The translations under genes were made by a program, and so were the position numbers. Below the pieces are notes generated by a model. It was not told the origin of the DNA and did no database searches. It saw nothing but the letters and a program-made list of their open reading frames with translations. From NCBI GenBank assembly GCA_020432165.1, contig JAGQGU010000024.1, positions 1 to 50,977 on the forward strand: a stretch of DNA of 50,977 nt, written 5' to 3'. Each line of letters begins with the position of its first letter. The stretch's first letter is position 1. The stretch is from Thermomicrobiales bacterium (lineage in GTDB: Bacteria > Chloroflexota > Chloroflexia > Thermomicrobiales > UBA6265). Below, piece by piece: positions 1 to 50,977 of the stretch.

Positions 1-24
1 TCACCTCAGAGTGCCAAACTTAAG

Positions 25-57
25 GATAGGCTCCAGGGATCACCCCTGGAGCCTATC
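25..57 (-). terminator. Hairpin terminator of the GNAT-kinase operon
   Basis: A 14-bp perfect stem (GATAGGCTCCAGGG with its complement) closes a 5-nt loop, 10 bases beyond the last stop codon of the minus-strand operon. The U tract that should follow is weak, so it may act as a stabilising 3' end or a Rho-assisted terminator. Confidence 0.6.
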
Positions 58-66
58 TGTTCTGAA

Positions 67-1269
67 TTATCCTCGAGGCAATGCTCGCCACTCATCTGCC
101 AGCAGATCGAAGACGACCATGTTCCCAAATCCACCCTCATAGGTGTAGAGCCAGCAGGCGCGACCCGCCTCGCGATAACCTTGCTTCCGCAGTGCCGCAG
201 CACTCCGTGTATTCGGGAAGTAGACGAAGCTCTGCACCATATGGAATCCGAGGACATCGAAGATATACTCCAGCAGGAGTTGCTTCGCCTCAGAGCCATA
301 ACCGCCTCCTCGCCACTTCGCTTCGTGGAAGAACGATCCCGTCTCGCCTGTGCGATTGACGAAATCGACATTCAGCATACCTACTGAGCCGATGACCTCG
401 TCATTCTCGCGCAGACAGACGCTGAACCAGATGTTGCGCGGGTGATCATCATCGCGTCCCTCGCTCATCCACACCGCCAGCTTGGCTTCCGGTACCAGAT
501 GTCGACCGATGTCCCAGAAGGACTCCTCCTCCATCCGGCTGGCACCGGCGGTCTTCTCGGCATCCTTCTTGTCTTCCGGCCGCAGATAGACGCGCGCTCC
601 CACCATCACCGCATTCACCGGCGGATCACCTTCCAGCACCGTTTTTGCGGGCACGGGGCGAACCTCGCCGCTGCCGGTGCGTGGTAGCACGGTCTCCATC
701 GGACTCCCGAGTCGCTCCACCCAGGCGGCGTTGAAGTAGTAGAGCTTCACCTGATCGTAGCGTTTGCCGTTCTTCTCATACATCTCGCGGAATCGTGCCG
801 TTTCGATAAATCCGCTGGCGATGACCTCATCGATCGTCACCTGCATATCGCTGCTGATATCGATGTAGAGCGCTGCCGAAAAGTTTTCGTCCACCTGCCA
901 TTTCGCCGCCAGGACGATTGCCTCAGCCAGCCAACGTTGACCCTTCTCACCATAGAGTGGGTCGACGTGTGGTGTGGCAAAGACACTGACATCACCGAAA
1001 TAGCAGGAGATCGAGCCGATGAGCACATCGTCGGATTTACGCACGATGGCGAGATGGCCGCGGTTGCGCTTGCCCTCATTCGGGAGTTCTTCCTTGATCC
1101 ATTTCTCCACCAATTCGGGAGATTTCGGGAAGATCGAGTTGCGCCAACTGGTCGCGTTCTTCTCATCGCCCGGGGCAAAGGTGCGCAGGTAGACATGCTC
1201 GCCTACAAGAAATGTATAGTTCTGCGATCCCGTGCCCGGCACGAGGTCTAGTGTTGTTTTTTCACTCAT
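67..1269 (-). CDS. Tandem GNAT N-acetyltransferase (RimJ/RimL type), copy 2
   Basis: Predicted cytoplasmic 400-aa protein with two GNAT domains, roughly residues 20-200 and 225-395. GNAT enzymes move acetyl groups from acetyl-CoA to an amine; the substrate here cannot be told. The C-terminal domain has the acetyl-CoA-binding loop WRGGGYGSEA at 319-328 and the family-typical FPNTRSAAALRKQGY stretch. The N-terminal domain lacks a clear glycine loop and may be catalytically dead. The ATG at 1269 is chosen because it overlaps the end of the upstream kinase gene (stop 1262-1264), implying translational coupling; a 25-residue longer form is possible but lies wholly inside that gene. It is a clear paralogue of the protein encoded at 1800-3044, and both begin with a PGTG..(T)FL(V/I)GE.VYLR block. 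Family confidence is high, substrate unknown. Confidence 0.85.
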   Translation of the reverse strand: MSEKTTLDLVPGTGSQNYTFLVGEHVYLRTFAPGDEKNATSWRNSIFPKSPELVEKWIKEELPNEGKRNRGHLAIVRKSDDVLIGSISCYFGDVSVFATPHVDPLYGEKGQRWLAEAIVLAAKWQVDENFSAALYIDISSDMQVTIDEVIASGFIETARFREMYEKNGKRYDQVKLYYFNAAWVERLGSPMETVLPRTGSGEVRPVPAKTVLEGDPPVNAVMVGARVYLRPEDKKDAEKTAGASRMEEESFWDIGRHLVPEAKLAVWMSEGRDDDHPRNIWFSVCLRENDEVIGSVGMLNVDFVNRTGETGSFFHEAKWRGGGYGSEAKQLLLEYIFDVLGFHMVQSFVYFPNTRSAAALRKQGYREAGRACWLYTYEGGFGNMVVFDLLADEWRALPRG

Positions 1270-1810
1270 AATCGTTTTGTCCCTCATCGGTTGGATTCCA
1301 ACCTGCAATTTCAATGACCTCGCGGGCGATATCAATGACATCACGACTGTCCGTCGCCACCCGAATCACCTGCTCATTGGCATGTTGATTCAGTTCCTGA
1401 GCGCGTTGGGAGCTACGTGCAATGTGCGTGTCAAGCCCACTGCCAATTTCGCGACCGGATAGCCGCCCGGCTGCCGTATCGTCATTGCAAATGAGCAGGA
1501 TCGCCGTTACCTGCGGATCGTCACCCATTGCATCTGCCAAAGTCTTGATTTCCAACACGCTTACGGTGTTGGTATAGATCAATCGTCGGTAGCCGAGTTC
1601 GCGATAGTTGCGCCAGATTGCCGCGAGATTCCGTTCTGCCAGTCCATGCTCCCATGGTGCTGGCCAGGCGAGATCAAGCGCATCGCCCTCGATCAACGCA
1701 TGCTGTACCTTCGCCGCGGCGAGTTGTTCATGCATCTCTGCAGCAACTGATGTCTTGCCGACACCGGATCGACCGCCGATAACCACCAGATGGGATCGAC
1801 TATCCGGCAA
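1262..1810 (-). CDS. P-loop small-molecule kinase-like protein
   Basis: Predicted 182-aa P-loop NTPase. The Walker A motif GGRSGVGKTS lies at 12-21, and the size and layout (EGDALDL near 41, then helical lid segments) resemble adenylylsulfate-kinase-like or AAA_33 kinases that phosphorylate small molecules. No diagnostic substrate residues are recognisable, so no pathway is assigned. The start is a TTG at 1810 inside the last codons of the upstream tandem GNAT gene, and the end overlaps the next GNAT start. The three genes thus form one tightly coupled unit. A kinase between two tandem acetyltransferases recalls aminoglycoside- or nucleotide-modifying enzyme pairs, but that is only an analogy. 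Confidence 0.7.
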   Translation of the reverse strand: MPDSRSHLVVIGGRSGVGKTSVAAEMHEQLAAAKVQHALIEGDALDLAWPAPWEHGLAERNLAAIWRNYRELGYRRLIYTNTVSVLEIKTLADAMGDDPQVTAILLICNDDTAAGRLSGREIGSGLDTHIARSSQRAQELNQHANEQVIRVATDSRDVIDIAREVIEIAGWNPTDEGQNDYE

Positions 1811-3044
1811 GATCGCCTGCCTCTTCTACCCTCGCCCGCGGCATGGCGCGCCACTCGTCGGCGAGGAGTTCATAGGTGCCGAAGCACTCATAGCCGCCAT
1901 CTCTGCGCACCAGCCACGGCTCGATGCCAACATCCTTGTACCCCTGTTTGCGCAGGGCGGCGGCACTACGGGTATTGCCGTACATCACCCAGCTCTGTAG
2001 CGAGTGCAGACCCAGCGTATTGAAGGCGTAATCGAAGAGCAGATGCTTTGCTTCGGTGCCATATCCCTTGCTGCGGTATTCCACATTGTGGAATTCGCTC
2101 TCGCTTTCGCCACAACGATTGTCGTAATCGATCTGATCAACCCCCACACTGCCGATGTATTCATCGTTCTCCCGTAGGCAAACAGCGAAGCGAACCCAGG
2201 TTTGGGGCTCGGTTTTGCCGAGACGCTCGAACCAGTTCTCCGCGGAGGTCTGGGCAACGACATCGCGACCACTGCTCCAGAACGGCTCCGTCTCGCGGCG
2301 ACTCCATTCCACCAGTTTGGCGGCATCGGCCTTCTGCAAGGGGCGGAGGTAGACGCGTGGCCCTACGCGAATGGCATTCAACGGCAGATTGTCACCTTCC
2401 ACGTCGACTGGCGCGATCACCGGCCGCGGCTCGCCAGTACCGGTACGCGGTTTTTCAATCGCATACGGATCTCCCAGCGTTCGCACCCAATCCTTGTTGA
2501 GATAGGTGACGATATGCCAATCGATGAACGCATCGCCCACGCGCTGTGCTTCGTGGAAGATGCTGGAGCTGCGCGCGCCGATCTCCTCCAATTTCTCGAG
2601 AATGACCGGTTTGTTTCCCGGCACCCGATTGATGGACGCGACAAGGCGATGCTGCTCATCCACGCTCCATTGCAGCATCATGCAATAGGCTTCAGCCAGC
2701 CAAAGATCACCCTGATCACCGAAAAGAGGATCAATATAGCCATCGATCCAGATATTGTGCTTCCAGCGGTCACGCACAAGAGAGCCGACGATGCGATCGT
2801 CACTCTTGCGTACGATCATCAGATGCAGGCTTTCCTCGTCCTTAAGGTCCTCTTCGATCCACTTCTCGGCGCTACTCACCGAGCTGCGGACAATGCCCTG
2901 TTTCCAGCTGGCGGCGTATTTCTCGTCGCCAGACTGGATGGGCCGTAGATAGACCTGCTCACCGATCAGAAATGTCTGTCGCGTGTGACCGGTACCGGGT
3001 TCGATCTTCGTCTCGTCCGCTTGGTCGTTGGTTGTTGTGCTCAC
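1800..3044 (-). CDS. Tandem GNAT N-acetyltransferase (RimJ/RimL type), copy 1
   Basis: Predicted 414-aa protein of two GNAT domains, paralogous to the one at 67-1269. The C-terminal domain keeps the acetyl-CoA loop YRSKGYGTEA (323-332) and the GNTRSAAALRKQGYKDVG segment; the N-terminal domain is more diverged. I place the start at a GTG (3044). The sequence AAGGAG sits six bases upstream of it, whereas the in-frame ATG at 3059 has no ribosome site of its own and its codons are that very Shine-Dalgarno sequence. It follows the 61-aa gene by 16 bases and overlaps the kinase gene by 11 bases. Role: acetyl transfer from acetyl-CoA to an unknown amine, cytoplasmic. Confidence 0.85.
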   Translation of the reverse strand: MSTTTNDQADETKIEPGTGHTRQTFLIGEQVYLRPIQSGDEKYAASWKQGIVRSSVSSAEKWIEEDLKDEESLHLMIVRKSDDRIVGSLVRDRWKHNIWIDGYIDPLFGDQGDLWLAEAYCMMLQWSVDEQHRLVASINRVPGNKPVILEKLEEIGARSSSIFHEAQRVGDAFIDWHIVTYLNKDWVRTLGDPYAIEKPRTGTGEPRPVIAPVDVEGDNLPLNAIRVGPRVYLRPLQKADAAKLVEWSRRETEPFWSSGRDVVAQTSAENWFERLGKTEPQTWVRFAVCLRENDEYIGSVGVDQIDYDNRCGESESEFHNVEYRSKGYGTEAKHLLFDYAFNTLGLHSLQSWVMYGNTRSAAALRKQGYKDVGIEPWLVRRDGGYECFGTYELLADEWRAMPRARVEEAGDLAG

Positions 3045-3060
3045 TATGCTCTCCTTCATA

Positions 3061-3246
3061 TCAGGCGGCAGCCAGTTGTGGTTTCTCGGGCATGCCATGT
3101 AGCCATGCTCCGAATGCCATCAACGTGCTCCCCAATTGCCGTCGGATACCCGAAATGGTCCAGGTTGTTCGTGCCTGTTGTGCGGCCTTGCGCACATCTT
3201 CCTGGCGTTGGGTGATTTCAGTAGTGTCTATATAGCGAATACTCAT
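3061..3246 (-). CDS. Small hypothetical protein (61 aa)
   Basis: Not recognised. The start ATG is preceded by AAGGA at good spacing, and the gene lies 16 bases upstream of the tandem GNAT gene in the same orientation, so it is probably the first intact gene of that operon. The protein is Gln/Arg/Ala-rich, beginning MSIRYIDTTEITQRQEDV, with a predicted amphipathic helix in the middle (about 15-50) and a hydrophobic patch near STLMAFGAWLHG. There is no signal peptide, cysteine or clear motif. It could be a small accessory or regulatory protein for the acetyltransferase-kinase operon; function unknown. Confidence 0.55.
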   Translation of the reverse strand: MSIRYIDTTEITQRQEDVRKAAQQARTTWTISGIRRQLGSTLMAFGAWLHGMPEKPQLAAA

Positions 3247-3361
3247 GGTGTGATTTCCTTCTGCAACTCCAGCGACGTCGTTGTGGCAGAAGTTGTCTCA
3301 ATCTGGATTCGAATGTGATTGTTTGAGCGTCTGGTATCAACACGGGATTTCCCCTTTCGCG

Positions 3362-3541
3362 TTAGCAATTTTCGGTAGCAAAATGCTGAATAAGCTGATC
3401 CATCATCACGATGAACATCCTTTCGCCCCCGCGATTGGCCACGTACGCACATTCTTCGCCAGATTCAGGGGTCACAATCCACCATGGAAATTGGTGCTCC
3501 GGAATACCGCGCAGCACAAAATAAGGTGGAGAATCAATATG
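3362..3541 (-). pseudogene. Protein-like small open frame, probably body of a decayed small gene
   Basis: Between an in-frame TGA (3542-3544) and a TAA (3362-3364) this frame reads as convincing protein, including PPYFVLRGIPEHQFPWW, then IVTPESGEECAYVANRGG, then MFIVMMDQLIQHF. It has no ATG start and no Shine-Dalgarno. The only internal GTG (3515-3517) cuts into the protein-like stretch. The same frame also reads sensibly upstream of the TGA (LPRNDTSILF). A strong start with a good ribosome site exists at 3641, but in a different frame. The simplest reading is a small gene broken by a nonsense codon and a frameshift. Alternatives are a real 51-aa protein from GTG, or recoding. Confidence 0.4.
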
Positions 3542-3596
3542 TCAAAACAGGATGGAAGTATCGTTGCGAGGCAACGAGTTCCGATTGGTTAAGGCG

Positions 3597-3641
3597 CTAG
3601 GCCTGCAAGCCGGCGCCGAAAAGCAGCTGAGTTATCTTCAT
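3597..3641 (-). CDS. 14-codon leader-like peptide ORF (or 5' end of the decayed gene)
   Basis: ATG preceded by AAAGGAG with six-base spacing, encoding MKITQLLFGAGLQA and then TAG. It lies in the 556-base gap upstream of the 61-aa gene and the GNAT-kinase operon. It could be a leader peptide controlling the operon by ribosome stalling. It could equally be the original N terminus of the broken gene whose body continues in another frame at 3362-3541; moving the frame by one after codon 14 joins them apart from one TGA. Confidence 0.35.
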   Translation of the reverse strand: MKITQLLFGAGLQA

Positions 3642-3802
3642 CAGAGGCTCCTTTCTGGCATGATGAGCAATGCATCATCCGGTTGGGATTCCGGCCGAGG
3701 ATGGCGGGGAATCACTCCAAACAATCGGATACCGCGAGCATGGCGGCAGAAGCGGCGTTCGCGTTCTCTGAACGTGCTCCACGCACAGTGTACAAGACAA
3801 CG

Positions 3803-6160
3803 TCAAGCAAATGCGCGCATGCCCAGCGCTATTTTGTTATCAACCTGAACCAGTACTCCGCGATACGAGTCCAGATACAGCTGATAGATCACTTTGGTGA
3901 CCGGTGCCGCATAGCTGACACCCTCGCCTGTGCCCTCGAACATCACGATACTCGCGATCTCCGGATCTTCGCCATCACCCGGATAGGGCGCGTATGCAGC
4001 AAACCAGCTATGCGGACGACCATCCTCAAATTCGCGGTCATTCTGGGCTGTACCAGTCTTGCCACTGATGCTCCAGGGGAAATCCCCAAACACCTTGCTG
4101 CTACCGTAGCCATAGGGGTCGCTTGTTTGCGAACGCAAGGCTGCCTGAATCCACTCAATCTGTTGATCGCTGAGCGGTAGTTCGTTTCGTACCTCTTTCT
4201 TGCCCACGGTTACTGCGTCTTCACCTTCAACCTGGGTCTTGGCAACCACATAGGGCACCAACACATCGCCACCGTTCGCGATCGCGGCATAGGCCACTGC
4301 CATTTGCAGCGGTGTCGCTTCCAGGTATCCCTGTCCGATGGCCAGCAGCACATTGTCACCGGTCGCCCAGCCATCGTTGTAGTTCTTCAGCTTCCAGTCC
4401 GGATCGGGCACGGTACCGGAGGTTCCGCTGGGGAAGTAGGCTACATTCACGGGTTGACCCAAACCGAACGACTTGGCCATATTCGGCAACGCGTACGGAT
4501 CAACCGCGTCCATATCCTTGCCAATACCGTAGAAAACGGTATTGCAGCTGTTTACCAATGCCTGATGCAGAGTAAGTGTGCCCTGTGGTGGAACCTGGTT
4601 ATCCACCGTCCAGTCCTTATAGGTTTGGCCGCCGAGTTCAAATGTGGCGGGGCAATCAACCAATGTCTGATCGGTGTAGTTGAGCGTATCCATGGCACCG
4701 GCTGTGGTGATGACCTTGAAAATGGAGCCTGTGGCCAATGGTTGATTCACCGCCCGATTCAGCCATGCCATCATGATGGGATCGCTAAGGAGTGCCTGAT
4801 CCTTCTCGCTGAGGTTGCCGGTGATCATACCGTTTGGATCGAAACTGGGGTGACTCACCATCGCCAGGATCGCGCCTGTCTCCGGATCCAGAATCACTGC
4901 CGCCCCACGTTCACCCACCTTCACCTTGGTGCCATCGGAGTTGGTTACTTCCTTCTCGGCCCCATACATCGCTTCGTCGACATCTTTCTGGAATTCCGCA
5001 TCAACGGTGAGATAGACATCTGCCGGCGGCTGCCCTTCGGTGGAGGCAATCTCGGCGCGTTTGGCTCGCGTGGTGCATTCCACCGCGTACAAGGTGCCAC
5101 CTGGCTTGCCGGTGAGGATATCGTTGGCGCCATATTCCACCCCATCCCGACCGATGAGCTGCCCTTCGACAATCGACTCGTCCTGCTCGATATCCTCAGC
5201 AGTGGCGAGACTCACATACCCCACCAGATGCACCGCACTGGCACCATAGGGATAGGTGCGCTGTGTTGCCGCCTGGATAGTAACGCCATCCAGATCGCCC
5301 AGTTCGTTGAGAAGATTGATCTCCTGCTTCTCGGGCATATCCTTCAAAACCACTTCGTAATTGGCGTTCGGGTTTGCATCCACACGTGCCTGGATATCCG
5401 ATTCCTTCATATCCAGCACCCGGGCAAGTTCGGAATAGGTATAGGAGGGATCGGTGATATTGGCGGGAATCACACTCACACGCGTAACACCGGCATCTTC
5501 CGCGAAGACTCGCCCCTGGCTATCCAGAATGCGACCGCGCGTGTAACTTTCGCCAATCCAGGCAACACAGCCGTTATTTCCCAGCTCGGTAAAGATGAGC
5601 GATGGTGTCCAGATCACACGCCAGCCAGCACTCTCCGAGATCATGGCCAGCTCCATCTCCTGCTGGAGTTCGCCCACCAGACCACTCTCGTAGGTCACCA
5701 CCATCTTCACGGTACCCTGATCGGAAATATCTCCATCAAGGCGCACACTGACCTTGTTGATACCTGCTTCGCGTGCGACCCCGGTGTACTTGGTGACAAA
5801 TGCACTCTCGGTCATGCTGTCATGCGTGGCGGCCGAGGTGAGTTGGTACATGCCCGCGTAGTCTTCGGCCATCCATAGTGATATCCACTCGGTGGCGAGT
5901 TCGGTGGGATATTCCAGCGAACCAGGTGTGGGCGAAGGTACCGGTGTTTGGGTTGGATTCAGGCTGCCCTCGCTGGTGGGGGTGATGAGGGCCAGATCGC
6001 CATCGCCACGCGGTGTTTCGTCGGCACCCATACCGCTATTCAGCAGGATACCGGTGGCACCAAGGACAGCAATCGCAAGAATACTTGCAAAGACCCATGG
6101 CCATTTGGGAGAGCGTCGTGGGCCAGCATAGGGCGATGGAGAATTGAAGTTGTAAGCCAA
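3803..6160 (-). CDS. Class B penicillin-binding protein (transpeptidase) with MecA-N domain
   Basis: Predicted membrane-anchored 785-aa peptidoglycan transpeptidase that cross-links stem peptides outside the cell. Order: short cytoplasmic tail, one transmembrane helix (about 20-42), a Pro/Thr/Ser-rich linker (about 45-82), an NTF2/MecA-N-like domain (about 85-190), a PBP dimerisation domain (about 200-385) and a transpeptidase domain (about 415-770). All three catalytic motifs are present: SIFK with nucleophile Ser479, SCN at 538-540 and KTG at 701-703. The start is a TTG at 6160 with AGGA about ten bases upstream. The MecA-N type domain is shared with PbpA/PBP2a-like proteins of Gram-positives, some of which bind beta-lactams poorly; resistance cannot be read from the sequence. 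It is transcribed alone or after the methyltransferase, 66 bases away. Confidence 0.9.
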   Translation of the reverse strand: MAYNFNSPSPYAGPRRSPKWPWVFASILAIAVLGATGILLNSGMGADETPRGDGDLALITPTSEGSLNPTQTPVPSPTPGSLEYPTELATEWISLWMAEDYAGMYQLTSAATHDSMTESAFVTKYTGVAREAGINKVSVRLDGDISDQGTVKMVVTYESGLVGELQQEMELAMISESAGWRVIWTPSLIFTELGNNGCVAWIGESYTRGRILDSQGRVFAEDAGVTRVSVIPANITDPSYTYSELARVLDMKESDIQARVDANPNANYEVVLKDMPEKQEINLLNELGDLDGVTIQAATQRTYPYGASAVHLVGYVSLATAEDIEQDESIVEGQLIGRDGVEYGANDILTGKPGGTLYAVECTTRAKRAEIASTEGQPPADVYLTVDAEFQKDVDEAMYGAEKEVTNSDGTKVKVGERGAAVILDPETGAILAMVSHPSFDPNGMITGNLSEKDQALLSDPIMMAWLNRAVNQPLATGSIFKVITTAGAMDTLNYTDQTLVDCPATFELGGQTYKDWTVDNQVPPQGTLTLHQALVNSCNTVFYGIGKDMDAVDPYALPNMAKSFGLGQPVNVAYFPSGTSGTVPDPDWKLKNYNDGWATGDNVLLAIGQGYLEATPLQMAVAYAAIANGGDVLVPYVVAKTQVEGEDAVTVGKKEVRNELPLSDQQIEWIQAALRSQTSDPYGYGSSKVFGDFPWSISGKTGTAQNDREFEDGRPHSWFAAYAPYPGDGEDPEIASIVMFEGTGEGVSYAAPVTKVIYQLYLDSYRGVLVQVDNKIALGMRAFA

Positions 6161-6226
6161 AGTGTCAGATTCCTGTGTAGAGTGTCGGCATACAACGAAC
6201 TACGTCGTACGTACATCGTAGCAAAG

Positions 6227-7456
6227 TTAGCGAGGGCGCGTCGCCTCCCTGCCGAAGACATCAATGACCGTCTCACCGATATGACCGGCAATGAGGCTCT
6301 GGGGATCAGAGACCAGCAACTGCGCAACCACAGCCTTATCCTTGGCACCGAGTCCCAGATCGTCCAGCCGAAAATCACTGATGGCTCCGGTGGTATCGAC
6401 GAGGAAGGAGGGTGGTGTCAATGCAGGATCGCGGTCGAACGCAGCCTGCGGCAGACGTAAGCGGGACACTTGAATTGCCGGCAGGTTGATATCGGTCAGG
6501 ACAAATGGGCGGCCGAGTGTAGAAGCGGCCGCTCCGGTGGTGCCACTGCCGCAGAAGAAATCCGCCACCGCGCCACCTTCCGGGCAGAACGCGGTGATCA
6601 ATCGTTCCAGCAGTTTCTGCGGCTTCTGGGTATCGTAGCCGGTCCCTTCGCGGGCATTGCCGCGCACGATGCTGATATCGGTAAAGACATCGTCCTGCAC
6701 CTTGCGCTCGGTATCGAAATCCCACAGCACGTCATCATCGCGCAGTTCCCGACCAAGATCGCGCGATTTGGCGGCGATACGGCGGGTAATGAGCTTATCG
6801 CTCCGATGCTTAACCGAACCGTAAAGCACGCGATTATCCGTGAGATCGCGGAGAAAGCGGGTGCGATATTCGCTCGGTGCATTGTGTATCGGAGAGAAAT
6901 ACCAGTCCGGCGTTGCGCCATAGAGGAGCAGAGTATCGTGATTCTGTGGGAATCGTCGTTTGGTATTGCTCATCTTGCCATAGCGCCAGATGACCTCGTT
7001 GATCAGGTTTTCCGCGCCAAAGATCGTATCCAGCGCGATCTTCACATAATGGCTGCTGTGACTATCGAGATGAACGCAGATGCTGCCCGTTGGCTTCAGG
7101 ATGCGCCTGGTGGCCGCGAGTCGGGGTACGAGAAAAGCGAGATAGCTGCCGAGACCATCTGGCCAGGAATCGGAGTAGGCGAGCTGACGAATCGTGTGTC
7201 CTGGAAGGTGAATCTCATGCCAGTAGGTGGCGTCGGATGCGAAGGGTGGATCGAGATAGATGAAATCGATCGATGCATCTGGCAGACTCGCCATCGCCTG
7301 CAGATTGTCCATATGGAGAATGACATCTCGGCTGGAGGTAGACTCGGTTATTCCACCACCCATTTCGGATGTAGCCCCGGGGTTCATCCCCGGGGTCGGG
7401 AGACCGACACCAACTTCGCGCAAGACTTCGGCCAATTTCTCCAGTGGCTCAACCAC
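6227..7456 (-). CDS. Beta-class DNA methyltransferase (adenine N6 or cytosine N4), orphan
   Basis: Predicted 409-aa site-specific DNA methyltransferase using S-adenosylmethionine. The catalytic motif DPPF (69-72) precedes the SAM-binding FCGSGTTG (301-308), the order of beta-class enzymes such as type III Mod subunits. A TQKP motif (276-279) before the SAM motif is also typical, and the region between is the presumed target-recognition domain. No restriction endonuclease gene is nearby, so it is an orphan or an epigenetic regulator. The GTG start has GGGAGG upstream. Oddity: residues 21-28 (TPGMNPGA) are encoded by a strong CCCCGGGG hairpin repeat, and family-like sequence begins only near residue 42, so the native start may be later. 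Specificity unknown. Confidence 0.85.
   Translation of the reverse strand: MVEPLEKLAEVLREVGVGLPTPGMNPGATSEMGGGITESTSSRDVILHMDNLQAMASLPDASIDFIYLDPPFASDATYWHEIHLPGHTIRQLAYSDSWPDGLGSYLAFLVPRLAATRRILKPTGSICVHLDSHSSHYVKIALDTIFGAENLINEVIWRYGKMSNTKRRFPQNHDTLLLYGATPDWYFSPIHNAPSEYRTRFLRDLTDNRVLYGSVKHRSDKLITRRIAAKSRDLGRELRDDDVLWDFDTERKVQDDVFTDISIVRGNAREGTGYDTQKPQKLLERLITAFCPEGGAVADFFCGSGTTGAAASTLGRPFVLTDINLPAIQVSRLRLPQAAFDRDPALTPPSFLVDTTGAISDFRLDDLGLGAKDKAVVAQLLVSDPQSLIAGHIGETVIDVFGREATRPR
7375..7395. repeat. Palindromic CCCCGGGG hairpin inside a coding region
   Basis: Two perfect CCCCGGGG octamers, each itself a palindrome, flank a 5-base spacer (ttcat). Translated in the methyltransferase frame this gives TPGMNPGA. 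It looks like a short GC-rich interspersed hairpin captured by, or running into, the 5' end of the gene. Confidence 0.45.
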
Positions 7457-7521
7457 ACACCCTCCCGAAACCGACTACCATATAACAACGAATATCATCG
7501 ATTTTCGCACGGGAGCTCACA

Positions 7522-7797
7522 TTGTCACAGGATCCGCAACGCCCACCCACGGTTCGTATCGATCCCCGCATCATCATTCCCATGGTCGGGATCATTGCCG
7601 CACCGTTTATTGGATTCCTTTTCGATCCCAATATCGGGCTCTTCATCCTCATCCTTTGTTTGGCGGGAATGGCGTGGATGACCTGGAATATCGCGCTTCA
7701 GGCCCCACCGCAACAACAACGCACGCTCAAAATGGGCGCGATTATGAATGCTGTAATGGCGGTATTGGCGTGCATATTGTTCGTAGTTCGCCTCTAG
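7522..7797 (+). CDS. Small hydrophobic membrane protein (91 aa)
   Basis: Not recognised. A TTG start is chosen because GGGAG lies at proper spacing before it. The protein has a short polar Pro/Arg-rich N terminus and three predicted membrane helices (about 18-34, 36-54 and 70-89), with a polar loop APPQQQRTLK between the second and third. It lies divergent from the methyltransferase gene and 86 bases ahead of the mgtC-like gene. It resembles many small uncharacterised three-helix proteins. Confidence 0.6.
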   Translation: MSQDPQRPPTVRIDPRIIIPMVGIIAAPFIGFLFDPNIGLFILILCLAGMAWMTWNIALQAPPQQQRTLKMGAIMNAVMAVLACILFVVRL

Positions 7798-7883
7798 CTA
7801 CAAGCAATTTGGATTGGGATCAGCGATACTGGTAGCTGTGTTAACAATTCGTTAACATTCCCGCCTTTGGTGGTGTTTATTTT

Positions 7884-8615
7884 GTGAACGTAACGGCTCT
7901 CTTCCCCATGATCGATGGACATTATGATGGCGGTCTTCCGCTCATCGATATAGTGATTCGTCTCGCTATCGCGTCGTTCCTCGGTGTTGCTATTGGATTG
8001 GAGCGGGCGCGTCGCGAGCAGAGCGCGGGTATGCGCACCTACGCGGTGGTGAGTATGGCCAGCGCACTCATCATGATCGTTTCTATTTACGGTGTCCCGG
8101 TTGTTCCGGGTAAAGAACATGATATGAGTCGTATCGCCGCCCAGGTGGTGAGCGGTATCGGCTTCCTCGGGGCAGGCGTCATTTTTATGCGCCAGAATGT
8201 GGTGCATGGTCTCACCACTGCAGCACTCTTGTGGGCTGCATCCGGGGTCGGTCTCGCCGTTGGTGGCGGGATGATTTTGACCGGTGTCATTGCCACGGCC
8301 ATTCTGCTCTTGATCACCGGCGGATTGCTACCGGTAAAGCGGGCGCTATTCCATCGTGATTCGGTGGAGCATCGCATTCGCCTGCACATTACCGACACCG
8401 CCAAAGTCATTCGTGAGATACGGAGCATGGCCTTCGCGGAACCTGGGTTTGTGTTGACCTCGCTCGATCTGGAATCAACAGTTGACAAAAAGAAGACGGT
8501 GTTGGAAATCCGGTTACGTGTTGCCGATGCTGATGATGCTATCGAGATCGTGCGCCAGATGGAACAGATGGAAGGCGTCGATCGTATCGGTTGGCACGTT
8601 GGGAGCCTCTCCTAA
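7884..8615 (+). CDS. MgtC/SapB family membrane protein
   Basis: Predicted 243-aa inner-membrane protein of the MgtC/SapB family, whose members are linked to growth in low magnesium and, in some bacteria, to inhibition of F-type ATP synthase or phosphate control. The N-terminal half holds four or five membrane helices and the family motif GLERARREQSAGMRTYA just after the first helix, followed by GIGFLGAGVIF. The C-terminal domain (about 155-240) is soluble and ACT-like. The start is a GTG at 7884; its ribosome site is weak, and an ATG nine codons later is possible. The stop overlaps the end of the convergent acetyltransferase gene by four bases. Confidence 0.85.
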   Translation: MNVTALFPMIDGHYDGGLPLIDIVIRLAIASFLGVAIGLERARREQSAGMRTYAVVSMASALIMIVSIYGVPVVPGKEHDMSRIAAQVVSGIGFLGAGVIFMRQNVVHGLTTAALLWAASGVGLAVGGGMILTGVIATAILLLITGGLLPVKRALFHRDSVEHRIRLHITDTAKVIREIRSMAFAEPGFVLTSLDLESTVDKKKTVLEIRLRVADADDAIEIVRQMEQMEGVDRIGWHVGSLS

Positions 8616-9061
8616 TCGCGTGACAATCGCATCTCGATACCAGCATGACCCGCGCCATAATAGCTGGCGTTGAAGCCGCTCCGTCTGAATCCGAGTTCGG
8701 TATAGAGTGCCTGCGCCGCCTTGTTCTCTTCCTGCACCATCAGCACGGCTGAATCGTATGGCTTCGCATCCAGTGCCGCCATCATCAGCACTTTCCCAAT
8801 TCCCTGTCGTCGATACCCGGGATGCACCGCGATATTCATGATTCGGATATTGCCGCGGTGCATGTCAGCAATGATGCCGCCGGTGACGATCTCACCATCC
8901 CGCGTGACCAGAAAGGTCACGCCGGGAAATCTCCAGAAAATTGCCAACATCCACCACTTGTAGGCGAGATCCTTGCGGAATGATGCTGTCTGGATAGCAG
9001 CTACCGCTCGCAGCTCATGCCAGCCGGGGCGGGTTGGTGAGATTGTCTGCGGCTGCGACAT
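8612..9061 (-). CDS. GNAT N-acetyltransferase (RimI-like)
   Basis: Predicted 149-aa single-domain GNAT protein. The beta4-alpha3 acetyl-CoA site reads MNIAVHPGYRRQGIGKVLM, with the RRQGIG loop, and the terminal NKAAQALYTELGFRRSG block is typical of RimI-like enzymes. The ATG at 9061 is chosen because GAGG precedes it by seven bases; an upstream TTG adds five residues. It follows another GNAT gene by 33 bases in the same orientation and probably shares its transcript with the serine hydrolase upstream. Substrate unknown. Confidence 0.8.
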   Translation of the reverse strand: MSQPQTISPTRPGWHELRAVAAIQTASFRKDLAYKWWMLAIFWRFPGVTFLVTRDGEIVTGGIIADMHRGNIRIMNIAVHPGYRRQGIGKVLMMAALDAKPYDSAVLMVQEENKAAQALYTELGFRRSGFNASYYGAGHAGIEMRLSRD

Positions 9062-9094
9062 AGGGAATCCTCGCAACGAATGATCGTGCCGCGA

Positions 9095-9790
9095 TTATCC
9101 CATACTGATGCTGTGCCAGCCGCGATCGGGAAAACCAGCTTTCTCGGCCACCCGTGCCGATGCGGCGTTATGCGTGCCATGTTGATAGAAGGGGATCGCG
9201 CCACGATCCCAGACATTCCGGGCGGCCTGGGCCACAAGCGCTTGTGCTAATCCCCGTCCGCGATAGGCAGGATCGGTACCGACAGCAATCTCGTACCCGA
9301 GCTCGCTATGCTTCTTCAGTCCCACACCAGCGGCATAGATATCACCAGGCTCCCAATGCACCAGCACGCCACCATTGAAGGGACGGAGCCAGTCCGGCAG
9401 GCGAGGATCGTCCGTCTCCACCCATTCACCGATAGCAGGCAGATCGACAAACTCTGCCGGATAGCGAAAGACGGCGCGACCAAACCGCATTTCCGGATGA
9501 CCAAACATGCGCGGGATGGTGATATAGCCTTCGTCCATACCCAGTTCATCTTCGAGTGCTACCACATCGATGGAATCTGCTTGAGGGAATACTGTTGGCG
9601 AATAGCTCAGCAAGGTCCCCTGCGGAGATTCCACACCGTAGAGAGGCACGATATTGCCATCCCAGCGTGGCTGGTCCCGGAGAGCGCAGGGACGGACCTC
9701 CAGCGTTGAAACTGGAGGCCATCCACCCAGGCGTTCTGCCAGAAAATCGCGCAGACGGAGATCGAAGATAGTTGGTGATGACGTACTCAT
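9095..9790 (-). CDS. GNAT family acetyltransferase with extra N-terminal domain
   Basis: Predicted 231-aa protein. The C-terminal 90 residues form a GNAT fold with the acetyl-CoA loop TDPAYRGRGLAQALV and a final HNAASARVAEKAGFPDRG block. The first 130 residues are a separate region of the kind seen in two-domain GNATs, possibly a degenerate GNAT half. The ATG lies five bases from the stop of the preceding serine hydrolase gene; the Shine-Dalgarno GAGGGG overlaps that stop codon, so translation is probably coupled. Substrate unknown. Confidence 0.75.
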   Translation of the reverse strand: MSTSSPTIFDLRLRDFLAERLGGWPPVSTLEVRPCALRDQPRWDGNIVPLYGVESPQGTLLSYSPTVFPQADSIDVVALEDELGMDEGYITIPRMFGHPEMRFGRAVFRYPAEFVDLPAIGEWVETDDPRLPDWLRPFNGGVLVHWEPGDIYAAGVGLKKHSELGYEIAVGTDPAYRGRGLAQALVAQAARNVWDRGAIPFYQHGTHNAASARVAEKAGFPDRGWHSISMG

Positions 9791-9795
9791 ACCCC

Positions 9796-11196
9796 TCAGG
9801 ATACAGCAGTCGTCCTGGCTGCCACGCGTCCGGAAATGCGGATCAGATCACGTGGATTGCCGTTGGCATCCGGTACGGCTCGGAAATCGACGGTAGCATC
9901 CTTGCTTTCGGGGCTGCACACACGGAAGCGATCCTCACCAAGTGGCTCCAATTCATAGAATCGCTGCTCCACGCTCTCCTCGCCCGTGTCTTCATCGATA
10001 TCCGTGATAGCCAGGAGCAGATGTTCGCCCCGTAGCGAGACCTCCATGCGGGAATCGTGGCGCAAATAGATGCCTGTACGGGCGCCAAGCTCCTCCGATG
10101 AAAGCGCGATCGCATCCGGTCGCGGATTGTCGATATGCAAGTGGTGTTTCAGCACCCACTTCTCCAGAGCTCCATAAGCGGGTACCCCGACATTGCTATT
10201 CACCAGGGCGGCGTGCGCGAAGTTCTGCTCCGGGAAGATGATCAGATTGGCGCGGTGTCCGCCCCAGGCGCCACCATGGCCAATCGATTTGCCCGTCGGT
10301 CGGGTGAAGATGCTCCAACCAATGCCATAGTGTCGGTGGTAGGTATCCGCCTCAATCAGCGGCTGTTGCATCAGTTGGGCATGCTCTGCGCTGATAATGC
10401 GCTTGCCATTGATCTCGCCATGCTTGAGGTGCATCTGCGCGAAGGTGAGAAGATCGCCGATGCTCTGCACAATACCGCCCGCCGGATTGGCGTGGCGGGG
10501 CAGATGCGGTGCCGGATGAAGCTTCACGCCGGTGCGGTAATCGACCATGTGTCCAGCCGCTAACGGTTGGTTGAGGAGAAGATCGGCATCAATATAGCTG
10601 TGCGTCAGACCCAGCGGCTTGAAGATCTCTTCGGTTAGCACATCCTCGTAGCTCTTGCCGGTGACCCGACGGATGATCTGTCCTGCCAGATAGAAGCCGG
10701 CATTGTTATAGCTAAAGAAGCTTCCAGGCTGGAACCACTGTATGAGGGTGTGGAACTCTGCGATCGCTTTGTCATAAGCGTCATCACCCTTGCCATAGTT
10801 GGTGAAGCGATCGCCATCGAAGCCGGAAGTGTGGCTCAGCAGCATGCGCAATGTGATCGCATCGCGCACATCGTCCTGGCTCAGCGTGAATTCCGGCAGA
10901 TACTCCACTACGGGTTTGTCGAGATCAAGCAGTCCTTGCTCGACCAGCTTCAACACCAGCGTGGCAGTGTAGATTTTGCTGATGCTGCCGATGAGGAAGA
11001 GACTCTGCTCGTGCATCGGGTAGCCGACTTCCGCATTGGCGAAACCACCGACACTGATCTGGCGCTCGCCATCGCGGACGATGCCGGCGGCTATTCCTAC
11101 TGCCTGCCAGCGTGCGATCTCGCCCGTCACCGCTGCATCCAGCGATGCGTAATCCGGCTGTTCGGTTGGCCAATCGATGAATTGCGGGGTGCTCAT
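9796..11196 (-). CDS. Serine hydrolase of the beta-lactamase/PBP4* (class C) family
   Basis: Predicted 466-aa serine hydrolase. The active-site motifs of the class C beta-lactamase/DD-peptidase fold are visible: SISK with Ser71 as nucleophile, YNN at 163-165 and HGG at 307-309. The last 110 residues form a separate beta-rich domain as in the longer EstB/PBP4*-type proteins. No export signal is evident, so it may be a cytoplasmic esterase or peptidase rather than a secreted beta-lactamase. The ATG has AGGAG upstream. It heads an apparent operon with two GNAT genes, which suggests hydrolysis and acetylation of a related compound, but no substrate can be named. Confidence 0.8.
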   Translation of the reverse strand: MSTPQFIDWPTEQPDYASLDAAVTGEIARWQAVGIAAGIVRDGERQISVGGFANAEVGYPMHEQSLFLIGSISKIYTATLVLKLVEQGLLDLDKPVVEYLPEFTLSQDDVRDAITLRMLLSHTSGFDGDRFTNYGKGDDAYDKAIAEFHTLIQWFQPGSFFSYNNAGFYLAGQIIRRVTGKSYEDVLTEEIFKPLGLTHSYIDADLLLNQPLAAGHMVDYRTGVKLHPAPHLPRHANPAGGIVQSIGDLLTFAQMHLKHGEINGKRIISAEHAQLMQQPLIEADTYHRHYGIGWSIFTRPTGKSIGHGGAWGGHRANLIIFPEQNFAHAALVNSNVGVPAYGALEKWVLKHHLHIDNPRPDAIALSSEELGARTGIYLRHDSRMEVSLRGEHLLLAITDIDEDTGEESVEQRFYELEPLGEDRFRVCSPESKDATVDFRAVPDANGNPRDLIRISGRVAARTTAVS

Positions 11197-11317
11197 GATG
11201 ATGCTCCTGTGCGGCGAACAAATGCGAACGGCATCATTTCACCCGATTAAGGAGCATTGCGCAATGGTTCACGTAGAGGGGCAGCGCTTTCAGGATGGAC
11301 CCACTTCACCGGCGATT

Positions 11318-12016
11318 CTATCCAATCGGTCGCAAGGCGGTATCCGTATCGTAGACGTCCAGCCCTTCCTTCCGCTTGAAGAGGCTGATGACACGATAGG
11401 TGACTGGTGTGGCCAGCACTTCCAGACCGATCTTGATGATCCAGTTGGTATAGATCATCTGCCACACGATCTCACGCGGGAAGACGCCGCTGAAGGCGAT
11501 AAGCACGAAGATCACCGTATCCAGTCCTTCACCAGCGATCGTCGAGCCGATGGTGCGCATCCACAGATATTTGCCTTCTGTCATCACTTTCATACGACTC
11601 ATCACCATGGAGTTGGCAAACGAGCCGATGAGATAGGCTGCCATGCTCGCCAATAGAATGCGTGGCGTGCTGGAGAAGACCATGCGGAACCCTTCATCGA
11701 AGGTTGCATCGTTATGTGTGGGGAATTGCATCGCTAATTGATAGACACCCACCGCGAAGAGATTGCAGGCGAATCCCAGCCAGATCACACGGCGGGCGGT
11801 CTTGAAGCCATACACCTCGGTGAGGACATCGCCGACGATATAAGCGATCGGGAAGGTAAGGGTGCCAGCATCGGCGGAGAAAGGCCCGAGATCAAGCACG
11901 CTCACTGCCACGGTATTGGCGGTGATCAGTGTAGCGACGTACAGCGCGACAATCGTGCTGAAATACGGCGATCCTGTACTTCGGTAAATATCCGCGTTTG
12001 TTGATGATGAGGACAT
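11318..12016 (-). CDS. yhhQ: YhhQ-family queuosine precursor transporter (VUT family)
   Basis: Predicted 232-aa inner-membrane protein with about six helices. It matches the vitamin-uptake/YhhQ family that brings queuosine precursors (preQ0/preQ1) into the cell: NTVAVSVLDLGPFSADAGTL, FPIAYIVGDVLTEVYGFK near the first helices, and GSTIAGEGLDTVIFVLIAF later. The ATG at 12016 is used because AGG lies seven bases upstream and the family homology begins there. The frame stays open for 160 codons upstream, but that part is antisense-like noise across the ABC permease gene. A structured leader (12036-12072) suggests RNA-level control. Confidence 0.85.
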   Translation of the reverse strand: MSSSSTNADIYRSTGSPYFSTIVALYVATLITANTVAVSVLDLGPFSADAGTLTFPIAYIVGDVLTEVYGFKTARRVIWLGFACNLFAVGVYQLAMQFPTHNDATFDEGFRMVFSSTPRILLASMAAYLIGSFANSMVMSRMKVMTEGKYLWMRTIGSTIAGEGLDTVIFVLIAFSGVFPREIVWQMIYTNWIIKIGLEVLATPVTYRVISLFKRKEGLDVYDTDTALRPIG

Positions 12017-12035
12017 AGGAAACCTGACAGCTTTG

Positions 12036-12072
12036 CTACACCCACGAATGCGGTGGGCACATCCGAGTGTAG
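12036..12072 (-). promoter_or_regulatory. Structured leader of the YhhQ-type gene
   Basis: Just before the ribosome site the leader can fold as CTACA/TGTAG enclosing CCCAC/GTGGG with a 7-base loop and a 10-base bulge. Genes of this family are often under preQ1 riboswitches, but I do not see a preQ1 class I signature. It may be another regulatory RNA or merely a hairpin. Confidence 0.35.
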
Positions 12073-12085
12073 GGTGCGGGCATTG

Positions 12086-12110
12086 CTGGTGGCAACTCCT
12101 TAGCCACCAG
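12086..12110 (-). terminator. Hairpin over the stop codon of the ABC-2 exporter operon
   Basis: CTGGTGGC pairs with GCCACCAG around a 9-base loop that contains the stop codon of the last exporter gene. There is no U tract. It probably serves as a 3' end or processing barrier before the YhhQ-type gene. Confidence 0.4.
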
Positions 12111-12894
12111 CACCCTGATAGCGATTGGTGCAGACCTGGAATGTTCGATATGCCAACCACATCAGTACCGGACCAACGATTGGTGTCAACCATGCGATTT
12201 CGCGGGGAATGATACCGGTATCCTTGTTTAGAATCAGGGCCAGCGGCAGGAAGTTGATGAATGCCAGAGGAACAATTGTTGTCAGCAGAATCTGAATCGC
12301 CGGGCCGAAGATCGAGACGGGATAGCTGATGAACTCCTGTAGGCTGTAATTGAACCGGAAAAGCACCTCGGCTCGAACAATAACCAACGAAGCAGAACCG
12401 ATGAGGGTGAGCAGGGCCGCATGCATACAGGCTCCGCTGAGTACTGAGATCATGAGGAATGCTGCCTTGCCGAACGTCCAGTCGGCATCGAGTCTGGAGA
12501 GACTCCACACCAGAATCCCGCCCGAGAGCAGAATGTGCGCGAGATAGCCCACATTGAACATTTGGGCAGTGAGCGTCATGAAGGGATTGTTGGGACGGAT
12601 GAGTACCGGATCAAAGGTTCCCTTCTGCACCAGTTGCTCCAGCTCGGTCATCGGTGTGTAGGTGTAAGCCGCACCGATGGCATAGGTGAGCACATTCAGG
12701 CTATAGAGAAGCGCGATCTCCGGCCAGTTCCAGCCACCGATGGTTTCGAACTTTTGCAACGTCAACCAAAGGACGAAGTAGGTCGCACCATATCCCACTA
12801 TTTGGGCAAATACCCCGAGGATGAATGCTGCTCGGTACTCCATCCGCTCCTTCATGCGCAAACGGGCGTAGTGAAGGAAGAGGCTCATATTCAT
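12100..12894 (-). CDS. ABC-2 type exporter permease (COG3694-like)
   Basis: Predicted 264-aa membrane protein with six helices, a subunit of an ABC-2 exporter. It matches the COG3694 permease type that is found as a set with COG4587 and COG4586 genes, exactly the order seen here. Characteristic stretches are NPFMTLTAQMFNVGYLAH and the SLQEFISYPVSIFGP segment near the end. It starts two bases after the preceding permease gene. The pair probably forms a heterodimer driven by the ATPase encoded upstream. The substrate is unknown; related systems have been tied to lipid, antibiotic or daunorubicin-like export. Confidence 0.8.
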   Translation of the reverse strand: MNMSLFLHYARLRMKERMEYRAAFILGVFAQIVGYGATYFVLWLTLQKFETIGGWNWPEIALLYSLNVLTYAIGAAYTYTPMTELEQLVQKGTFDPVLIRPNNPFMTLTAQMFNVGYLAHILLSGGILVWSLSRLDADWTFGKAAFLMISVLSGACMHAALLTLIGSASLVIVRAEVLFRFNYSLQEFISYPVSIFGPAIQILLTTIVPLAFINFLPLALILNKDTGIIPREIAWLTPIVGPVLMWLAYRTFQVCTNRYQGAGG

Positions 12895-12895
12895 A

Positions 12896-13684
12896 TCAAC
12901 CTCCCTGCACGACGAGTTGACGTGTCGCCCGATTCCACAACACCTGTGTGCTCATCAGCAGCACGGCACTCCATAGCACGCCCACCACAAATGTCATGGC
13001 AAGCTCACTCCCGGTGAGTTGTCCCATCCAGGCAGCTGCGGGCACAAAGCCCAGAAACTGGAACGGCAGCATTTTGGCGACAGTGGCCCACGGTTCCGGA
13101 AAGAACCACAGCGGCAGAAAGGACCCCGAAAACAACGTCGTTAACGCACCGATAGCCCAGCTGAAATGGAATGTCGTGAGGAACCAGAACGAGAGCAGTG
13201 CGATCAGATAGCCAATGGAGTATGAGATAAGGATCGACAGCACGATGGCGATGACAAAGCCTGTACCAGCCGAAAAGGAAGCTGGCACCGAGAACCCAAA
13301 CAAGAATGACGAGACGGTAACGATGGGCACGACCATAAACAACATGCGATAGGCAGCACGCCCCAGACTATCGGCCATGATCAGCAGAGGATAGCGAGCT
13401 GGTCTCAAGATATCGATAGCGATATCGCCGGATCGCAGTCGCTCATCTACATCCTTATAGAGCGATGTCAGAATGAACGCGTACATGGCGGCGTTTAGGA
13501 TCACGTAGGTGATCATTTGATCGAGATCGATCCCATCTACGGAACCGATACCAATCAGTGCCGTCCACACCGCAACCTGAATACCGACCTGGATCAGACT
13601 GGCAACAATCTGTAGCCACACGGTGGTGCGATATGCGGAGTTCTTCTTGAACGACTTTCGGAAGTAGGTGATATAGGCAGTCAT
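12896..13684 (-). CDS. ABC-2 type exporter permease (COG4587-like)
   Basis: Predicted 262-aa permease with six membrane helices and the layout of the COG4587 family: the GDIAIDILRPARYPLLIMAD segment after the second helix, and SGSFLPLWFFPEPWATVAK with ensuing LPFQFLGFVPA before the last helices. Its start overlaps the stop of the ATPase gene by four bases (ATGA), showing translational coupling. Works with the permease encoded at 12100-12894 in one exporter. Confidence 0.8.
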   Translation of the reverse strand: MTAYITYFRKSFKKNSAYRTTVWLQIVASLIQVGIQVAVWTALIGIGSVDGIDLDQMITYVILNAAMYAFILTSLYKDVDERLRSGDIAIDILRPARYPLLIMADSLGRAAYRMLFMVVPIVTVSSFLFGFSVPASFSAGTGFVIAIVLSILISYSIGYLIALLSFWFLTTFHFSWAIGALTTLFSGSFLPLWFFPEPWATVAKMLPFQFLGFVPAAAWMGQLTGSELAMTFVVGVLWSAVLLMSTQVLWNRATRQLVVQGG

Positions 13685-14721
13685 CGGGTGACCGCCCGGT
13701 GACGGGACCAGATATCGAGTTCGCTCTCGTCCGGCGCATTCTGACCGGTCTGAATATAGAGTTTGCGAATCACATCCTCAATGCTGACTTCCTCGATCGA
13801 TACATCCTTGATCGGATAGCGGCTGTCTACATCGCTGAGGAATGTCATGACCGATCCATGATCTTGCGCGAACCGGATTGTCTTGCGGGCACCTTCATCC
13901 CGCACCAGGTTGCCGCCCATGAGCTCAATGCTGCCGGGATCCGACACGAATTCGATCTTGATCTCGCGCTCATCACCGACCGTCGATTTCAGATGTGCCA
14001 CCGTGTTGTCGAACATCACCTGGCCCTGATTGATCATGATTAACCGGGGGCAAATCTCCTCGATGTCTTTCAGATCATGCGTAGTGAGGATGATGGTGAC
14101 ATTGCGCTCACGATTGATCGTGCGCAGAAATTCGCGGATACGGTCCTTCGCCAGGACATCCAGCCCAATGGTGGGTTCATCCAGAAAGAGCAACTTTGGC
14201 TCATGCAGGAGCGCCATCGCCATTTCCGCCCGCATGCGTTGCCCGAGACTCAATTGCCGCACCGGTGCCTGCAGAAACGAATCCAGCTGGAGTACCTCGC
14301 GGCAGAATCCGAGAGTGCGGCGGTAGTTGTCGTCGGAGATACCGTAGACATGTTGATGCAGTTCGAACGAGTCGCTAACGGGGAGATCCCACCAGAGTTG
14401 ACTGCGTTGACCAAACACCGCTCCGAGGACCTTGGCATTCTCCTGCCGATGCTGGTGGGGTACGCGGCCATCGACCAGAATCTCGCCCGATGTCGGCACG
14501 AGGATACCGGTTAGCATCTTGATCGTGGTGGACTTGCCGGCACCATTGGGACCGACATACCCGACCGCTTCACCCTCTTCAATGGAGAAGTTCACATCTT
14601 GCACAGCATGATGAACGGTATATTCGCGGGAGAAGAGGGTGCGTACCGCTCCGAATGCGCCCTGATAACGGCGATTACGGCGGAACTCCTTGTTGAGTCC
14701 GCTTACCTCCACGATAGCCAT
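13681..14721 (-). CDS. ABC exporter ATP-binding protein (COG4586-like)
   Basis: Predicted 346-aa ATPase that powers the two permeases downstream. Walker A GPNGAGKST is at 57-65, the signature is LSLGQ (157-161) and Walker B is LLFLDEP (177-183). The extended N terminus (KEFRRNRRYQGAFGAVRTLF) and the C-terminal regulatory segment after residue 240 are typical of COG4586. First gene of a three-gene unit transcribed on the minus strand. There is no regulator next to it, and the substrate is not inferable. Confidence 0.85.
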   Translation of the reverse strand: MAIVEVSGLNKEFRRNRRYQGAFGAVRTLFSREYTVHHAVQDVNFSIEEGEAVGYVGPNGAGKSTTIKMLTGILVPTSGEILVDGRVPHQHRQENAKVLGAVFGQRSQLWWDLPVSDSFELHQHVYGISDDNYRRTLGFCREVLQLDSFLQAPVRQLSLGQRMRAEMAMALLHEPKLLFLDEPTIGLDVLAKDRIREFLRTINRERNVTIILTTHDLKDIEEICPRLIMINQGQVMFDNTVAHLKSTVGDEREIKIEFVSDPGSIELMGGNLVRDEGARKTIRFAQDHGSVMTFLSDVDSRYPIKDVSIEEVSIEDVIRKLYIQTGQNAPDESELDIWSRHRAVTR

Positions 14722-14812
14722 GTTCTCTCCCTCCGCCCATATGTGAACCAGCTACCTGCCGACCTGCTGAGCGCCGGCAAACCGCCATTCAACCAGCATC
14801 CGCAGGATACGT

Positions 14813-14845
14813 CAACGCCTGGCTGCATATCGCAACCAGGCGTTG
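14813..14845 (-). terminator. Hairpin between the SH3/hydrolase gene and the ABC exporter operon
   Basis: A perfect 10-bp stem, CAACGCCTGG with CCAGGCGTTG, encloses a 13-base loop 30 bases past the stop of the secreted SH3 protein. No strong U tract follows on either strand. Confidence 0.5.
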
Positions 14846-14873
14846 GTTCCTTACAGGGATTTTGACGTTGGGT

Positions 14874-16232
14874 TTACTGGCAATGCCATTCGTTACGACG
14901 TCCAACACTCCACATCCAGGCAGCGGCATTCGCGTTTGCTACCGGATCGAAGATGTCCTGGTTCGCATAGGGTGTTGTTGCCCATGTGCTCGGCAGGAAC
15001 TGGAAGAGTCCACTCACACCGCTGGCCGGATTGACTGCATTCGGATCCAGCACGCTCTCGCACTGGGCCACACGCAGCATATCAGCTCGCGGCTGACCAT
15101 ACTTGTCAGCTGCGGCGTAGATGATCTGGATAATCTCATCCCGCGTATAGGTAGTATTGCCGCTATCGGGTACGGTGACGCTGCCTGTGGTCAGGTAGCT
15201 GGCGCTGGCCCATCCCTTGGTACCGTGGAAGGTTACGGGATAGAACCCACTCTGCGCGCTTCCCATGATGCTCACGGTCGAACCGCCTGGCATGATCAGA
15301 ATCACGTTGTAGTTGGTGCCCGGACCCTGGCGCAGATTGAGGCCGACGGAAACGGTCATCGTTCCGGTGACGGTGTCACCCACTGCCACTGCTCCCGGCG
15401 CACTTGGGTTTGGTGTTGGGGCCTCGCTTGCCGGACCAGGTGTGCCTGTGCCGGATGTGCTGAGGTAATCGCCACTCATCCAGCCCTTGGTGCTTCCGTA
15501 CCGCACCGGATAGAAGCCGCTCTGGGCACTGCCCATAACCTCGACCGTTGCCCCACTTACCACGGTGGTGACAATGCTATAACTCGTGCTCGGACCGCTA
15601 CGCATATTGAGACGCGCCGTTGTCCGCATGGTGCCGACCACGGTATCGCCCACGGCCGTACTGCCCGAATTGGAAGAATTGCCGGAATTCGATGAGTTAC
15701 CGGAACTGGAGCCGCCAGAGGTGCTGAGGTAATCCGCATAAGCCCAGCCAGCCGTGCCGTTATAGCTCACGCTCAGGAATCCTCCGGAGGATTGCCCGGT
15801 CAGGCTCACTGCCGCGCCATTTGGCATGACAGTGATTACGGAATTACCTGTACTGGGGCCACTGCGCAAATTGAGCGCACCATCGATGACGTAAGCCGTT
15901 CCGGTGGCACTCGTGGTGGAACCAGAGCTACTGGAACCGCCGAAGGATATCCAGTCACTGTGGCCATATCCCTGTGTGCCTTTATAGGTGAGTGGATAGA
16001 ACCCATTGGTGAGATCGCCAGTGATAGTTACACTCGCGCCTGCGGGCATCACGAGGATGATGGCATCACTGGTGCTTGGACCATTACGTAGATTCAGGCT
16101 CGAGGTCACCGTGGCGGTCGTGGCAGCGCTTGCTGGCTGCACGAAGGCAATCATGCCGAATAGCATGCTGAACGCTGTGGTCATCGCGATGATACGGTAG
16201 AACCTGGCCCACCGAGATGGAGATTGACTCAT
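14874..16232 (-). CDS. Secreted SH3-repeat protein with transglycosylase-like domain
   Basis: Predicted 452-aa exported cell-wall enzyme. The signal peptide is about 1-36 (RFYRIIAMTTAFSMLFG core, AXA-like end near PASAATT). Four bacterial SH3 repeats follow, each starting with a LN(L/M)R.GPS(/G)TS-type motif, at about 40-100, 110-172, 203-266 and 290-352, joined by Ser/Gly/Asn- and Pro-rich linkers. The C-terminal 95 residues are lysozyme/SLT-like: the presumed catalytic Glu is in VAQCESVLDP, followed by GVSGLFQFLPSTWA. The SH3 repeats probably bind peptidoglycan and the end domain cuts glycan strands. The ATG has AAGGAG upstream. A long hairpin in the leader may regulate it. Confidence 0.88.
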   Translation of the reverse strand: MSQSPSRWARFYRIIAMTTAFSMLFGMIAFVQPASAATTATVTSSLNLRNGPSTSDAIILVMPAGASVTITGDLTNGFYPLTYKGTQGYGHSDWISFGGSSSSGSTTSATGTAYVIDGALNLRSGPSTGNSVITVMPNGAAVSLTGQSSGGFLSVSYNGTAGWAYADYLSTSGGSSSGNSSNSGNSSNSGSTAVGDTVVGTMRTTARLNMRSGPSTSYSIVTTVVSGATVEVMGSAQSGFYPVRYGSTKGWMSGDYLSTSGTGTPGPASEAPTPNPSAPGAVAVGDTVTGTMTVSVGLNLRQGPGTNYNVILIMPGGSTVSIMGSAQSGFYPVTFHGTKGWASASYLTTGSVTVPDSGNTTYTRDEIIQIIYAAADKYGQPRADMLRVAQCESVLDPNAVNPASGVSGLFQFLPSTWATTPYANQDIFDPVANANAAAWMWSVGRRNEWHCQ

Positions 16233-16332
16233 GAGAGTGCTCCTTGACCTGCTTCCCCCTCCAAATGAGCAAGCAAGGTATGACTCCGCGCGGGAATTCC
16301 AGCCAATCGACGAAGCGCGCGGGGCGAGGACA

Positions 16333-16379
16333 CATCGCTATTCTGAACGATCCTCCAGCCAGGATTTGGTTCAGCGATG
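16333..16379 (-). promoter_or_regulatory. Long leader hairpin of the SH3/hydrolase gene
   Basis: On the transcript CATCGCTGAAC pairs with GTTCAG-aat-AGCGATG, enclosing a nested ATCCT/AGGAT hairpin. It sits about 100 bases before the start codon. Cell-wall hydrolase genes are often under c-di-AMP riboswitches, but I do not see that motif. Confidence 0.35.
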
Positions 16380-16392
16380 CATCGATAGTGCC

Positions 16393-16422
16393 AGCATATA
16401 ACACGATGACGAACTGGCGCAA
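16393..16422 (-). promoter_or_regulatory. Possible sigma70-type promoter of the SH3/hydrolase gene
   Basis: On the minus strand a weak -35 TTGCGC lies 18 bases from a -10 TATGCT. The -10 fits better than the -35. Confidence 0.3.
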
Positions 16423-16707
16423 CCGCAGTAAATGGTTCACACGGTCACGTTTTGGCGAATCCACGCCATTCTGATGCGATAATTGCGTACGTACGCGAAA
16501 ATCATTGATGACAGCACGCTGTCGATAGTGTCTCTATGAGAATGATATTTCCTGTCTCCAGGACGCATTTTGGAACGCGATGTCGTGGTGACTTTGATGT
16601 GAGAAAAGCCTGCTCCAATAGGGATACCTATGCCAGACGTTTTTGTGGGACACTCTCATTCGGATATGTGATTCATAAAAATTTACGCAGTGATCAGGAA
16701 GTGCACG

Positions 16708-17175
16708 ATGGCCAATGCTGATGAGTCGGAAAGGCACCCAAATAACTATCATGTGCGACGTGGTGTTGATGGTGTGTGGGGGAGCGATGAGATCAGCGTG
16801 GAGGATTGGGAAGCCCCGAATGCGAGGGTCATTCTGCCACCTCAAATGCAGTCTGATTTGGGATTTATGTCTCCGGTCATGCGCTGGTCGCGATCGAAGT
16901 ACAACGAAGTCATCAATACGCACCCAAGGGATCTTCACATCATTGAGGATCTATCGAATCACCTGAATAAATGGAAGTTTCTGGGGCGTGAAAAAGGAGA
17001 TCCCGAAAAGCGTCGCGTTCTTCTGTATGGCGATGATAACCGATGGTATTCAGTGACTCTCGGGATTCTCTTAGGTAGCGAGAACGTTGTCAGTGTCACT
17101 GGAAGCCGTCGTCGCGGCTTTGTAAGGAATAGGCTCGAGGGTATGGTTGAGATCATCGTCAGAGACGACGAATGA
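16708..17175 (+). CDS. Hypothetical protein (155 aa)
   Basis: Not recognised. The ATG at 16708 is preferred to one six codons upstream because AGGAA lies eight bases before it. The protein is soluble, with no signal peptide or membrane helix, rich in Arg/Asp/Glu. It has a polar N terminus (MANADESERHPNNYHVRRG), a central helical stretch with HPRDLHIIEDLSNHLNKW, and a basic C-terminal part (SRRRGFVRNRLEGM) that ends in strand-like IIVRDDE. The local sequence is more A/T-rich than its neighbours, which hints at acquisition. Its stop codon lies within a large inverted repeat. It might be a lone toxin or phage-type protein, but nothing proves this. Confidence 0.55.
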   Translation: MANADESERHPNNYHVRRGVDGVWGSDEISVEDWEAPNARVILPPQMQSDLGFMSPVMRWSRSKYNEVINTHPRDLHIIEDLSNHLNKWKFLGREKGDPEKRRVLLYGDDNRWYSVTLGILLGSENVVSVTGSRRRGFVRNRLEGMVEIIVRDDE

Positions 17176-17248
17176 ACCCTGGCCCGTCCGCTGTGTCCGG
17201 GCGTCTCGACATGTCGCGCTGGCAGCGATCTCCAGCCACAGGGTTCAT
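17172..17248. repeat. Branched inverted repeat after the unknown gene
   Basis: ATGAACCCTG (17172-17181) is the exact complement of CAGGGTTCAT (17239-17248). Within this outer 10-bp stem lie three smaller stems: GCCCG/CGGGC, the palindrome CGACATGTCG, and GCTGG/CCAGC. The whole resembles a cloverleaf. It could be a terminator shared by convergent transcripts, or the remnant of a mobile or structured RNA element. Confidence 0.45.
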
Positions 17249-17526
17249 CGCATCTCCATCATATCATACGTCCATTCTTGGCTTGGCACTGGCTTCCAGT
17301 TGCGCACCGATTTCACCATATCCTCCTACGCAGGGAAGCAGCGCACCCATCAACTTGGGGAAATCACCGACCATGACTGTCCGCAGGGGAAGTCAGTATA
17401 CCCTTGGCAAGTATGGAAAGGGAATGACATAAGGTTGAATCTTCTGCGAATGACCAACCAGACGGGAGGTAGCGCCACCCCTCGTGAGTGACGCCCACAA
17501 CCGAGGTTACCGGAGGGCAACGATCA
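17176..17526. other. Gap between the unknown gene and the thiamine ABC permease
   Basis: 351 bases. Apart from the branched repeat at its left end, it carries a short minus-strand ORF with a perfect ribosome site (17245-17316) and an overlapping protein-like minus-strand frame (MVGDFPKLMGALLPCVGGYG onward, no ribosome site). Several plus-strand frames are open but have no start signal. Confidence 0.4.
17245..17316 (-). CDS. Possible 23-codon micro-ORF downstream of thiX
   Basis: GTG start five bases after AGGAGG, encoding a peptide beginning MKSVRNWKPVPSQEW and ending DMMEMR, then TGA inside the branched inverted repeat. The ribosome site is the best reason to believe it. Length and composition alone would not support it. 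Confidence 0.25.
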   Translation of the reverse strand: MKSVRNWKPVPSQEWTYDMMEMR

Positions 17527-18297
17527 TCACAAAATCGATGCGGACGTGTATCGTCGCCAGGGCAAGGTGATCCTCTCGATCACACCAACGAGGGCGAACA
17601 GTACCACCCCCATCACGGCCAGAATCACGATGCAGGCGAAGACGCGCGGTGTTTCGAACATTGCGGCCGAGCGATCCATCAGATAGCCAAGCCCCTTCTT
17701 CGCCCCGACAAACTCGCCGAAAACCGCCCCGATCACGGAGAATGCCACCGATATCCGCGCACCGCCGAAGATCATCGGTAGCGCCGAGGGTACCTTGGCC
17801 AGGCGGAATATCCGCCAGTTCGACGCGCCCATGCTCCGCAGCAGTTTCATCAGTTCCCGATCAGTACTCTTCAGGCCATCGACCGTGTTGACTGCCAGCG
17901 GGAAGTAGGCTACCAATGCCGTTACCAGCACTTTTGGCAGTAGCCCGTAACCGAACCAGATGAGGAAGAGTGGTGCCAGGACCACCATCGGAATCGTCTG
18001 ACTCGCGATCAGGAGTGGATAGAGTGCGCGCTCGATCACGCGATTGCTATCGATGGCGATACCGGTGATCAGTCCCGCCGCAAGGGCAATCCCGAAGCCG
18101 ATCAGGACTTCGCTGAGCGTGACGCGGGTATGCTCGAGCAGCAGTCGCCAGTCGTCGCGGAAACTTCCCAGCACATCGCTGGGTGCGGGCAACATCCAGG
18201 TTTGGGTATCGGTCACGCGTACCGCCACTTCCCAACCGAGAATCAGCAGCAGAAGCACCACAATCGGACCAACGATGCGGGCAAGACGATCGCTCAT
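17527..18297 (-). CDS. Thiamine-precursor ABC transporter permease (ThiX-like)
   Basis: Predicted 256-aa inner-membrane permease of the NitT/TauT/SsuC type with six helices. The ABC-contact EAA loop reads STDRELMKLLRSMGASNWRI, and the family ending GYLMDRSAAMFETPRVFACI is present. Its start overlaps the ATPase stop by four bases, and the operon begins with a TPP riboswitch. This points to thiamine or a pyrimidine precursor (HMP or formylaminopyrimidine) as cargo, as in ThiXYZ systems. No binding protein (ThiY) gene lies nearby. Confidence 0.8.
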   Translation of the reverse strand: MSDRLARIVGPIVVLLLLILGWEVAVRVTDTQTWMLPAPSDVLGSFRDDWRLLLEHTRVTLSEVLIGFGIALAAGLITGIAIDSNRVIERALYPLLIASQTIPMVVLAPLFLIWFGYGLLPKVLVTALVAYFPLAVNTVDGLKSTDRELMKLLRSMGASNWRIFRLAKVPSALPMIFGGARISVAFSVIGAVFGEFVGAKKGLGYLMDRSAAMFETPRVFACIVILAVMGVVLFALVGVIERITLPWRRYTSASIL

Positions 18298-19076
18298 GCC
18301 ACATCTCCGTCCAGAAGTCCGAGCGCATCCAGCAGCACTGCCCGATGGGCGAGGAAGGTATTCGATGTCAGCATCGCGCGGGTGCGCGGTCGCGGCAGAT
18401 TGATACGCTCTTCGTGGATCACGGTGCCGGGTCGAGCCGAGAGCACAATGACGCGATCGGCGAGGAAGACAGCTTCATCGACATCGTGCGTCACCATCAC
18501 CACCGATTGCTGTTCGCGCTCCCACATCTGCACCAGCCATTGCTGAAGATTGCTGCGATTCAGCGCATCCAGCGCCCCGAAGGGTTCATCCAGCAGCAAG
18601 AGATCGCGCTCGGCCAGGACAGTGCGCAAAAAGGCGACACGTTGCCGCATTCCGCCGCTCAGTTGCGCCGGATAGCGATCCTCGAAACCGGCAAGCCCGA
18701 ATTCGGCGAAGCGTTCCTGTGCGCGAGCTCTGGCATCAGTTTTCGTATGCCCGTGTACTTCCAGTGCCAGCGCGGCGTTTTCCAGCGCCGTGCGCCAGGG
18801 CATCAGCAGATCGCGTTGCCGCATGTAGCTGGTGCTCCCGGCGCGTTCGGCGGGTGGGATTTCGCGACCATCAATCTCCACCGATCCAGCCACCTCGGCG
18901 AAGAGACCGGAGATGATATCGAGGAGGGTGCTCTTGCCGCTCCCGGAGGGACCGATGAGGCAGACAAATTCGTGCAGATCGACATGCAGGTTGACATCTT
19001 CGAGCGCGGTCAGGTGCTGACCATCTTCCATATATGTGGCAGTGAGATTGCTGACTTGCAGCAGCGGTGTTGGCAT
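18294..19076 (-). CDS. Thiamine-precursor ABC transporter ATPase (ThiZ-like)
   Basis: Predicted 260-aa ATP-binding protein of the nitrate/sulfonate/thiamine-precursor type. Walker A GPSGSGKST at 42-50, signature LSGGMRQR from 139, Walker B LLLLDEP at 159-165. It is the first gene after a TPP riboswitch. The ATG is preceded by GGAA, which is part of the conserved 3' end of that riboswitch, so thiamine pyrophosphate binding should hide the ribosome site. It pairs with the permease that overlaps its stop. Confidence 0.85.
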   Translation of the reverse strand: MPTPLLQVSNLTATYMEDGQHLTALEDVNLHVDLHEFVCLIGPSGSGKSTLLDIISGLFAEVAGSVEIDGREIPPAERAGSTSYMRQRDLLMPWRTALENAALALEVHGHTKTDARARAQERFAEFGLAGFEDRYPAQLSGGMRQRVAFLRTVLAERDLLLLDEPFGALDALNRSNLQQWLVQMWEREQQSVVMVTHDVDEAVFLADRVIVLSARPGTVIHEERINLPRPRTRAMLTSNTFLAHRAVLLDALGLLDGDVA

Positions 19077-19160
19077 CGCATTTCCTACGCCGGCATGATC
19101 CGGATCAGGTGAGCGGTCGGCGAACTCCTCGCCCTCTCAGCCCGAAGGCTCCCGCAGCGG
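19077..19160 (-). promoter_or_regulatory. TPP riboswitch (thi box)
   Basis: The minus strand carries the conserved THI-box blocks in order: CGGGAGCC, GCTGAGAGG, ACCTGATCCGGATCATGCC and GGCGTAGGAA. The P1 stem closes by CGC/GCG. The GTAGGAA at the 3' end doubles as the Shine-Dalgarno of the ATPase gene three to four bases away, which implies control of translation initiation by direct masking. Recognition is by consensus and is strong. Confidence 0.93.
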
Positions 19161-19256
19161 ATAGTGAGTGAATGATAGCAAGATTGAGGAAGGAAACTGA
19201 CCACCTCATCCTTCATCCTTGGTGATATCGCAGTTGGGGGACTGCTGATGATGATG

Positions 19257-19313
19257 TGCGCATCCTGCTAATCCCGGATGCGCGCATGCTTTATCCTCTC
19301 CGACCGGGTCGGA
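19257..19313. promoter_or_regulatory. Two operator-like inverted repeats ahead of the DrrAB-type genes
   Basis: TGCGCATCC is mirrored by GGATGCGC ten bases later (19257-19283). A second perfect 7-1-7 palindrome, TCCGACC-g-GGTCGGA, lies at 19299-19313, 24 bases before the start codon and just before the ribosome site. Such placement fits a TetR- or PadR-type repressor, but no regulator gene is adjacent. Confidence 0.4.
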
Positions 19314-19336
19314 AGATTGATTCAGAAGGAGATGAG

Positions 19337-20335
19337 ATGCCGAATGCATTCTCGGGCGAGTTCGCGGTGGAAGCTACCGGGCTCAAGAAAACTTACGGGG
19401 AAACCCAGGCACTGAAAGGCGTCGATATCCGTGTGCGCACGGGTACTGTGCTCGGATTGTTGGGTCCAAATGGCGCTGGTAAAACGACCGCGGTGCGTAT
19501 TCTCACCACACTCCTGAAGCCGGATAGTGGCGAGGCTGTCGTCGCGGGTGTCGATGTACTCAGGGATCCAAATCGGGCGCGTGAAGTGATAGGGCTTTCC
19601 GGCCAGTACGCAGCCGTCGATGAAATTCTCACCGGTCGCGAGAACCTGGTGATGTTCGGTCAGCTGTATGGCCTCCCGAAATCGGTGGCCAGGCAACGTG
19701 CCGTAGAGCTGTTGGCCCAATTCGGTCTTACTGATGCTGGCGACCGCATTCTCAAGACATACTCTGGTGGTATGCGCCGTCGCCTCGATCTGGCAGCCAG
19801 CCTCATCGTGGCCCCACCGGTGTTGGTACTGGATGAACCGACGACTGGTCTCGATCCTCGCAGCCGCGCCGATATGTGGCAGGTTATCGAGAATCTCGTT
19901 GCCGATGGCACCACCGTGTTGCTAACCACGCAGTATCTGGAAGAGGCAGATCGACTGGCGCACGAAATCGTCGTGATCGATCACGGACTCGTCATCGCCC
20001 AGGGCACCGCCGATGAACTGAAGACGCAACTGGGTGGCGAGCGTCTGGATATCTCCGTTAGTGAAAGCACCGATCTGGCCGAGGCGGAAGCATCGCTTCA
20101 GCGACTTGCAGCCAGGTGGGGTGTTGAGAACGCCGAGGTTGTTGTGGAGCCGCATACCCGCCGGCTGACGGTACCCTACCCCGCGGGCTCTGCTGGCCTC
20201 ATGCAGGCTGTGCGTGATCTCGATAGCGAGAATCTTCACCCAACCGACTTTAGTCTGAGGCGACCAACTTTGGATGACGTCTTCCTGCAGTTAACCGGTC
20301 ATGCGGCCGAGGAAGGAACTGGCAGCTATGAGTAG
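19337..20335 (+). CDS. DrrA-type ABC exporter ATPase
   Basis: Predicted 332-aa ATP-binding protein of the daunorubicin-resistance (DrrA) family. Walker A GPNGAGKTT at 43-51, the family-typical LSGQYAAVDEILTGRENL stretch at 87-104, signature YSGGM (142-146), Walker B VLVLDEP (162-168) with TTGLDPRSR, and the C-terminal DrrA domain that ends in RRPTLDDVFLQLTGH. The ATG at 19337 has AAGGAG upstream; the frame is open 27 codons further but without signal. It probably drives export of a hydrophobic drug or lipid together with the overlapping permease gene. Confidence 0.88.
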   Translation: MPNAFSGEFAVEATGLKKTYGETQALKGVDIRVRTGTVLGLLGPNGAGKTTAVRILTTLLKPDSGEAVVAGVDVLRDPNRAREVIGLSGQYAAVDEILTGRENLVMFGQLYGLPKSVARQRAVELLAQFGLTDAGDRILKTYSGGMRRRLDLAASLIVAPPVLVLDEPTTGLDPRSRADMWQVIENLVADGTTVLLTTQYLEEADRLAHEIVVIDHGLVIAQGTADELKTQLGGERLDISVSESTDLAEAEASLQRLAARWGVENAEVVVEPHTRRLTVPYPAGSAGLMQAVRDLDSENLHPTDFSLRRPTLDDVFLQLTGHAAEEGTGSYE

Positions 20336-21185
20336 CACACCAATTGCCGAAACATCGGCCGATCGGCTAAGCACCGCCCTTGATCTCACACCGCGGAGCA
20401 AGTCGCCATTTGCCCAGCTCATGAGCGACTCTCTGGTGATCGGCTGGCGCAATCTGTTACGGGTGCCGCGTCAAATCGATTGGCTGGTGGGTGTCACCAT
20501 CATGCCGCTGATGTTCCTGTTGATGTTCCGCTATATCTTCGCAGGTACGGTACAGATGACTCTGCCCCAGGGTGTGAGTGCTGTGAACTACCTGGTGGTC
20601 GGTATTCTGGTCCAGGGCATCGTGTTCAGCGGTATGAACACCGGGTATGGCCTGGCTCAGGATGCCAAAGAAGGACTGATGGATCGCTTCCGCAGCCTGC
20701 CGATGCAGCACCTCGCCGTGGTGATGGGACGCATCGTCGCTGATATGGCGATCGCGATTTTCACGACCATCATTACCGTTCTCGTGGCGTTCGCGGTCGG
20801 CTTCCGACCAACGGCGGGCGTCGGTGAATGGCTGGCCGCTATTGGCATCATGTTGCTGACGGCCTTCGTGTTCTGCTGGTTGGGTGCGGTTATCGGACTC
20901 GCTCTGAAAACTGTGGAGGCTGTGAGCAGCATTGGCTTTAGCGCCATCATGCCGCTGACATTCATTAGCTCCGCATTCATCAGTACAGATTTCCTGCCGT
21001 CATGGTTGCAGGGCTTTGCGGCAAATCAGCCATTCTCGTTGAGTGTGAATGCCACGCGCGGACTCCTGAACGGCTACCCGGATGTGGGTAACACCGCCTG
21101 GCTGACGGTTGTGTGGTGGATCGGCACGCTCATCGTTGTGGTTCCGCTTACCTACTGGATGTTCAAAAAGCGCGGCGAAAGCTAG
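20328..21185 (+). CDS. DrrB-type ABC-2 exporter permease
   Basis: Predicted 285-aa ABC-2 permease with six helices. The DrrB family blocks are visible: PLMFLLMFRYIFAG, the GMNTGYGLAQDAKEGLMDRF segment containing the conserved EG motif, and FISSAFISTDFLPSWLQGFA near the end. Its ATG lies inside the last codons of the ATPase gene (8-base overlap), so the two subunits are translationally coupled. Export substrate unknown. Confidence 0.87.
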   Translation: MSSTPIAETSADRLSTALDLTPRSKSPFAQLMSDSLVIGWRNLLRVPRQIDWLVGVTIMPLMFLLMFRYIFAGTVQMTLPQGVSAVNYLVVGILVQGIVFSGMNTGYGLAQDAKEGLMDRFRSLPMQHLAVVMGRIVADMAIAIFTTIITVLVAFAVGFRPTAGVGEWLAAIGIMLLTAFVFCWLGAVIGLALKTVEAVSSIGFSAIMPLTFISSAFISTDFLPSWLQGFAANQPFSLSVNATRGLLNGYPDVGNTAWLTVVWWIGTLIVVVPLTYWMFKKRGES

Positions 21186-21342
21186 CGTATCCCATCGTTC
21201 ACTATCTCCCCTCTTGCGGAAGCGGATCGTGTTGGCTCACGGTCCGTTTCCATTTGGTCTATTCTTAGGTCAGATGAGGATATCTCCGTTATCGAATAGA
21301 TGGAGAGTATCCGGATTGTAAATAACCAGGGAGCACATTGCG

Positions 21343-21738
21343 ATGAGCATCATTCTGATTATCCTGATGATTATGTTCAGTGGATTTATGGTTAGCTCGT
21401 CAGAGGAATCGACGGCGGTCGCGATCGATCGTCCGGTGGCCATATCCGTTGTCGATACCACGGTAGATGATGACCAGATCTTCGTTTTCGAAGTGCTGGG
21501 TCTGTACGAGGATGCGGGCACAGTCGTCAGTCTTTCGTTCGCGAATATCTCGGGTACAGATTTGCAGTCGGTCGAGATCACCGTTGGTTGCCACGATGAC
21601 AGCGGCAATCAACTGGATACCCAGACCCTCACCTACGACGATGTGGTTGATGGATCGATGGTCTTTGATCGCGACATCGTTTTCCCGAACAACACATGCG
21701 CCGAGATTACCGCCGAAGTTACCAATGTGACCCCGTAG
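21343..21738 (+). CDS. Small secreted or anchored beta-rich protein (131 aa)
   Basis: Not recognised with certainty. A hydrophobic N-terminal helix (IILIILMIMFSGFMV) serves as signal or anchor. The rest is acidic and strand-rich; VSLSFANISGTDLQSVEITV and the following DDSGNQLDTQ resemble the FxLYD-type immunoglobulin-like domain in layout, a guess by pattern. Two cysteines (in VGCHDD and NTCAEI) could form a disulfide outside the cell. GGGAG lies nine bases before the ATG. It stands alone between the exporter genes and a bidirectional terminator. Confidence 0.6.
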   Translation: MSIILIILMIMFSGFMVSSSEESTAVAIDRPVAISVVDTTVDDDQIFVFEVLGLYEDAGTVVSLSFANISGTDLQSVEITVGCHDDSGNQLDTQTLTYDDVVDGSMVFDRDIVFPNNTCAEITAEVTNVTP

Positions 21739-21802
21739 CCGAGGTACTGGTGGACTCAGTGATCGCAGACGGGCATGAGTTATGCTGGTCCGATAACGCA
21801 AT

Positions 21803-21830
21803 GGGCGGATCCTCATACGGGGATCCGCCC
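21803..21830. terminator. Bidirectional terminator between convergent genes
   Basis: GGGCGGATCC and GGATCCGCCC form a perfect 10-bp stem with an 8-base loop, placed between the stops of the secreted protein gene and the convergent oxidoreductase gene. T tracts on both sides are short. Confidence 0.6.
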
Positions 21831-21856
21831 ATAATTTGCTTCCGGTTAATTCGGCC

Positions 21857-22855
21857 CTAGGCGTGCGTTATTGGCTCCAGCTGATTGCTTTCGGCGCTCT
21901 TCATCGCGGCCAAGGCCACCTCCAGTGCGCGCAACCCATCTGTACCCGTTACCGGGACATCCGTGCCGTTGCGAACCGCATCGATAAACGCGCTTACCAT
22001 CTCCGGATCGCCTGTGTGTTCCACCGGCTGCCAGGTGTAGCTGGGCGTGGTCGTCTCCGCCAGATCGTAATTATTGTTGTACGCATTGGCAAAGAGCACA
22101 CCGAACTCACCGATCACATCCAGCGTGACGCCGCCCCAGATCGGCCAATTGCTCGGTCGGGTCCAGCTGGTGTCCAGGCTGACTGGTACGCCGTTGCTGA
22201 GCTTGAACATGAGCAGACCAGTGTCATCGGAGACACCACCAGCCAGCTTGTTCCCGCTCTGGGCGTAGACTTCGGTTACCTCGGCACCATAGATAAAGCG
22301 GAGTACATCCACCACATGCACGGTGTGATCGATAACCGCGCCACCGCCGGAGAGCGCCGGATCGACGAACCACTGCCCCGGATTCGTTCCCGGATTACGG
22401 GCGGCAATCGTCAGTGTCTCGCCGAAATGCTCACTGTGCACGGCATCCTTCAGGGCCAGAATGCTGGCGTTGAAGCGCACCGGGAAAGCCGTCATCAGTT
22501 GGACGCCAGCTTCCTCACAGGCCGCAATCATCGACGTGGCATCGTCCACCGTGGTGGCCAGGGGCTTCTCGCACAGCACATGCTTGCCCGCTTTTGCTGC
22601 GGCAATTGTCATCGTCTTGTGATGCACGTTCTCACTGCAGACCACGACGCAATCGACATCCATCGCCAGCGCTTCATCGATGCTGGCCACCCATTGAGTA
22701 TTGAAGGTCTGTGCCCAGTGCTGGCCACGGTCGGCATCTTCATCCGCAATTACCGTAATCTCGACATCCGGCAGCGCATTCAGCACCATCGCGTAACCAA
22801 TCGCGTGTTGGTGCGCAAAGCTCAGCATCGCCACCTTCACCGTCTTCGTTGTCAT
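21857..22855 (-). CDS. Gfo/Idh/MocA family oxidoreductase, second of pair
   Basis: Predicted 332-aa NAD(P)-dependent dehydrogenase-like protein. The EKP motif of the family is at 96-98 (HVLCEKPLATTVDDA), and the C-terminal alpha/beta domain carries GQWFVDPALSGGGAVIDHTV. Oddly, the dinucleotide-binding loop is AMLSFAHQHAIG (9-20) instead of GxGxxG, as in a subgroup of such enzymes, so cofactor use is uncertain. It follows a canonical homologue by 18 bases in one operon, suggesting successive or paired steps on a sugar or cyclitol. Product unknown. Confidence 0.8.
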   Translation of the reverse strand: MTTKTVKVAMLSFAHQHAIGYAMVLNALPDVEITVIADEDADRGQHWAQTFNTQWVASIDEALAMDVDCVVVCSENVHHKTMTIAAAKAGKHVLCEKPLATTVDDATSMIAACEEAGVQLMTAFPVRFNASILALKDAVHSEHFGETLTIAARNPGTNPGQWFVDPALSGGGAVIDHTVHVVDVLRFIYGAEVTEVYAQSGNKLAGGVSDDTGLLMFKLSNGVPVSLDTSWTRPSNWPIWGGVTLDVIGEFGVLFANAYNNNYDLAETTTPSYTWQPVEHTGDPEMVSAFIDAVRNGTDVPVTGTDGLRALEVALAAMKSAESNQLEPITHA

Positions 22856-22873
22856 CTCAACAATCCTTTCGGG

Positions 22874-23962
22874 TTAGGCCTGCTTGACCGAGCCATCTTC
22901 ATTGAATTCAATCACGCGATTCTCACGCATGGAGTCCAGCACTGCATTCGCCACAATCAGTGTGCGCGTGGCTTCATCGCCATCCACCGGTACCGGCTTG
23001 CCAGTACGCAGACAATCGATAAAGACCAGCAACTCGCGCAAATGCGGCGGAGTCACAGTCGGACGCATATAGGTGAACTGCTTGCTCTGCTGGCCGATAC
23101 CTTCATACTCCACGCCGGTGCTCGGTTCGAAGATGAGGGTGGAGGAATCGAAGGAGCTGTGCTTTGCCAGACCCTTGCTCCCCGCTACTTCGATGCTTGT
23201 GCGGAAGGCGCTGTGCGCCCAACTCGCCTCGCAGTGAGCAATGGTGCCATCGCGGAAGGTGAGGCTGGCAATGGCATGGTCACGCTTGGTGTGCCAATCG
23301 GTAAAGCTCAGACCGTGCGCGAACAAGCGCTCGACATCGCCAAACATCCAGCGGAAGGTATCGATCTCGTGGATCATCAGATCCAGCACCACACCACCGC
23401 TGACCGCAACATCGGCGAACCACGGCGATCGTTCCATCACCGGCGGATTGATGCGGCTGCCACGCACCATCGCGATATCGCCGAGGGTGCCTGCTTCCAG
23501 TTGTTCTTTGATGCGCATGTATTCGCTGAAGAAGCGCACCACGTGCCCGACCATCAATGTGACACCAGCATCCTTGCAGATTTGGGTCATGGCGATGGCA
23601 TCCTCGTTGGTGCGTGCGATCGGCTTCTCGCAGAAGACGTGAATCTTGTGCTTCGCAGCCGCTTCCACACCCATACGGTGCAGACCCGTTGGCAGGGCGA
23701 TCAATGCGACATCGACCTCACCGCTGCTGAATGCTTCGTCCATGCTTGGCGTGACTTTGCCACCGATATCGGCAGCGAGCTTGTTGGCACGATCAGTATC
23801 GATATCCACCAACCAGGTCACTTCGGCTTCCGATGATCCAGCCAGATTGCGTGCATGGGTTCCACCCATACCACCAGTGCCGACGACGGCAAACCGTACC
23901 GGACGGCTGGCCATTTCTTCGGCTGTCGCCGGCCGCTTGTCAACCGCTTCATTTGTGCTCAT
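22874..23962 (-). CDS. Gfo/Idh/MocA family oxidoreductase, first of pair
   Basis: Predicted 362-aa sugar or cyclitol dehydrogenase. The NAD(P) loop GTGGMG is at 28-33, EKP at 112-114 (VFCEKPIARTNEDA), and the substrate domain includes SGGVVLDLMIHEIDTFRW, where His in the HEID motif is the usual active-site region. The ATG at 23962 is chosen because GAGAGG precedes it; the frame extends 21 codons upstream without signal. It resembles inositol 2-dehydrogenase-like enzymes, but the substrate cannot be fixed. Operon with the following homologue. Confidence 0.85.
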   Translation of the reverse strand: MSTNEAVDKRPATAEEMASRPVRFAVVGTGGMGGTHARNLAGSSEAEVTWLVDIDTDRANKLAADIGGKVTPSMDEAFSSGEVDVALIALPTGLHRMGVEAAAKHKIHVFCEKPIARTNEDAIAMTQICKDAGVTLMVGHVVRFFSEYMRIKEQLEAGTLGDIAMVRGSRINPPVMERSPWFADVAVSGGVVLDLMIHEIDTFRWMFGDVERLFAHGLSFTDWHTKRDHAIASLTFRDGTIAHCEASWAHSAFRTSIEVAGSKGLAKHSSFDSSTLIFEPSTGVEYEGIGQQSKQFTYMRPTVTPPHLRELLVFIDCLRTGKPVPVDGDEATRTLIVANAVLDSMRENRVIEFNEDGSVKQA

Positions 23963-24120
23963 GAACATCCTCTCTCTGCCCGGGATTATGGGCAAGCACG
24001 CGATGAGATTGTTGGTGCATAACATCGCCTCTCACGGGCGATGATCCATATGATGAAGGCTAGGCGAGAAGAGGGGAGTGCGCAAGCTGTATTAGGAGCG
24101 GAACCGGGCCGGATGTGCCG

Positions 24121-24468
24121 CTATTCGAGATACTCTTTATCCTGCACGCTGGGCGCGCGAACCACCAGGCCGCGATAGGGTACCTGCGCCTCTGTGATCG
24201 CGTGGAAAGAGCCGCGACCAACGGTGCAGATCTCGCCCTTGTTCACGACCACTGATTCCCCATCAATCACTAGCGTGATCGCGCCCTCCATCACGATATA
24301 GGCCTCGTCGCTATCGCGATGGCAGTGGATTGGCTCTTCAGGCCAGTCCTCCTCCGCGTAATGCGCGATGATCTGCAAACTCTCGCTGAGAAAGCATTTC
24401 TCATTCGGTGGGTACGACCCACTGAGGACAGCGATGCTATCGGGAAGCGTGCTTTTGAGGTATGGCAT
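24121..24468 (-). CDS. Single-domain cupin protein
   Basis: Predicted 115-aa cupin with a likely metal site: His48, His50 and Glu55 in PIHCHRDSDEAYIVMEG, plus His89 in GSFHAI. Such small cupins act as isomerases, dioxygenases or sugar-binding proteins. The ATG at 24468 has GGAG eight bases before it; the frame is open 31 codons further upstream without signal. It lies 159 bases from the oxidoreductase pair, on the same strand but downstream of no obvious partner. Specific role unknown. Confidence 0.7.
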   Translation of the reverse strand: MPYLKSTLPDSIAVLSGSYPPNEKCFLSESLQIIAHYAEEDWPEEPIHCHRDSDEAYIVMEGAITLVIDGESVVVNKGEICTVGRGSFHAITEAQVPYRGLVVRAPSVQDKEYLE

Positions 24469-24630
24469 GGGGGGTACTCCACATCGTTCGAACGAGTCGC
24501 TCCAGTATATCTGTGCATTCTGTTCAGGTCGCGTATTGGGCCGTCCACGCACCGAACGCAAGAGCTATCCGCCTGGTTCTGATAGAGTGAGGGTATCCAG
24601 TGCAGCACGTACGCCAGGCGGAGGTGACAT

Positions 24631-25107
24631 ATGAATCAAGATCGTATCGGAGCATTCCTGTTGCTGATCGCGGCCAGCTGGATGGTGTTGCTGGCGTTCA
24701 CGCATCCTGGAAACACGGCTTCCGGCAACTTTCGCTATCTGGTTCTGGTCGTTGCCTTTGGATTGCTGGTGCTGACCATACTTCCGCAATTCAATTTTCA
24801 GACCAGTACTGCTTTGACCTTCTCCGTATTAGGGGTCTGTTTGCACATCGGCACATTCGGGATATTGGGTATAGGGCTCAAGGGTCTCTTGCCAGCCGCG
24901 ATGGTTGTCGTGGCAATGTGGTTCCGACGAGACCGATTTAGTGGCGATGCGGTGGTTGTCGTCGTAAGCGTGGTGGCTTGTTGTCTTGCCATTGTTCAGG
25001 CCAATGTCGTCATCTTTGCATGGATGGTGATCGCCTTGGCCAATCTGTTCATTTGGATGTGGAAGAGGGCGAAACGACCTTGGACAGGACCACAACCGAC
25101 TACATGA
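24631..25107 (+). CDS. Small multi-helix membrane protein (158 aa)
   Basis: Not recognised. GGAGGTGA lies three bases before the ATG, an excellent ribosome site. Five predicted membrane helices (about 7-24, 36-53, 60-80, 86-97 and 104-142 as a long or split segment), ending in a basic WMWKRAKR tail with the positive-inside pattern. It stands alone between the cupin gene and the toxin-antitoxin pair. Confidence 0.6.
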   Translation: MNQDRIGAFLLLIAASWMVLLAFTHPGNTASGNFRYLVLVVAFGLLVLTILPQFNFQTSTALTFSVLGVCLHIGTFGILGIGLKGLLPAAMVVVAMWFRRDRFSGDAVVVVVSVVACCLAIVQANVVIFAWMVIALANLFIWMWKRAKRPWTGPQPTT

Positions 25108-25229
25108 GGGTTCCAGGACGAGCTGCGTCCCGTACTGTGCCGGGTAATGTCATACAATACGGGTGAAGTGATACGAGGCTATCTCCTAAACTGCTTGTAT
25201 TTCCGTCTGACGAATGCGAAAAGACTCTG

Positions 25230-25865
25230 ATGTCAGATCCAATTATCTTGCTCGATCAGAATAAGACGACGAAGCTCACGGGTATCCCCAGATCGACAAT
25301 GAACGACTGGGAGCGATCTGGCGTCTTCATTCCCTCTCCGCACACCAAACGATCACGAGGGCAGTTATCCAGGTGGTATTCATTCCGCGATATCGTAAGT
25401 CTGAGTGCATTGCGCAGATTACGAACCCACGGGAATGTTTCGCTTTCCGAGATTCGAAGAGCCGGAGAGTACTTCTCTCATTGGTATCAGGAGCCATGGT
25501 CCGAGCTTCGGGTGGGCTATCTCTCTGGTCGGCTGGTCTTTATGAACCCCATCACGCATCGATGGGAAGGCGTGGATGGGCAGCAGGTCATCCAGGAGAT
25601 CATGCTGAGCGATATTCCTCAGGAAGTCGAACGTGAACTTCCGAAACTATTGGCCAGGCAGTCATCTGATTTCGGCCGTGTTGACCAGAGTCGCGGGGTG
25701 AATGGTAGCAAGCCGACATTTGCGGGAACGCGAATCATGGTGGATTCGGTGCGAAATATGGTTATCCATGGATATTCGGATGAGCGCATCTTGCAGGAGT
25801 TTCCAGCACTCGTACCGGAAGATATCGATGTAGTTCGCCTGGAGATGAATCAGGCGGCATCGTGA
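25230..25865 (+). CDS. DUF433 antitoxin with N-terminal MerR-like helix-turn-helix
   Basis: Predicted 211-aa DNA-binding antitoxin. The first 75 residues look like a MerR-type helix-turn-helix (TKLTGIPRSTMNDWERSG, then RWYSFRDIVSLSALRRLR). The C-terminal part is a DUF433 domain with GTRIMVDSVRNMVIHGYSD and EEFPALVPEDID-like ending (QEFPALVPEDIDVVRLE). DUF433 proteins pair with DUF5615 PIN-like toxins (VapBC45-type), and the toxin gene overlaps this stop. It presumably binds the toxin and represses its own promoter. Confidence 0.8.
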   Translation: MSDPIILLDQNKTTKLTGIPRSTMNDWERSGVFIPSPHTKRSRGQLSRWYSFRDIVSLSALRRLRTHGNVSLSEIRRAGEYFSHWYQEPWSELRVGYLSGRLVFMNPITHRWEGVDGQQVIQEIMLSDIPQEVERELPKLLARQSSDFGRVDQSRGVNGSKPTFAGTRIMVDSVRNMVIHGYSDERILQEFPALVPEDIDVVRLEMNQAAS

Positions 25866-26287
25866 TGTCATCGCAACGATCATTTATCTACCTGCTTGAT
25901 GAAAACCTTCCAGCCAGTGTGGGACAGATGCTCACCCGTCATGGACGCGAAATCATAGATTCGCGAACCGTAGCGCCAGGCGCGAAGGATGAGGTGCTGG
26001 TTCAGCTGGCATCGGAACAGGGATGGATTGTCGTTACCCAGGATCGTGACATCAAACTGCGGGCACGTGTGACTGACATGGAGGAGATTCTGGAACATGC
26101 TCCATCAATCCGCATAGTGGCGCCAAAGGATCAAACTTTTTCATACGCAGTGCTTGAAATCGCCCTGATGCGGGTTGAGACGCTCATCTCCTTCGCAAAA
26201 GAGCATCGATACCCGATCCGGATTATTCGTGTGAAGGACGGCAGTATCAATCTGGAACTGGTTACAGAGATGTTGGTTGCGCAATAG
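25865..26287 (+). CDS. DUF5615 PIN-like toxin (VapC45-type)
   Basis: Predicted 140-aa PIN-like nuclease. Acidic residues expected for metal binding are visible: Asp12 and Glu13 in LLDENLP and Asp59/Asp61 in TQDRDIK. These match the DUF5615 pattern D-E-N ... T-x-D-x-D. Probable role: RNA cleavage when not held by the DUF433 antitoxin. The ATG overlaps the antitoxin stop in the form TGATG; a GTG one codon earlier is an alternative. The target RNA is unknown. Confidence 0.8.
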   Translation: MSSQRSFIYLLDENLPASVGQMLTRHGREIIDSRTVAPGAKDEVLVQLASEQGWIVVTQDRDIKLRARVTDMEEILEHAPSIRIVAPKDQTFSYAVLEIALMRVETLISFAKEHRYPIRIIRVKDGSINLELVTEMLVAQ

Positions 26288-26304
26288 GAGCAGGGCTCTG
26301 GAAC

Positions 26305-27459
26305 TTATCCACACCACTCTGTAATCACACCCACCAACACCTCCGTCAGCTGTCGAACCGAGTCGATATCAACCCATTCGTCCGCCGCATGTGCTCCTGC
26401 GCCATCGGCACCGAAGAGCAAGGTGGGAATGCCCGCCTGGTCCATCAGTGAAGCATCTGTCCAAAACGGTTCCGCGCGAAGTTTTGGTTCCTGCCCGAGG
26501 ACTTTCTCGGCATGACGTAGGAGACACTGCGCGATGTTGCTCTGGGCATCGGTCTCGAATGGTTGTCGCACCAAACCGGGTTCGATGCTGTACGCAAAAT
26601 CGGGAACCTCAATGACGAGTCGATCGAGGATGTCGGTCAGTTCGTCCACCACCATTTCCGGTGTCTCTCCTGGAATCGTCCGCCGCTCGATGGTGATGGT
26701 GCAGGCAGCCGGGTAGCTTGAAGCTTCCTCGCCACCCTTAATCATGGATGCATGAATCGAACCAGGCCCCAGCCGCGGATGCCCCTCGCGCGTGTTCATC
26801 TCGGTCGCCAGCGAGTCGAGCGCCGCCAGAAAGTGTCCGGCCTTGGCGATCGCATCAATCCCGAACTCGGGACGCGAACCATGATACGCCCGCCCGTGGA
26901 TCGTCACGTCGATCCACATGAAGCCCTTATGCCACAGCGTTGGTTCCAGGCTCATCGGCTCGGTGACGATGCCAGCATCTGCGGTGAATTGCTCCAGCAC
27001 CTCCGCCGTGCCGAGGCTGGCATGCTCTTCATCGGCGACGCAGCAAACAATCACATCGCCGGCAAGGCCGGTTTGAGCAGCCCGCACCGTCGCGATCATA
27101 TTCGCGGCAACGCCATTCTTCATATCAAAGGCGCCACGGCCATACATGCGATTGCCATCAATGCGTGGCGTCAATGGATCGCCGTCGTACCCGGCCAACG
27201 TCACCGTATCGATATGTCCATTCAGCATCAGCGATTTGCCATGACCACTACCCCGCATCACCCCGACAACCGAGGGGCGCCCCGGATGCTTCTCCAGCCG
27301 ATATGTCTCGAAGCCGTAATGGTTGAGCCACGCCAGACAGTAGTCGGCGATATCGCTTTCACCCGCTCCTCCAGGTACGAGGGCTGGATTCACCGAGGCG
27401 ATCGCGACGAGTTTGGTTGTGAGATCAATCGGATCAAGAGGATAGGGGGTATCGGTCAT
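26305..27459 (-). CDS. M20 family metallo-amidohydrolase (ArgE/DapE type)
   Basis: Predicted 384-aa zinc-dependent deacylase or peptidase. Metal and catalytic residues of the family are present: His82 and Asp84 in GHIDTV, Asp112 in GRGAFDMKNG, Glu144/Glu145 in ADEEHASLGT, and a late His in ADGAGAHAADEWV. M20 enzymes remove acyl or aminoacyl groups, for example from N-acetylornithine or N-succinyl-diaminopimelate. Its start overlaps the stop of a class V aminotransferase gene by four bases, in an operon begun by a sugar-isomerase-like gene. A biosynthetic or catabolic step on an amino-containing compound is inferred. Confidence 0.85.
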   Translation of the reverse strand: MTDTPYPLDPIDLTTKLVAIASVNPALVPGGAGESDIADYCLAWLNHYGFETYRLEKHPGRPSVVGVMRGSGHGKSLMLNGHIDTVTLAGYDGDPLTPRIDGNRMYGRGAFDMKNGVAANMIATVRAAQTGLAGDVIVCCVADEEHASLGTAEVLEQFTADAGIVTEPMSLEPTLWHKGFMWIDVTIHGRAYHGSRPEFGIDAIAKAGHFLAALDSLATEMNTREGHPRLGPGSIHASMIKGGEEASSYPAACTITIERRTIPGETPEMVVDELTDILDRLVIEVPDFAYSIEPGLVRQPFETDAQSNIAQCLLRHAEKVLGQEPKLRAEPFWTDASLMDQAGIPTLLFGADGAGAHAADEWVDIDSVRQLTEVLVGVITEWCG

Positions 27460-28649
27460 CGTGCTACCTCCGCGGTTGCAGCAACTAACTGATCGATTTC
27501 GTCATCGCTGGTGATGTAGTGCACAGAGGCGCGGATGTAGGTACCGATCGCTTCCAGGTCGCTATGGAGATAGGTGCGATAGATATTGGAGAGGGAGGTG
27601 TTGATCTTGCGTGCACTTAACTCTGCCCGCAATTGCTCCGAGGGCACACCTGCGAGCGAATAGGTCACGATTCCCCCTCGCACTACACCGGTGTCGTGAA
27701 TGCGTACGCCATCTATGGTCAGGAGTTTGTTGCGTAAGCGCTCTCCTTGCTCTTGCACACGGGCCCAGATCGCCTCCAGACCAACGGCCATCGCATAATC
27801 CACGGCGGCACCGAGTCCGAGCCGACCGGCAACATAGCTTTCCCAATTCTCGAAGCGACGGGCATCCGGTCGGATCATATAGTCAGTGGATGAGGTCAAC
27901 TCAGCCGCATGCAGATCAAGCAAGGGAGGATTGGTCTCCGCGATCCGCCCTTTCCTCATATAAAGGAAGCCTGCACCGCGCGGTCCACGCAGATATTTGC
28001 GACTGGTGACGGAGAGAATATCGCATCCGATCTCCTGCACATTCAGCGGCATTTGCCCGGCCGTTTGGCAGGCATCCAGCACATACCAGGCATCCGGCTG
28101 ATGCCGGCGGATGAGCGCACCGATCTCGGCGGCAGGTTGTACGAGTCCACCATTGGTGGGCATGTGAGTGATGAAGACGGCAGAGGTCGGCTTCCTAAGC
28201 GCCTCTTCCAGTCCATCGAGATCGATCTGTCCGAATTGATCGTTCGGTATCACCTCGATCTCCAGCCCAAAGCGCTTTTGCATGTGCAGGATACCGATGA
28301 GATTGCTGGAATACTCCCATGGCGTGATCAGCACCCGATCACCCGGCTGAAAGGGAATCGAATACGCACCCATATCCCAGGCACGGGTGGCGTTCTCGAT
28401 ATGAGCGATCTCATCGACCGTCGCGTTGAGCATCCGCGCGATCGAGGCATAGCTGGCTTCGATGTGCTCATTGGCCAGCGCTGCCGCTTCATATCCACCG
28501 ATCGTTGCCTCCAGATTAAGGTGATCAATCACCGTCTGGAGTACCGGGGTTGGCGGCAACGACGATCCGGCATGGTTGAAATGCGCTACCTGCGCAGTGC
28601 CCGGTGTATCGGCGCGAAGTTGATCAAGACGGTCGATAATCGATGGCAT
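27456..28649 (-). CDS. Class V aminotransferase/cysteine desulfurase-like PLP enzyme
   Basis: Predicted 397-aa PLP-dependent enzyme. The Schiff-base lysine is Lys218 in SVTSRKYLRGPRG, with Asp192 (LDACQTAG) binding the pyridine nitrogen. The N-terminal FNHAGSSLPP motif is the usual substrate-side block. No catalytic cysteine loop of IscS/SufS type is evident, so it is more likely an aminotransferase, lyase or epimerase (EgtE- or CsdA-like) than a true desulfurase. Middle gene of a three-gene operon. Confidence 0.82.
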   Translation of the reverse strand: MPSIIDRLDQLRADTPGTAQVAHFNHAGSSLPPTPVLQTVIDHLNLEATIGGYEAAALANEHIEASYASIARMLNATVDEIAHIENATRAWDMGAYSIPFQPGDRVLITPWEYSSNLIGILHMQKRFGLEIEVIPNDQFGQIDLDGLEEALRKPTSAVFITHMPTNGGLVQPAAEIGALIRRHQPDAWYVLDACQTAGQMPLNVQEIGCDILSVTSRKYLRGPRGAGFLYMRKGRIAETNPPLLDLHAAELTSSTDYMIRPDARRFENWESYVAGRLGLGAAVDYAMAVGLEAIWARVQEQGERLRNKLLTIDGVRIHDTGVVRGGIVTYSLAGVPSEQLRAELSARKINTSLSNIYRTYLHSDLEAIGTYIRASVHYITSDDEIDQLVAATAEVAR

Positions 28650-28662
28650 GGGCGGTGGTCTC

Positions 28663-29598
28663 CTATCTCACGATATATTGCGCAAGCGTCTTGTATCCGA
28701 GCGTGAGGCCAACGCGCTCGAGACTGTAGTTGGCAACGATATCGCCTTCGGTCGCAATCGTGCTCATGGGCTGCAGGGAGGCAAAGACACTATCTTCATG
28801 CTCGATATCGATATTGCCGCGATACCCGCTCTCGATGATCGCGCTGATGAATTTCGGCCAATCCACCTCGCCCCAGCCTGGTGTGCGTGCTCGCCACCAG
28901 CCCTGGCCAAGTTCCGATGTCTCGCCAAACGATGGCCCGAGAATCCCCATGCGCTTGCGGGCGACGCAATCGATCTCCATATCCTTGGCGTGAACGTGGA
29001 AAATTTTGTGGCCATATTCCCTAATCGCAGCAATGTAGTCCATGCCCTGCCAAACCATATGGGAAGGATCGAATTCGATGCCGAGGTGATCCGAGGGCAC
29101 CACATCGAAGAGCACATCCCACACCTCCGGCCCGGTGGCGATGTTATGGCATTTGTTGGTCTTCTTCTCGATCATCGGGCAGTTCTCGAGCGCGATCTTG
29201 ACTCCCTTCGCTTCCGCATACTCACAGAAGCGGGAGAAGACTTCCTTAAAGAGCGGAATGTTCTCCTCCACTGTCTTGTCCGGATCGCGGCCAGCAAATG
29301 TCGAGATCACCTTTACTCCCAATTGTGCGGCCAGATCGACGACTTTGGGAAAATACGCCTGGGCATGCTCACCCTCGGCCGGATTCGGATCGAGATAGTT
29401 CGGGTAGTACCCCAGACTCGAGATTTCTATATCGAGATCGGAGAGGAGTTTCTGCATGCGGTCGATTTTGTCGCTCGTTATCGTGTTCGCATCCAGATAG
29501 GAGTCCTGCCAGGCTGAAAGCTGCAGGCTGGAGAATCCCGTATCGTGTGCGAAGAGCGCAGTCTCTTCGGAGTAGTTGGCATAGAATCCGATTCTCAT
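28663..29598 (-). CDS. Sugar phosphate isomerase/epimerase-like TIM-barrel protein
   Basis: Predicted 311-aa xylose-isomerase-like TIM barrel (AP endonuclease 2 family). Metal-binding candidates are visible in strand-end motifs: LENCPMIE, IEFDPSHMVWQG, FHVHAKDME, GWGEVDWPKF and DIEHEDS. These enzymes isomerise or epimerise sugars and cyclitols such as inosose. The ATG at 29598 has AGGAG seven bases upstream; a 21-residue longer reading is unlikely. First gene of the operon with the aminotransferase and amidohydrolase. Confidence 0.83.
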   Translation of the reverse strand: MRIGFYANYSEETALFAHDTGFSSLQLSAWQDSYLDANTITSDKIDRMQKLLSDLDIEISSLGYYPNYLDPNPAEGEHAQAYFPKVVDLAAQLGVKVISTFAGRDPDKTVEENIPLFKEVFSRFCEYAEAKGVKIALENCPMIEKKTNKCHNIATGPEVWDVLFDVVPSDHLGIEFDPSHMVWQGMDYIAAIREYGHKIFHVHAKDMEIDCVARKRMGILGPSFGETSELGQGWWRARTPGWGEVDWPKFISAIIESGYRGNIDIEHEDSVFASLQPMSTIATEGDIVANYSLERVGLTLGYKTLAQYIVR

Positions 29599-29788
29599 TT
29601 TGCTGCTCCTGTTGTGTTGCAACCGATTGCGGGTATACGGCGATGTATCGTCGAGATTCATTCTCCCAGATAATCCGGTACTTCAGAACACTGATCTCGA
29701 CATGGCCATCCATCTGTCTGCATTCGCGAGAGGGTTGTACGATGATCCCGGTCGAACTTCGCCGTACGTTTATTGGAGAATCCAGGCA

Positions 29789-30928
29789 ATGCCTCTCACT
29801 GCTGAAGAACTGAAGGCTCATTTCCTTCTCGATCCCGAGGTCACATTCCTTAATCACGGTTCATACGGTGCCTGCCCAAAGCCGGTTTTCGAACAATGGC
29901 AACGATGGCAGGCGGATATGGAACGACAGCCGATAGATTTCATCGCGCGTCGTTTGCAAGGACTACTCGACCAGGCTCGCGTTGATCTGGGGGCATATGT
30001 CGGTGCTCCGGCGGATGACCTCACGTTCGTCACCAACACCAGTGCTGGTATCAATATCATCGCCAAATCAATCGAGTTGCAGCCTGGTGACGAGATTCTG
30101 GGCACGAACCTGGAATATGGTGCGCTCGATTGGACCTGGCAGCACCACACCGCCAAACATGGTGCCAGCTACATTCGTCAGCCGATTACCTTGCCAGTTA
30201 CCACCCCGGAAGCACTGGTCGATGAGCTCTGGCAGGGTGTGACACCACGTACAAAGGCGATTTTTGTCAGCCACATCACCAGTGCGACTGCCCTTAAGCT
30301 CCCGGTGGAACTCATCTGCCAGCGCGCGAAGGCAGAGGGCATCCTCACCATCGTCGATGGTGCGCACGCCCCCGGGCAGATTCCCGTGGATATCACCGCC
30401 ATCGGTGCGGATATTTACGCGGGTAACTGCCACAAATGGCTTTGCGCCCCCAAGGGAGCAGCATTTCTCTACGTTCATCCCGATCTGCAGAAGTGGGTGG
30501 AAAGTACCATCATCAGCTGGGGATGGTATCCCGGTAGTACCTTTATTTCTCGCAATCAGATGCAGGGTACCCATGATGCCAGCCCCTGGCTTACGGTCCC
30601 CACCGCGATCGCCTGGCAGGCAGAGCATGAGTGGAATGCTGTGCGCTCTCGTTGCCACGATCTTTTGCGTGAATATGTCGTGGCACTCCACGATCAATTC
30701 GGCACAGAATCGATCTATTCGAACGATTCCTGGTACACCCAGCTTGCCGCAATCACGCTCCCTGCAGGGGATTACACCAACCTCAAGGAGCGCCTGTTGG
30801 CGCGTGGAATTGAGATTCCTGTTACCGAGCATTTGGATCGCACCTTCGTCCGAATTTCCGTGCAGGGCTACGTGACTCAAAAAGACCTAGTCCATCTTTC
30901 CGATGTATTACGGGACGAATTGCAATGA
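29789..30928 (+). CDS. Class V aminotransferase (isopenicillin N epimerase-like)
   Basis: Predicted 379-aa PLP enzyme. The substrate block FLNHGSYGACP (20-30), the Asp190/His193 pair in VDGAHAPGQIP and the Schiff-base Lys216 in GNCHKWLCAPKG match isopenicillin-N-epimerase-like members of aminotransferase class V. The ATG at 29789 is preferred, since family homology starts there and GGAG lies ten bases upstream; the frame is open 63 codons further. It is divergent from the operon carrying a related aminotransferase. True substrate unknown; penicillin biosynthesis is not implied. Confidence 0.82.
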   Translation: MPLTAEELKAHFLLDPEVTFLNHGSYGACPKPVFEQWQRWQADMERQPIDFIARRLQGLLDQARVDLGAYVGAPADDLTFVTNTSAGINIIAKSIELQPGDEILGTNLEYGALDWTWQHHTAKHGASYIRQPITLPVTTPEALVDELWQGVTPRTKAIFVSHITSATALKLPVELICQRAKAEGILTIVDGAHAPGQIPVDITAIGADIYAGNCHKWLCAPKGAAFLYVHPDLQKWVESTIISWGWYPGSTFISRNQMQGTHDASPWLTVPTAIAWQAEHEWNAVRSRCHDLLREYVVALHDQFGTESIYSNDSWYTQLAAITLPAGDYTNLKERLLARGIEIPVTEHLDRTFVRISVQGYVTQKDLVHLSDVLRDELQ

Positions 30929-30950
30929 CAATTTAGGTGGTACTAGCTCA

Positions 30951-30979
30951 TTGCATACAATGACCAGTCTCTGTATGCT
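30951..30979 (+). promoter_or_regulatory. Sigma70-type promoter of the sugar ABC importer
   Basis: TTGCAT and TATGCT are separated by exactly 17 bases, 58 bases before the start codon of the binding protein. This is one of the best promoter matches in the window. Confidence 0.55.
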
Positions 30980-31036
30980 ACAAATTGGGATGGGTGAGCA
31001 CCTGTTCTGGCTCGTATTTTTAAGGAGATCATCACC

Positions 31037-32338
31037 ATGAGCAAGCCATTCTCATTATCCCGACGCGGTTTCGTCGGCAGTGCAGTTGCCGGTGGAGCAG
31101 CCGCTTCAGTAGCTCGCTTTGGTTGGGCACAGGACGCAACCCCAGGCGCTTCGCCGGAGTTTGTGGCATCCAAGGTGGCCGAGCGTGCCTCCGGCAAAAT
31201 CCGTTTCTCCAGCTTCGATGATGCCGCCGCCCAGGAACGTGTGAACGAACTGCTGGCGATGTTCAGCGAACGCTATCCGAACATCGAAGTTTCGTTCGAG
31301 CCAATCGCGGCCGATTACCTGACCAAGATTCAAACCGATATCGCCGCTGACAATGCCGCTGATGTCTTCTATGTCCAGAACGAATACGCCCAGGATTTCA
31401 TGTCGCGCGATGTCCTGTTGGCTATCGACGACTATATGGCCGAAGATGGTGTGAGTGCCGATGAGTACTTCGCCCCACTCATCAATGCCTACACCTGGCA
31501 GGGCAAGCTCTACGGTCTGCCGAAGGACTGGAGCCCGCTTGGCGCGGTGTACGATCCGGATGTTTTCAGTGCAGCCGGTGTCACCGAGTTCCCCACCGAT
31601 TGGGATGGATTGCGCACCGCCCTTCAGGCGATCAAGGATTCGACCGGCTCGGTTGGTCTCGCTATCGATCCGAACTTCGATCGCTTTATCGCCTTCCTCT
31701 TCCAGGCTGGCGGCAATATCCTCAACGAGGATGCGACCGAAGTTATTCTCGATTCTGATGCCACTTCTCAGGCGCTCGACTTTATGTATGGGCTATATAG
31801 CGATGGACTGATCAGCCCATCCGCCGATCTCGGTGCTGGCTGGCCTGGCGATGCCTATGCGCAGGGCTTGGCACCGATGGTGTTTGAGGGTAACTGGATG
31901 TTCCCGTTCCTCGATCTCAATGCACCGGATAAGGCGTACGCGGTGGCTGAGCTTCCGGCTGGTCCGGCAGGTAAGGGTACCCCGGCGTTCACCAACTCCT
32001 ACTCGATCTTCGCCGGTTCCCAGAATCCGGATGCTGCCTGGGTCTTTGTTAACTACATGACCAGCTACGAGGCAGCCCTTAAGCACAATGCCTCGGGTCT
32101 CGCTATCCCCGCCCGCGTGGATTTGGAGGAAGATTACCTCAACAACTTCCCGCTACGCGCTCCCTATCTGGCCAGCGGCGCATACGCCACTGCCGTGCAG
32201 TATGGACCAGGCGGTCAGAAGTTTGCTGGCAATGCCAGTGCCGCCCTGCAGTCCCTCTGGGCCGGTCAGATCGATGTGGCCGAGTGCAAGCAGCAGATGG
32301 TCGATGCTGCGAATAGCGATATCAATATCGGCGGCTAG
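31037..32338 (+). CDS. Sugar ABC transporter substrate-binding protein (Tat-exported)
   Basis: Predicted 433-aa extracytoplasmic binding protein, family 1 (MalE/UgpB-like). The N terminus has a twin-arginine signal, SRRGFVGSAVAGG, followed by a hydrophobic stretch and a likely cut near GWAQD. There is no lipobox Cys. The mature part has the usual FSSFDDAAAQERVNELLAMF start and YGLPKDWSPLGAVYDPDVFS motif. AAGGAG precedes the ATG. The two cognate permease genes follow after a gap with four hairpins. The linked debranching-like enzyme suggests an oligosaccharide as cargo. Confidence 0.88.
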   Translation: MSKPFSLSRRGFVGSAVAGGAAASVARFGWAQDATPGASPEFVASKVAERASGKIRFSSFDDAAAQERVNELLAMFSERYPNIEVSFEPIAADYLTKIQTDIAADNAADVFYVQNEYAQDFMSRDVLLAIDDYMAEDGVSADEYFAPLINAYTWQGKLYGLPKDWSPLGAVYDPDVFSAAGVTEFPTDWDGLRTALQAIKDSTGSVGLAIDPNFDRFIAFLFQAGGNILNEDATEVILDSDATSQALDFMYGLYSDGLISPSADLGAGWPGDAYAQGLAPMVFEGNWMFPFLDLNAPDKAYAVAELPAGPAGKGTPAFTNSYSIFAGSQNPDAAWVFVNYMTSYEAALKHNASGLAIPARVDLEEDYLNNFPLRAPYLASGAYATAVQYGPGGQKFAGNASAALQSLWAGQIDVAECKQQMVDAANSDINIGG

Positions 32339-32348
32339 CCTCGCTTCG

Positions 32349-32471
32349 GTCACCGGGTGTTGAAGCCCGGTGACTACTTTCGGGCGGATCAAGGGCCACG
32401 CCACATATCCAATGCGGCGTGGCCTGATCACCTTATGGTCGCCCACAAGCGGCGACGCTACCGTGGGTAGC
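32349..32471 (+). promoter_or_regulatory. Run of four hairpins between binding protein and permease genes
   Basis: GTCACCGGG/CCCGGTGAC (32349-32374), GGCCACGCC/GGCGTGGCC (32394-32424), GTCGCC/GGCGAC (32438-32456) and GCTAC/GTAGC (32457-32471) follow each other. The likely effect is partial termination and protection of the upstream message, giving more binding protein than permease. Confidence 0.55.
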
Positions 32472-32551
32472 CTCCCGGAACGTCAGTCCTTAGTGCCTGG
32501 CGGAGCGAAGGTGTACCCGGTGGTCGCACATTTCCTGGTGGGGAGGTTTAC

Positions 32552-33520
32552 ATGGCGGGGACCTTGCGGCGGCGCAACCGAAATCCGCTGGCGGCCGAGG
32601 ATCGGTTGGCGGGATACCTCTTCATCGCACCCGCGATGATCATCCTCGGTCTCTTTGTCTTCTATCCTATCGCTCGCGTTATCTGGCTGAGCTTTCACGA
32701 ATGGAGTGTGATCACACCCGAAAAGCCATTTGTGGGGCTGGATAACTACAGGAACCTCCTCAAGGAGCGCGATTTCCAGATCGCCCTGCGTAACACCATG
32801 TGGCTCTCGCTCGGTGTCGTGCCCACGCAAACGCTGATCGCGTTAGTCCTGGCGGTCATCGCCAATCAGAAGATCCGCGGTCGTGGCTTTTTCCGCACGG
32901 CATTCTATTTCCCCTCCATCAGTTCTACCGTCGTCATCTCCGTTATCTTCCTTTGGCTCTATCAGCAGAACGGACTGATCAACTTCTTCCTGCGCAAGCT
33001 CGGACTGCCCACTCCCACACCACCCTGGATGTCCAATCCCAAGGGCATTTTCGCCATGGGATTCGATGCCATTGGCATCCACCATGTGAATCCCTGGCTT
33101 GCGGGACCCAGTGTCGCCTTGCTCTCCATCATGATGATGATTATCTGGACATCTGTTGGCGGAACCATGGTTATCTTCCTGGCGGGATTGCAGGGGCTCC
33201 CCTCCGATGTCTATGAAGCAGCGGCGCTTGATGGTGCCACTGCCCGGCAGATGTTCTGGCAGATCACAATGCCCATGCTCCGACCGATCATCTTCTTTGT
33301 CGTCACACTCGGCCTTATCGGCACCTTCCAGGTCTTCGACCAGATCTTCGTTATGAGTCAGGGCGGGCCCGCCAAAACGACACTCACGCTTGGCTATCTG
33401 GTCTATCAGGAAGGCTTCACCAACTTCTCCATGGGGTACGCCTCCGCCATCGCCATGACCCTGTTCTCTATCATTCTCTGCATTTACTTTGTGCAGCAGC
33501 GCTTCTTGCGGCCGCGATAG
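32552..33520 (+). CDS. Sugar ABC transporter permease (MalF/UgpA-like)
   Basis: Predicted 322-aa inner-membrane permease of the CUT1 family with six helices and an inserted periplasmic loop (about 140-175). The EAA motif for ATPase contact reads YEAAALDGATARQMFWQITMP. GGGGAGG lies before the ATG. It forms a heterodimer with the next permease. No ATPase gene is in this operon, so a shared MsmK/UgpC-type ATPase elsewhere in the genome is presumed. Confidence 0.88.
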   Translation: MAGTLRRRNRNPLAAEDRLAGYLFIAPAMIILGLFVFYPIARVIWLSFHEWSVITPEKPFVGLDNYRNLLKERDFQIALRNTMWLSLGVVPTQTLIALVLAVIANQKIRGRGFFRTAFYFPSISSTVVISVIFLWLYQQNGLINFFLRKLGLPTPTPPWMSNPKGIFAMGFDAIGIHHVNPWLAGPSVALLSIMMMIIWTSVGGTMVIFLAGLQGLPSDVYEAAALDGATARQMFWQITMPMLRPIIFFVVTLGLIGTFQVFDQIFVMSQGGPAKTTLTLGYLVYQEGFTNFSMGYASAIAMTLFSIILCIYFVQQRFLRPR

Positions 33521-33532
33521 GGGAGGTTTCAT

Positions 33533-34426
33533 ATGAGTTCCACTATGTTGAACACCAAACCACTGCCGACGCTGAAGGAGTCCAAACCGCGCTCCACCGC
33601 AGGCACCGCTATCGTGGTACTGGCATACGTTGTGCTGGTCATCGTGGCGTTGGTCATGTTTGTGCCCTTCCTCTTTTCGGTCTCGACATCGCTCAAGACA
33701 CCACCTGAGGCGACCAAACTCACGCTCTCCAATATGTTCTGGCCTGACAATCCGACACTGGATGCCTACCGCATCGCCTTCGAGAGCAATATCCAGCGGT
33801 GGTTCCTGAATAGTGTCATCGTTGCGTTGATCTGGATCATCGGTCGCGTCTCGTTCGCGACACTGGCTGGTTACGCCTTTGCGCGTATGGACTTTCCAGG
33901 CAGAGACTTTATCTTCACCATGCTGTTGGCCACGATGATGGTGCCCGGCATCGTGCTCATCATTCCCCGATTCATGCTCCTGCAGGATATGAAGCTGCTA
34001 AACACCTACGGCGCGCTGACGGTGCCCTTCCTGGTCGATGTCTTCGGCATCTTCCTCATGAAGCAGTTCTTCGAGACGATACCCATTGATCTCGAGGAAG
34101 CCGCGCGGATCGATGGTGCCTCGCGCTATCAGATCTTCCGCACAATCGTTTTGCCGAATACAGTACCTGCGCTCTCCGCGCTTGCGATCTTCAGTTTCCA
34201 GGGAAGCTGGAATAATTTCCTGGAGCCGGTCATCTATATCACTGGTGGCAATACCAATCTCTATACGTTGCCGGTTGGTTTGGCCAACTTCAGATCGCTC
34301 TATCTCACCAACTGGCCGGTACTGATGGCGATCGCTGTGATCACTACCGTGCCGATGGCGATCTTCTTCCTCGTCTTCCAGCGATACTTCATTCAGGGAA
34401 ATGTCGCGAGCGGTATCAAGGGATAA
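33533..34426 (+). CDS. Sugar ABC transporter permease (MalG/UgpE-like)
   Basis: Predicted 297-aa permease with six helices, partner of the preceding protein. The EAA loop is LEEAARIDGASRYQIFRTIV, and the end RYFIQGNVASGIKG is characteristic of CUT1 MalG-type subunits. It starts 12 bases after the first permease gene with GGGGAGG upstream, and the glycosidase gene follows after six bases, so all are one transcript. Confidence 0.9.
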   Translation: MSSTMLNTKPLPTLKESKPRSTAGTAIVVLAYVVLVIVALVMFVPFLFSVSTSLKTPPEATKLTLSNMFWPDNPTLDAYRIAFESNIQRWFLNSVIVALIWIIGRVSFATLAGYAFARMDFPGRDFIFTMLLATMMVPGIVLIIPRFMLLQDMKLLNTYGALTVPFLVDVFGIFLMKQFFETIPIDLEEAARIDGASRYQIFRTIVLPNTVPALSALAIFSFQGSWNNFLEPVIYITGGNTNLYTLPVGLANFRSLYLTNWPVLMAIAVITTVPMAIFFLVFQRYFIQGNVASGIKG

Positions 34427-34432
34427 CAACCA

Positions 34433-36319
34433 ATGCTGGACCATGAGCTTGTGCTCAAATGCAATGAACTCTGCCTCATCGGCAAGGAGCATAGTTTCGC
34501 TGCGCAGAACGAAAGTGGACTCTTCGCGCGCGACACCCGTTTTCTCAGCGAGCTCTCGTTGACGCTGGGAGATCTCTCGCTGGAAGTGCTCACGATGCAA
34601 GAGATATCGCCCACACACCTGCGCATTTATTCCACCAATATGCGGCGGACCGATGCACTGCAGCCGCACGAGATCGTGGTGGTGACGAATCTGATCCTGG
34701 GCACGGAGTTGACGGTGAATATGACTGCCCATAACTACAGTCGTATCGCATTCGCCAGCCCAATGACGCTGCTTGTTGCTGCCGATTTCCTTGATATGTT
34801 TGAGGTGCGCGGTATCGCCCGCGTCGATTCCGTCGTGCCACAGCCGATCGTGCGCGAGGGCGCCGGGTGTGCGTTAAGTGCACTCGCATCCGATGGCGTG
34901 ATGCTGACCACCACTGTCGCCTGGAGTGGCGATCCTGCAGTGCGGTCGTGGGGTGAGGATATCTCTGGCGTTGAGTTGATTTGGCAGCTTGATTTGGCAG
35001 CTGGTGATATGGCGACCCATGAGGTTGTTATCACACCGGTTCCTCATGGTGCACCTTTCGTCATGCCGCCACTCGATGATCCGCAGCATCTCTTTACCAC
35101 CGCTGCTCCCTTTGCAACGGGGGACAGCGAGCTGGATGACTATCTCAATAGCAGTGATCGTGATCTCGCGCTGCTTCAAACCTCTTTCCCGGAAGGAGTG
35201 ATCCCGGCTGCCGGTATCCCGTGGTTTATCGCCCCATTTGGTCGCGATAGCATGATCACTTGTCTGCAGACGATGCATCGCTATCCATACCGTGCTCAGT
35301 CGGCGTTGCGGGTGCTGGCATCGCTTCAGGGTGAGAAGATCGATCCCTTTCGTGAGGAGCAGCCTGGCAAAATCGCACATGAAATGCGGTATGGCGAGCT
35401 TTCGCGACGCGGTCGTATTCCGCACACGCCTTACTACGGCTCCATCGATGCCACACCCCTCTTTCTGATGACGCTGGTTGCGTGCGATGCCGTGCTGCAG
35501 GACGATGCTTTCTTCGCCGAGATGCGACCGCATGCTGAACGCGCCTTCGCCTGGATCGAGCAGTATGGAGATCTCGATGACGATGGCCTGATCGAGTTTG
35601 CAGGCAAGCAGGAAGATGCCGCCCATATCTCCCAACAAGGCTGGAAGGATAGCTTCGATTCATTGCACTTCGCCGATGGTCGGGAGGTGAAGGGACCGAT
35701 TGCGCTTGTGGAACCGCAGGCCTATGTCTATGCCGCCTATGCCGGCTACGCCGAAGCATTGGCGCGACGTGGCGAGGACGACTCTGCTTTCCGTGCCCGG
35801 GCCGAGCAACTGCGAGAAGTTATCGAACGCCTCTTCTGGATGGAGGATGTTGGCTTCTATGCCCAGGCGCTCGATGGCGACAAGCAGCCGGTCGATGCAA
35901 TCTCGTCCAATGCCGGTCACGTGCTCTTCTGCGGCGTGCCGAGTGAGGAGCATGCCACTGGCGTGGCAGCGCGTTTGGCTCAGCCCGATATGAATGGCGG
36001 CTGGGGTATCCGCACGCTCTCATCCGAGATGGCGACCTATAACCCGATCAGTTATCACAACGGCAGTGTGTGGCCGCACGATGTCAGCCTCGGCATGATG
36101 GGGCTGTATCGATATGGTCATATCGAGCAGGCTCAGACGATTGCCAGACAGCTGGTGAAGCTGGCGGGATATGATCCGCGCCATCGGTTGGCGGAGCTCT
36201 ATGGCGGCTATGCCGACGATGGGAATGGCCCCGTGCCCTATCCTGTCAGCTGCTCTCCGCAAGCCTGGGCCGCTAGCGCTGGCATGCTCGTCGCGCAGGT
36301 GCTCACACGACAGCTATAA
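34433..36319 (+). CDS. Glycogen-debranching-enzyme-like glycosidase
   Basis: Predicted 628-aa cytoplasmic glycosidase. The N-terminal beta domain (about 5-195) begins with the GDE_N-type block FAAQNESGLFARDTRFLSEL. An (alpha/alpha)6 barrel follows, with AAGIPWFIAPFGRDSMIT, EMRYGELSRRGRIPHTPYYG and the likely acid HQ/GWKDSFDS segment, ending in NPISYHNGSVWPHDVSL. This is the amylo-alpha-1,6-glucosidase type (GH13/63/15-like clan) common beside sugar ABC genes. It probably trims oligosaccharides brought in by the transporter. Its stop overlaps the convergent stress-protein gene by six bases. Confidence 0.85.
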   Translation: MLDHELVLKCNELCLIGKEHSFAAQNESGLFARDTRFLSELSLTLGDLSLEVLTMQEISPTHLRIYSTNMRRTDALQPHEIVVVTNLILGTELTVNMTAHNYSRIAFASPMTLLVAADFLDMFEVRGIARVDSVVPQPIVREGAGCALSALASDGVMLTTTVAWSGDPAVRSWGEDISGVELIWQLDLAAGDMATHEVVITPVPHGAPFVMPPLDDPQHLFTTAAPFATGDSELDDYLNSSDRDLALLQTSFPEGVIPAAGIPWFIAPFGRDSMITCLQTMHRYPYRAQSALRVLASLQGEKIDPFREEQPGKIAHEMRYGELSRRGRIPHTPYYGSIDATPLFLMTLVACDAVLQDDAFFAEMRPHAERAFAWIEQYGDLDDDGLIEFAGKQEDAAHISQQGWKDSFDSLHFADGREVKGPIALVEPQAYVYAAYAGYAEALARRGEDDSAFRARAEQLREVIERLFWMEDVGFYAQALDGDKQPVDAISSNAGHVLFCGVPSEEHATGVAARLAQPDMNGGWGIRTLSSEMATYNPISYHNGSVWPHDVSLGMMGLYRYGHIEQAQTIARQLVKLAGYDPRHRLAELYGGYADDGNGPVPYPVSCSPQAWAASAGMLVAQVLTRQL

Positions 36320-37243
36320 CCCCGCGAATGGCTCGTCGGCGCTGCGTTCGAGGAAGACCGGGCAGGGCGCCTCGCGTACCAGCTTTTCAGCCACGCTCCC
36401 CAGCGCCCACCGTTTGTAGCCACCCTGACCGCGCGTGGTGATGACGAGGATATCGTCCACATCCACGGCCCACATCAGCGTGAAGGGTACTGATCCTTCC
36501 AGGAGCTCAACGGTGACACGCTCGTATGCTGCCTTGACCTCGATTTCCTTGGAATCCAGATATGCCCGTGCCTCGTCCCGTACGGCGATGAGCGTTTTGT
36601 CATAGAGTTCCGGATCCATCTGCGATGGGGCAACCCGCTCTGCGCGTGTCTCACGCAATCGCGCTTTGACGTCCTGCAGACCCACACTCCGGATCAGATG
36701 CAAGGGCAGATCGAGCGCTTTCGCCAAATGCACGGCCGCCTCGATACCGCGTTCGGCATTCTCGCTGCCATCCAGAGCGCAAACAACACGATCCGGAATC
36801 TTGGGGTTGCGGGTGAGTTCGCCAACGCGTACCAACAAGGTAGGGGTGTTACCATGGCGCACGACACGATCGGCTATGCTGCCGAAGAGCACCCGACCGG
36901 CCGCTCCGCGACCGTGAGTCATCATGACGAGCATGTCCGCGGTTTCACCGGCCCGGATGATTTCCTCCGCGACGTCGCCAATGCGAACATCGACCGTGAC
37001 CTCCCGATCCGGGCCACGCAGCTCCTCAGCCAGTTTCTCCAGACGATCGTTCATGCTGATTTCTGTGCGCGAGGAATCGCGGCGCAGAATCCACTCCGGC
37101 ACAATCACCTCGCGGTCTACCATCACATGCAGCAATATCAACTCCCGGGTGGGAATACGGGCAGCATAGGATAGCGCCGCCTGCGCGGGCTCGGAACCAT
37201 CCATCGGAACAACAATGCGATCGAACATGAACTGGGCGGCCAT
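36314..37243 (-). CDS. Tandem-domain universal stress protein (UspA family)
   Basis: Predicted 309-aa cytoplasmic protein of two Usp domains (about 7-150 and 160-300). Both carry the ATP-binding signature G-2x-G-9x-G-S: GRGAAGRVLFGSIADRVVR in the first and GQGGYKRWALGSVAEKLVR in the second. Such proteins bind ATP and help survival under stress. The ATG at 37243 has GGAGG seven bases upstream; twelve more codons are open but lack a signal. Transcribed convergently to the glycosidase gene. Confidence 0.87.
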   Translation of the reverse strand: MAAQFMFDRIVVPMDGSEPAQAALSYAARIPTRELILLHVMVDREVIVPEWILRRDSSRTEISMNDRLEKLAEELRGPDREVTVDVRIGDVAEEIIRAGETADMLVMMTHGRGAAGRVLFGSIADRVVRHGNTPTLLVRVGELTRNPKIPDRVVCALDGSENAERGIEAAVHLAKALDLPLHLIRSVGLQDVKARLRETRAERVAPSQMDPELYDKTLIAVRDEARAYLDSKEIEVKAAYERVTVELLEGSVPFTLMWAVDVDDILVITTRGQGGYKRWALGSVAEKLVREAPCPVFLERSADEPFAGL

Positions 37244-37258
37244 ACGACACCTCCGGTG

Positions 37259-37286
37259 GTGACAGAATCCTGTATACATCTATAAT
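37259..37286 (+). promoter_or_regulatory. Candidate promoter of the Dpp-type operon
   Basis: GTGACA, 16 bases, then a perfect TATAAT. If used, the transcript has a leader of about 270 bases before the first permease gene. Confidence 0.4.
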
Positions 37287-37408
37287 ACGATGACTTGGTG
37301 GCGTTCGCGGAGGAAACGCCATTACATTTCCGCACGTTTTTGGACTTTGCGCGAGCGCGCAGCGTATGCGGTTGACAGGAGAGGGCATGATTTCTTTCCT
37401 GTGTATTC

Positions 37409-37434
37409 ATGAAGCAATTTGTTTTATGCTTCAT
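37409..37434. promoter_or_regulatory. Operator-like inverted repeat in the Dpp-type leader
   Basis: ATGAAGCA and TGCTTCAT are perfect complements separated by ten A/T-rich bases. Spacing suits a dimeric repressor or a small hairpin. Confidence 0.35.
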
Positions 37435-37560
37435 TTCACACGGGGAGTGGGAGCCCCAATAAGGTCAACACGGGTGGTCTCACAACGATGAGGTTCGTCC
37501 TTCGACGATGATGGCAGATCCTTCGCGCACGCGTTGACATATTTTCGGGAGGTAGGGGCT

Positions 37561-38637
37561 ATGGAGATTCAGGCCTCCGCAGAAATCATTCAAGTCGAGG
37601 AACAGGAAGAAATTCGGGTTAATCCCCTTAAGAAGTTCTTTACCGGTTACCTTTTCCGACGATCTCTGCGTGCGTTATTGACAATTTACCTGGTCAGTAC
37701 GTTCATTTTCTTCCTTGTCCGTTTGCTTCCCGGGGACCCCGTACAGGTGTACATCAACAAGCAGATGACACAGTATGGCTACTCCTATGAGGACGCCGCG
37801 AACATGGCGCAATCGCTCTTTGCGATTGATGTGAACCGACCGGTTCTTCTGCAGTACTTCGATTATCTGGGGAATCTGCTGCGCTTCGATCTGGGTACAT
37901 CTATTACCCTGCCGGGCACATCGGTCGCGAGTATCATTCAGAGCCGTATTTGGTGGACCATCTACTCGGTCGGTACGGCGCTCATCATTGCCTTTGTGCT
38001 TGGTAGCTTCATCGGCATGATCATGGCGTACAAGCGCGGCTCCACCTTTGATGGCGTCGCCAGCACCATCGGTTCGATTCTCAACAGTTTCCCGAACTAT
38101 CTCTTCGCCCTCATGGTCATCATTATCTTTGGTGTGCAATTAGGGTGGATCGATTACACCAAGATGCGTGGCTCGTTATCCAGTGGCCAGCAGGTGGAGT
38201 TTAGCTTCGCGTTCTTCAAGGACGTCATATATCACGCCATCTTACCGATCATGGTCTATACCCTCACAAGTATCGGCGGGTGGATGCTTCTTATGAAGAG
38301 CTCCACCATCGCGACACTCGAGGAAGACTACGTTACCGCTGCCCGCGCACGTGGTGTACCGGAGTGGCGTGTGCTCACCTTCTATGTTGGCCGCAATGCT
38401 ATTCTCCCGCTCTTCACCCAACTCACCATCTCCGTTGGTTTCATCGTTGGTGGTTCACTGTTGGTGGAGCCGATCTTCCAGTATCAAGGTATTGGTTCGC
38501 GATTGCTGGAAAGCATCACCCAGCGTGACTACCCCGTACTGCAGGGTATCTTCCTGGTTATCACCATCTCTGTGGTGATGGCGCTCTTCGTCGCCGACCT
38601 GCTATACAGCCGCCTTGATCCGCGCATTCGATCCTAG
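37561..38637 (+). CDS. Peptide/oligosaccharide ABC permease (DppB/OppB-like)
   Basis: Predicted 358-aa inner-membrane permease with six helices. The DppB signature FLVRLLPGDPVQVYI is near residue 60, the periplasmic loop runs about 85-130, and the EAA-type loop reads LEEDYVTAARARGVPEWRV. The ATG at 37561 has GGGAGG upstream; nine more codons are open before it. First gene of a five-gene importer. Cargo could be peptide or oligosaccharide. Confidence 0.88.
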   Translation: MEIQASAEIIQVEEQEEIRVNPLKKFFTGYLFRRSLRALLTIYLVSTFIFFLVRLLPGDPVQVYINKQMTQYGYSYEDAANMAQSLFAIDVNRPVLLQYFDYLGNLLRFDLGTSITLPGTSVASIIQSRIWWTIYSVGTALIIAFVLGSFIGMIMAYKRGSTFDGVASTIGSILNSFPNYLFALMVIIIFGVQLGWIDYTKMRGSLSSGQQVEFSFAFFKDVIYHAILPIMVYTLTSIGGWMLLMKSSTIATLEEDYVTAARARGVPEWRVLTFYVGRNAILPLFTQLTISVGFIVGGSLLVEPIFQYQGIGSRLLESITQRDYPVLQGIFLVITISVVMALFVADLLYSRLDPRIRS

Positions 38638-38649
38638 GGAGGGTGAGTC

Positions 38650-39546
38650 ATGAGTAGTGCAACTGCATCCGTTGGCAATACCCAAAACCAGCGGATCACC
38701 CCGCCGCCCGCGTGGCGTCGGTTCGTGAGTCGAAACAAGCTGGGTACCTTCGGGATCATCGTATTGGCGGCGATCCTCATCTTGAGCTTCATTGGGCCGT
38801 TCTTCTTGCCAGACAAGAACCCCACCACTGTTTCCAAGATCTATTGCAGTCCGAGTTGGGAGAATCCGCTCGGTTGCGATAACCGTGGACGTGATATCTG
38901 GTATCAGATCGTGAATGGTGGCAAGAAGCTAATTCTGGTCAGCGCAGCGGCCGCCCTCATCAGTACCTTCATCGCCATCACACTCGGTGCCCTCGCCGCG
39001 TTGCTTGGCGGATGGTTCGATACGGTCATCCTGATCTGCACGGAAGTCGTGCTGACAGTGCCGAATATCATCCTTCTCGGTGTGTTGGCGGCGTTCGTAA
39101 CGTTGAATAGCCCCATTCTGATGGTGATGATTTTGGCAGCTACCGGCTGGCCTACCTTGCTCCGCGCAGTGCGTGCCCAGGTGTTGAGCCTGAAAGAACG
39201 CGAGTTCGTGGAAGCCGCACGTATGCTCGATCTCGGTTTGCCGCGGATTCTCTTCCGCGAAGTCTTGCCGAATATGGCCAGCTATATCCTCATCAACTTC
39301 GTCTTCGCCATGACTGGCGCCATTTATGGACAGGTGGTGCTCTACTTCCTCGGCCTCGTCTCCCTTTCGGGTGACAACTGGGGACTCATGGTCAATGAGG
39401 CCTATCGCCAGGGTGCGGCCTTCTCTCCGGATGGTGTGCTCTACCTTATCTCACCGATTGTCATGATCGTGCTGTTGATGTGGAGCCTCACGCTGGTGGC
39501 TCGTGCTCTGGAGGATGTCTTCAATCCTCGTTTGCGGGAGGCATAA
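38650..39546 (+). CDS. Peptide/oligosaccharide ABC permease (DppC/OppC-like)
   Basis: Predicted 298-aa permease with six helices. It has the DppC-type N-terminal cytoplasmic tail and first helix (SRNKLGTFGIIVLAAILILS), the DNRGRDIWYQ motif that replaces the usual GTDxxGRD, and the EAA loop REFVEAARMLDLGLPRILF. It begins 12 bases after the preceding permease gene and ends one base before the first ATPase gene. Confidence 0.88.
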   Translation: MSSATASVGNTQNQRITPPPAWRRFVSRNKLGTFGIIVLAAILILSFIGPFFLPDKNPTTVSKIYCSPSWENPLGCDNRGRDIWYQIVNGGKKLILVSAAAALISTFIAITLGALAALLGGWFDTVILICTEVVLTVPNIILLGVLAAFVTLNSPILMVMILAATGWPTLLRAVRAQVLSLKEREFVEAARMLDLGLPRILFREVLPNMASYILINFVFAMTGAIYGQVVLYFLGLVSLSGDNWGLMVNEAYRQGAAFSPDGVLYLISPIVMIVLLMWSLTLVARALEDVFNPRLREA

Positions 39547-39547
39547 G

Positions 39548-40654
39548 ATGACTGATCAGACCACTGCGGCCATGAGCCGCGCTGAAAAGGACAGAGTCCG
39601 CGGTACAGCGGAATCCACTGCGCCGGTCATCCTCTCGGTGAGAGATGTCTCTGTGGAGTACAAGACGCAGTACGGATGGATGAAAGCGGTAAACAACGCC
39701 ACGATGGATATCCGTCGTGGTGAGGCCATCGCTCTTATCGGCGAATCTGGCTCCGGCAAGTCCACGCTTGGTTTTGCCTTGTTGCGTATGCTCGTGCGCG
39801 CTGCCCGTGTCTCCACGGGTGAAGCCATCTTTACCGATCGCGAGGGGAAATCCTACGATCTCTTCAAGATGAGCGATAAGGAGTTCCGCGAATTCCGCTG
39901 GGCCAAGTGCGCAATGACCTTCCAGGCTGCGCAGAACGTGCTCAATCCGGTTATGCGCATTAGCAACACGTTCTACGAAACCGCTGCAGCGCACGGATGG
40001 ACCGACAAGAATGCGGTGAAGGCCAAGACACTCGATCTGTTCCGCAAGGTGCAGCTCGATCCGAATCGCGTCTTCGATGCCTATCCCTTCGAGCTTTCGG
40101 GTGGTATGCGCCAGCGCGTCAGTATCGCCCTGAGCCTGCTGCTGGATCCAGAGTTGCTGATTCTGGACGAGCCGACGACGGCGCTGGATATCATCACCCA
40201 GCGCGCGATTATCGATGTGGTGAAGAGTCTGCGTGAGCAACTTGATTTCACCATGATCTTCGTCAGCCACGATCTGAGCCTCGCCGCTGAGCTGGCTGAT
40301 CGCGTGGCCACGATGTACGCCGGTGAGATTGTGGAGTATGGACCGGTACGGGATGTCTTCTACCGTCCGGAGCATCCATACACCGTTGGTTTGCTGAACG
40401 CTGTGCCGCCGATTGTTGGTGAGGAGTTCACGCCGCTGGTTGCAATTCCAGGTGCTACCCCGAACCTGCTGAACATCCCAAGCGGCTGCCCGTTCCACCC
40501 GCGTTGTCCGTGGGCTACGGAGATCTGTAGCACCGTCAACCCGGGTCTGAGAGACATTGGTGGCACGCACATTGTGGCATGTCATAACAGCGACAAGGTC
40601 ACACGTGACCAGGAAGTCTGGGAAGGAATGGAGGCCACCAGTGCTGCAGGATAG
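39548..40654 (+). CDS. ABC importer ATPase (DppD/OppD-like)
   Basis: Predicted 368-aa ATPase. Walker A GESGSGKST at 65-73, Q-loop FQAAQNVLNPVMRI, signature LSGGM (183-187), Walker B LLILDEPTTALD (203-214). The C-terminal oligopeptide/dipeptide domain has the cysteines of GCPFHPRCPWATEIC that may hold an iron-sulfur cluster in some members. The NVLNPV form of the Q-loop is common in the branch that serves oligosaccharides. It pairs with the next ATPase, whose start overlaps its end. Confidence 0.88.
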   Translation: MTDQTTAAMSRAEKDRVRGTAESTAPVILSVRDVSVEYKTQYGWMKAVNNATMDIRRGEAIALIGESGSGKSTLGFALLRMLVRAARVSTGEAIFTDREGKSYDLFKMSDKEFREFRWAKCAMTFQAAQNVLNPVMRISNTFYETAAAHGWTDKNAVKAKTLDLFRKVQLDPNRVFDAYPFELSGGMRQRVSIALSLLLDPELLILDEPTTALDIITQRAIIDVVKSLREQLDFTMIFVSHDLSLAAELADRVATMYAGEIVEYGPVRDVFYRPEHPYTVGLLNAVPPIVGEEFTPLVAIPGATPNLLNIPSGCPFHPRCPWATEICSTVNPGLRDIGGTHIVACHNSDKVTRDQEVWEGMEATSAAG

Positions 40655-41735
40655 CATCGTGCGTTCGGAAGCGAATGCCACTGATCGCGGTGAGCCGATC
40701 ATCCGGCTGGATCATATCCGTCGCGATTTTGATACTCGTGGTGGACATATCACCGCGGTGGACGACGTGAGTTTCGATCTCTTTCCTGGCGATATTCTCT
40801 GCCTCGTAGGCGAGAGTGGTTCCGGCAAGACCACTGTGGCGCGTATGGCCGCCGGTATGCTGAAGCCGACCCGGGGGCACGTCTTCTTCGAAGGTAAAGA
40901 TATCTACGAGATGAACAAGGAGGAGTTCGGCAACTATCGCCGGGCCGTCCAGATTGTTCACCAGGATCCGTACGCCAGTCTGAATCCCATCCACACCATC
41001 GGCGATATGCTGCGTGCACCGCTGTTGAAGCACAAGATCTGCAAATCCCGTGCGGAAGCAACCAAGCGCGCAGGTGAGCTCCTGGAGATGGTCGACTGTC
41101 GTCCGGTCGAGAATTTTATTGACAAGTATCCGCATCAGCTTTCTGGTGGTCAGCGGCAACGTATCTCCATCGCACGCGCGATGACGTTGAACCCACGCGT
41201 GATCATTGCTGATGAAAGCGTGAGCATGGTGGATGTGAGTATCCGCGTGAGCTTGCTCAATACCATGCTGAAGCTGCGGAACGAACTTGGTGTGACCTTC
41301 CTCTTCATCACCCACGACCTCGCGGTAGTGAAGTACTTCGCGTGGGAAGGCAATATCGGTGTGATGTATGTCGGTAAGGTGATCGAATACGGTCGCACTC
41401 CCGGTATCATCGGTCGCGGTTTCCACCCGTACACCCGGGCGTTGGCTGCGGCCATCCCGGAAGCAGATCCCGATCTCACCCGATCAAAGGAAAAGCTGCA
41501 GTTACGCAGCCTGGATATCCCGAAGCTGACGGAGTTGCCGGATGGGTGTGTTTTCCACCCGCGCTGTCCGTACTGGATTCAGGGATTGTGTGACACCACC
41601 AAACCACCGCTGATGAGGATGCCGGATGGTCGCCTGGTGGCCTGCCATGCTGTCCAACAAGCCGTGGAAAGGGGCGATGATCCGCGCGATCTGGCAGTAA
41701 CCGATCAGCTCGCAAACCAGATTATGCGGGAGTAA
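40641..41735 (+). CDS. ABC importer ATPase (DppF/OppF-like) with altered Walker B context
   Basis: Predicted 364-aa ATPase. Walker A GESGSGKTT (57-65), Q-loop VHQDPYASLNPIHTI, signature LSGGQ (167-171) and the C-terminal GCVFHPRCPYWIQGLC cysteine block. The Walker B/D-loop reads VIIADESVSMVD (187-198): the catalytic Glu is kept, but the usual DEPTSALD has become DESVSMVD. The GTG start at 40641 is chosen because GGAGG lies six bases upstream; it overlaps the preceding gene by 14 bases. Confidence 0.87.
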   Translation: MLQDSIVRSEANATDRGEPIIRLDHIRRDFDTRGGHITAVDDVSFDLFPGDILCLVGESGSGKTTVARMAAGMLKPTRGHVFFEGKDIYEMNKEEFGNYRRAVQIVHQDPYASLNPIHTIGDMLRAPLLKHKICKSRAEATKRAGELLEMVDCRPVENFIDKYPHQLSGGQRQRISIARAMTLNPRVIIADESVSMVDVSIRVSLLNTMLKLRNELGVTFLFITHDLAVVKYFAWEGNIGVMYVGKVIEYGRTPGIIGRGFHPYTRALAAAIPEADPDLTRSKEKLQLRSLDIPKLTELPDGCVFHPRCPYWIQGLCDTTKPPLMRMPDGRLVACHAVQQAVERGDDPRDLAVTDQLANQIMRE

Positions 41736-41761
41736 ATAGTGGTATTCAGTACGCAGTGTCG

Positions 41762-41790
41762 TTGCAAATCTGGCGCGTGCAGTGCATTAT
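41762..41790 (+). promoter_or_regulatory. Candidate promoter of the binding-protein gene
   Basis: TTGCAA and CATTAT with 17-base spacing, in a 242-base gap after the ATPase gene. It would give the binding protein its own transcript. Confidence 0.4.
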
Positions 41791-41977
41791 TATGAACGAT
41801 GATTCCGCACAAGGCTGAGATGCGTTTCCGGGGAAGTGACACGCGAGAATACTGGATATGGTACGCAATCTGCGTCCGATTCAACGCGCGTAACGCATAA
41901 CCCGGCATCGTATGCCGAGGAAATCAGCAATCGAGTGGGTTTGGATGGTCCGAACCTGTCAGAAAGGACGAGGTGAA

Positions 41978-43855
41978 ATGGTCGCTTCGATGAATCGTCG
42001 CCGCTTTATGGGCACCGCTGGTGCCGGATTTGCGGCAGCCATGCTTTCCGGCGGTGCACTGCCGGGCGGTTTTGGTAAAGCTGTGTTCGCACAGGATGGT
42101 GGCAAGGAATTCCACGGTGCTTATCCGTACACCGATCCTGGTGCAGGTGGACACTTCAACACCTTTGTAACCAACGGTATTCTTCCTCCCCCGAGCTCCA
42201 TCTACGGCGAAATCATGTATGTGCCGCTCGGTATGTACTTCTGGGCCGACGGCACCTGGCTGCCGCTGGTCGCCGAGAGCTGGGAGTTCGTCAACGCCGC
42301 GGCTGGTGCTACGGCCGAAGCCTCCCCGGCTTCCGAGGGTGGCTATGCACCCCTGAACAGTGCTCCGCTCGATGCTGATACCCTCATCGTCCACTTGCGC
42401 GATGGCGTGAATTGGAGCGATGGCACCCCGGTGACCGCGCAGGACTGCGTCGACACCATCTGGGTCTACCGCATCATGAGCAACACCGCGTGGAAGTACA
42501 TCGACGATGCAGTTGTCATCGACGACAAGTCCTTCAGCGTGCACATGAGCGTTCCTTCCACTGTGGTTGAGCGCTACGTTATCCGCAGCATGTCCCCGGT
42601 GCCGAGCTCTGTCTATGGCGAGTGGGCACAGAAGGCGCGCGATGTCTTCGGCGCTGGCAAGACCATTGACGATCCGGAAGGCGCTCAGCTGCTGGATCAG
42701 TTCAATCAGTTCCGCCCGGAAGGCCCGGCCCCGGCCACCGGCCCGTACACCATTGATACGGCAAGCATCACCAATGCCCAGATGACTCTCGCGAAGAACG
42801 ACAACAGCTATTGGGCTGATAAGGTCGCCTTCGATCGCGTCATCAACTTCAACGGTGAGACCGACACCATCACCGCCGTTGTCCTCTCCAAGGACATCGA
42901 CTATGCGACCCACGGCTTCGCCACCGCGACCGAGCAGCAGATGATCGCGGACAATATCCGTGTTCTTCGCCCGCCGACATACTCCGGCCCGGGCATGCTC
43001 TTCAACTACGGCAAGCTCACCGAGCTGCAGGATGCCAAGGCTCGCCAGGCGTTGGCTCATGCCATCGACCGTGGTCAGAACGGCACCATTTCCCTCGGTG
43101 CTTCCGGTGTGGCTGTGCAGTACATGGCTGGTTTCGCTGATGCTCTCGTTCCGCTGTGGCTGAGCGAAGAAGACATGGCTGGCCTGAACATGTACGAGCT
43201 GGATCAGGACAAGGCCTCGGCCATGCTGCAGGAGGTTGGCTTCACCAAGGATGGTGATACCTGGAAGAAGCCAGACGGCTCCGATGCTGCCTACGAGCTC
43301 AGCTTCCCGGCCGAGTTCGCCGACTGGAGCGCCGCTGGTCAGGATCTGGCCGAGCAGCTCACCAACTTCGGCTTCGTTATCGATCCGCGCGCGATTACTT
43401 ACACGCAGCAGCCGATCGATGTCGATCAGGGCAACTTCGACTTCGCGGTTCGCGGTTGGGGTAACTCCACCAATCCTCACCCGCACTTCAGCTTCAGCAC
43501 CGCCTTCTTCACCCACAACACGCTGGCTGTGAATAACGGTGGTAAGGGTACGCAGTTCCCGCTGCAGACCAGCACTGAAGCGACCGGCGATGTGGATCTG
43601 AGCGCGCTGGTTGTGGCCTCCGCCGAAGGTATGGACGTGGAAGCCCAGAAGGCGAACGTCGCGATCATGGCCAAGGTCTACAACGAACTGCTTCCGGCGA
43701 TTCCATTGTGGGAGCGCTTCGGTAACAACTGCGCCCTCGAGGGTGTGCGCGTCGTTGCCTGGCCGGCCGATGATGATCCGCTGCTGAAGCAGAGCTTCTA
43801 TGCGGATAACATCCCAGCCATGATGTGGTTCCAGGGCTTGATGGAAGCCGTCTAG
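41978..43855 (+). CDS. Family 5 extracellular solute-binding protein (Tat-exported)
   Basis: Predicted 625-aa binding protein of the DppA/OppA family. A twin-arginine signal (MNRRRFMGTAGAGFAAAM) ends near AVFAQDGG. The mature part has the SBP_bac_5 block TLIVHLRDGVNWSDGTPVTA. A low-complexity Ala/Ser/Glu insert (NAAAGATAEASPASEGG) lies just before it. GAGGTGAA precedes the ATG; the frame is open 22 codons earlier. The gene comes last in its operon, after both ATPases, and likely has its own promoter. A strong terminator follows. Confidence 0.88.
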   Translation: MVASMNRRRFMGTAGAGFAAAMLSGGALPGGFGKAVFAQDGGKEFHGAYPYTDPGAGGHFNTFVTNGILPPPSSIYGEIMYVPLGMYFWADGTWLPLVAESWEFVNAAAGATAEASPASEGGYAPLNSAPLDADTLIVHLRDGVNWSDGTPVTAQDCVDTIWVYRIMSNTAWKYIDDAVVIDDKSFSVHMSVPSTVVERYVIRSMSPVPSSVYGEWAQKARDVFGAGKTIDDPEGAQLLDQFNQFRPEGPAPATGPYTIDTASITNAQMTLAKNDNSYWADKVAFDRVINFNGETDTITAVVLSKDIDYATHGFATATEQQMIADNIRVLRPPTYSGPGMLFNYGKLTELQDAKARQALAHAIDRGQNGTISLGASGVAVQYMAGFADALVPLWLSEEDMAGLNMYELDQDKASAMLQEVGFTKDGDTWKKPDGSDAAYELSFPAEFADWSAAGQDLAEQLTNFGFVIDPRAITYTQQPIDVDQGNFDFAVRGWGNSTNPHPHFSFSTAFFTHNTLAVNNGGKGTQFPLQTSTEATGDVDLSALVVASAEGMDVEAQKANVAIMAKVYNELLPAIPLWERFGNNCALEGVRVVAWPADDDPLLKQSFYADNIPAMMWFQGLMEAV

Positions 43856-43875
43856 GTTTCTGCCAAATCCAGAGT

Positions 43876-43896
43876 GTCGGGCTAACTTGGCCCGAC
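43876..43896 (+). terminator. Hairpin just after the binding-protein gene
   Basis: GTCGGGC and GCCCGAC form a 7-bp stem with a 7-base loop, lacking a T tract. Probably a 3'-end stabiliser ahead of the true terminator. Confidence 0.4.
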
Positions 43897-43905
43897 CTCA
43901 CCACG

Positions 43906-43932
43906 GCCCCCGGTGCAAGCCGGGGGCTTTTT
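43906..43932 (+). terminator. Intrinsic terminator of the Dpp-type operon
   Basis: GCCCCCGG/CCGGGGGC stem with a 6-base loop followed directly by five T. Textbook Rho-independent form. Confidence 0.85.
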
Positions 43933-43986
43933 CGTGGACGAACACCCTGGGATGTTATTGGGGATGTCGTTGGTTATGAAAAAGCA

Positions 43987-44016
43987 TTCGGGCCCAACAT
44001 CGATGTTGGGCCCGAA
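43987..44016. repeat. 30-bp perfect palindrome
   Basis: TTCGGGCCCAACATC is followed at once by its exact complement GATGTTGGGCCCGAA, with no spacer. It could form a cruciform, act as a terminator without T tract, or be a binding site. No such sequence appears elsewhere in the window by eye. Confidence 0.6.
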
Positions 44017-44222
44017 CAGGGGATTGGGGAGGAGAGAAATCAGAGAGTGTTGGTCTCACTTCCTGATAGATTCAGTATCTCCGAATAGCCTGAACGCTTC
44101 CTGAATTGATCCTTAATCCTTTGTGAAATTCCTCATGGCAAGAATTGATAAGACGTGTACCCGGCGCGGGCGGATACTACGCATAGATAGTCGCGAATCT
44201 CTATATCCGAAGGGACAATATC

Positions 44223-44873
44223 ATGACCGCCCAACCGCCCATCGTCGATCTCTCCACCTGGCAGGCAGCACTGGCCGAGCAGAGTCGCATCGATGAAGAC
44301 CTTATTGCCCAGACGAAAGTCGCAGCGGCGAGCCGTCGCCGCTTGCCGATGACACCGGTGTCACAGAACTACACCGTCGTTGGCCCGGAGGGAGAACAAT
44401 CGTTGGCGGAGATCTTCGGCGATGCACGCCAGTTGGTCGTCTATCACGTCATGTACGCCCCCGAATGGGAGGCGGCTTGCCCACATTGCACCCAATATGC
44501 GATCAATCAGGGCCACGGCATCAACAAGGAAGTGAGTGAGCGCGCTACGCGCTACGTCCTCATGAGTCGTGCTCCCTATGAGAAGCTCGCGGCCTGGGCC
44601 GAGCTGAAGAGTATCAGCACACCCTGGTACTCTGTTCCGACCGAGTTCGCGGAAGAGATGGGGCGTATCGCACCTGAGTTTGGCGATACCCCGGGTATCA
44701 CCGTCTTCTTCAAGGCGGATGACGGCACGATCTATCGTACCTACAGCACAGGTGGCAGCATTATCGAGACCACCATGCCTGCCAGTGCCATCCTTCGGCT
44801 TACTCCCTATGGCATGCAAGAACGTGGCGAAGATTCCCCAGAGGGATGGCCGCAGCGTTTCGACGCGATGTAG
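44223..44873 (+). CDS. DUF899 family thioredoxin-like protein
   Basis: Predicted 216-aa cytoplasmic protein of the DUF899 group, which has a thioredoxin-like fold. A CPHC motif lies at 86-89 after VVYHVMYAPEWEAA, in place of the CxxC of thioredoxins. Near the end, GITVFFKADDGTIYRTYSTGG is typical of the family. No signal peptide. Probably a redox or detoxification protein of unknown substrate. Transcribed alone, upstream of the glutamine synthetase control region. Confidence 0.82.
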   Translation: MTAQPPIVDLSTWQAALAEQSRIDEDLIAQTKVAAASRRRLPMTPVSQNYTVVGPEGEQSLAEIFGDARQLVVYHVMYAPEWEAACPHCTQYAINQGHGINKEVSERATRYVLMSRAPYEKLAAWAELKSISTPWYSVPTEFAEEMGRIAPEFGDTPGITVFFKADDGTIYRTYSTGGSIIETTMPASAILRLTPYGMQERGEDSPEGWPQRFDAM

Positions 44874-44987
44874 ACAATTCCATATGGGCGATTGATACGA
44901 ATTCCTTCCAGCTATTCGTAGGAAGGTGACAACAAATCGTATTTCGCGGCTCCTGTTTTCTGCAGTGGTGAACGCTGGCGAGATATT

Positions 44988-45082
44988 GTGCGGTTTGCAC
45001 AATGATGAGGTCGGGATATCACCGAAATGCACATTGCGTCTCGTTTTGTCGACCTTCACACTGAAAAACGTGCAAACCGCAC
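44988..45082. promoter_or_regulatory. Paired operator-like sites ahead of glutamine synthetase
   Basis: GTGCGGTTTGCAC (44988-45000) recurs as its exact reverse complement GTGCAAACCGCAC (45070-45082). Each copy is itself a partial palindrome GTGC-N5-GCAC. Centre-to-centre distance is 82 bases, about eight helical turns, which would suit a DNA loop made by one regulator. The right copy ends 51 bases before the GTG start. The regulator is unknown. Confidence 0.55.
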
Positions 45083-45133
45083 ATCGGTTGTATCGCACAC
45101 CGAATCTACCAACACACATCAGGAGCAGAAAAC

Positions 45134-46522
45134 GTGGCGACCGCGATTGAAGAATTGAGACTCAAACTGCTTGGCGAAGGTCCGTCACCGGAGTCGATTT
45201 ACGCGCAGATTGAAGAGCAGGGCGTGGAGTTCATCAACCTGCAATTCACCGATGTGATGGGCATGACCAAGAGCGTCACCATCCCGGCGGTCATCTTCCC
45301 GGAGATCGTCGAGCGCGGTCAGTGGATCGATGGTTCCTCCATCGCTGGTTTCACCCGCATCGCCGAATCCGATATGTTCCTGGTCCCGGATCTCTCCACC
45401 TTCTCTGTCATTCCGTGGGAGCGTGGTGAGTTCACCACCGCCCGTGTCATCTGCTGGGTGCACAATCCGAATGGCGACACCTTCCCTGGCGATCCGCGCG
45501 GGATTCTCCTGAAGCAACTCGAGAAGCTGTCTGAGCTTGGCTTTACCTATAACACGGGTCCGGAGCTGGAGTTCTTCCTCTTCGAGCGCGGTGATGATGG
45601 CAGCATTGCTCCGCTGCCGCACGACCGCGGTGGGTATTTCGATCTCAGCACCGATCTCGCCAGCACGGTCCGCAAGGATATGGTGCGCGCACTGCTGGAG
45701 ATGGATATCGATGTTGAGGCCAGCCACCATGAGGTTGCGATTGGCCAGCACGAGATCGATTTCCAGTACGGTCCGGCCATCCCCACGGCTGATCGCGCCC
45801 AGACCTTCAAGTACATCCTGAAGGCGATCGCTCAGAAGCATGGTCTTCATGCCACCTTCATGCCGAAGCCGATGGAAGGTATCAACGGTTCCGGTATGCA
45901 CGTGCACCAGAGCTTCGGCTTCCTCGATTCCAGCAAGGGCAAGAATGCCTTTGTCGATGAGAACGATCCATACGGTCTCAGCGCCGTGGCCAAGCACTTC
46001 ATCGCGGGTCAGTTGAAGCACGCTCGTGGCCTGGCTGCGGTTATTGCTCCGCTGGTGAATAGCTATCGTCGCCTGGTGCCGGGCTATGAAGCTCCGGTCT
46101 ATGTTGCCTGGGCGCGCACCAATCGCTCCGCACTCATTCGCGTGCCAGCGATCCGCCAGGGCAATGTGAATGCCACTCGTATCGAGCTGCGCTGCCCGGA
46201 TCCGAGCTGCAACCCGTACCTGGCCATGACCGCCATGCTGGCGGCCGGTATGGACGGTATCATCAACGAACTGCCGCTGGAGGATCCGGTGGAGGAGAAT
46301 CTCTATCACTTCACGGACGAGGATCTCAAGCGCCGCAATATCCCGACACTGCCCGCGACGCTCGGTGAAGCGGTGGAGGAGTTCGCCAAGGACGATGTCC
46401 TTCGCACCGCCTTGGGCGAGCATACCAGCGAGCGCCTGATCGAAGGTCAGACTGCAGAGTGGAATGCCTTCCGTCTCCACGTCACCCAGTGGGAGCGCGA
46501 TCGCTACCTCGAAATGTACTAG
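45134..46522 (+). CDS. glnA: Type I glutamine synthetase
   Basis: Predicted 462-aa enzyme joining glutamate and ammonia with ATP hydrolysis; a cytoplasmic dodecamer in this family. Family blocks are present: DGSSIAGF (66-73), EFFLF (146-150), the ATP-binding FMPKPMEGINGSGMHVHQS (242-260) and NRSALIRVP (330-338). The length and lack of the 25-residue insert fit the GSI-alpha subtype. The region of the adenylylation tyrosine reads NLYHFTDED rather than NLYDLPPE, so adenylylation is doubtful. The start is a GTG with AGGAG eight bases upstream. Control probably acts at the paired sites upstream. A gamma-glutamylamide-synthetase paralogue cannot be excluded. Confidence 0.88.
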   Translation: MATAIEELRLKLLGEGPSPESIYAQIEEQGVEFINLQFTDVMGMTKSVTIPAVIFPEIVERGQWIDGSSIAGFTRIAESDMFLVPDLSTFSVIPWERGEFTTARVICWVHNPNGDTFPGDPRGILLKQLEKLSELGFTYNTGPELEFFLFERGDDGSIAPLPHDRGGYFDLSTDLASTVRKDMVRALLEMDIDVEASHHEVAIGQHEIDFQYGPAIPTADRAQTFKYILKAIAQKHGLHATFMPKPMEGINGSGMHVHQSFGFLDSSKGKNAFVDENDPYGLSAVAKHFIAGQLKHARGLAAVIAPLVNSYRRLVPGYEAPVYVAWARTNRSALIRVPAIRQGNVNATRIELRCPDPSCNPYLAMTAMLAAGMDGIINELPLEDPVEENLYHFTDEDLKRRNIPTLPATLGEAVEEFAKDDVLRTALGEHTSERLIEGQTAEWNAFRLHVTQWERDRYLEMY

Positions 46523-46544
46523 TCGATCTTTCCGTATCGGAAGC

Positions 46545-46574
46545 AACAGGCCGGGGCATATGCTCCGGCCTGTT
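46545..46574 (+). terminator. Terminator of the glutamine synthetase gene
   Basis: AACAGGCCGG/CCGGCCTGTT 10-bp stem with a 10-base loop and TTGCT after it, 22 bases past the stop. Confidence 0.7.
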
Positions 46575-46672
46575 TTGCTACTCCGTGGGGAAGGGGATCC
46601 TCCCATCACTTCTCAGCATTGGTACACTTCTTCACAGTGACTGCGCAGATGACCCGAGAGGAAGAACTCCAC

Positions 46673-47086
46673 ATGCCGACATCCAAATCCCTCGCTGAGG
46701 AGTTTCTTACCCACTTCAATGCCCGGAACCAGGAAGGGCTTCTGGCGCTTGTCGATGCTGATCTTCGTTACAACGGTCGGCATGGTGAGGGCGAGGGAAT
46801 CTTGCTTCTCCGTGAGTGGGTAGAGCGTGCCACCACAACCATGACCCCCCGTCGCTGGTTCGGGCAGGATAGCCTGGCGGTGGTGGAAGTGGATGTTGAA
46901 TGGCGTAGTCCAAAGACCGGCGAGATAACTGATCGTGCGACCTGGGCGTTGAGCATTGTGACGGAAGAAGATCGCATTCTCGCGATCAGCCGTTATGCCG
47001 ATGTTGGTGAAGCTGTTACCAAGATGGGATTGCAGCCGGAGGATATCTTGCCGGAGATGGGCTTTCCGGAAGCAGTTGAGGGTTAG
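46673..47086 (+). CDS. NTF2-like/SnoaL-like protein
   Basis: Predicted 137-aa protein with the NTF2-like cone fold pattern: an N-terminal helix pair (LAEEFLTHFNARNQEGLLAL), a strand with DADLRYNG, then VEVDVEWRSPKTGEITDRAT and WALSIVTEEDRI. Members include isomerases, hydrolases and ligand-binding proteins; no active site is evident. The ATG at 46673 has GAGGAAG upstream. Earlier in-frame ATGs lack such a site. Alone between two terminators. Confidence 0.72.
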   Translation: MPTSKSLAEEFLTHFNARNQEGLLALVDADLRYNGRHGEGEGILLLREWVERATTTMTPRRWFGQDSLAVVEVDVEWRSPKTGEITDRATWALSIVTEEDRILAISRYADVGEAVTKMGLQPEDILPEMGFPEAVEG

Positions 47087-47152
47087 TCGGGAACGAATCT
47101 CTGTCTGACAACGTCTTTACATCGTGGAGAATCCTTCACACCCTGGGGGTTC

Positions 47153-47179
47153 AACGGCTGCACATCATGTGCAGCCGTT
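47153..47179 (+). terminator. Hairpin terminator after the NTF2-like gene
   Basis: A perfect 12-bp stem, AACGGCTGCACA with TGTGCAGCCGTT, and a 3-base loop, 66 bases past the stop. The following T run is short. Confidence 0.55.
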
Positions 47180-47243
47180 TGATAATTGCGCATATTCCCC
47201 GACACAACGATTGCTTCGGATTCGCTATGCTGCAGGGGTAGTT

Positions 47244-47582
47244 GTGCGGATGAGGTTGTTAATGCGTCGTTCCTGCAAATCGCTTGTGCCTCTCTTCATC
47301 GCCGTCCTGGGCATCCTGGTCGGCCACGATGTCGTGATGGCGATGGATCCGCATGAAGTGAGTGTCGCTTCCCATCACGAGCGCGCGGTGCCGCAATGCG
47401 GACCAGATTACCACTCCGCCAGCCAGGCCCGATTGCCACTACTCCCCATCAGTACGGTCCCGACCATGCTTGCCATGCATGTGGTCATGTCATATGCGGT
47501 TGATTCCGCTGTACCGGACCAAATCACCACTATCGGCGATGCCTCGCACCTGCGAGCCCTGCTGCAGGTCTTTCTGATTTAG
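47244..47582 (+). CDS. Small membrane-anchored HDVxMA/RALLQV protein, copy 1
   Basis: Not a family I know. Predicted 112-aa protein: basic N terminus, one hydrophobic helix (about 15-30) ending in GHDVVMA, then a His/Met-containing outer part with HH and CGP, and the C-terminal motif RALLQVFLI. The same three landmarks recur in the protein encoded at 48347-48706 (AHDVLMA, CGP, RALLQVYLN), so the two are paralogues. The GTG at 47244 is preferred because AGGGG lies five bases upstream; ATG at 47250 is an alternative. It is followed by an exported DUF305 gene. Probably faces the outside of the membrane and may bind metal, an inference from His, Met and Cys content. Confidence 0.6.
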   Translation: MRMRLLMRRSCKSLVPLFIAVLGILVGHDVVMAMDPHEVSVASHHERAVPQCGPDYHSASQARLPLLPISTVPTMLAMHVVMSYAVDSAVPDQITTIGDASHLRALLQVFLI

Positions 47583-47651
47583 CCTCACAGATTTCCCTTT
47601 TCATCCGTTGTTCCGTCGGCATGCTTTCGTACACGCATGCTCTCTGTGAGG
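47583..47651 (+). promoter_or_regulatory. RNA structure that can mask the DUF305 ribosome site
   Basis: CCTCACAG (47583-47590) can pair with CTGTGAGG (47644-47651), and the latter contains the Shine-Dalgarno GAGG of the next gene. Between them GCATGC pairs with GCATGC (47619-47640). Ribosomes finishing the upstream gene stop at the base of this stem and would open it, giving translational coupling. Confidence 0.45.
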
Positions 47652-47660
47652 TATTCCATC

Positions 47661-48287
47661 ATGATTTCCCGCCGTACCTTTATTGCTGCTTCGGCCTTTG
47701 CGGCGCTGTCCGCTCCACGGATCGCCCACGCATCATGTGGAGCCAATATGTCCACACCCGTGGCCACCGATATCGATTCTCCTTATACGATTGAGCAAGC
47801 CTATCTGGATACCACGATTCCGTATCACAAGAGCGGTATCGCCCTGGCCACGATTGGTCTGGAGGATATCGAAGACGATCGGATATTGGAGGTGACTCAA
47901 TCGATTCTCGATACCTTCCCCGCCGAGATTGAGGAACTCCACGCCCTGCGCAAGGACATTCTCGGTGAGGCTGAACCCGAGGATCCTGACCGAGAGATGA
48001 TGCTGCTCGCGATGGGTGGTGTGGAAAGCTGCACCGATGAAACGCATATGGACTTTATGCGCAGCGAATGGGTTGCCGAGAAATATGCCGGCCAGGATGA
48101 CAAGCCGTTTGCCTATGTGAGCATGATGGTGTTGTTGCTGGAAATGGAGATGCACCAGCATATGGTGGCCGAACAGCTGAGCGATAACGAAGATCTGCTC
48201 GCCTTCTGCACCCGTATGCATGAGCTGCGCGATCCACAAATCGCTGTCCTGAAAGAAGTTCGTGGGGAGCTGATCTCGGCGTATTAG
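47661..48287 (+). CDS. Exported DUF305 protein, copy 1 (diverged)
   Basis: Predicted 208-aa exported protein. Twin-arginine-like signal MISRRTFIAASAFAALS, with a cut near AHASCG. Two DUF305-like halves (about 44-105 and 145-205) can be seen. The first has IPYHKSGIALA where the family has PHH; the second has lost the PHH motif but keeps MHQHM (164-168). DUF305 proteins form helical, ferritin-like bundles and are often linked to copper or iron. The ATG at 47661 has GAGG nine bases upstream; an ATG eight codons before is less likely. Paired with the small protein upstream. Confidence 0.75.
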   Translation: MISRRTFIAASAFAALSAPRIAHASCGANMSTPVATDIDSPYTIEQAYLDTTIPYHKSGIALATIGLEDIEDDRILEVTQSILDTFPAEIEELHALRKDILGEAEPEDPDREMMLLAMGGVESCTDETHMDFMRSEWVAEKYAGQDDKPFAYVSMMVLLLEMEMHQHMVAEQLSDNEDLLAFCTRMHELRDPQIAVLKEVRGELISAY

Positions 48288-48320
48288 GCTACCGGCTCTC
48301 AATATCCTGTACTATGGAAT

Positions 48321-48337
48321 ATACCCATATGGGGTAT
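48321..48337 (+). promoter_or_regulatory. CsoR-like operator (ATACCC / GGGTAT)
   Basis: ATACCC and GGGTAT form an inverted repeat around five bases, in the context ATACCCATATGGGGTATGG. CsoR-family copper operators have G/C tracts flanked by just such A/T ends. It lies ten bases before the start codon of copy 2 of the small protein and overlaps its ribosome site region, so binding would block expression. Confidence 0.45.
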
Positions 48338-48346
48338 GGAGTTGGT

Positions 48347-48706
48347 ATGCATTGGCGCACCTACAAGGAACAGGCAACAATCGCCGCGCATATTGCGGTG
48401 ATAGTTCTTGTGTCCCTCCTTGCCCATGATGTCTTGATGGCCGCAGGCGTGCATAGCACGTCTCCGGAAAATCATCACGAGTTACTGAACAAAGCTCATC
48501 ATGCAGCAGCTGATGAATCTGCGGATTGTGGTCCGTTCGAGGGCTTGAACCAGGCTCCTCCACATTTCTCTGTGAGTGCAGTACCCTCGTCCATTGATTT
48601 CATGCCGCTGTTCCATCTTCCATGCATCTCTGGCGAGTCCGATTTGGAGGTACCTCCACAGGATGCTTCGACACGGCGCGCTTTGTTGCAGGTGTATCTG
48701 AATTGA
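48347..48706 (+). CDS. Small membrane-anchored HDVxMA/RALLQV protein, copy 2
   Basis: Predicted 119-aa paralogue of the protein encoded at 47244-47582. One hydrophobic helix (about 9-25) ends in AHDVLMA. The outer part is His-rich (NHHELLNKAHHAA) and has CGP and a second Cys (LPCISG). The end is RALLQVYLN. The ATG at 48347 is chosen because GGAG lies six bases upstream; an ATG eleven codons earlier lies before the operator-like repeat and has no ribosome site. The next gene encodes a DUF305 protein 52 bases on. Metal binding outside the membrane is inferred from composition and the CsoR-like site. Confidence 0.6.
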   Translation: MHWRTYKEQATIAAHIAVIVLVSLLAHDVLMAAGVHSTSPENHHELLNKAHHAAADESADCGPFEGLNQAPPHFSVSAVPSSIDFMPLFHLPCISGESDLEVPPQDASTRRALLQVYLN

Positions 48707-48758
48707 TCGATCGTCATCGTAGCGTCTCCGATTCGATTAATTCCAGAAGGATCATCCC

Positions 48759-49466
48759 ATGAATACACTTTCCCGACGTTCTGTCGTTGTAATGGCAGGT
48801 GTCAGTGCCTTGGCATACGCGCGGCTCTTTGCCCAGAGTCATGAAGGCCATCACGGTAGTGATGACTCCGCCGTGTGTACCGCCGGCACACCGATACCGA
48901 TTATTCCGGTAACTTCCGATATCCCGTTCGATCTTGCCTATATCGATACCATGATTCCCCATCATTCCAGCGTTATCGCGCTTTCCGAGCGCGCGATAGG
49001 TGAGCTCAAGGATGGCCGTCTTGTTGAGATCGCTCAGGCTGTGCTCGATACCCAGCCAGGCGAGATTGAGCAGCTAAAGTCGTTTCGTGCGGAATGGTAT
49101 CCCGATGAACCGGTAGAGATCTCCGATGATCGCATGATGGAGATGATGATGGTCACCATGGCTGGTTCTATGGATGGCTGCACTCCCATGGACCATGCAT
49201 CCATGATGGACACTGATTCTGATATGGATCACATGGTGTTGATGGATAGTGAAGCGATCGTGAAGGCGTTCGAGAACGCCGATAACAAGGATCTCTCCTT
49301 CATCGACCTGGTAGTACCGCATCACCAGATGGCTGTTCGCCAGAGTCAGGTGGGTTTGGAACTTGCTGAGCATGATGAGTTGCGTGCGTTGCTAGACGAT
49401 GTGATAGCCGCACAGACTGCCGAGATTGAAGAACTCCTTGCAATCCGCGAGGAGATTGAAGGGTAG
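48759..49466 (+). CDS. Exported double-DUF305 protein with Met/His-rich linker, copy 2
   Basis: Predicted 235-aa exported protein. Signal with SRR (MNTLSRRSVVVMAGVSALAY), then a His-rich start of the mature part (SHEGHHG). Two complete DUF305 halves carry PHH at 67-69 (YIDTMIPHHSSVIALSE) and 187-189 (FIDLVVPHHQMAVRQSQ). Between them, residues 125-162 form a Met/His/Asp-rich linker (MMEMMMVTM, HASMM, MDHMVLMD). Methionine-rich runs of this kind often bind Cu(I) outside the cytoplasm. GAAGGATC lies before the ATG. Second gene of cassette 2. Confidence 0.82.
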   Translation: MNTLSRRSVVVMAGVSALAYARLFAQSHEGHHGSDDSAVCTAGTPIPIIPVTSDIPFDLAYIDTMIPHHSSVIALSERAIGELKDGRLVEIAQAVLDTQPGEIEQLKSFRAEWYPDEPVEISDDRMMEMMMVTMAGSMDGCTPMDHASMMDTDSDMDHMVLMDSEAIVKAFENADNKDLSFIDLVVPHHQMAVRQSQVGLELAEHDELRALLDDVIAAQTAEIEELLAIREEIEG

Positions 49467-49478
49467 TCTTCGGGGAAA

Positions 49479-49512
49479 CAACGGCCTGGAAGGGCACACC
49501 TCCAGGCCGTTG
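49479..49512. terminator. Bidirectional terminator between convergent genes
   Basis: CAACGGCCTGGA/TCCAGGCCGTTG 12-bp stem with a 10-base loop, located between the DUF305 stop and the stop of the convergent thioredoxin gene. Confidence 0.7.
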
Positions 49513-49518
49513 CCGTTA

Positions 49519-50229
49519 TCATCCGATTTCGCGTCGATCAATCGCCATCTCTGCGGGTAGAGTCATGGTCACTTCACCGCGTGCCTTCTGCACGTAGCTA
49601 TCCAGATCATCCTCATCCATCTCGCCAATGATCAGGCTGCTAACCATGCCATCCGGATTGATGATGTAGGTCATGGGGAAGAAGGTGATGTTGTAATTCT
49701 GACTGATGGTGCCCATGGTGACACGATCGCCGCTGGCGTCCCTGCCGATCGGATAAGTGACACCGAACTCGTCCGCGAAGGCGCGGGCGCGATCCTCGGT
49801 ATCCTGCTTGGAACCGATACCGATAAACATCACGTCATCGGGTGCATTCTCCCAGTAGGTCTGGAATGCGGGCATCTCTCGTTGGCAGGGTTCGCACCAG
49901 CTGCCCCAGAAGTTCACGATCACCACCTTGCCGCGCTGATCGCTGAGCGTAATCTCATCGCCAGCGAAGGTCTGCAGGGTGAAATCGGGTGCTTCCTTGC
50001 CGACCGCTGGCGAATCGACCTCGTTGACGCTACTGTCGTCGCCATCGTCACTGAACCACCATTGATACGCACCGATACCCAGCACAATGGCTATCAATAC
50101 CGCCCCCAGCGCCCAGCTGGATGTACGCTCATTGCGACCGTAACCGATGCGGCCACGTTCGTCCTGGCTCTCTTCGGTGTCAGCGAGCGTCGGTTCCGGG
50201 GAATCATGTTCGGGTGGGACTGATGACAT
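49519..50229 (-). CDS. Membrane-anchored TlpA/ResA-like thioredoxin
   Basis: Predicted 236-aa protein: acidic cytoplasmic N terminus, one membrane helix (about 40-57), then an extracytoplasmic thioredoxin domain. The active site is WCEPC (111-115) in VVIVNFWGSWCEPCQREMP, and the cis-Pro segment is ITFFPMTYIINPDG. Such proteins reduce disulfides outside the membrane, for example in cytochrome c maturation or copper delivery to CuA oxidase. It lies 12 bases after an anchored unknown gene, and convergent to the DUF305 cassette. A role in that metal module is possible but unproven. Confidence 0.85.
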   Translation of the reverse strand: MSSVPPEHDSPEPTLADTEESQDERGRIGYGRNERTSSWALGAVLIAIVLGIGAYQWWFSDDGDDSSVNEVDSPAVGKEAPDFTLQTFAGDEITLSDQRGKVVIVNFWGSWCEPCQREMPAFQTYWENAPDDVMFIGIGSKQDTEDRARAFADEFGVTYPIGRDASGDRVTMGTISQNYNITFFPMTYIINPDGMVSSLIIGEMDEDDLDSYVQKARGEVTMTLPAEMAIDRREIG

Positions 50230-50241
50230 ATCTCTTCCTGA

Positions 50242-50766
50242 TTAAGGGAGTGTTTCCATGGCGGCCTGCACCATCTGTACTTCCTCATCCGTGCCGCCGA
50301 CGAGAATGAGAATCACGTTGCTCTGCTGGAAAACGTGGACCTCTTCTCCATCAGTTAACGGGTTTTCTGCTACGCGAGATGTAATCTCCAGTGTCGCTGC
50401 ATCCAAATCCGCCGCATCGGCTTCTCGTTCAGCAATAGCTGCATCGCCCGTGGCAGCAGGGTAGACGAAAAGGAAGGCGTTGAGCTTGTCGATCTCAATC
50501 ACCTGACCCGGCTGGGTGAGCTGATTGGCAGAGGCGGTGTAGCGCCCGGGCTCCACACGATCGAAATCCTGATCCTTGAGCGCGTTGAGCACACAGATGA
50601 GCTCGTTCTGCCCACTTTCGCAAGCCGGTGCTTCGGGACCTTCATTGAAGAAGCGATTATCGAAGAAGTAGAGATAGGCCACCACGCCCGCCGCTACCAG
50701 CATCAGCGCAAAGAGCACATTGCTCAGCAGCACAGCCTTCTTTCGTTGAGGTGGTTTGGTGGACAT
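50242..50766 (-). CDS. Membrane-anchored hypothetical protein (174 aa)
   Basis: Not recognised. Short Lys/Arg-rich N terminus, one membrane helix (about 12-33: LLSNVLFALMLVAAGVVAYL), and an acidic extracytoplasmic domain. Two cysteines in ACESGQNELICVLN could form a disulfide. The end NVILILVGGTDEEVQMVQAA is alpha/beta-like. The ATG at 50766 has GCGGAA seven bases upstream; a longer form of 16 residues is possible. Operon with the thioredoxin, a plausible redox partner. Confidence 0.6.
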   Translation of the reverse strand: MSTKPPQRKKAVLLSNVLFALMLVAAGVVAYLYFFDNRFFNEGPEAPACESGQNELICVLNALKDQDFDRVEPGRYTASANQLTQPGQVIEIDKLNAFLFVYPAATGDAAIAEREADAADLDAATLEITSRVAENPLTDGEEVHVFQQSNVILILVGGTDEEVQMVQAAMETLP

Positions 50767-50845
50767 ACACGTTCCGCATACACGTACGAATTTACTCTGC
50801 CTAGTATCGCTCACTCCGCGAGAGCATGCATATATGCCGCAACGT

Positions 50846-50907
50846 CATGCTGACCCTGAGAGCAGCGAATAGGGAAGCACCTCGGAGCTTGAGGCGGAAT
50901 TGGGGAC
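50846..50907. repeat. Degenerate interspersed repeat (GTCATGCTGA type)
   Basis: GTCATGCTGA, then AGCAGCGAA and GAAGCACCTC, follow in the order of a widespread short repeat seen in many bacterial genomes between genes. Here it is upstream of the anchored unknown gene. Recognition rests on resemblance only. Confidence 0.35.
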
Positions 50908-50925
50908 TGTTGAGTATTGGAACCC

Positions 50926-50959
50926 GGGCAACTCGCGCTTGCGAAGCTGCGAGAGGCCC
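50926..50959. repeat. REP-like GC-rich hairpin at the window edge
   Basis: Nested stems GGGC/GCCC, CTCGC/GCGAG and GCTT/AAGC with a GCG loop and one bulged T. It adjoins the degenerate repeat and may be part of the same intergenic element. Confidence 0.45.
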
Positions 50960-50977
50960 AGGTCTTGTCTCTACTAT

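Follow-up and report, generated by a model that had tools for sequence, protein, structure and literature searches.

Candidate export-coupled regulatory leader peptides of copper-binding DUF305 genes in a Thermomicrobiales bacterium

Copper-sensing nascent chains and the DUF305 cassettes

When CruR was reported, no copper riboswitch had been described (PMC9426467); the post-transcriptional switches known for copper are nascent-chain leaders, CutF and CruR. CutF of Rhodobacter capsulatus is a nascent exported copper sensor in which copper binding delays export and opens a stem-loop over cutO; once conjectured to be a chaperone, it proved to regulate how the following gene is translated (PMC9973294). 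CruR of Bordetella pertussis, a DUF2946 protein, carries the sequence RAPP, at which copper relieves arrest, and it acts via Rho termination (PMC9426467). Arrest in vitro has been reported for CruR, and also for RAPP proteins of S. lividans that are encoded upstream of metal genes (PMC12992588).

On the + strand of the window (the whole 50,977-nucleotide stretch of Thermomicrobiales DNA that was analysed) lie two cassettes in tandem, S1-DUF305-1 and then S2-DUF305-2, in keeping with the duplicated two-gene cassette described in an earlier note. The features, including those around the ribosome-binding (Shine-Dalgarno, SD) sites, are as follows.

47244..47582, + strand: S1, first leader ORF; start GTG 47244 or ATG 47250; stop TAG
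47553..47582, + strand: S1 C-terminal motif RALLQVFLI and stop, the candidate arrest/sensor end; invariant Q, near-invariant R and L, variable third codon positions
47582..47652, + strand: S1/DUF305-1 hairpin, beginning at the S1 stop; arm 47582-47591 (GCCTCACAGA) against 47643-47652 (TCTGTGAGGT)
47661..48287, + strand: DUF305-1, exported; PF03713 at 28.3 bits; start picked from the SD TGAGG at 47647-47651
48322..48336, + strand: CsoR-type operator TACCCATATGGGGTA; consensus TAC-X9-GTA with C/G tracts; 10 nt between its end and the S2 ATG
48347..48706, + strand: S2, second leader ORF; frame open from 48314, best start ATG 48347; stop TGA
48677..48706, + strand: S2 C-terminal motif RALLQVYLN and stop
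48697..48750, + strand: S2/DUF305-2 hairpin; last S2 codons (TCTGAATTGATCGATCG) against the stretch adjoining the DUF305-2 SD (CGATTCGATTAATTCCAGAAGG)
48759..49466, + strand: DUF305-2, exported; PF03713 at 87.4 bits; two intact PHH motifs

S1 comprises a basic N-terminus, a single hydrophobic helix, GHDVVMA, HH, CGP and the C-terminal RALLQVFLI, while S2, whose ATG at 48347 has a GGAG at 48338, five nt upstream, carries AHDVLMA, HH, CGP and the C-terminal RALLQVYLN. The two align at 32% identity with (G/A)HDV(V/L)MA, HH, CGP and RALLQV(F/Y)L in common, the same shared motifs that the earlier note had listed, and a search within the genome with S2 as the query retrieves S1 at E=1e-3. Neither protein has a match in Pfam or NCBIfam, and for these two collections the description of the family as new holds.

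Both downstream genes encode exported DUF305 proteins, as had been proposed: against the PF03713 cut-off of 27 bits DUF305-1 passes narrowly and DUF305-2 clearly. They share this family with CopM of Synechocystis, a copper-binding resistance protein (PMC4335983), but fall under the NCBIfam CopM equivalog cut-off of 90 (21.6 bits for DUF305-1, 64.6 bits for DUF305-2), and DUF305-1 lacks the HH motifs. Its HH motif is degenerate (PYHKS; second repeat LEMEM), and DUF305-2 retains PHH twice; because of this loss DUF305-1 may now differ from DUF305-2 in how it binds copper. The DUF305 signal peptides looked at (window 47661-47730 and 48759-48830; loci L006 and L008) show twin-arginine-like signals in the genus of the window, namely SRRTF in DUF305-1, SRRSV in DUF305-2, and SRRSL. 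CutO also has such a signal. The DUF305 proteins of relatives are Sec- or lipoprotein-type in appearance. Convergent with DUF305-2 lies a gene for a redoxin/thioredoxin-like anchored protein (49519-50229, - strand), and a redoxin/thioredoxin-like gene likewise lies 3' of the cassette at L006 in the relative G156.

S1 and S2 resemble CutF in being small exported leaders directly before the gene of an exported copper protein, with metal ligands beyond the helix, a stem-loop that covers the next SD, a conserved C-terminus and a downstream protein with a possible Tat signal. They differ from it in having no CxxxC, no proline-rich end and no Pfam DUF2946 match, and in preceding DUF305 rather than a multicopper oxidase. 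The likeness to CruR consists of a first ORF before a copper gene that carries an N-terminal export signal, as in CutF, and a C-terminal peptide motif; the differences are that S1 and S2 have neither RAPP nor CxxC, and that Rho termination operates there whereas SD masking is indicated here. Neither S1 nor S2 matches DUF2946 (PF11162) in Pfam at E<=1, and two relatives do so weakly (0.038 and 0.21). A RAPP or proline-rich stall motif is absent from S1, and S2 has only VPP 15 residues from its end. Neither protein contains the CxxC/CxxxC copper motif; each has one conserved Cys (in CGP) and HH. Membership of DUF2946 was rejected on these three grounds. Because the layout is nevertheless the same (an exported leader, ligands outside, an end for the tunnel, a masked SD), we favour the reading of S1 and S2 as export-coupled regulatory leader peptides of copper-binding DUF305 genes that would work like CutF and CruR, and we consider it probable.

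The conserved peptide end and its RNA pairing

Relatives were gathered in three ways: a protein-level search through 158 genomes of the class, a DNA pattern (C-terminal motif plus stop), and the open frames upstream of DUF305 genes whose loci had been assembled without regard to the leader. The leader ORFs diverge in length and in their middle part, but their ends are alike and lie directly at the stop codon, with the consensus RRALLQVF(L/R)(N/I). Among 26 non-redundant leaders, Q at -5 is present in 26/26, R at -9 in 24/26 and L at -6 in 23/26, a conservation that is somewhat overstated, many of the counted leaders having been recognised partly by the C-terminal motif. Variants of the end include ALLQVFRN, ALLQVYRI, ATLQVWRI, ALLQIFRV, AFFQVYRI, SVLQVWRM and VVLQRFLL. 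The strict motif closes 28 of 39 leaders as against 1 of 361 other open frames (~390 kb, same genome; these controls include a 340 kb contig stretch of the window's genome), and the DNA pattern finds matches in 8 of the 158 genomes, against 1 match for a reversed control pattern. The likeness of S1 and S2 is therefore beyond chance. Third positions of the motif codons vary, so the alignments indicate that selection is on the leader peptide and not on the RNA alone; an RNA element only was ruled out on this ground. Also retained in the leaders are an H at the membrane exit, which in the family of the window forms part of HDxxM, together with the HH stretch and a single C.

An AlphaFold2 model of the S2 leader has one confident helix (4-37), a short C-terminal helix (67-73) and a disordered middle (pLDDT 51-57). 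The outer part is the least conserved, and conservation is found in the nine C-terminal residues, which abut the stop codon. Such a predicted structure would suit a leader peptide rather than a folded receptor. Of the earlier description of the small proteins as anchored, the single helix stands; membrane anchoring is uncertain, as HDVLMA could be a signal-peptidase site.

In the S1 transcript, CCUCACAGA pairs with UCUGUGAGG, the ribosome-binding site of DUF305-1 (hairpin arm CCTCACAGA). The hairpin is clear (-24.1 kcal/mol, z -2.8, with 0 of 200 shuffles as good) and leaves the DUF305-1 SD 1% unpaired (p 0.02); an ordinary terminator was ruled out, no U run following the hairpin. The S2 hairpin is weak when taken alone (z -0.5; duplex no better than permuted partners). 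The design TTTCTGAAT against (A)TTCAGAAAGG is seen again in G155 and in both copies of G156, and an arm in the last codons, UUUCUGAAU against (A)UUCAGAAAGG, is found there and, more weakly, in S2. G136, G147, G097, G092 and G115 use other sequences, with the arm elsewhere in the last codons or in the first 14 nt past the stop, and several loci (G135, G152, G117) have no SD complementarity. Across 29 Chloroflexota loci the leader-end/SD duplexes average -16.4 kcal/mol against -13.7 kcal/mol for permuted partners (P=5e-5, a property of the group of loci and not of each locus), and the excess persists in 25 non-redundant loci (P 1.5e-4). No such excess is seen in 61 ordinary gene pairs that were drawn from the genome of the window and have gaps of 40-130 nt (-10.9 vs -11.8), and the leaders differ from these pairs at p=9e-6. 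When the leader end is covered, as by a ribosome at the stop, the SD is freed more than in shuffles (p=9e-5). Masking of the next ribosome-binding site by the end of the leader ORF, a feature of the CutF/CruR layout, is thus indicated as a group property.

Such complementarity would also serve simple translational coupling, in which translation through to the last leader codon exposes the DUF305 SD with neither metal sensing nor arrest. We consider this unlikely: coupling has no need of a peptide end that is conserved while its third codon positions vary, of an export signal or of His/Cys residues, and the gaps of 50-120 nt are long.

Neighbouring genes and the copper link

Within the class, a leader precedes 17 of 24 assessable exported-type DUF305 loci and 0 of 23 anchored-type loci (Fisher p 1.3e-7, the subtypes being our own classification from N-terminal sequences). 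A recognisable leader is absent from 7 of the 24 exported genes, and the anchored subtype is usually preceded by a different one-helix protein. Homologues beside DUF305 in other genomes, on which the earlier note had staked its proposal, are thus found, leaving it unrefuted on that count. The same type of leader stands 5' of a cupredoxin gene in G446 and of a gene for a Metal_resist-like exported protein in G152; less clear cases are G142, before a polysaccharide deacetylase gene, and G157, 300 nt from a sortase-like gene. As the downstream gene changes while the leader C-terminus stays, the leaders are not DUF305-specific partners. In G155 two consecutive DUF305 genes stand behind a single leader, and in G156 two cassettes are divergently oriented. 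The leader-like ORF at L032 (G142:C107, stop at 1530) ends in RALLQVFLI but has CHAAIVA in place of HDxLMA; it lies 5' of an SH3/polysaccharide deacetylase gene and divergent from an HMA-like protein.

A profile scan of the genome contigs with alignment A3 returned only 4 confirmed loci, and a profile search of 400 genomes of the phylum gave few matches because the leader family is short and divergent; the exact motif pattern did better. No leader was found at Rubrobacter DUF305 loci, and a phage collection held no DUF305 match.

The conserved adjacency to DUF305, the one helix and an outer part bearing His/Cys are what speak for the earlier note's central proposal, that the anchored small protein is a partner or receptor (or, in a variant, a copper chaperone) of its DUF305 protein. 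This proposal is not borne out and we hold it to be quite improbable: the outer part is poorly conserved and predicted to be disordered while the conserved end sits at the stop codon, other genes take the downstream place in relatives, one leader stands before two DUF305 genes in G155, and the RNA design masks the SD. CutF was likewise first guessed to be a chaperone and later found to regulate translation (PMC9973294).

The metal link proposed in the same note fares better and becomes specific to copper, through the CsoR-type operator before S2, the relationship of DUF305 to CopM, and the csoR and copper genes found around relatives. The sequence TACCCATATGGGGTA at 48322-48336 agrees with the CsoR type-2 operator consensus TAC-X9-GTA (PMC3902906) and would be bound by CsoR, for which the genome has one gene, with the C..H..C ligand positions. 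Exact TACCC-N4-GGGGTA sites occur in the 3.2 Mb genome at S2 (48322) and at one other place, 57 nt 5' of the gene for a two-HMA-domain CopA-type copper ATPase. Of the 76 boxes in the family, 28 have a csoR gene within 500 nt, which validates the box. It also precedes the leaders in G156, G147 and G100; ~0.003 boxes would be expected by chance in the family's leader promoters and three are seen. There is no CsoR box before S1 or before most relatives.

That the leader monitors protein export (Sec/Tat capacity) in the manner of SecM or ApdA, and not copper, is very improbable, for although an export signal with a C-terminal motif is the SecM/MifM/ApdA layout (PMC10987492) and DUF305 proteins in the genus have twin-arginine-like signals, the downstream genes encode metal proteins and not sec/tat/yidC, and the leaders have the conserved H, HH and C and the CsoR operator.

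For the favoured copper-sensing leader, we propose the following mechanism. The ribosome would make the leader, whose helix would enter the Sec pathway, and the His/Met/Cys-bearing part would emerge outside the cytoplasm, where it could bind copper. In the exit tunnel, RRALLQVF(L/R)(N/I) would slow or arrest the ribosome at or near the stop codon in dependence on copper and/or the pulling of export, the sign of which we leave unspecified. The held ribosome would cover the RNA arm that otherwise hides the DUF305 SD, as the complementarity found in silico suggests, and DUF305 would be translated. Transcription of cassette 2 would additionally be under a CsoR-type copper repressor, whose operator is seen in the sequence. 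DUF305 would probably be switched on in response to copper.

Actinobacterial look-alikes and significance

Of 12 actinobacterial plasmid loci, 7 have a gene annotated as DUF6153 (PF19650), which stands for a small exported protein, immediately 5' of DUF305; in 3 further loci (L106, L108, L111) a look-alike that is unannotated or labelled hypothetical takes this place. CopC, CopD or copper ATPase genes often adjoin. The unannotated DUF6153-like ORFs before DUF305 on Leifsonia and Kineococcus plasmids (L111, end 1598; L106, end 1451) finish in LVLQVLRI and IHLCVIRI at the stop codon. DUF6153 ends at the stop codon (RAPPDLAELQLLRI, LAQLSVLRV, LVLQVLRI, LQLLRI) resemble the Chloroflexota LLQVFRI, and on C-terminal motif scoring 8 of 10 actinobacterial ends are bettered or equalled by <=2 of 728 control ORF ends; the Herbiconiux and Arthrobacter ends fail. 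At three Streptomyces loci the LQLL codons are complementary to the DUF305 SD, and over the ten actinobacterial loci the leader-end/SD duplex test is not significant as a group (p 0.25). In Rhodococcus (L109, L113) a very strong GC hairpin (GGTGACCCACGTCAAGTGGGTCACC) lies a few nt past the DUF6153 stop, not at the SD.

Several DUF6153 proteins contain RAPP, whereas S1 and S2 do not. S1 and S2 have no Pfam DUF6153 match, and two relatives give values below the cut-off (G142, 2.5e-4; G093, 0.0018). Profile-profile comparison (hhalign) of the Chloroflexota leaders with DUF6153 returned a probability of 2%; with this failure common descent is not claimed, and homology of the two is unproven. A tblastn search with a composed probe, which Pfam recognises as DUF6153, found no plasmid and is not counted as evidence. 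SLIV_16130 of S. lividans is a RAPP peptide encoded ahead of a metal gene, and its arrest has been demonstrated (PMC12992588); from much-alike Cys/His spacings we infer that it is a DUF6153 protein. More tentatively, and at somewhat less than even odds in our judgement, RRALLQVF(L/R)(N/I) at the stop codon would be a new, RAPP-independent arrest sequence, and the Chloroflexota leaders and DUF6153 would form one large, export-coupled class of copper-sensing nascent chains controlling DUF305 and other copper genes.

Chloroflexota members were scarce in the CutF survey (PMC9973294). The leaders described here form an unnamed family in this phylum with an end motif unlike those of CutF and CruR, and with its position right at the stop codon arrest is directly testable. 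They suggest what the Pfam orphan DUF6153 may do and offer a possible answer to how exported DUF305 genes are controlled.
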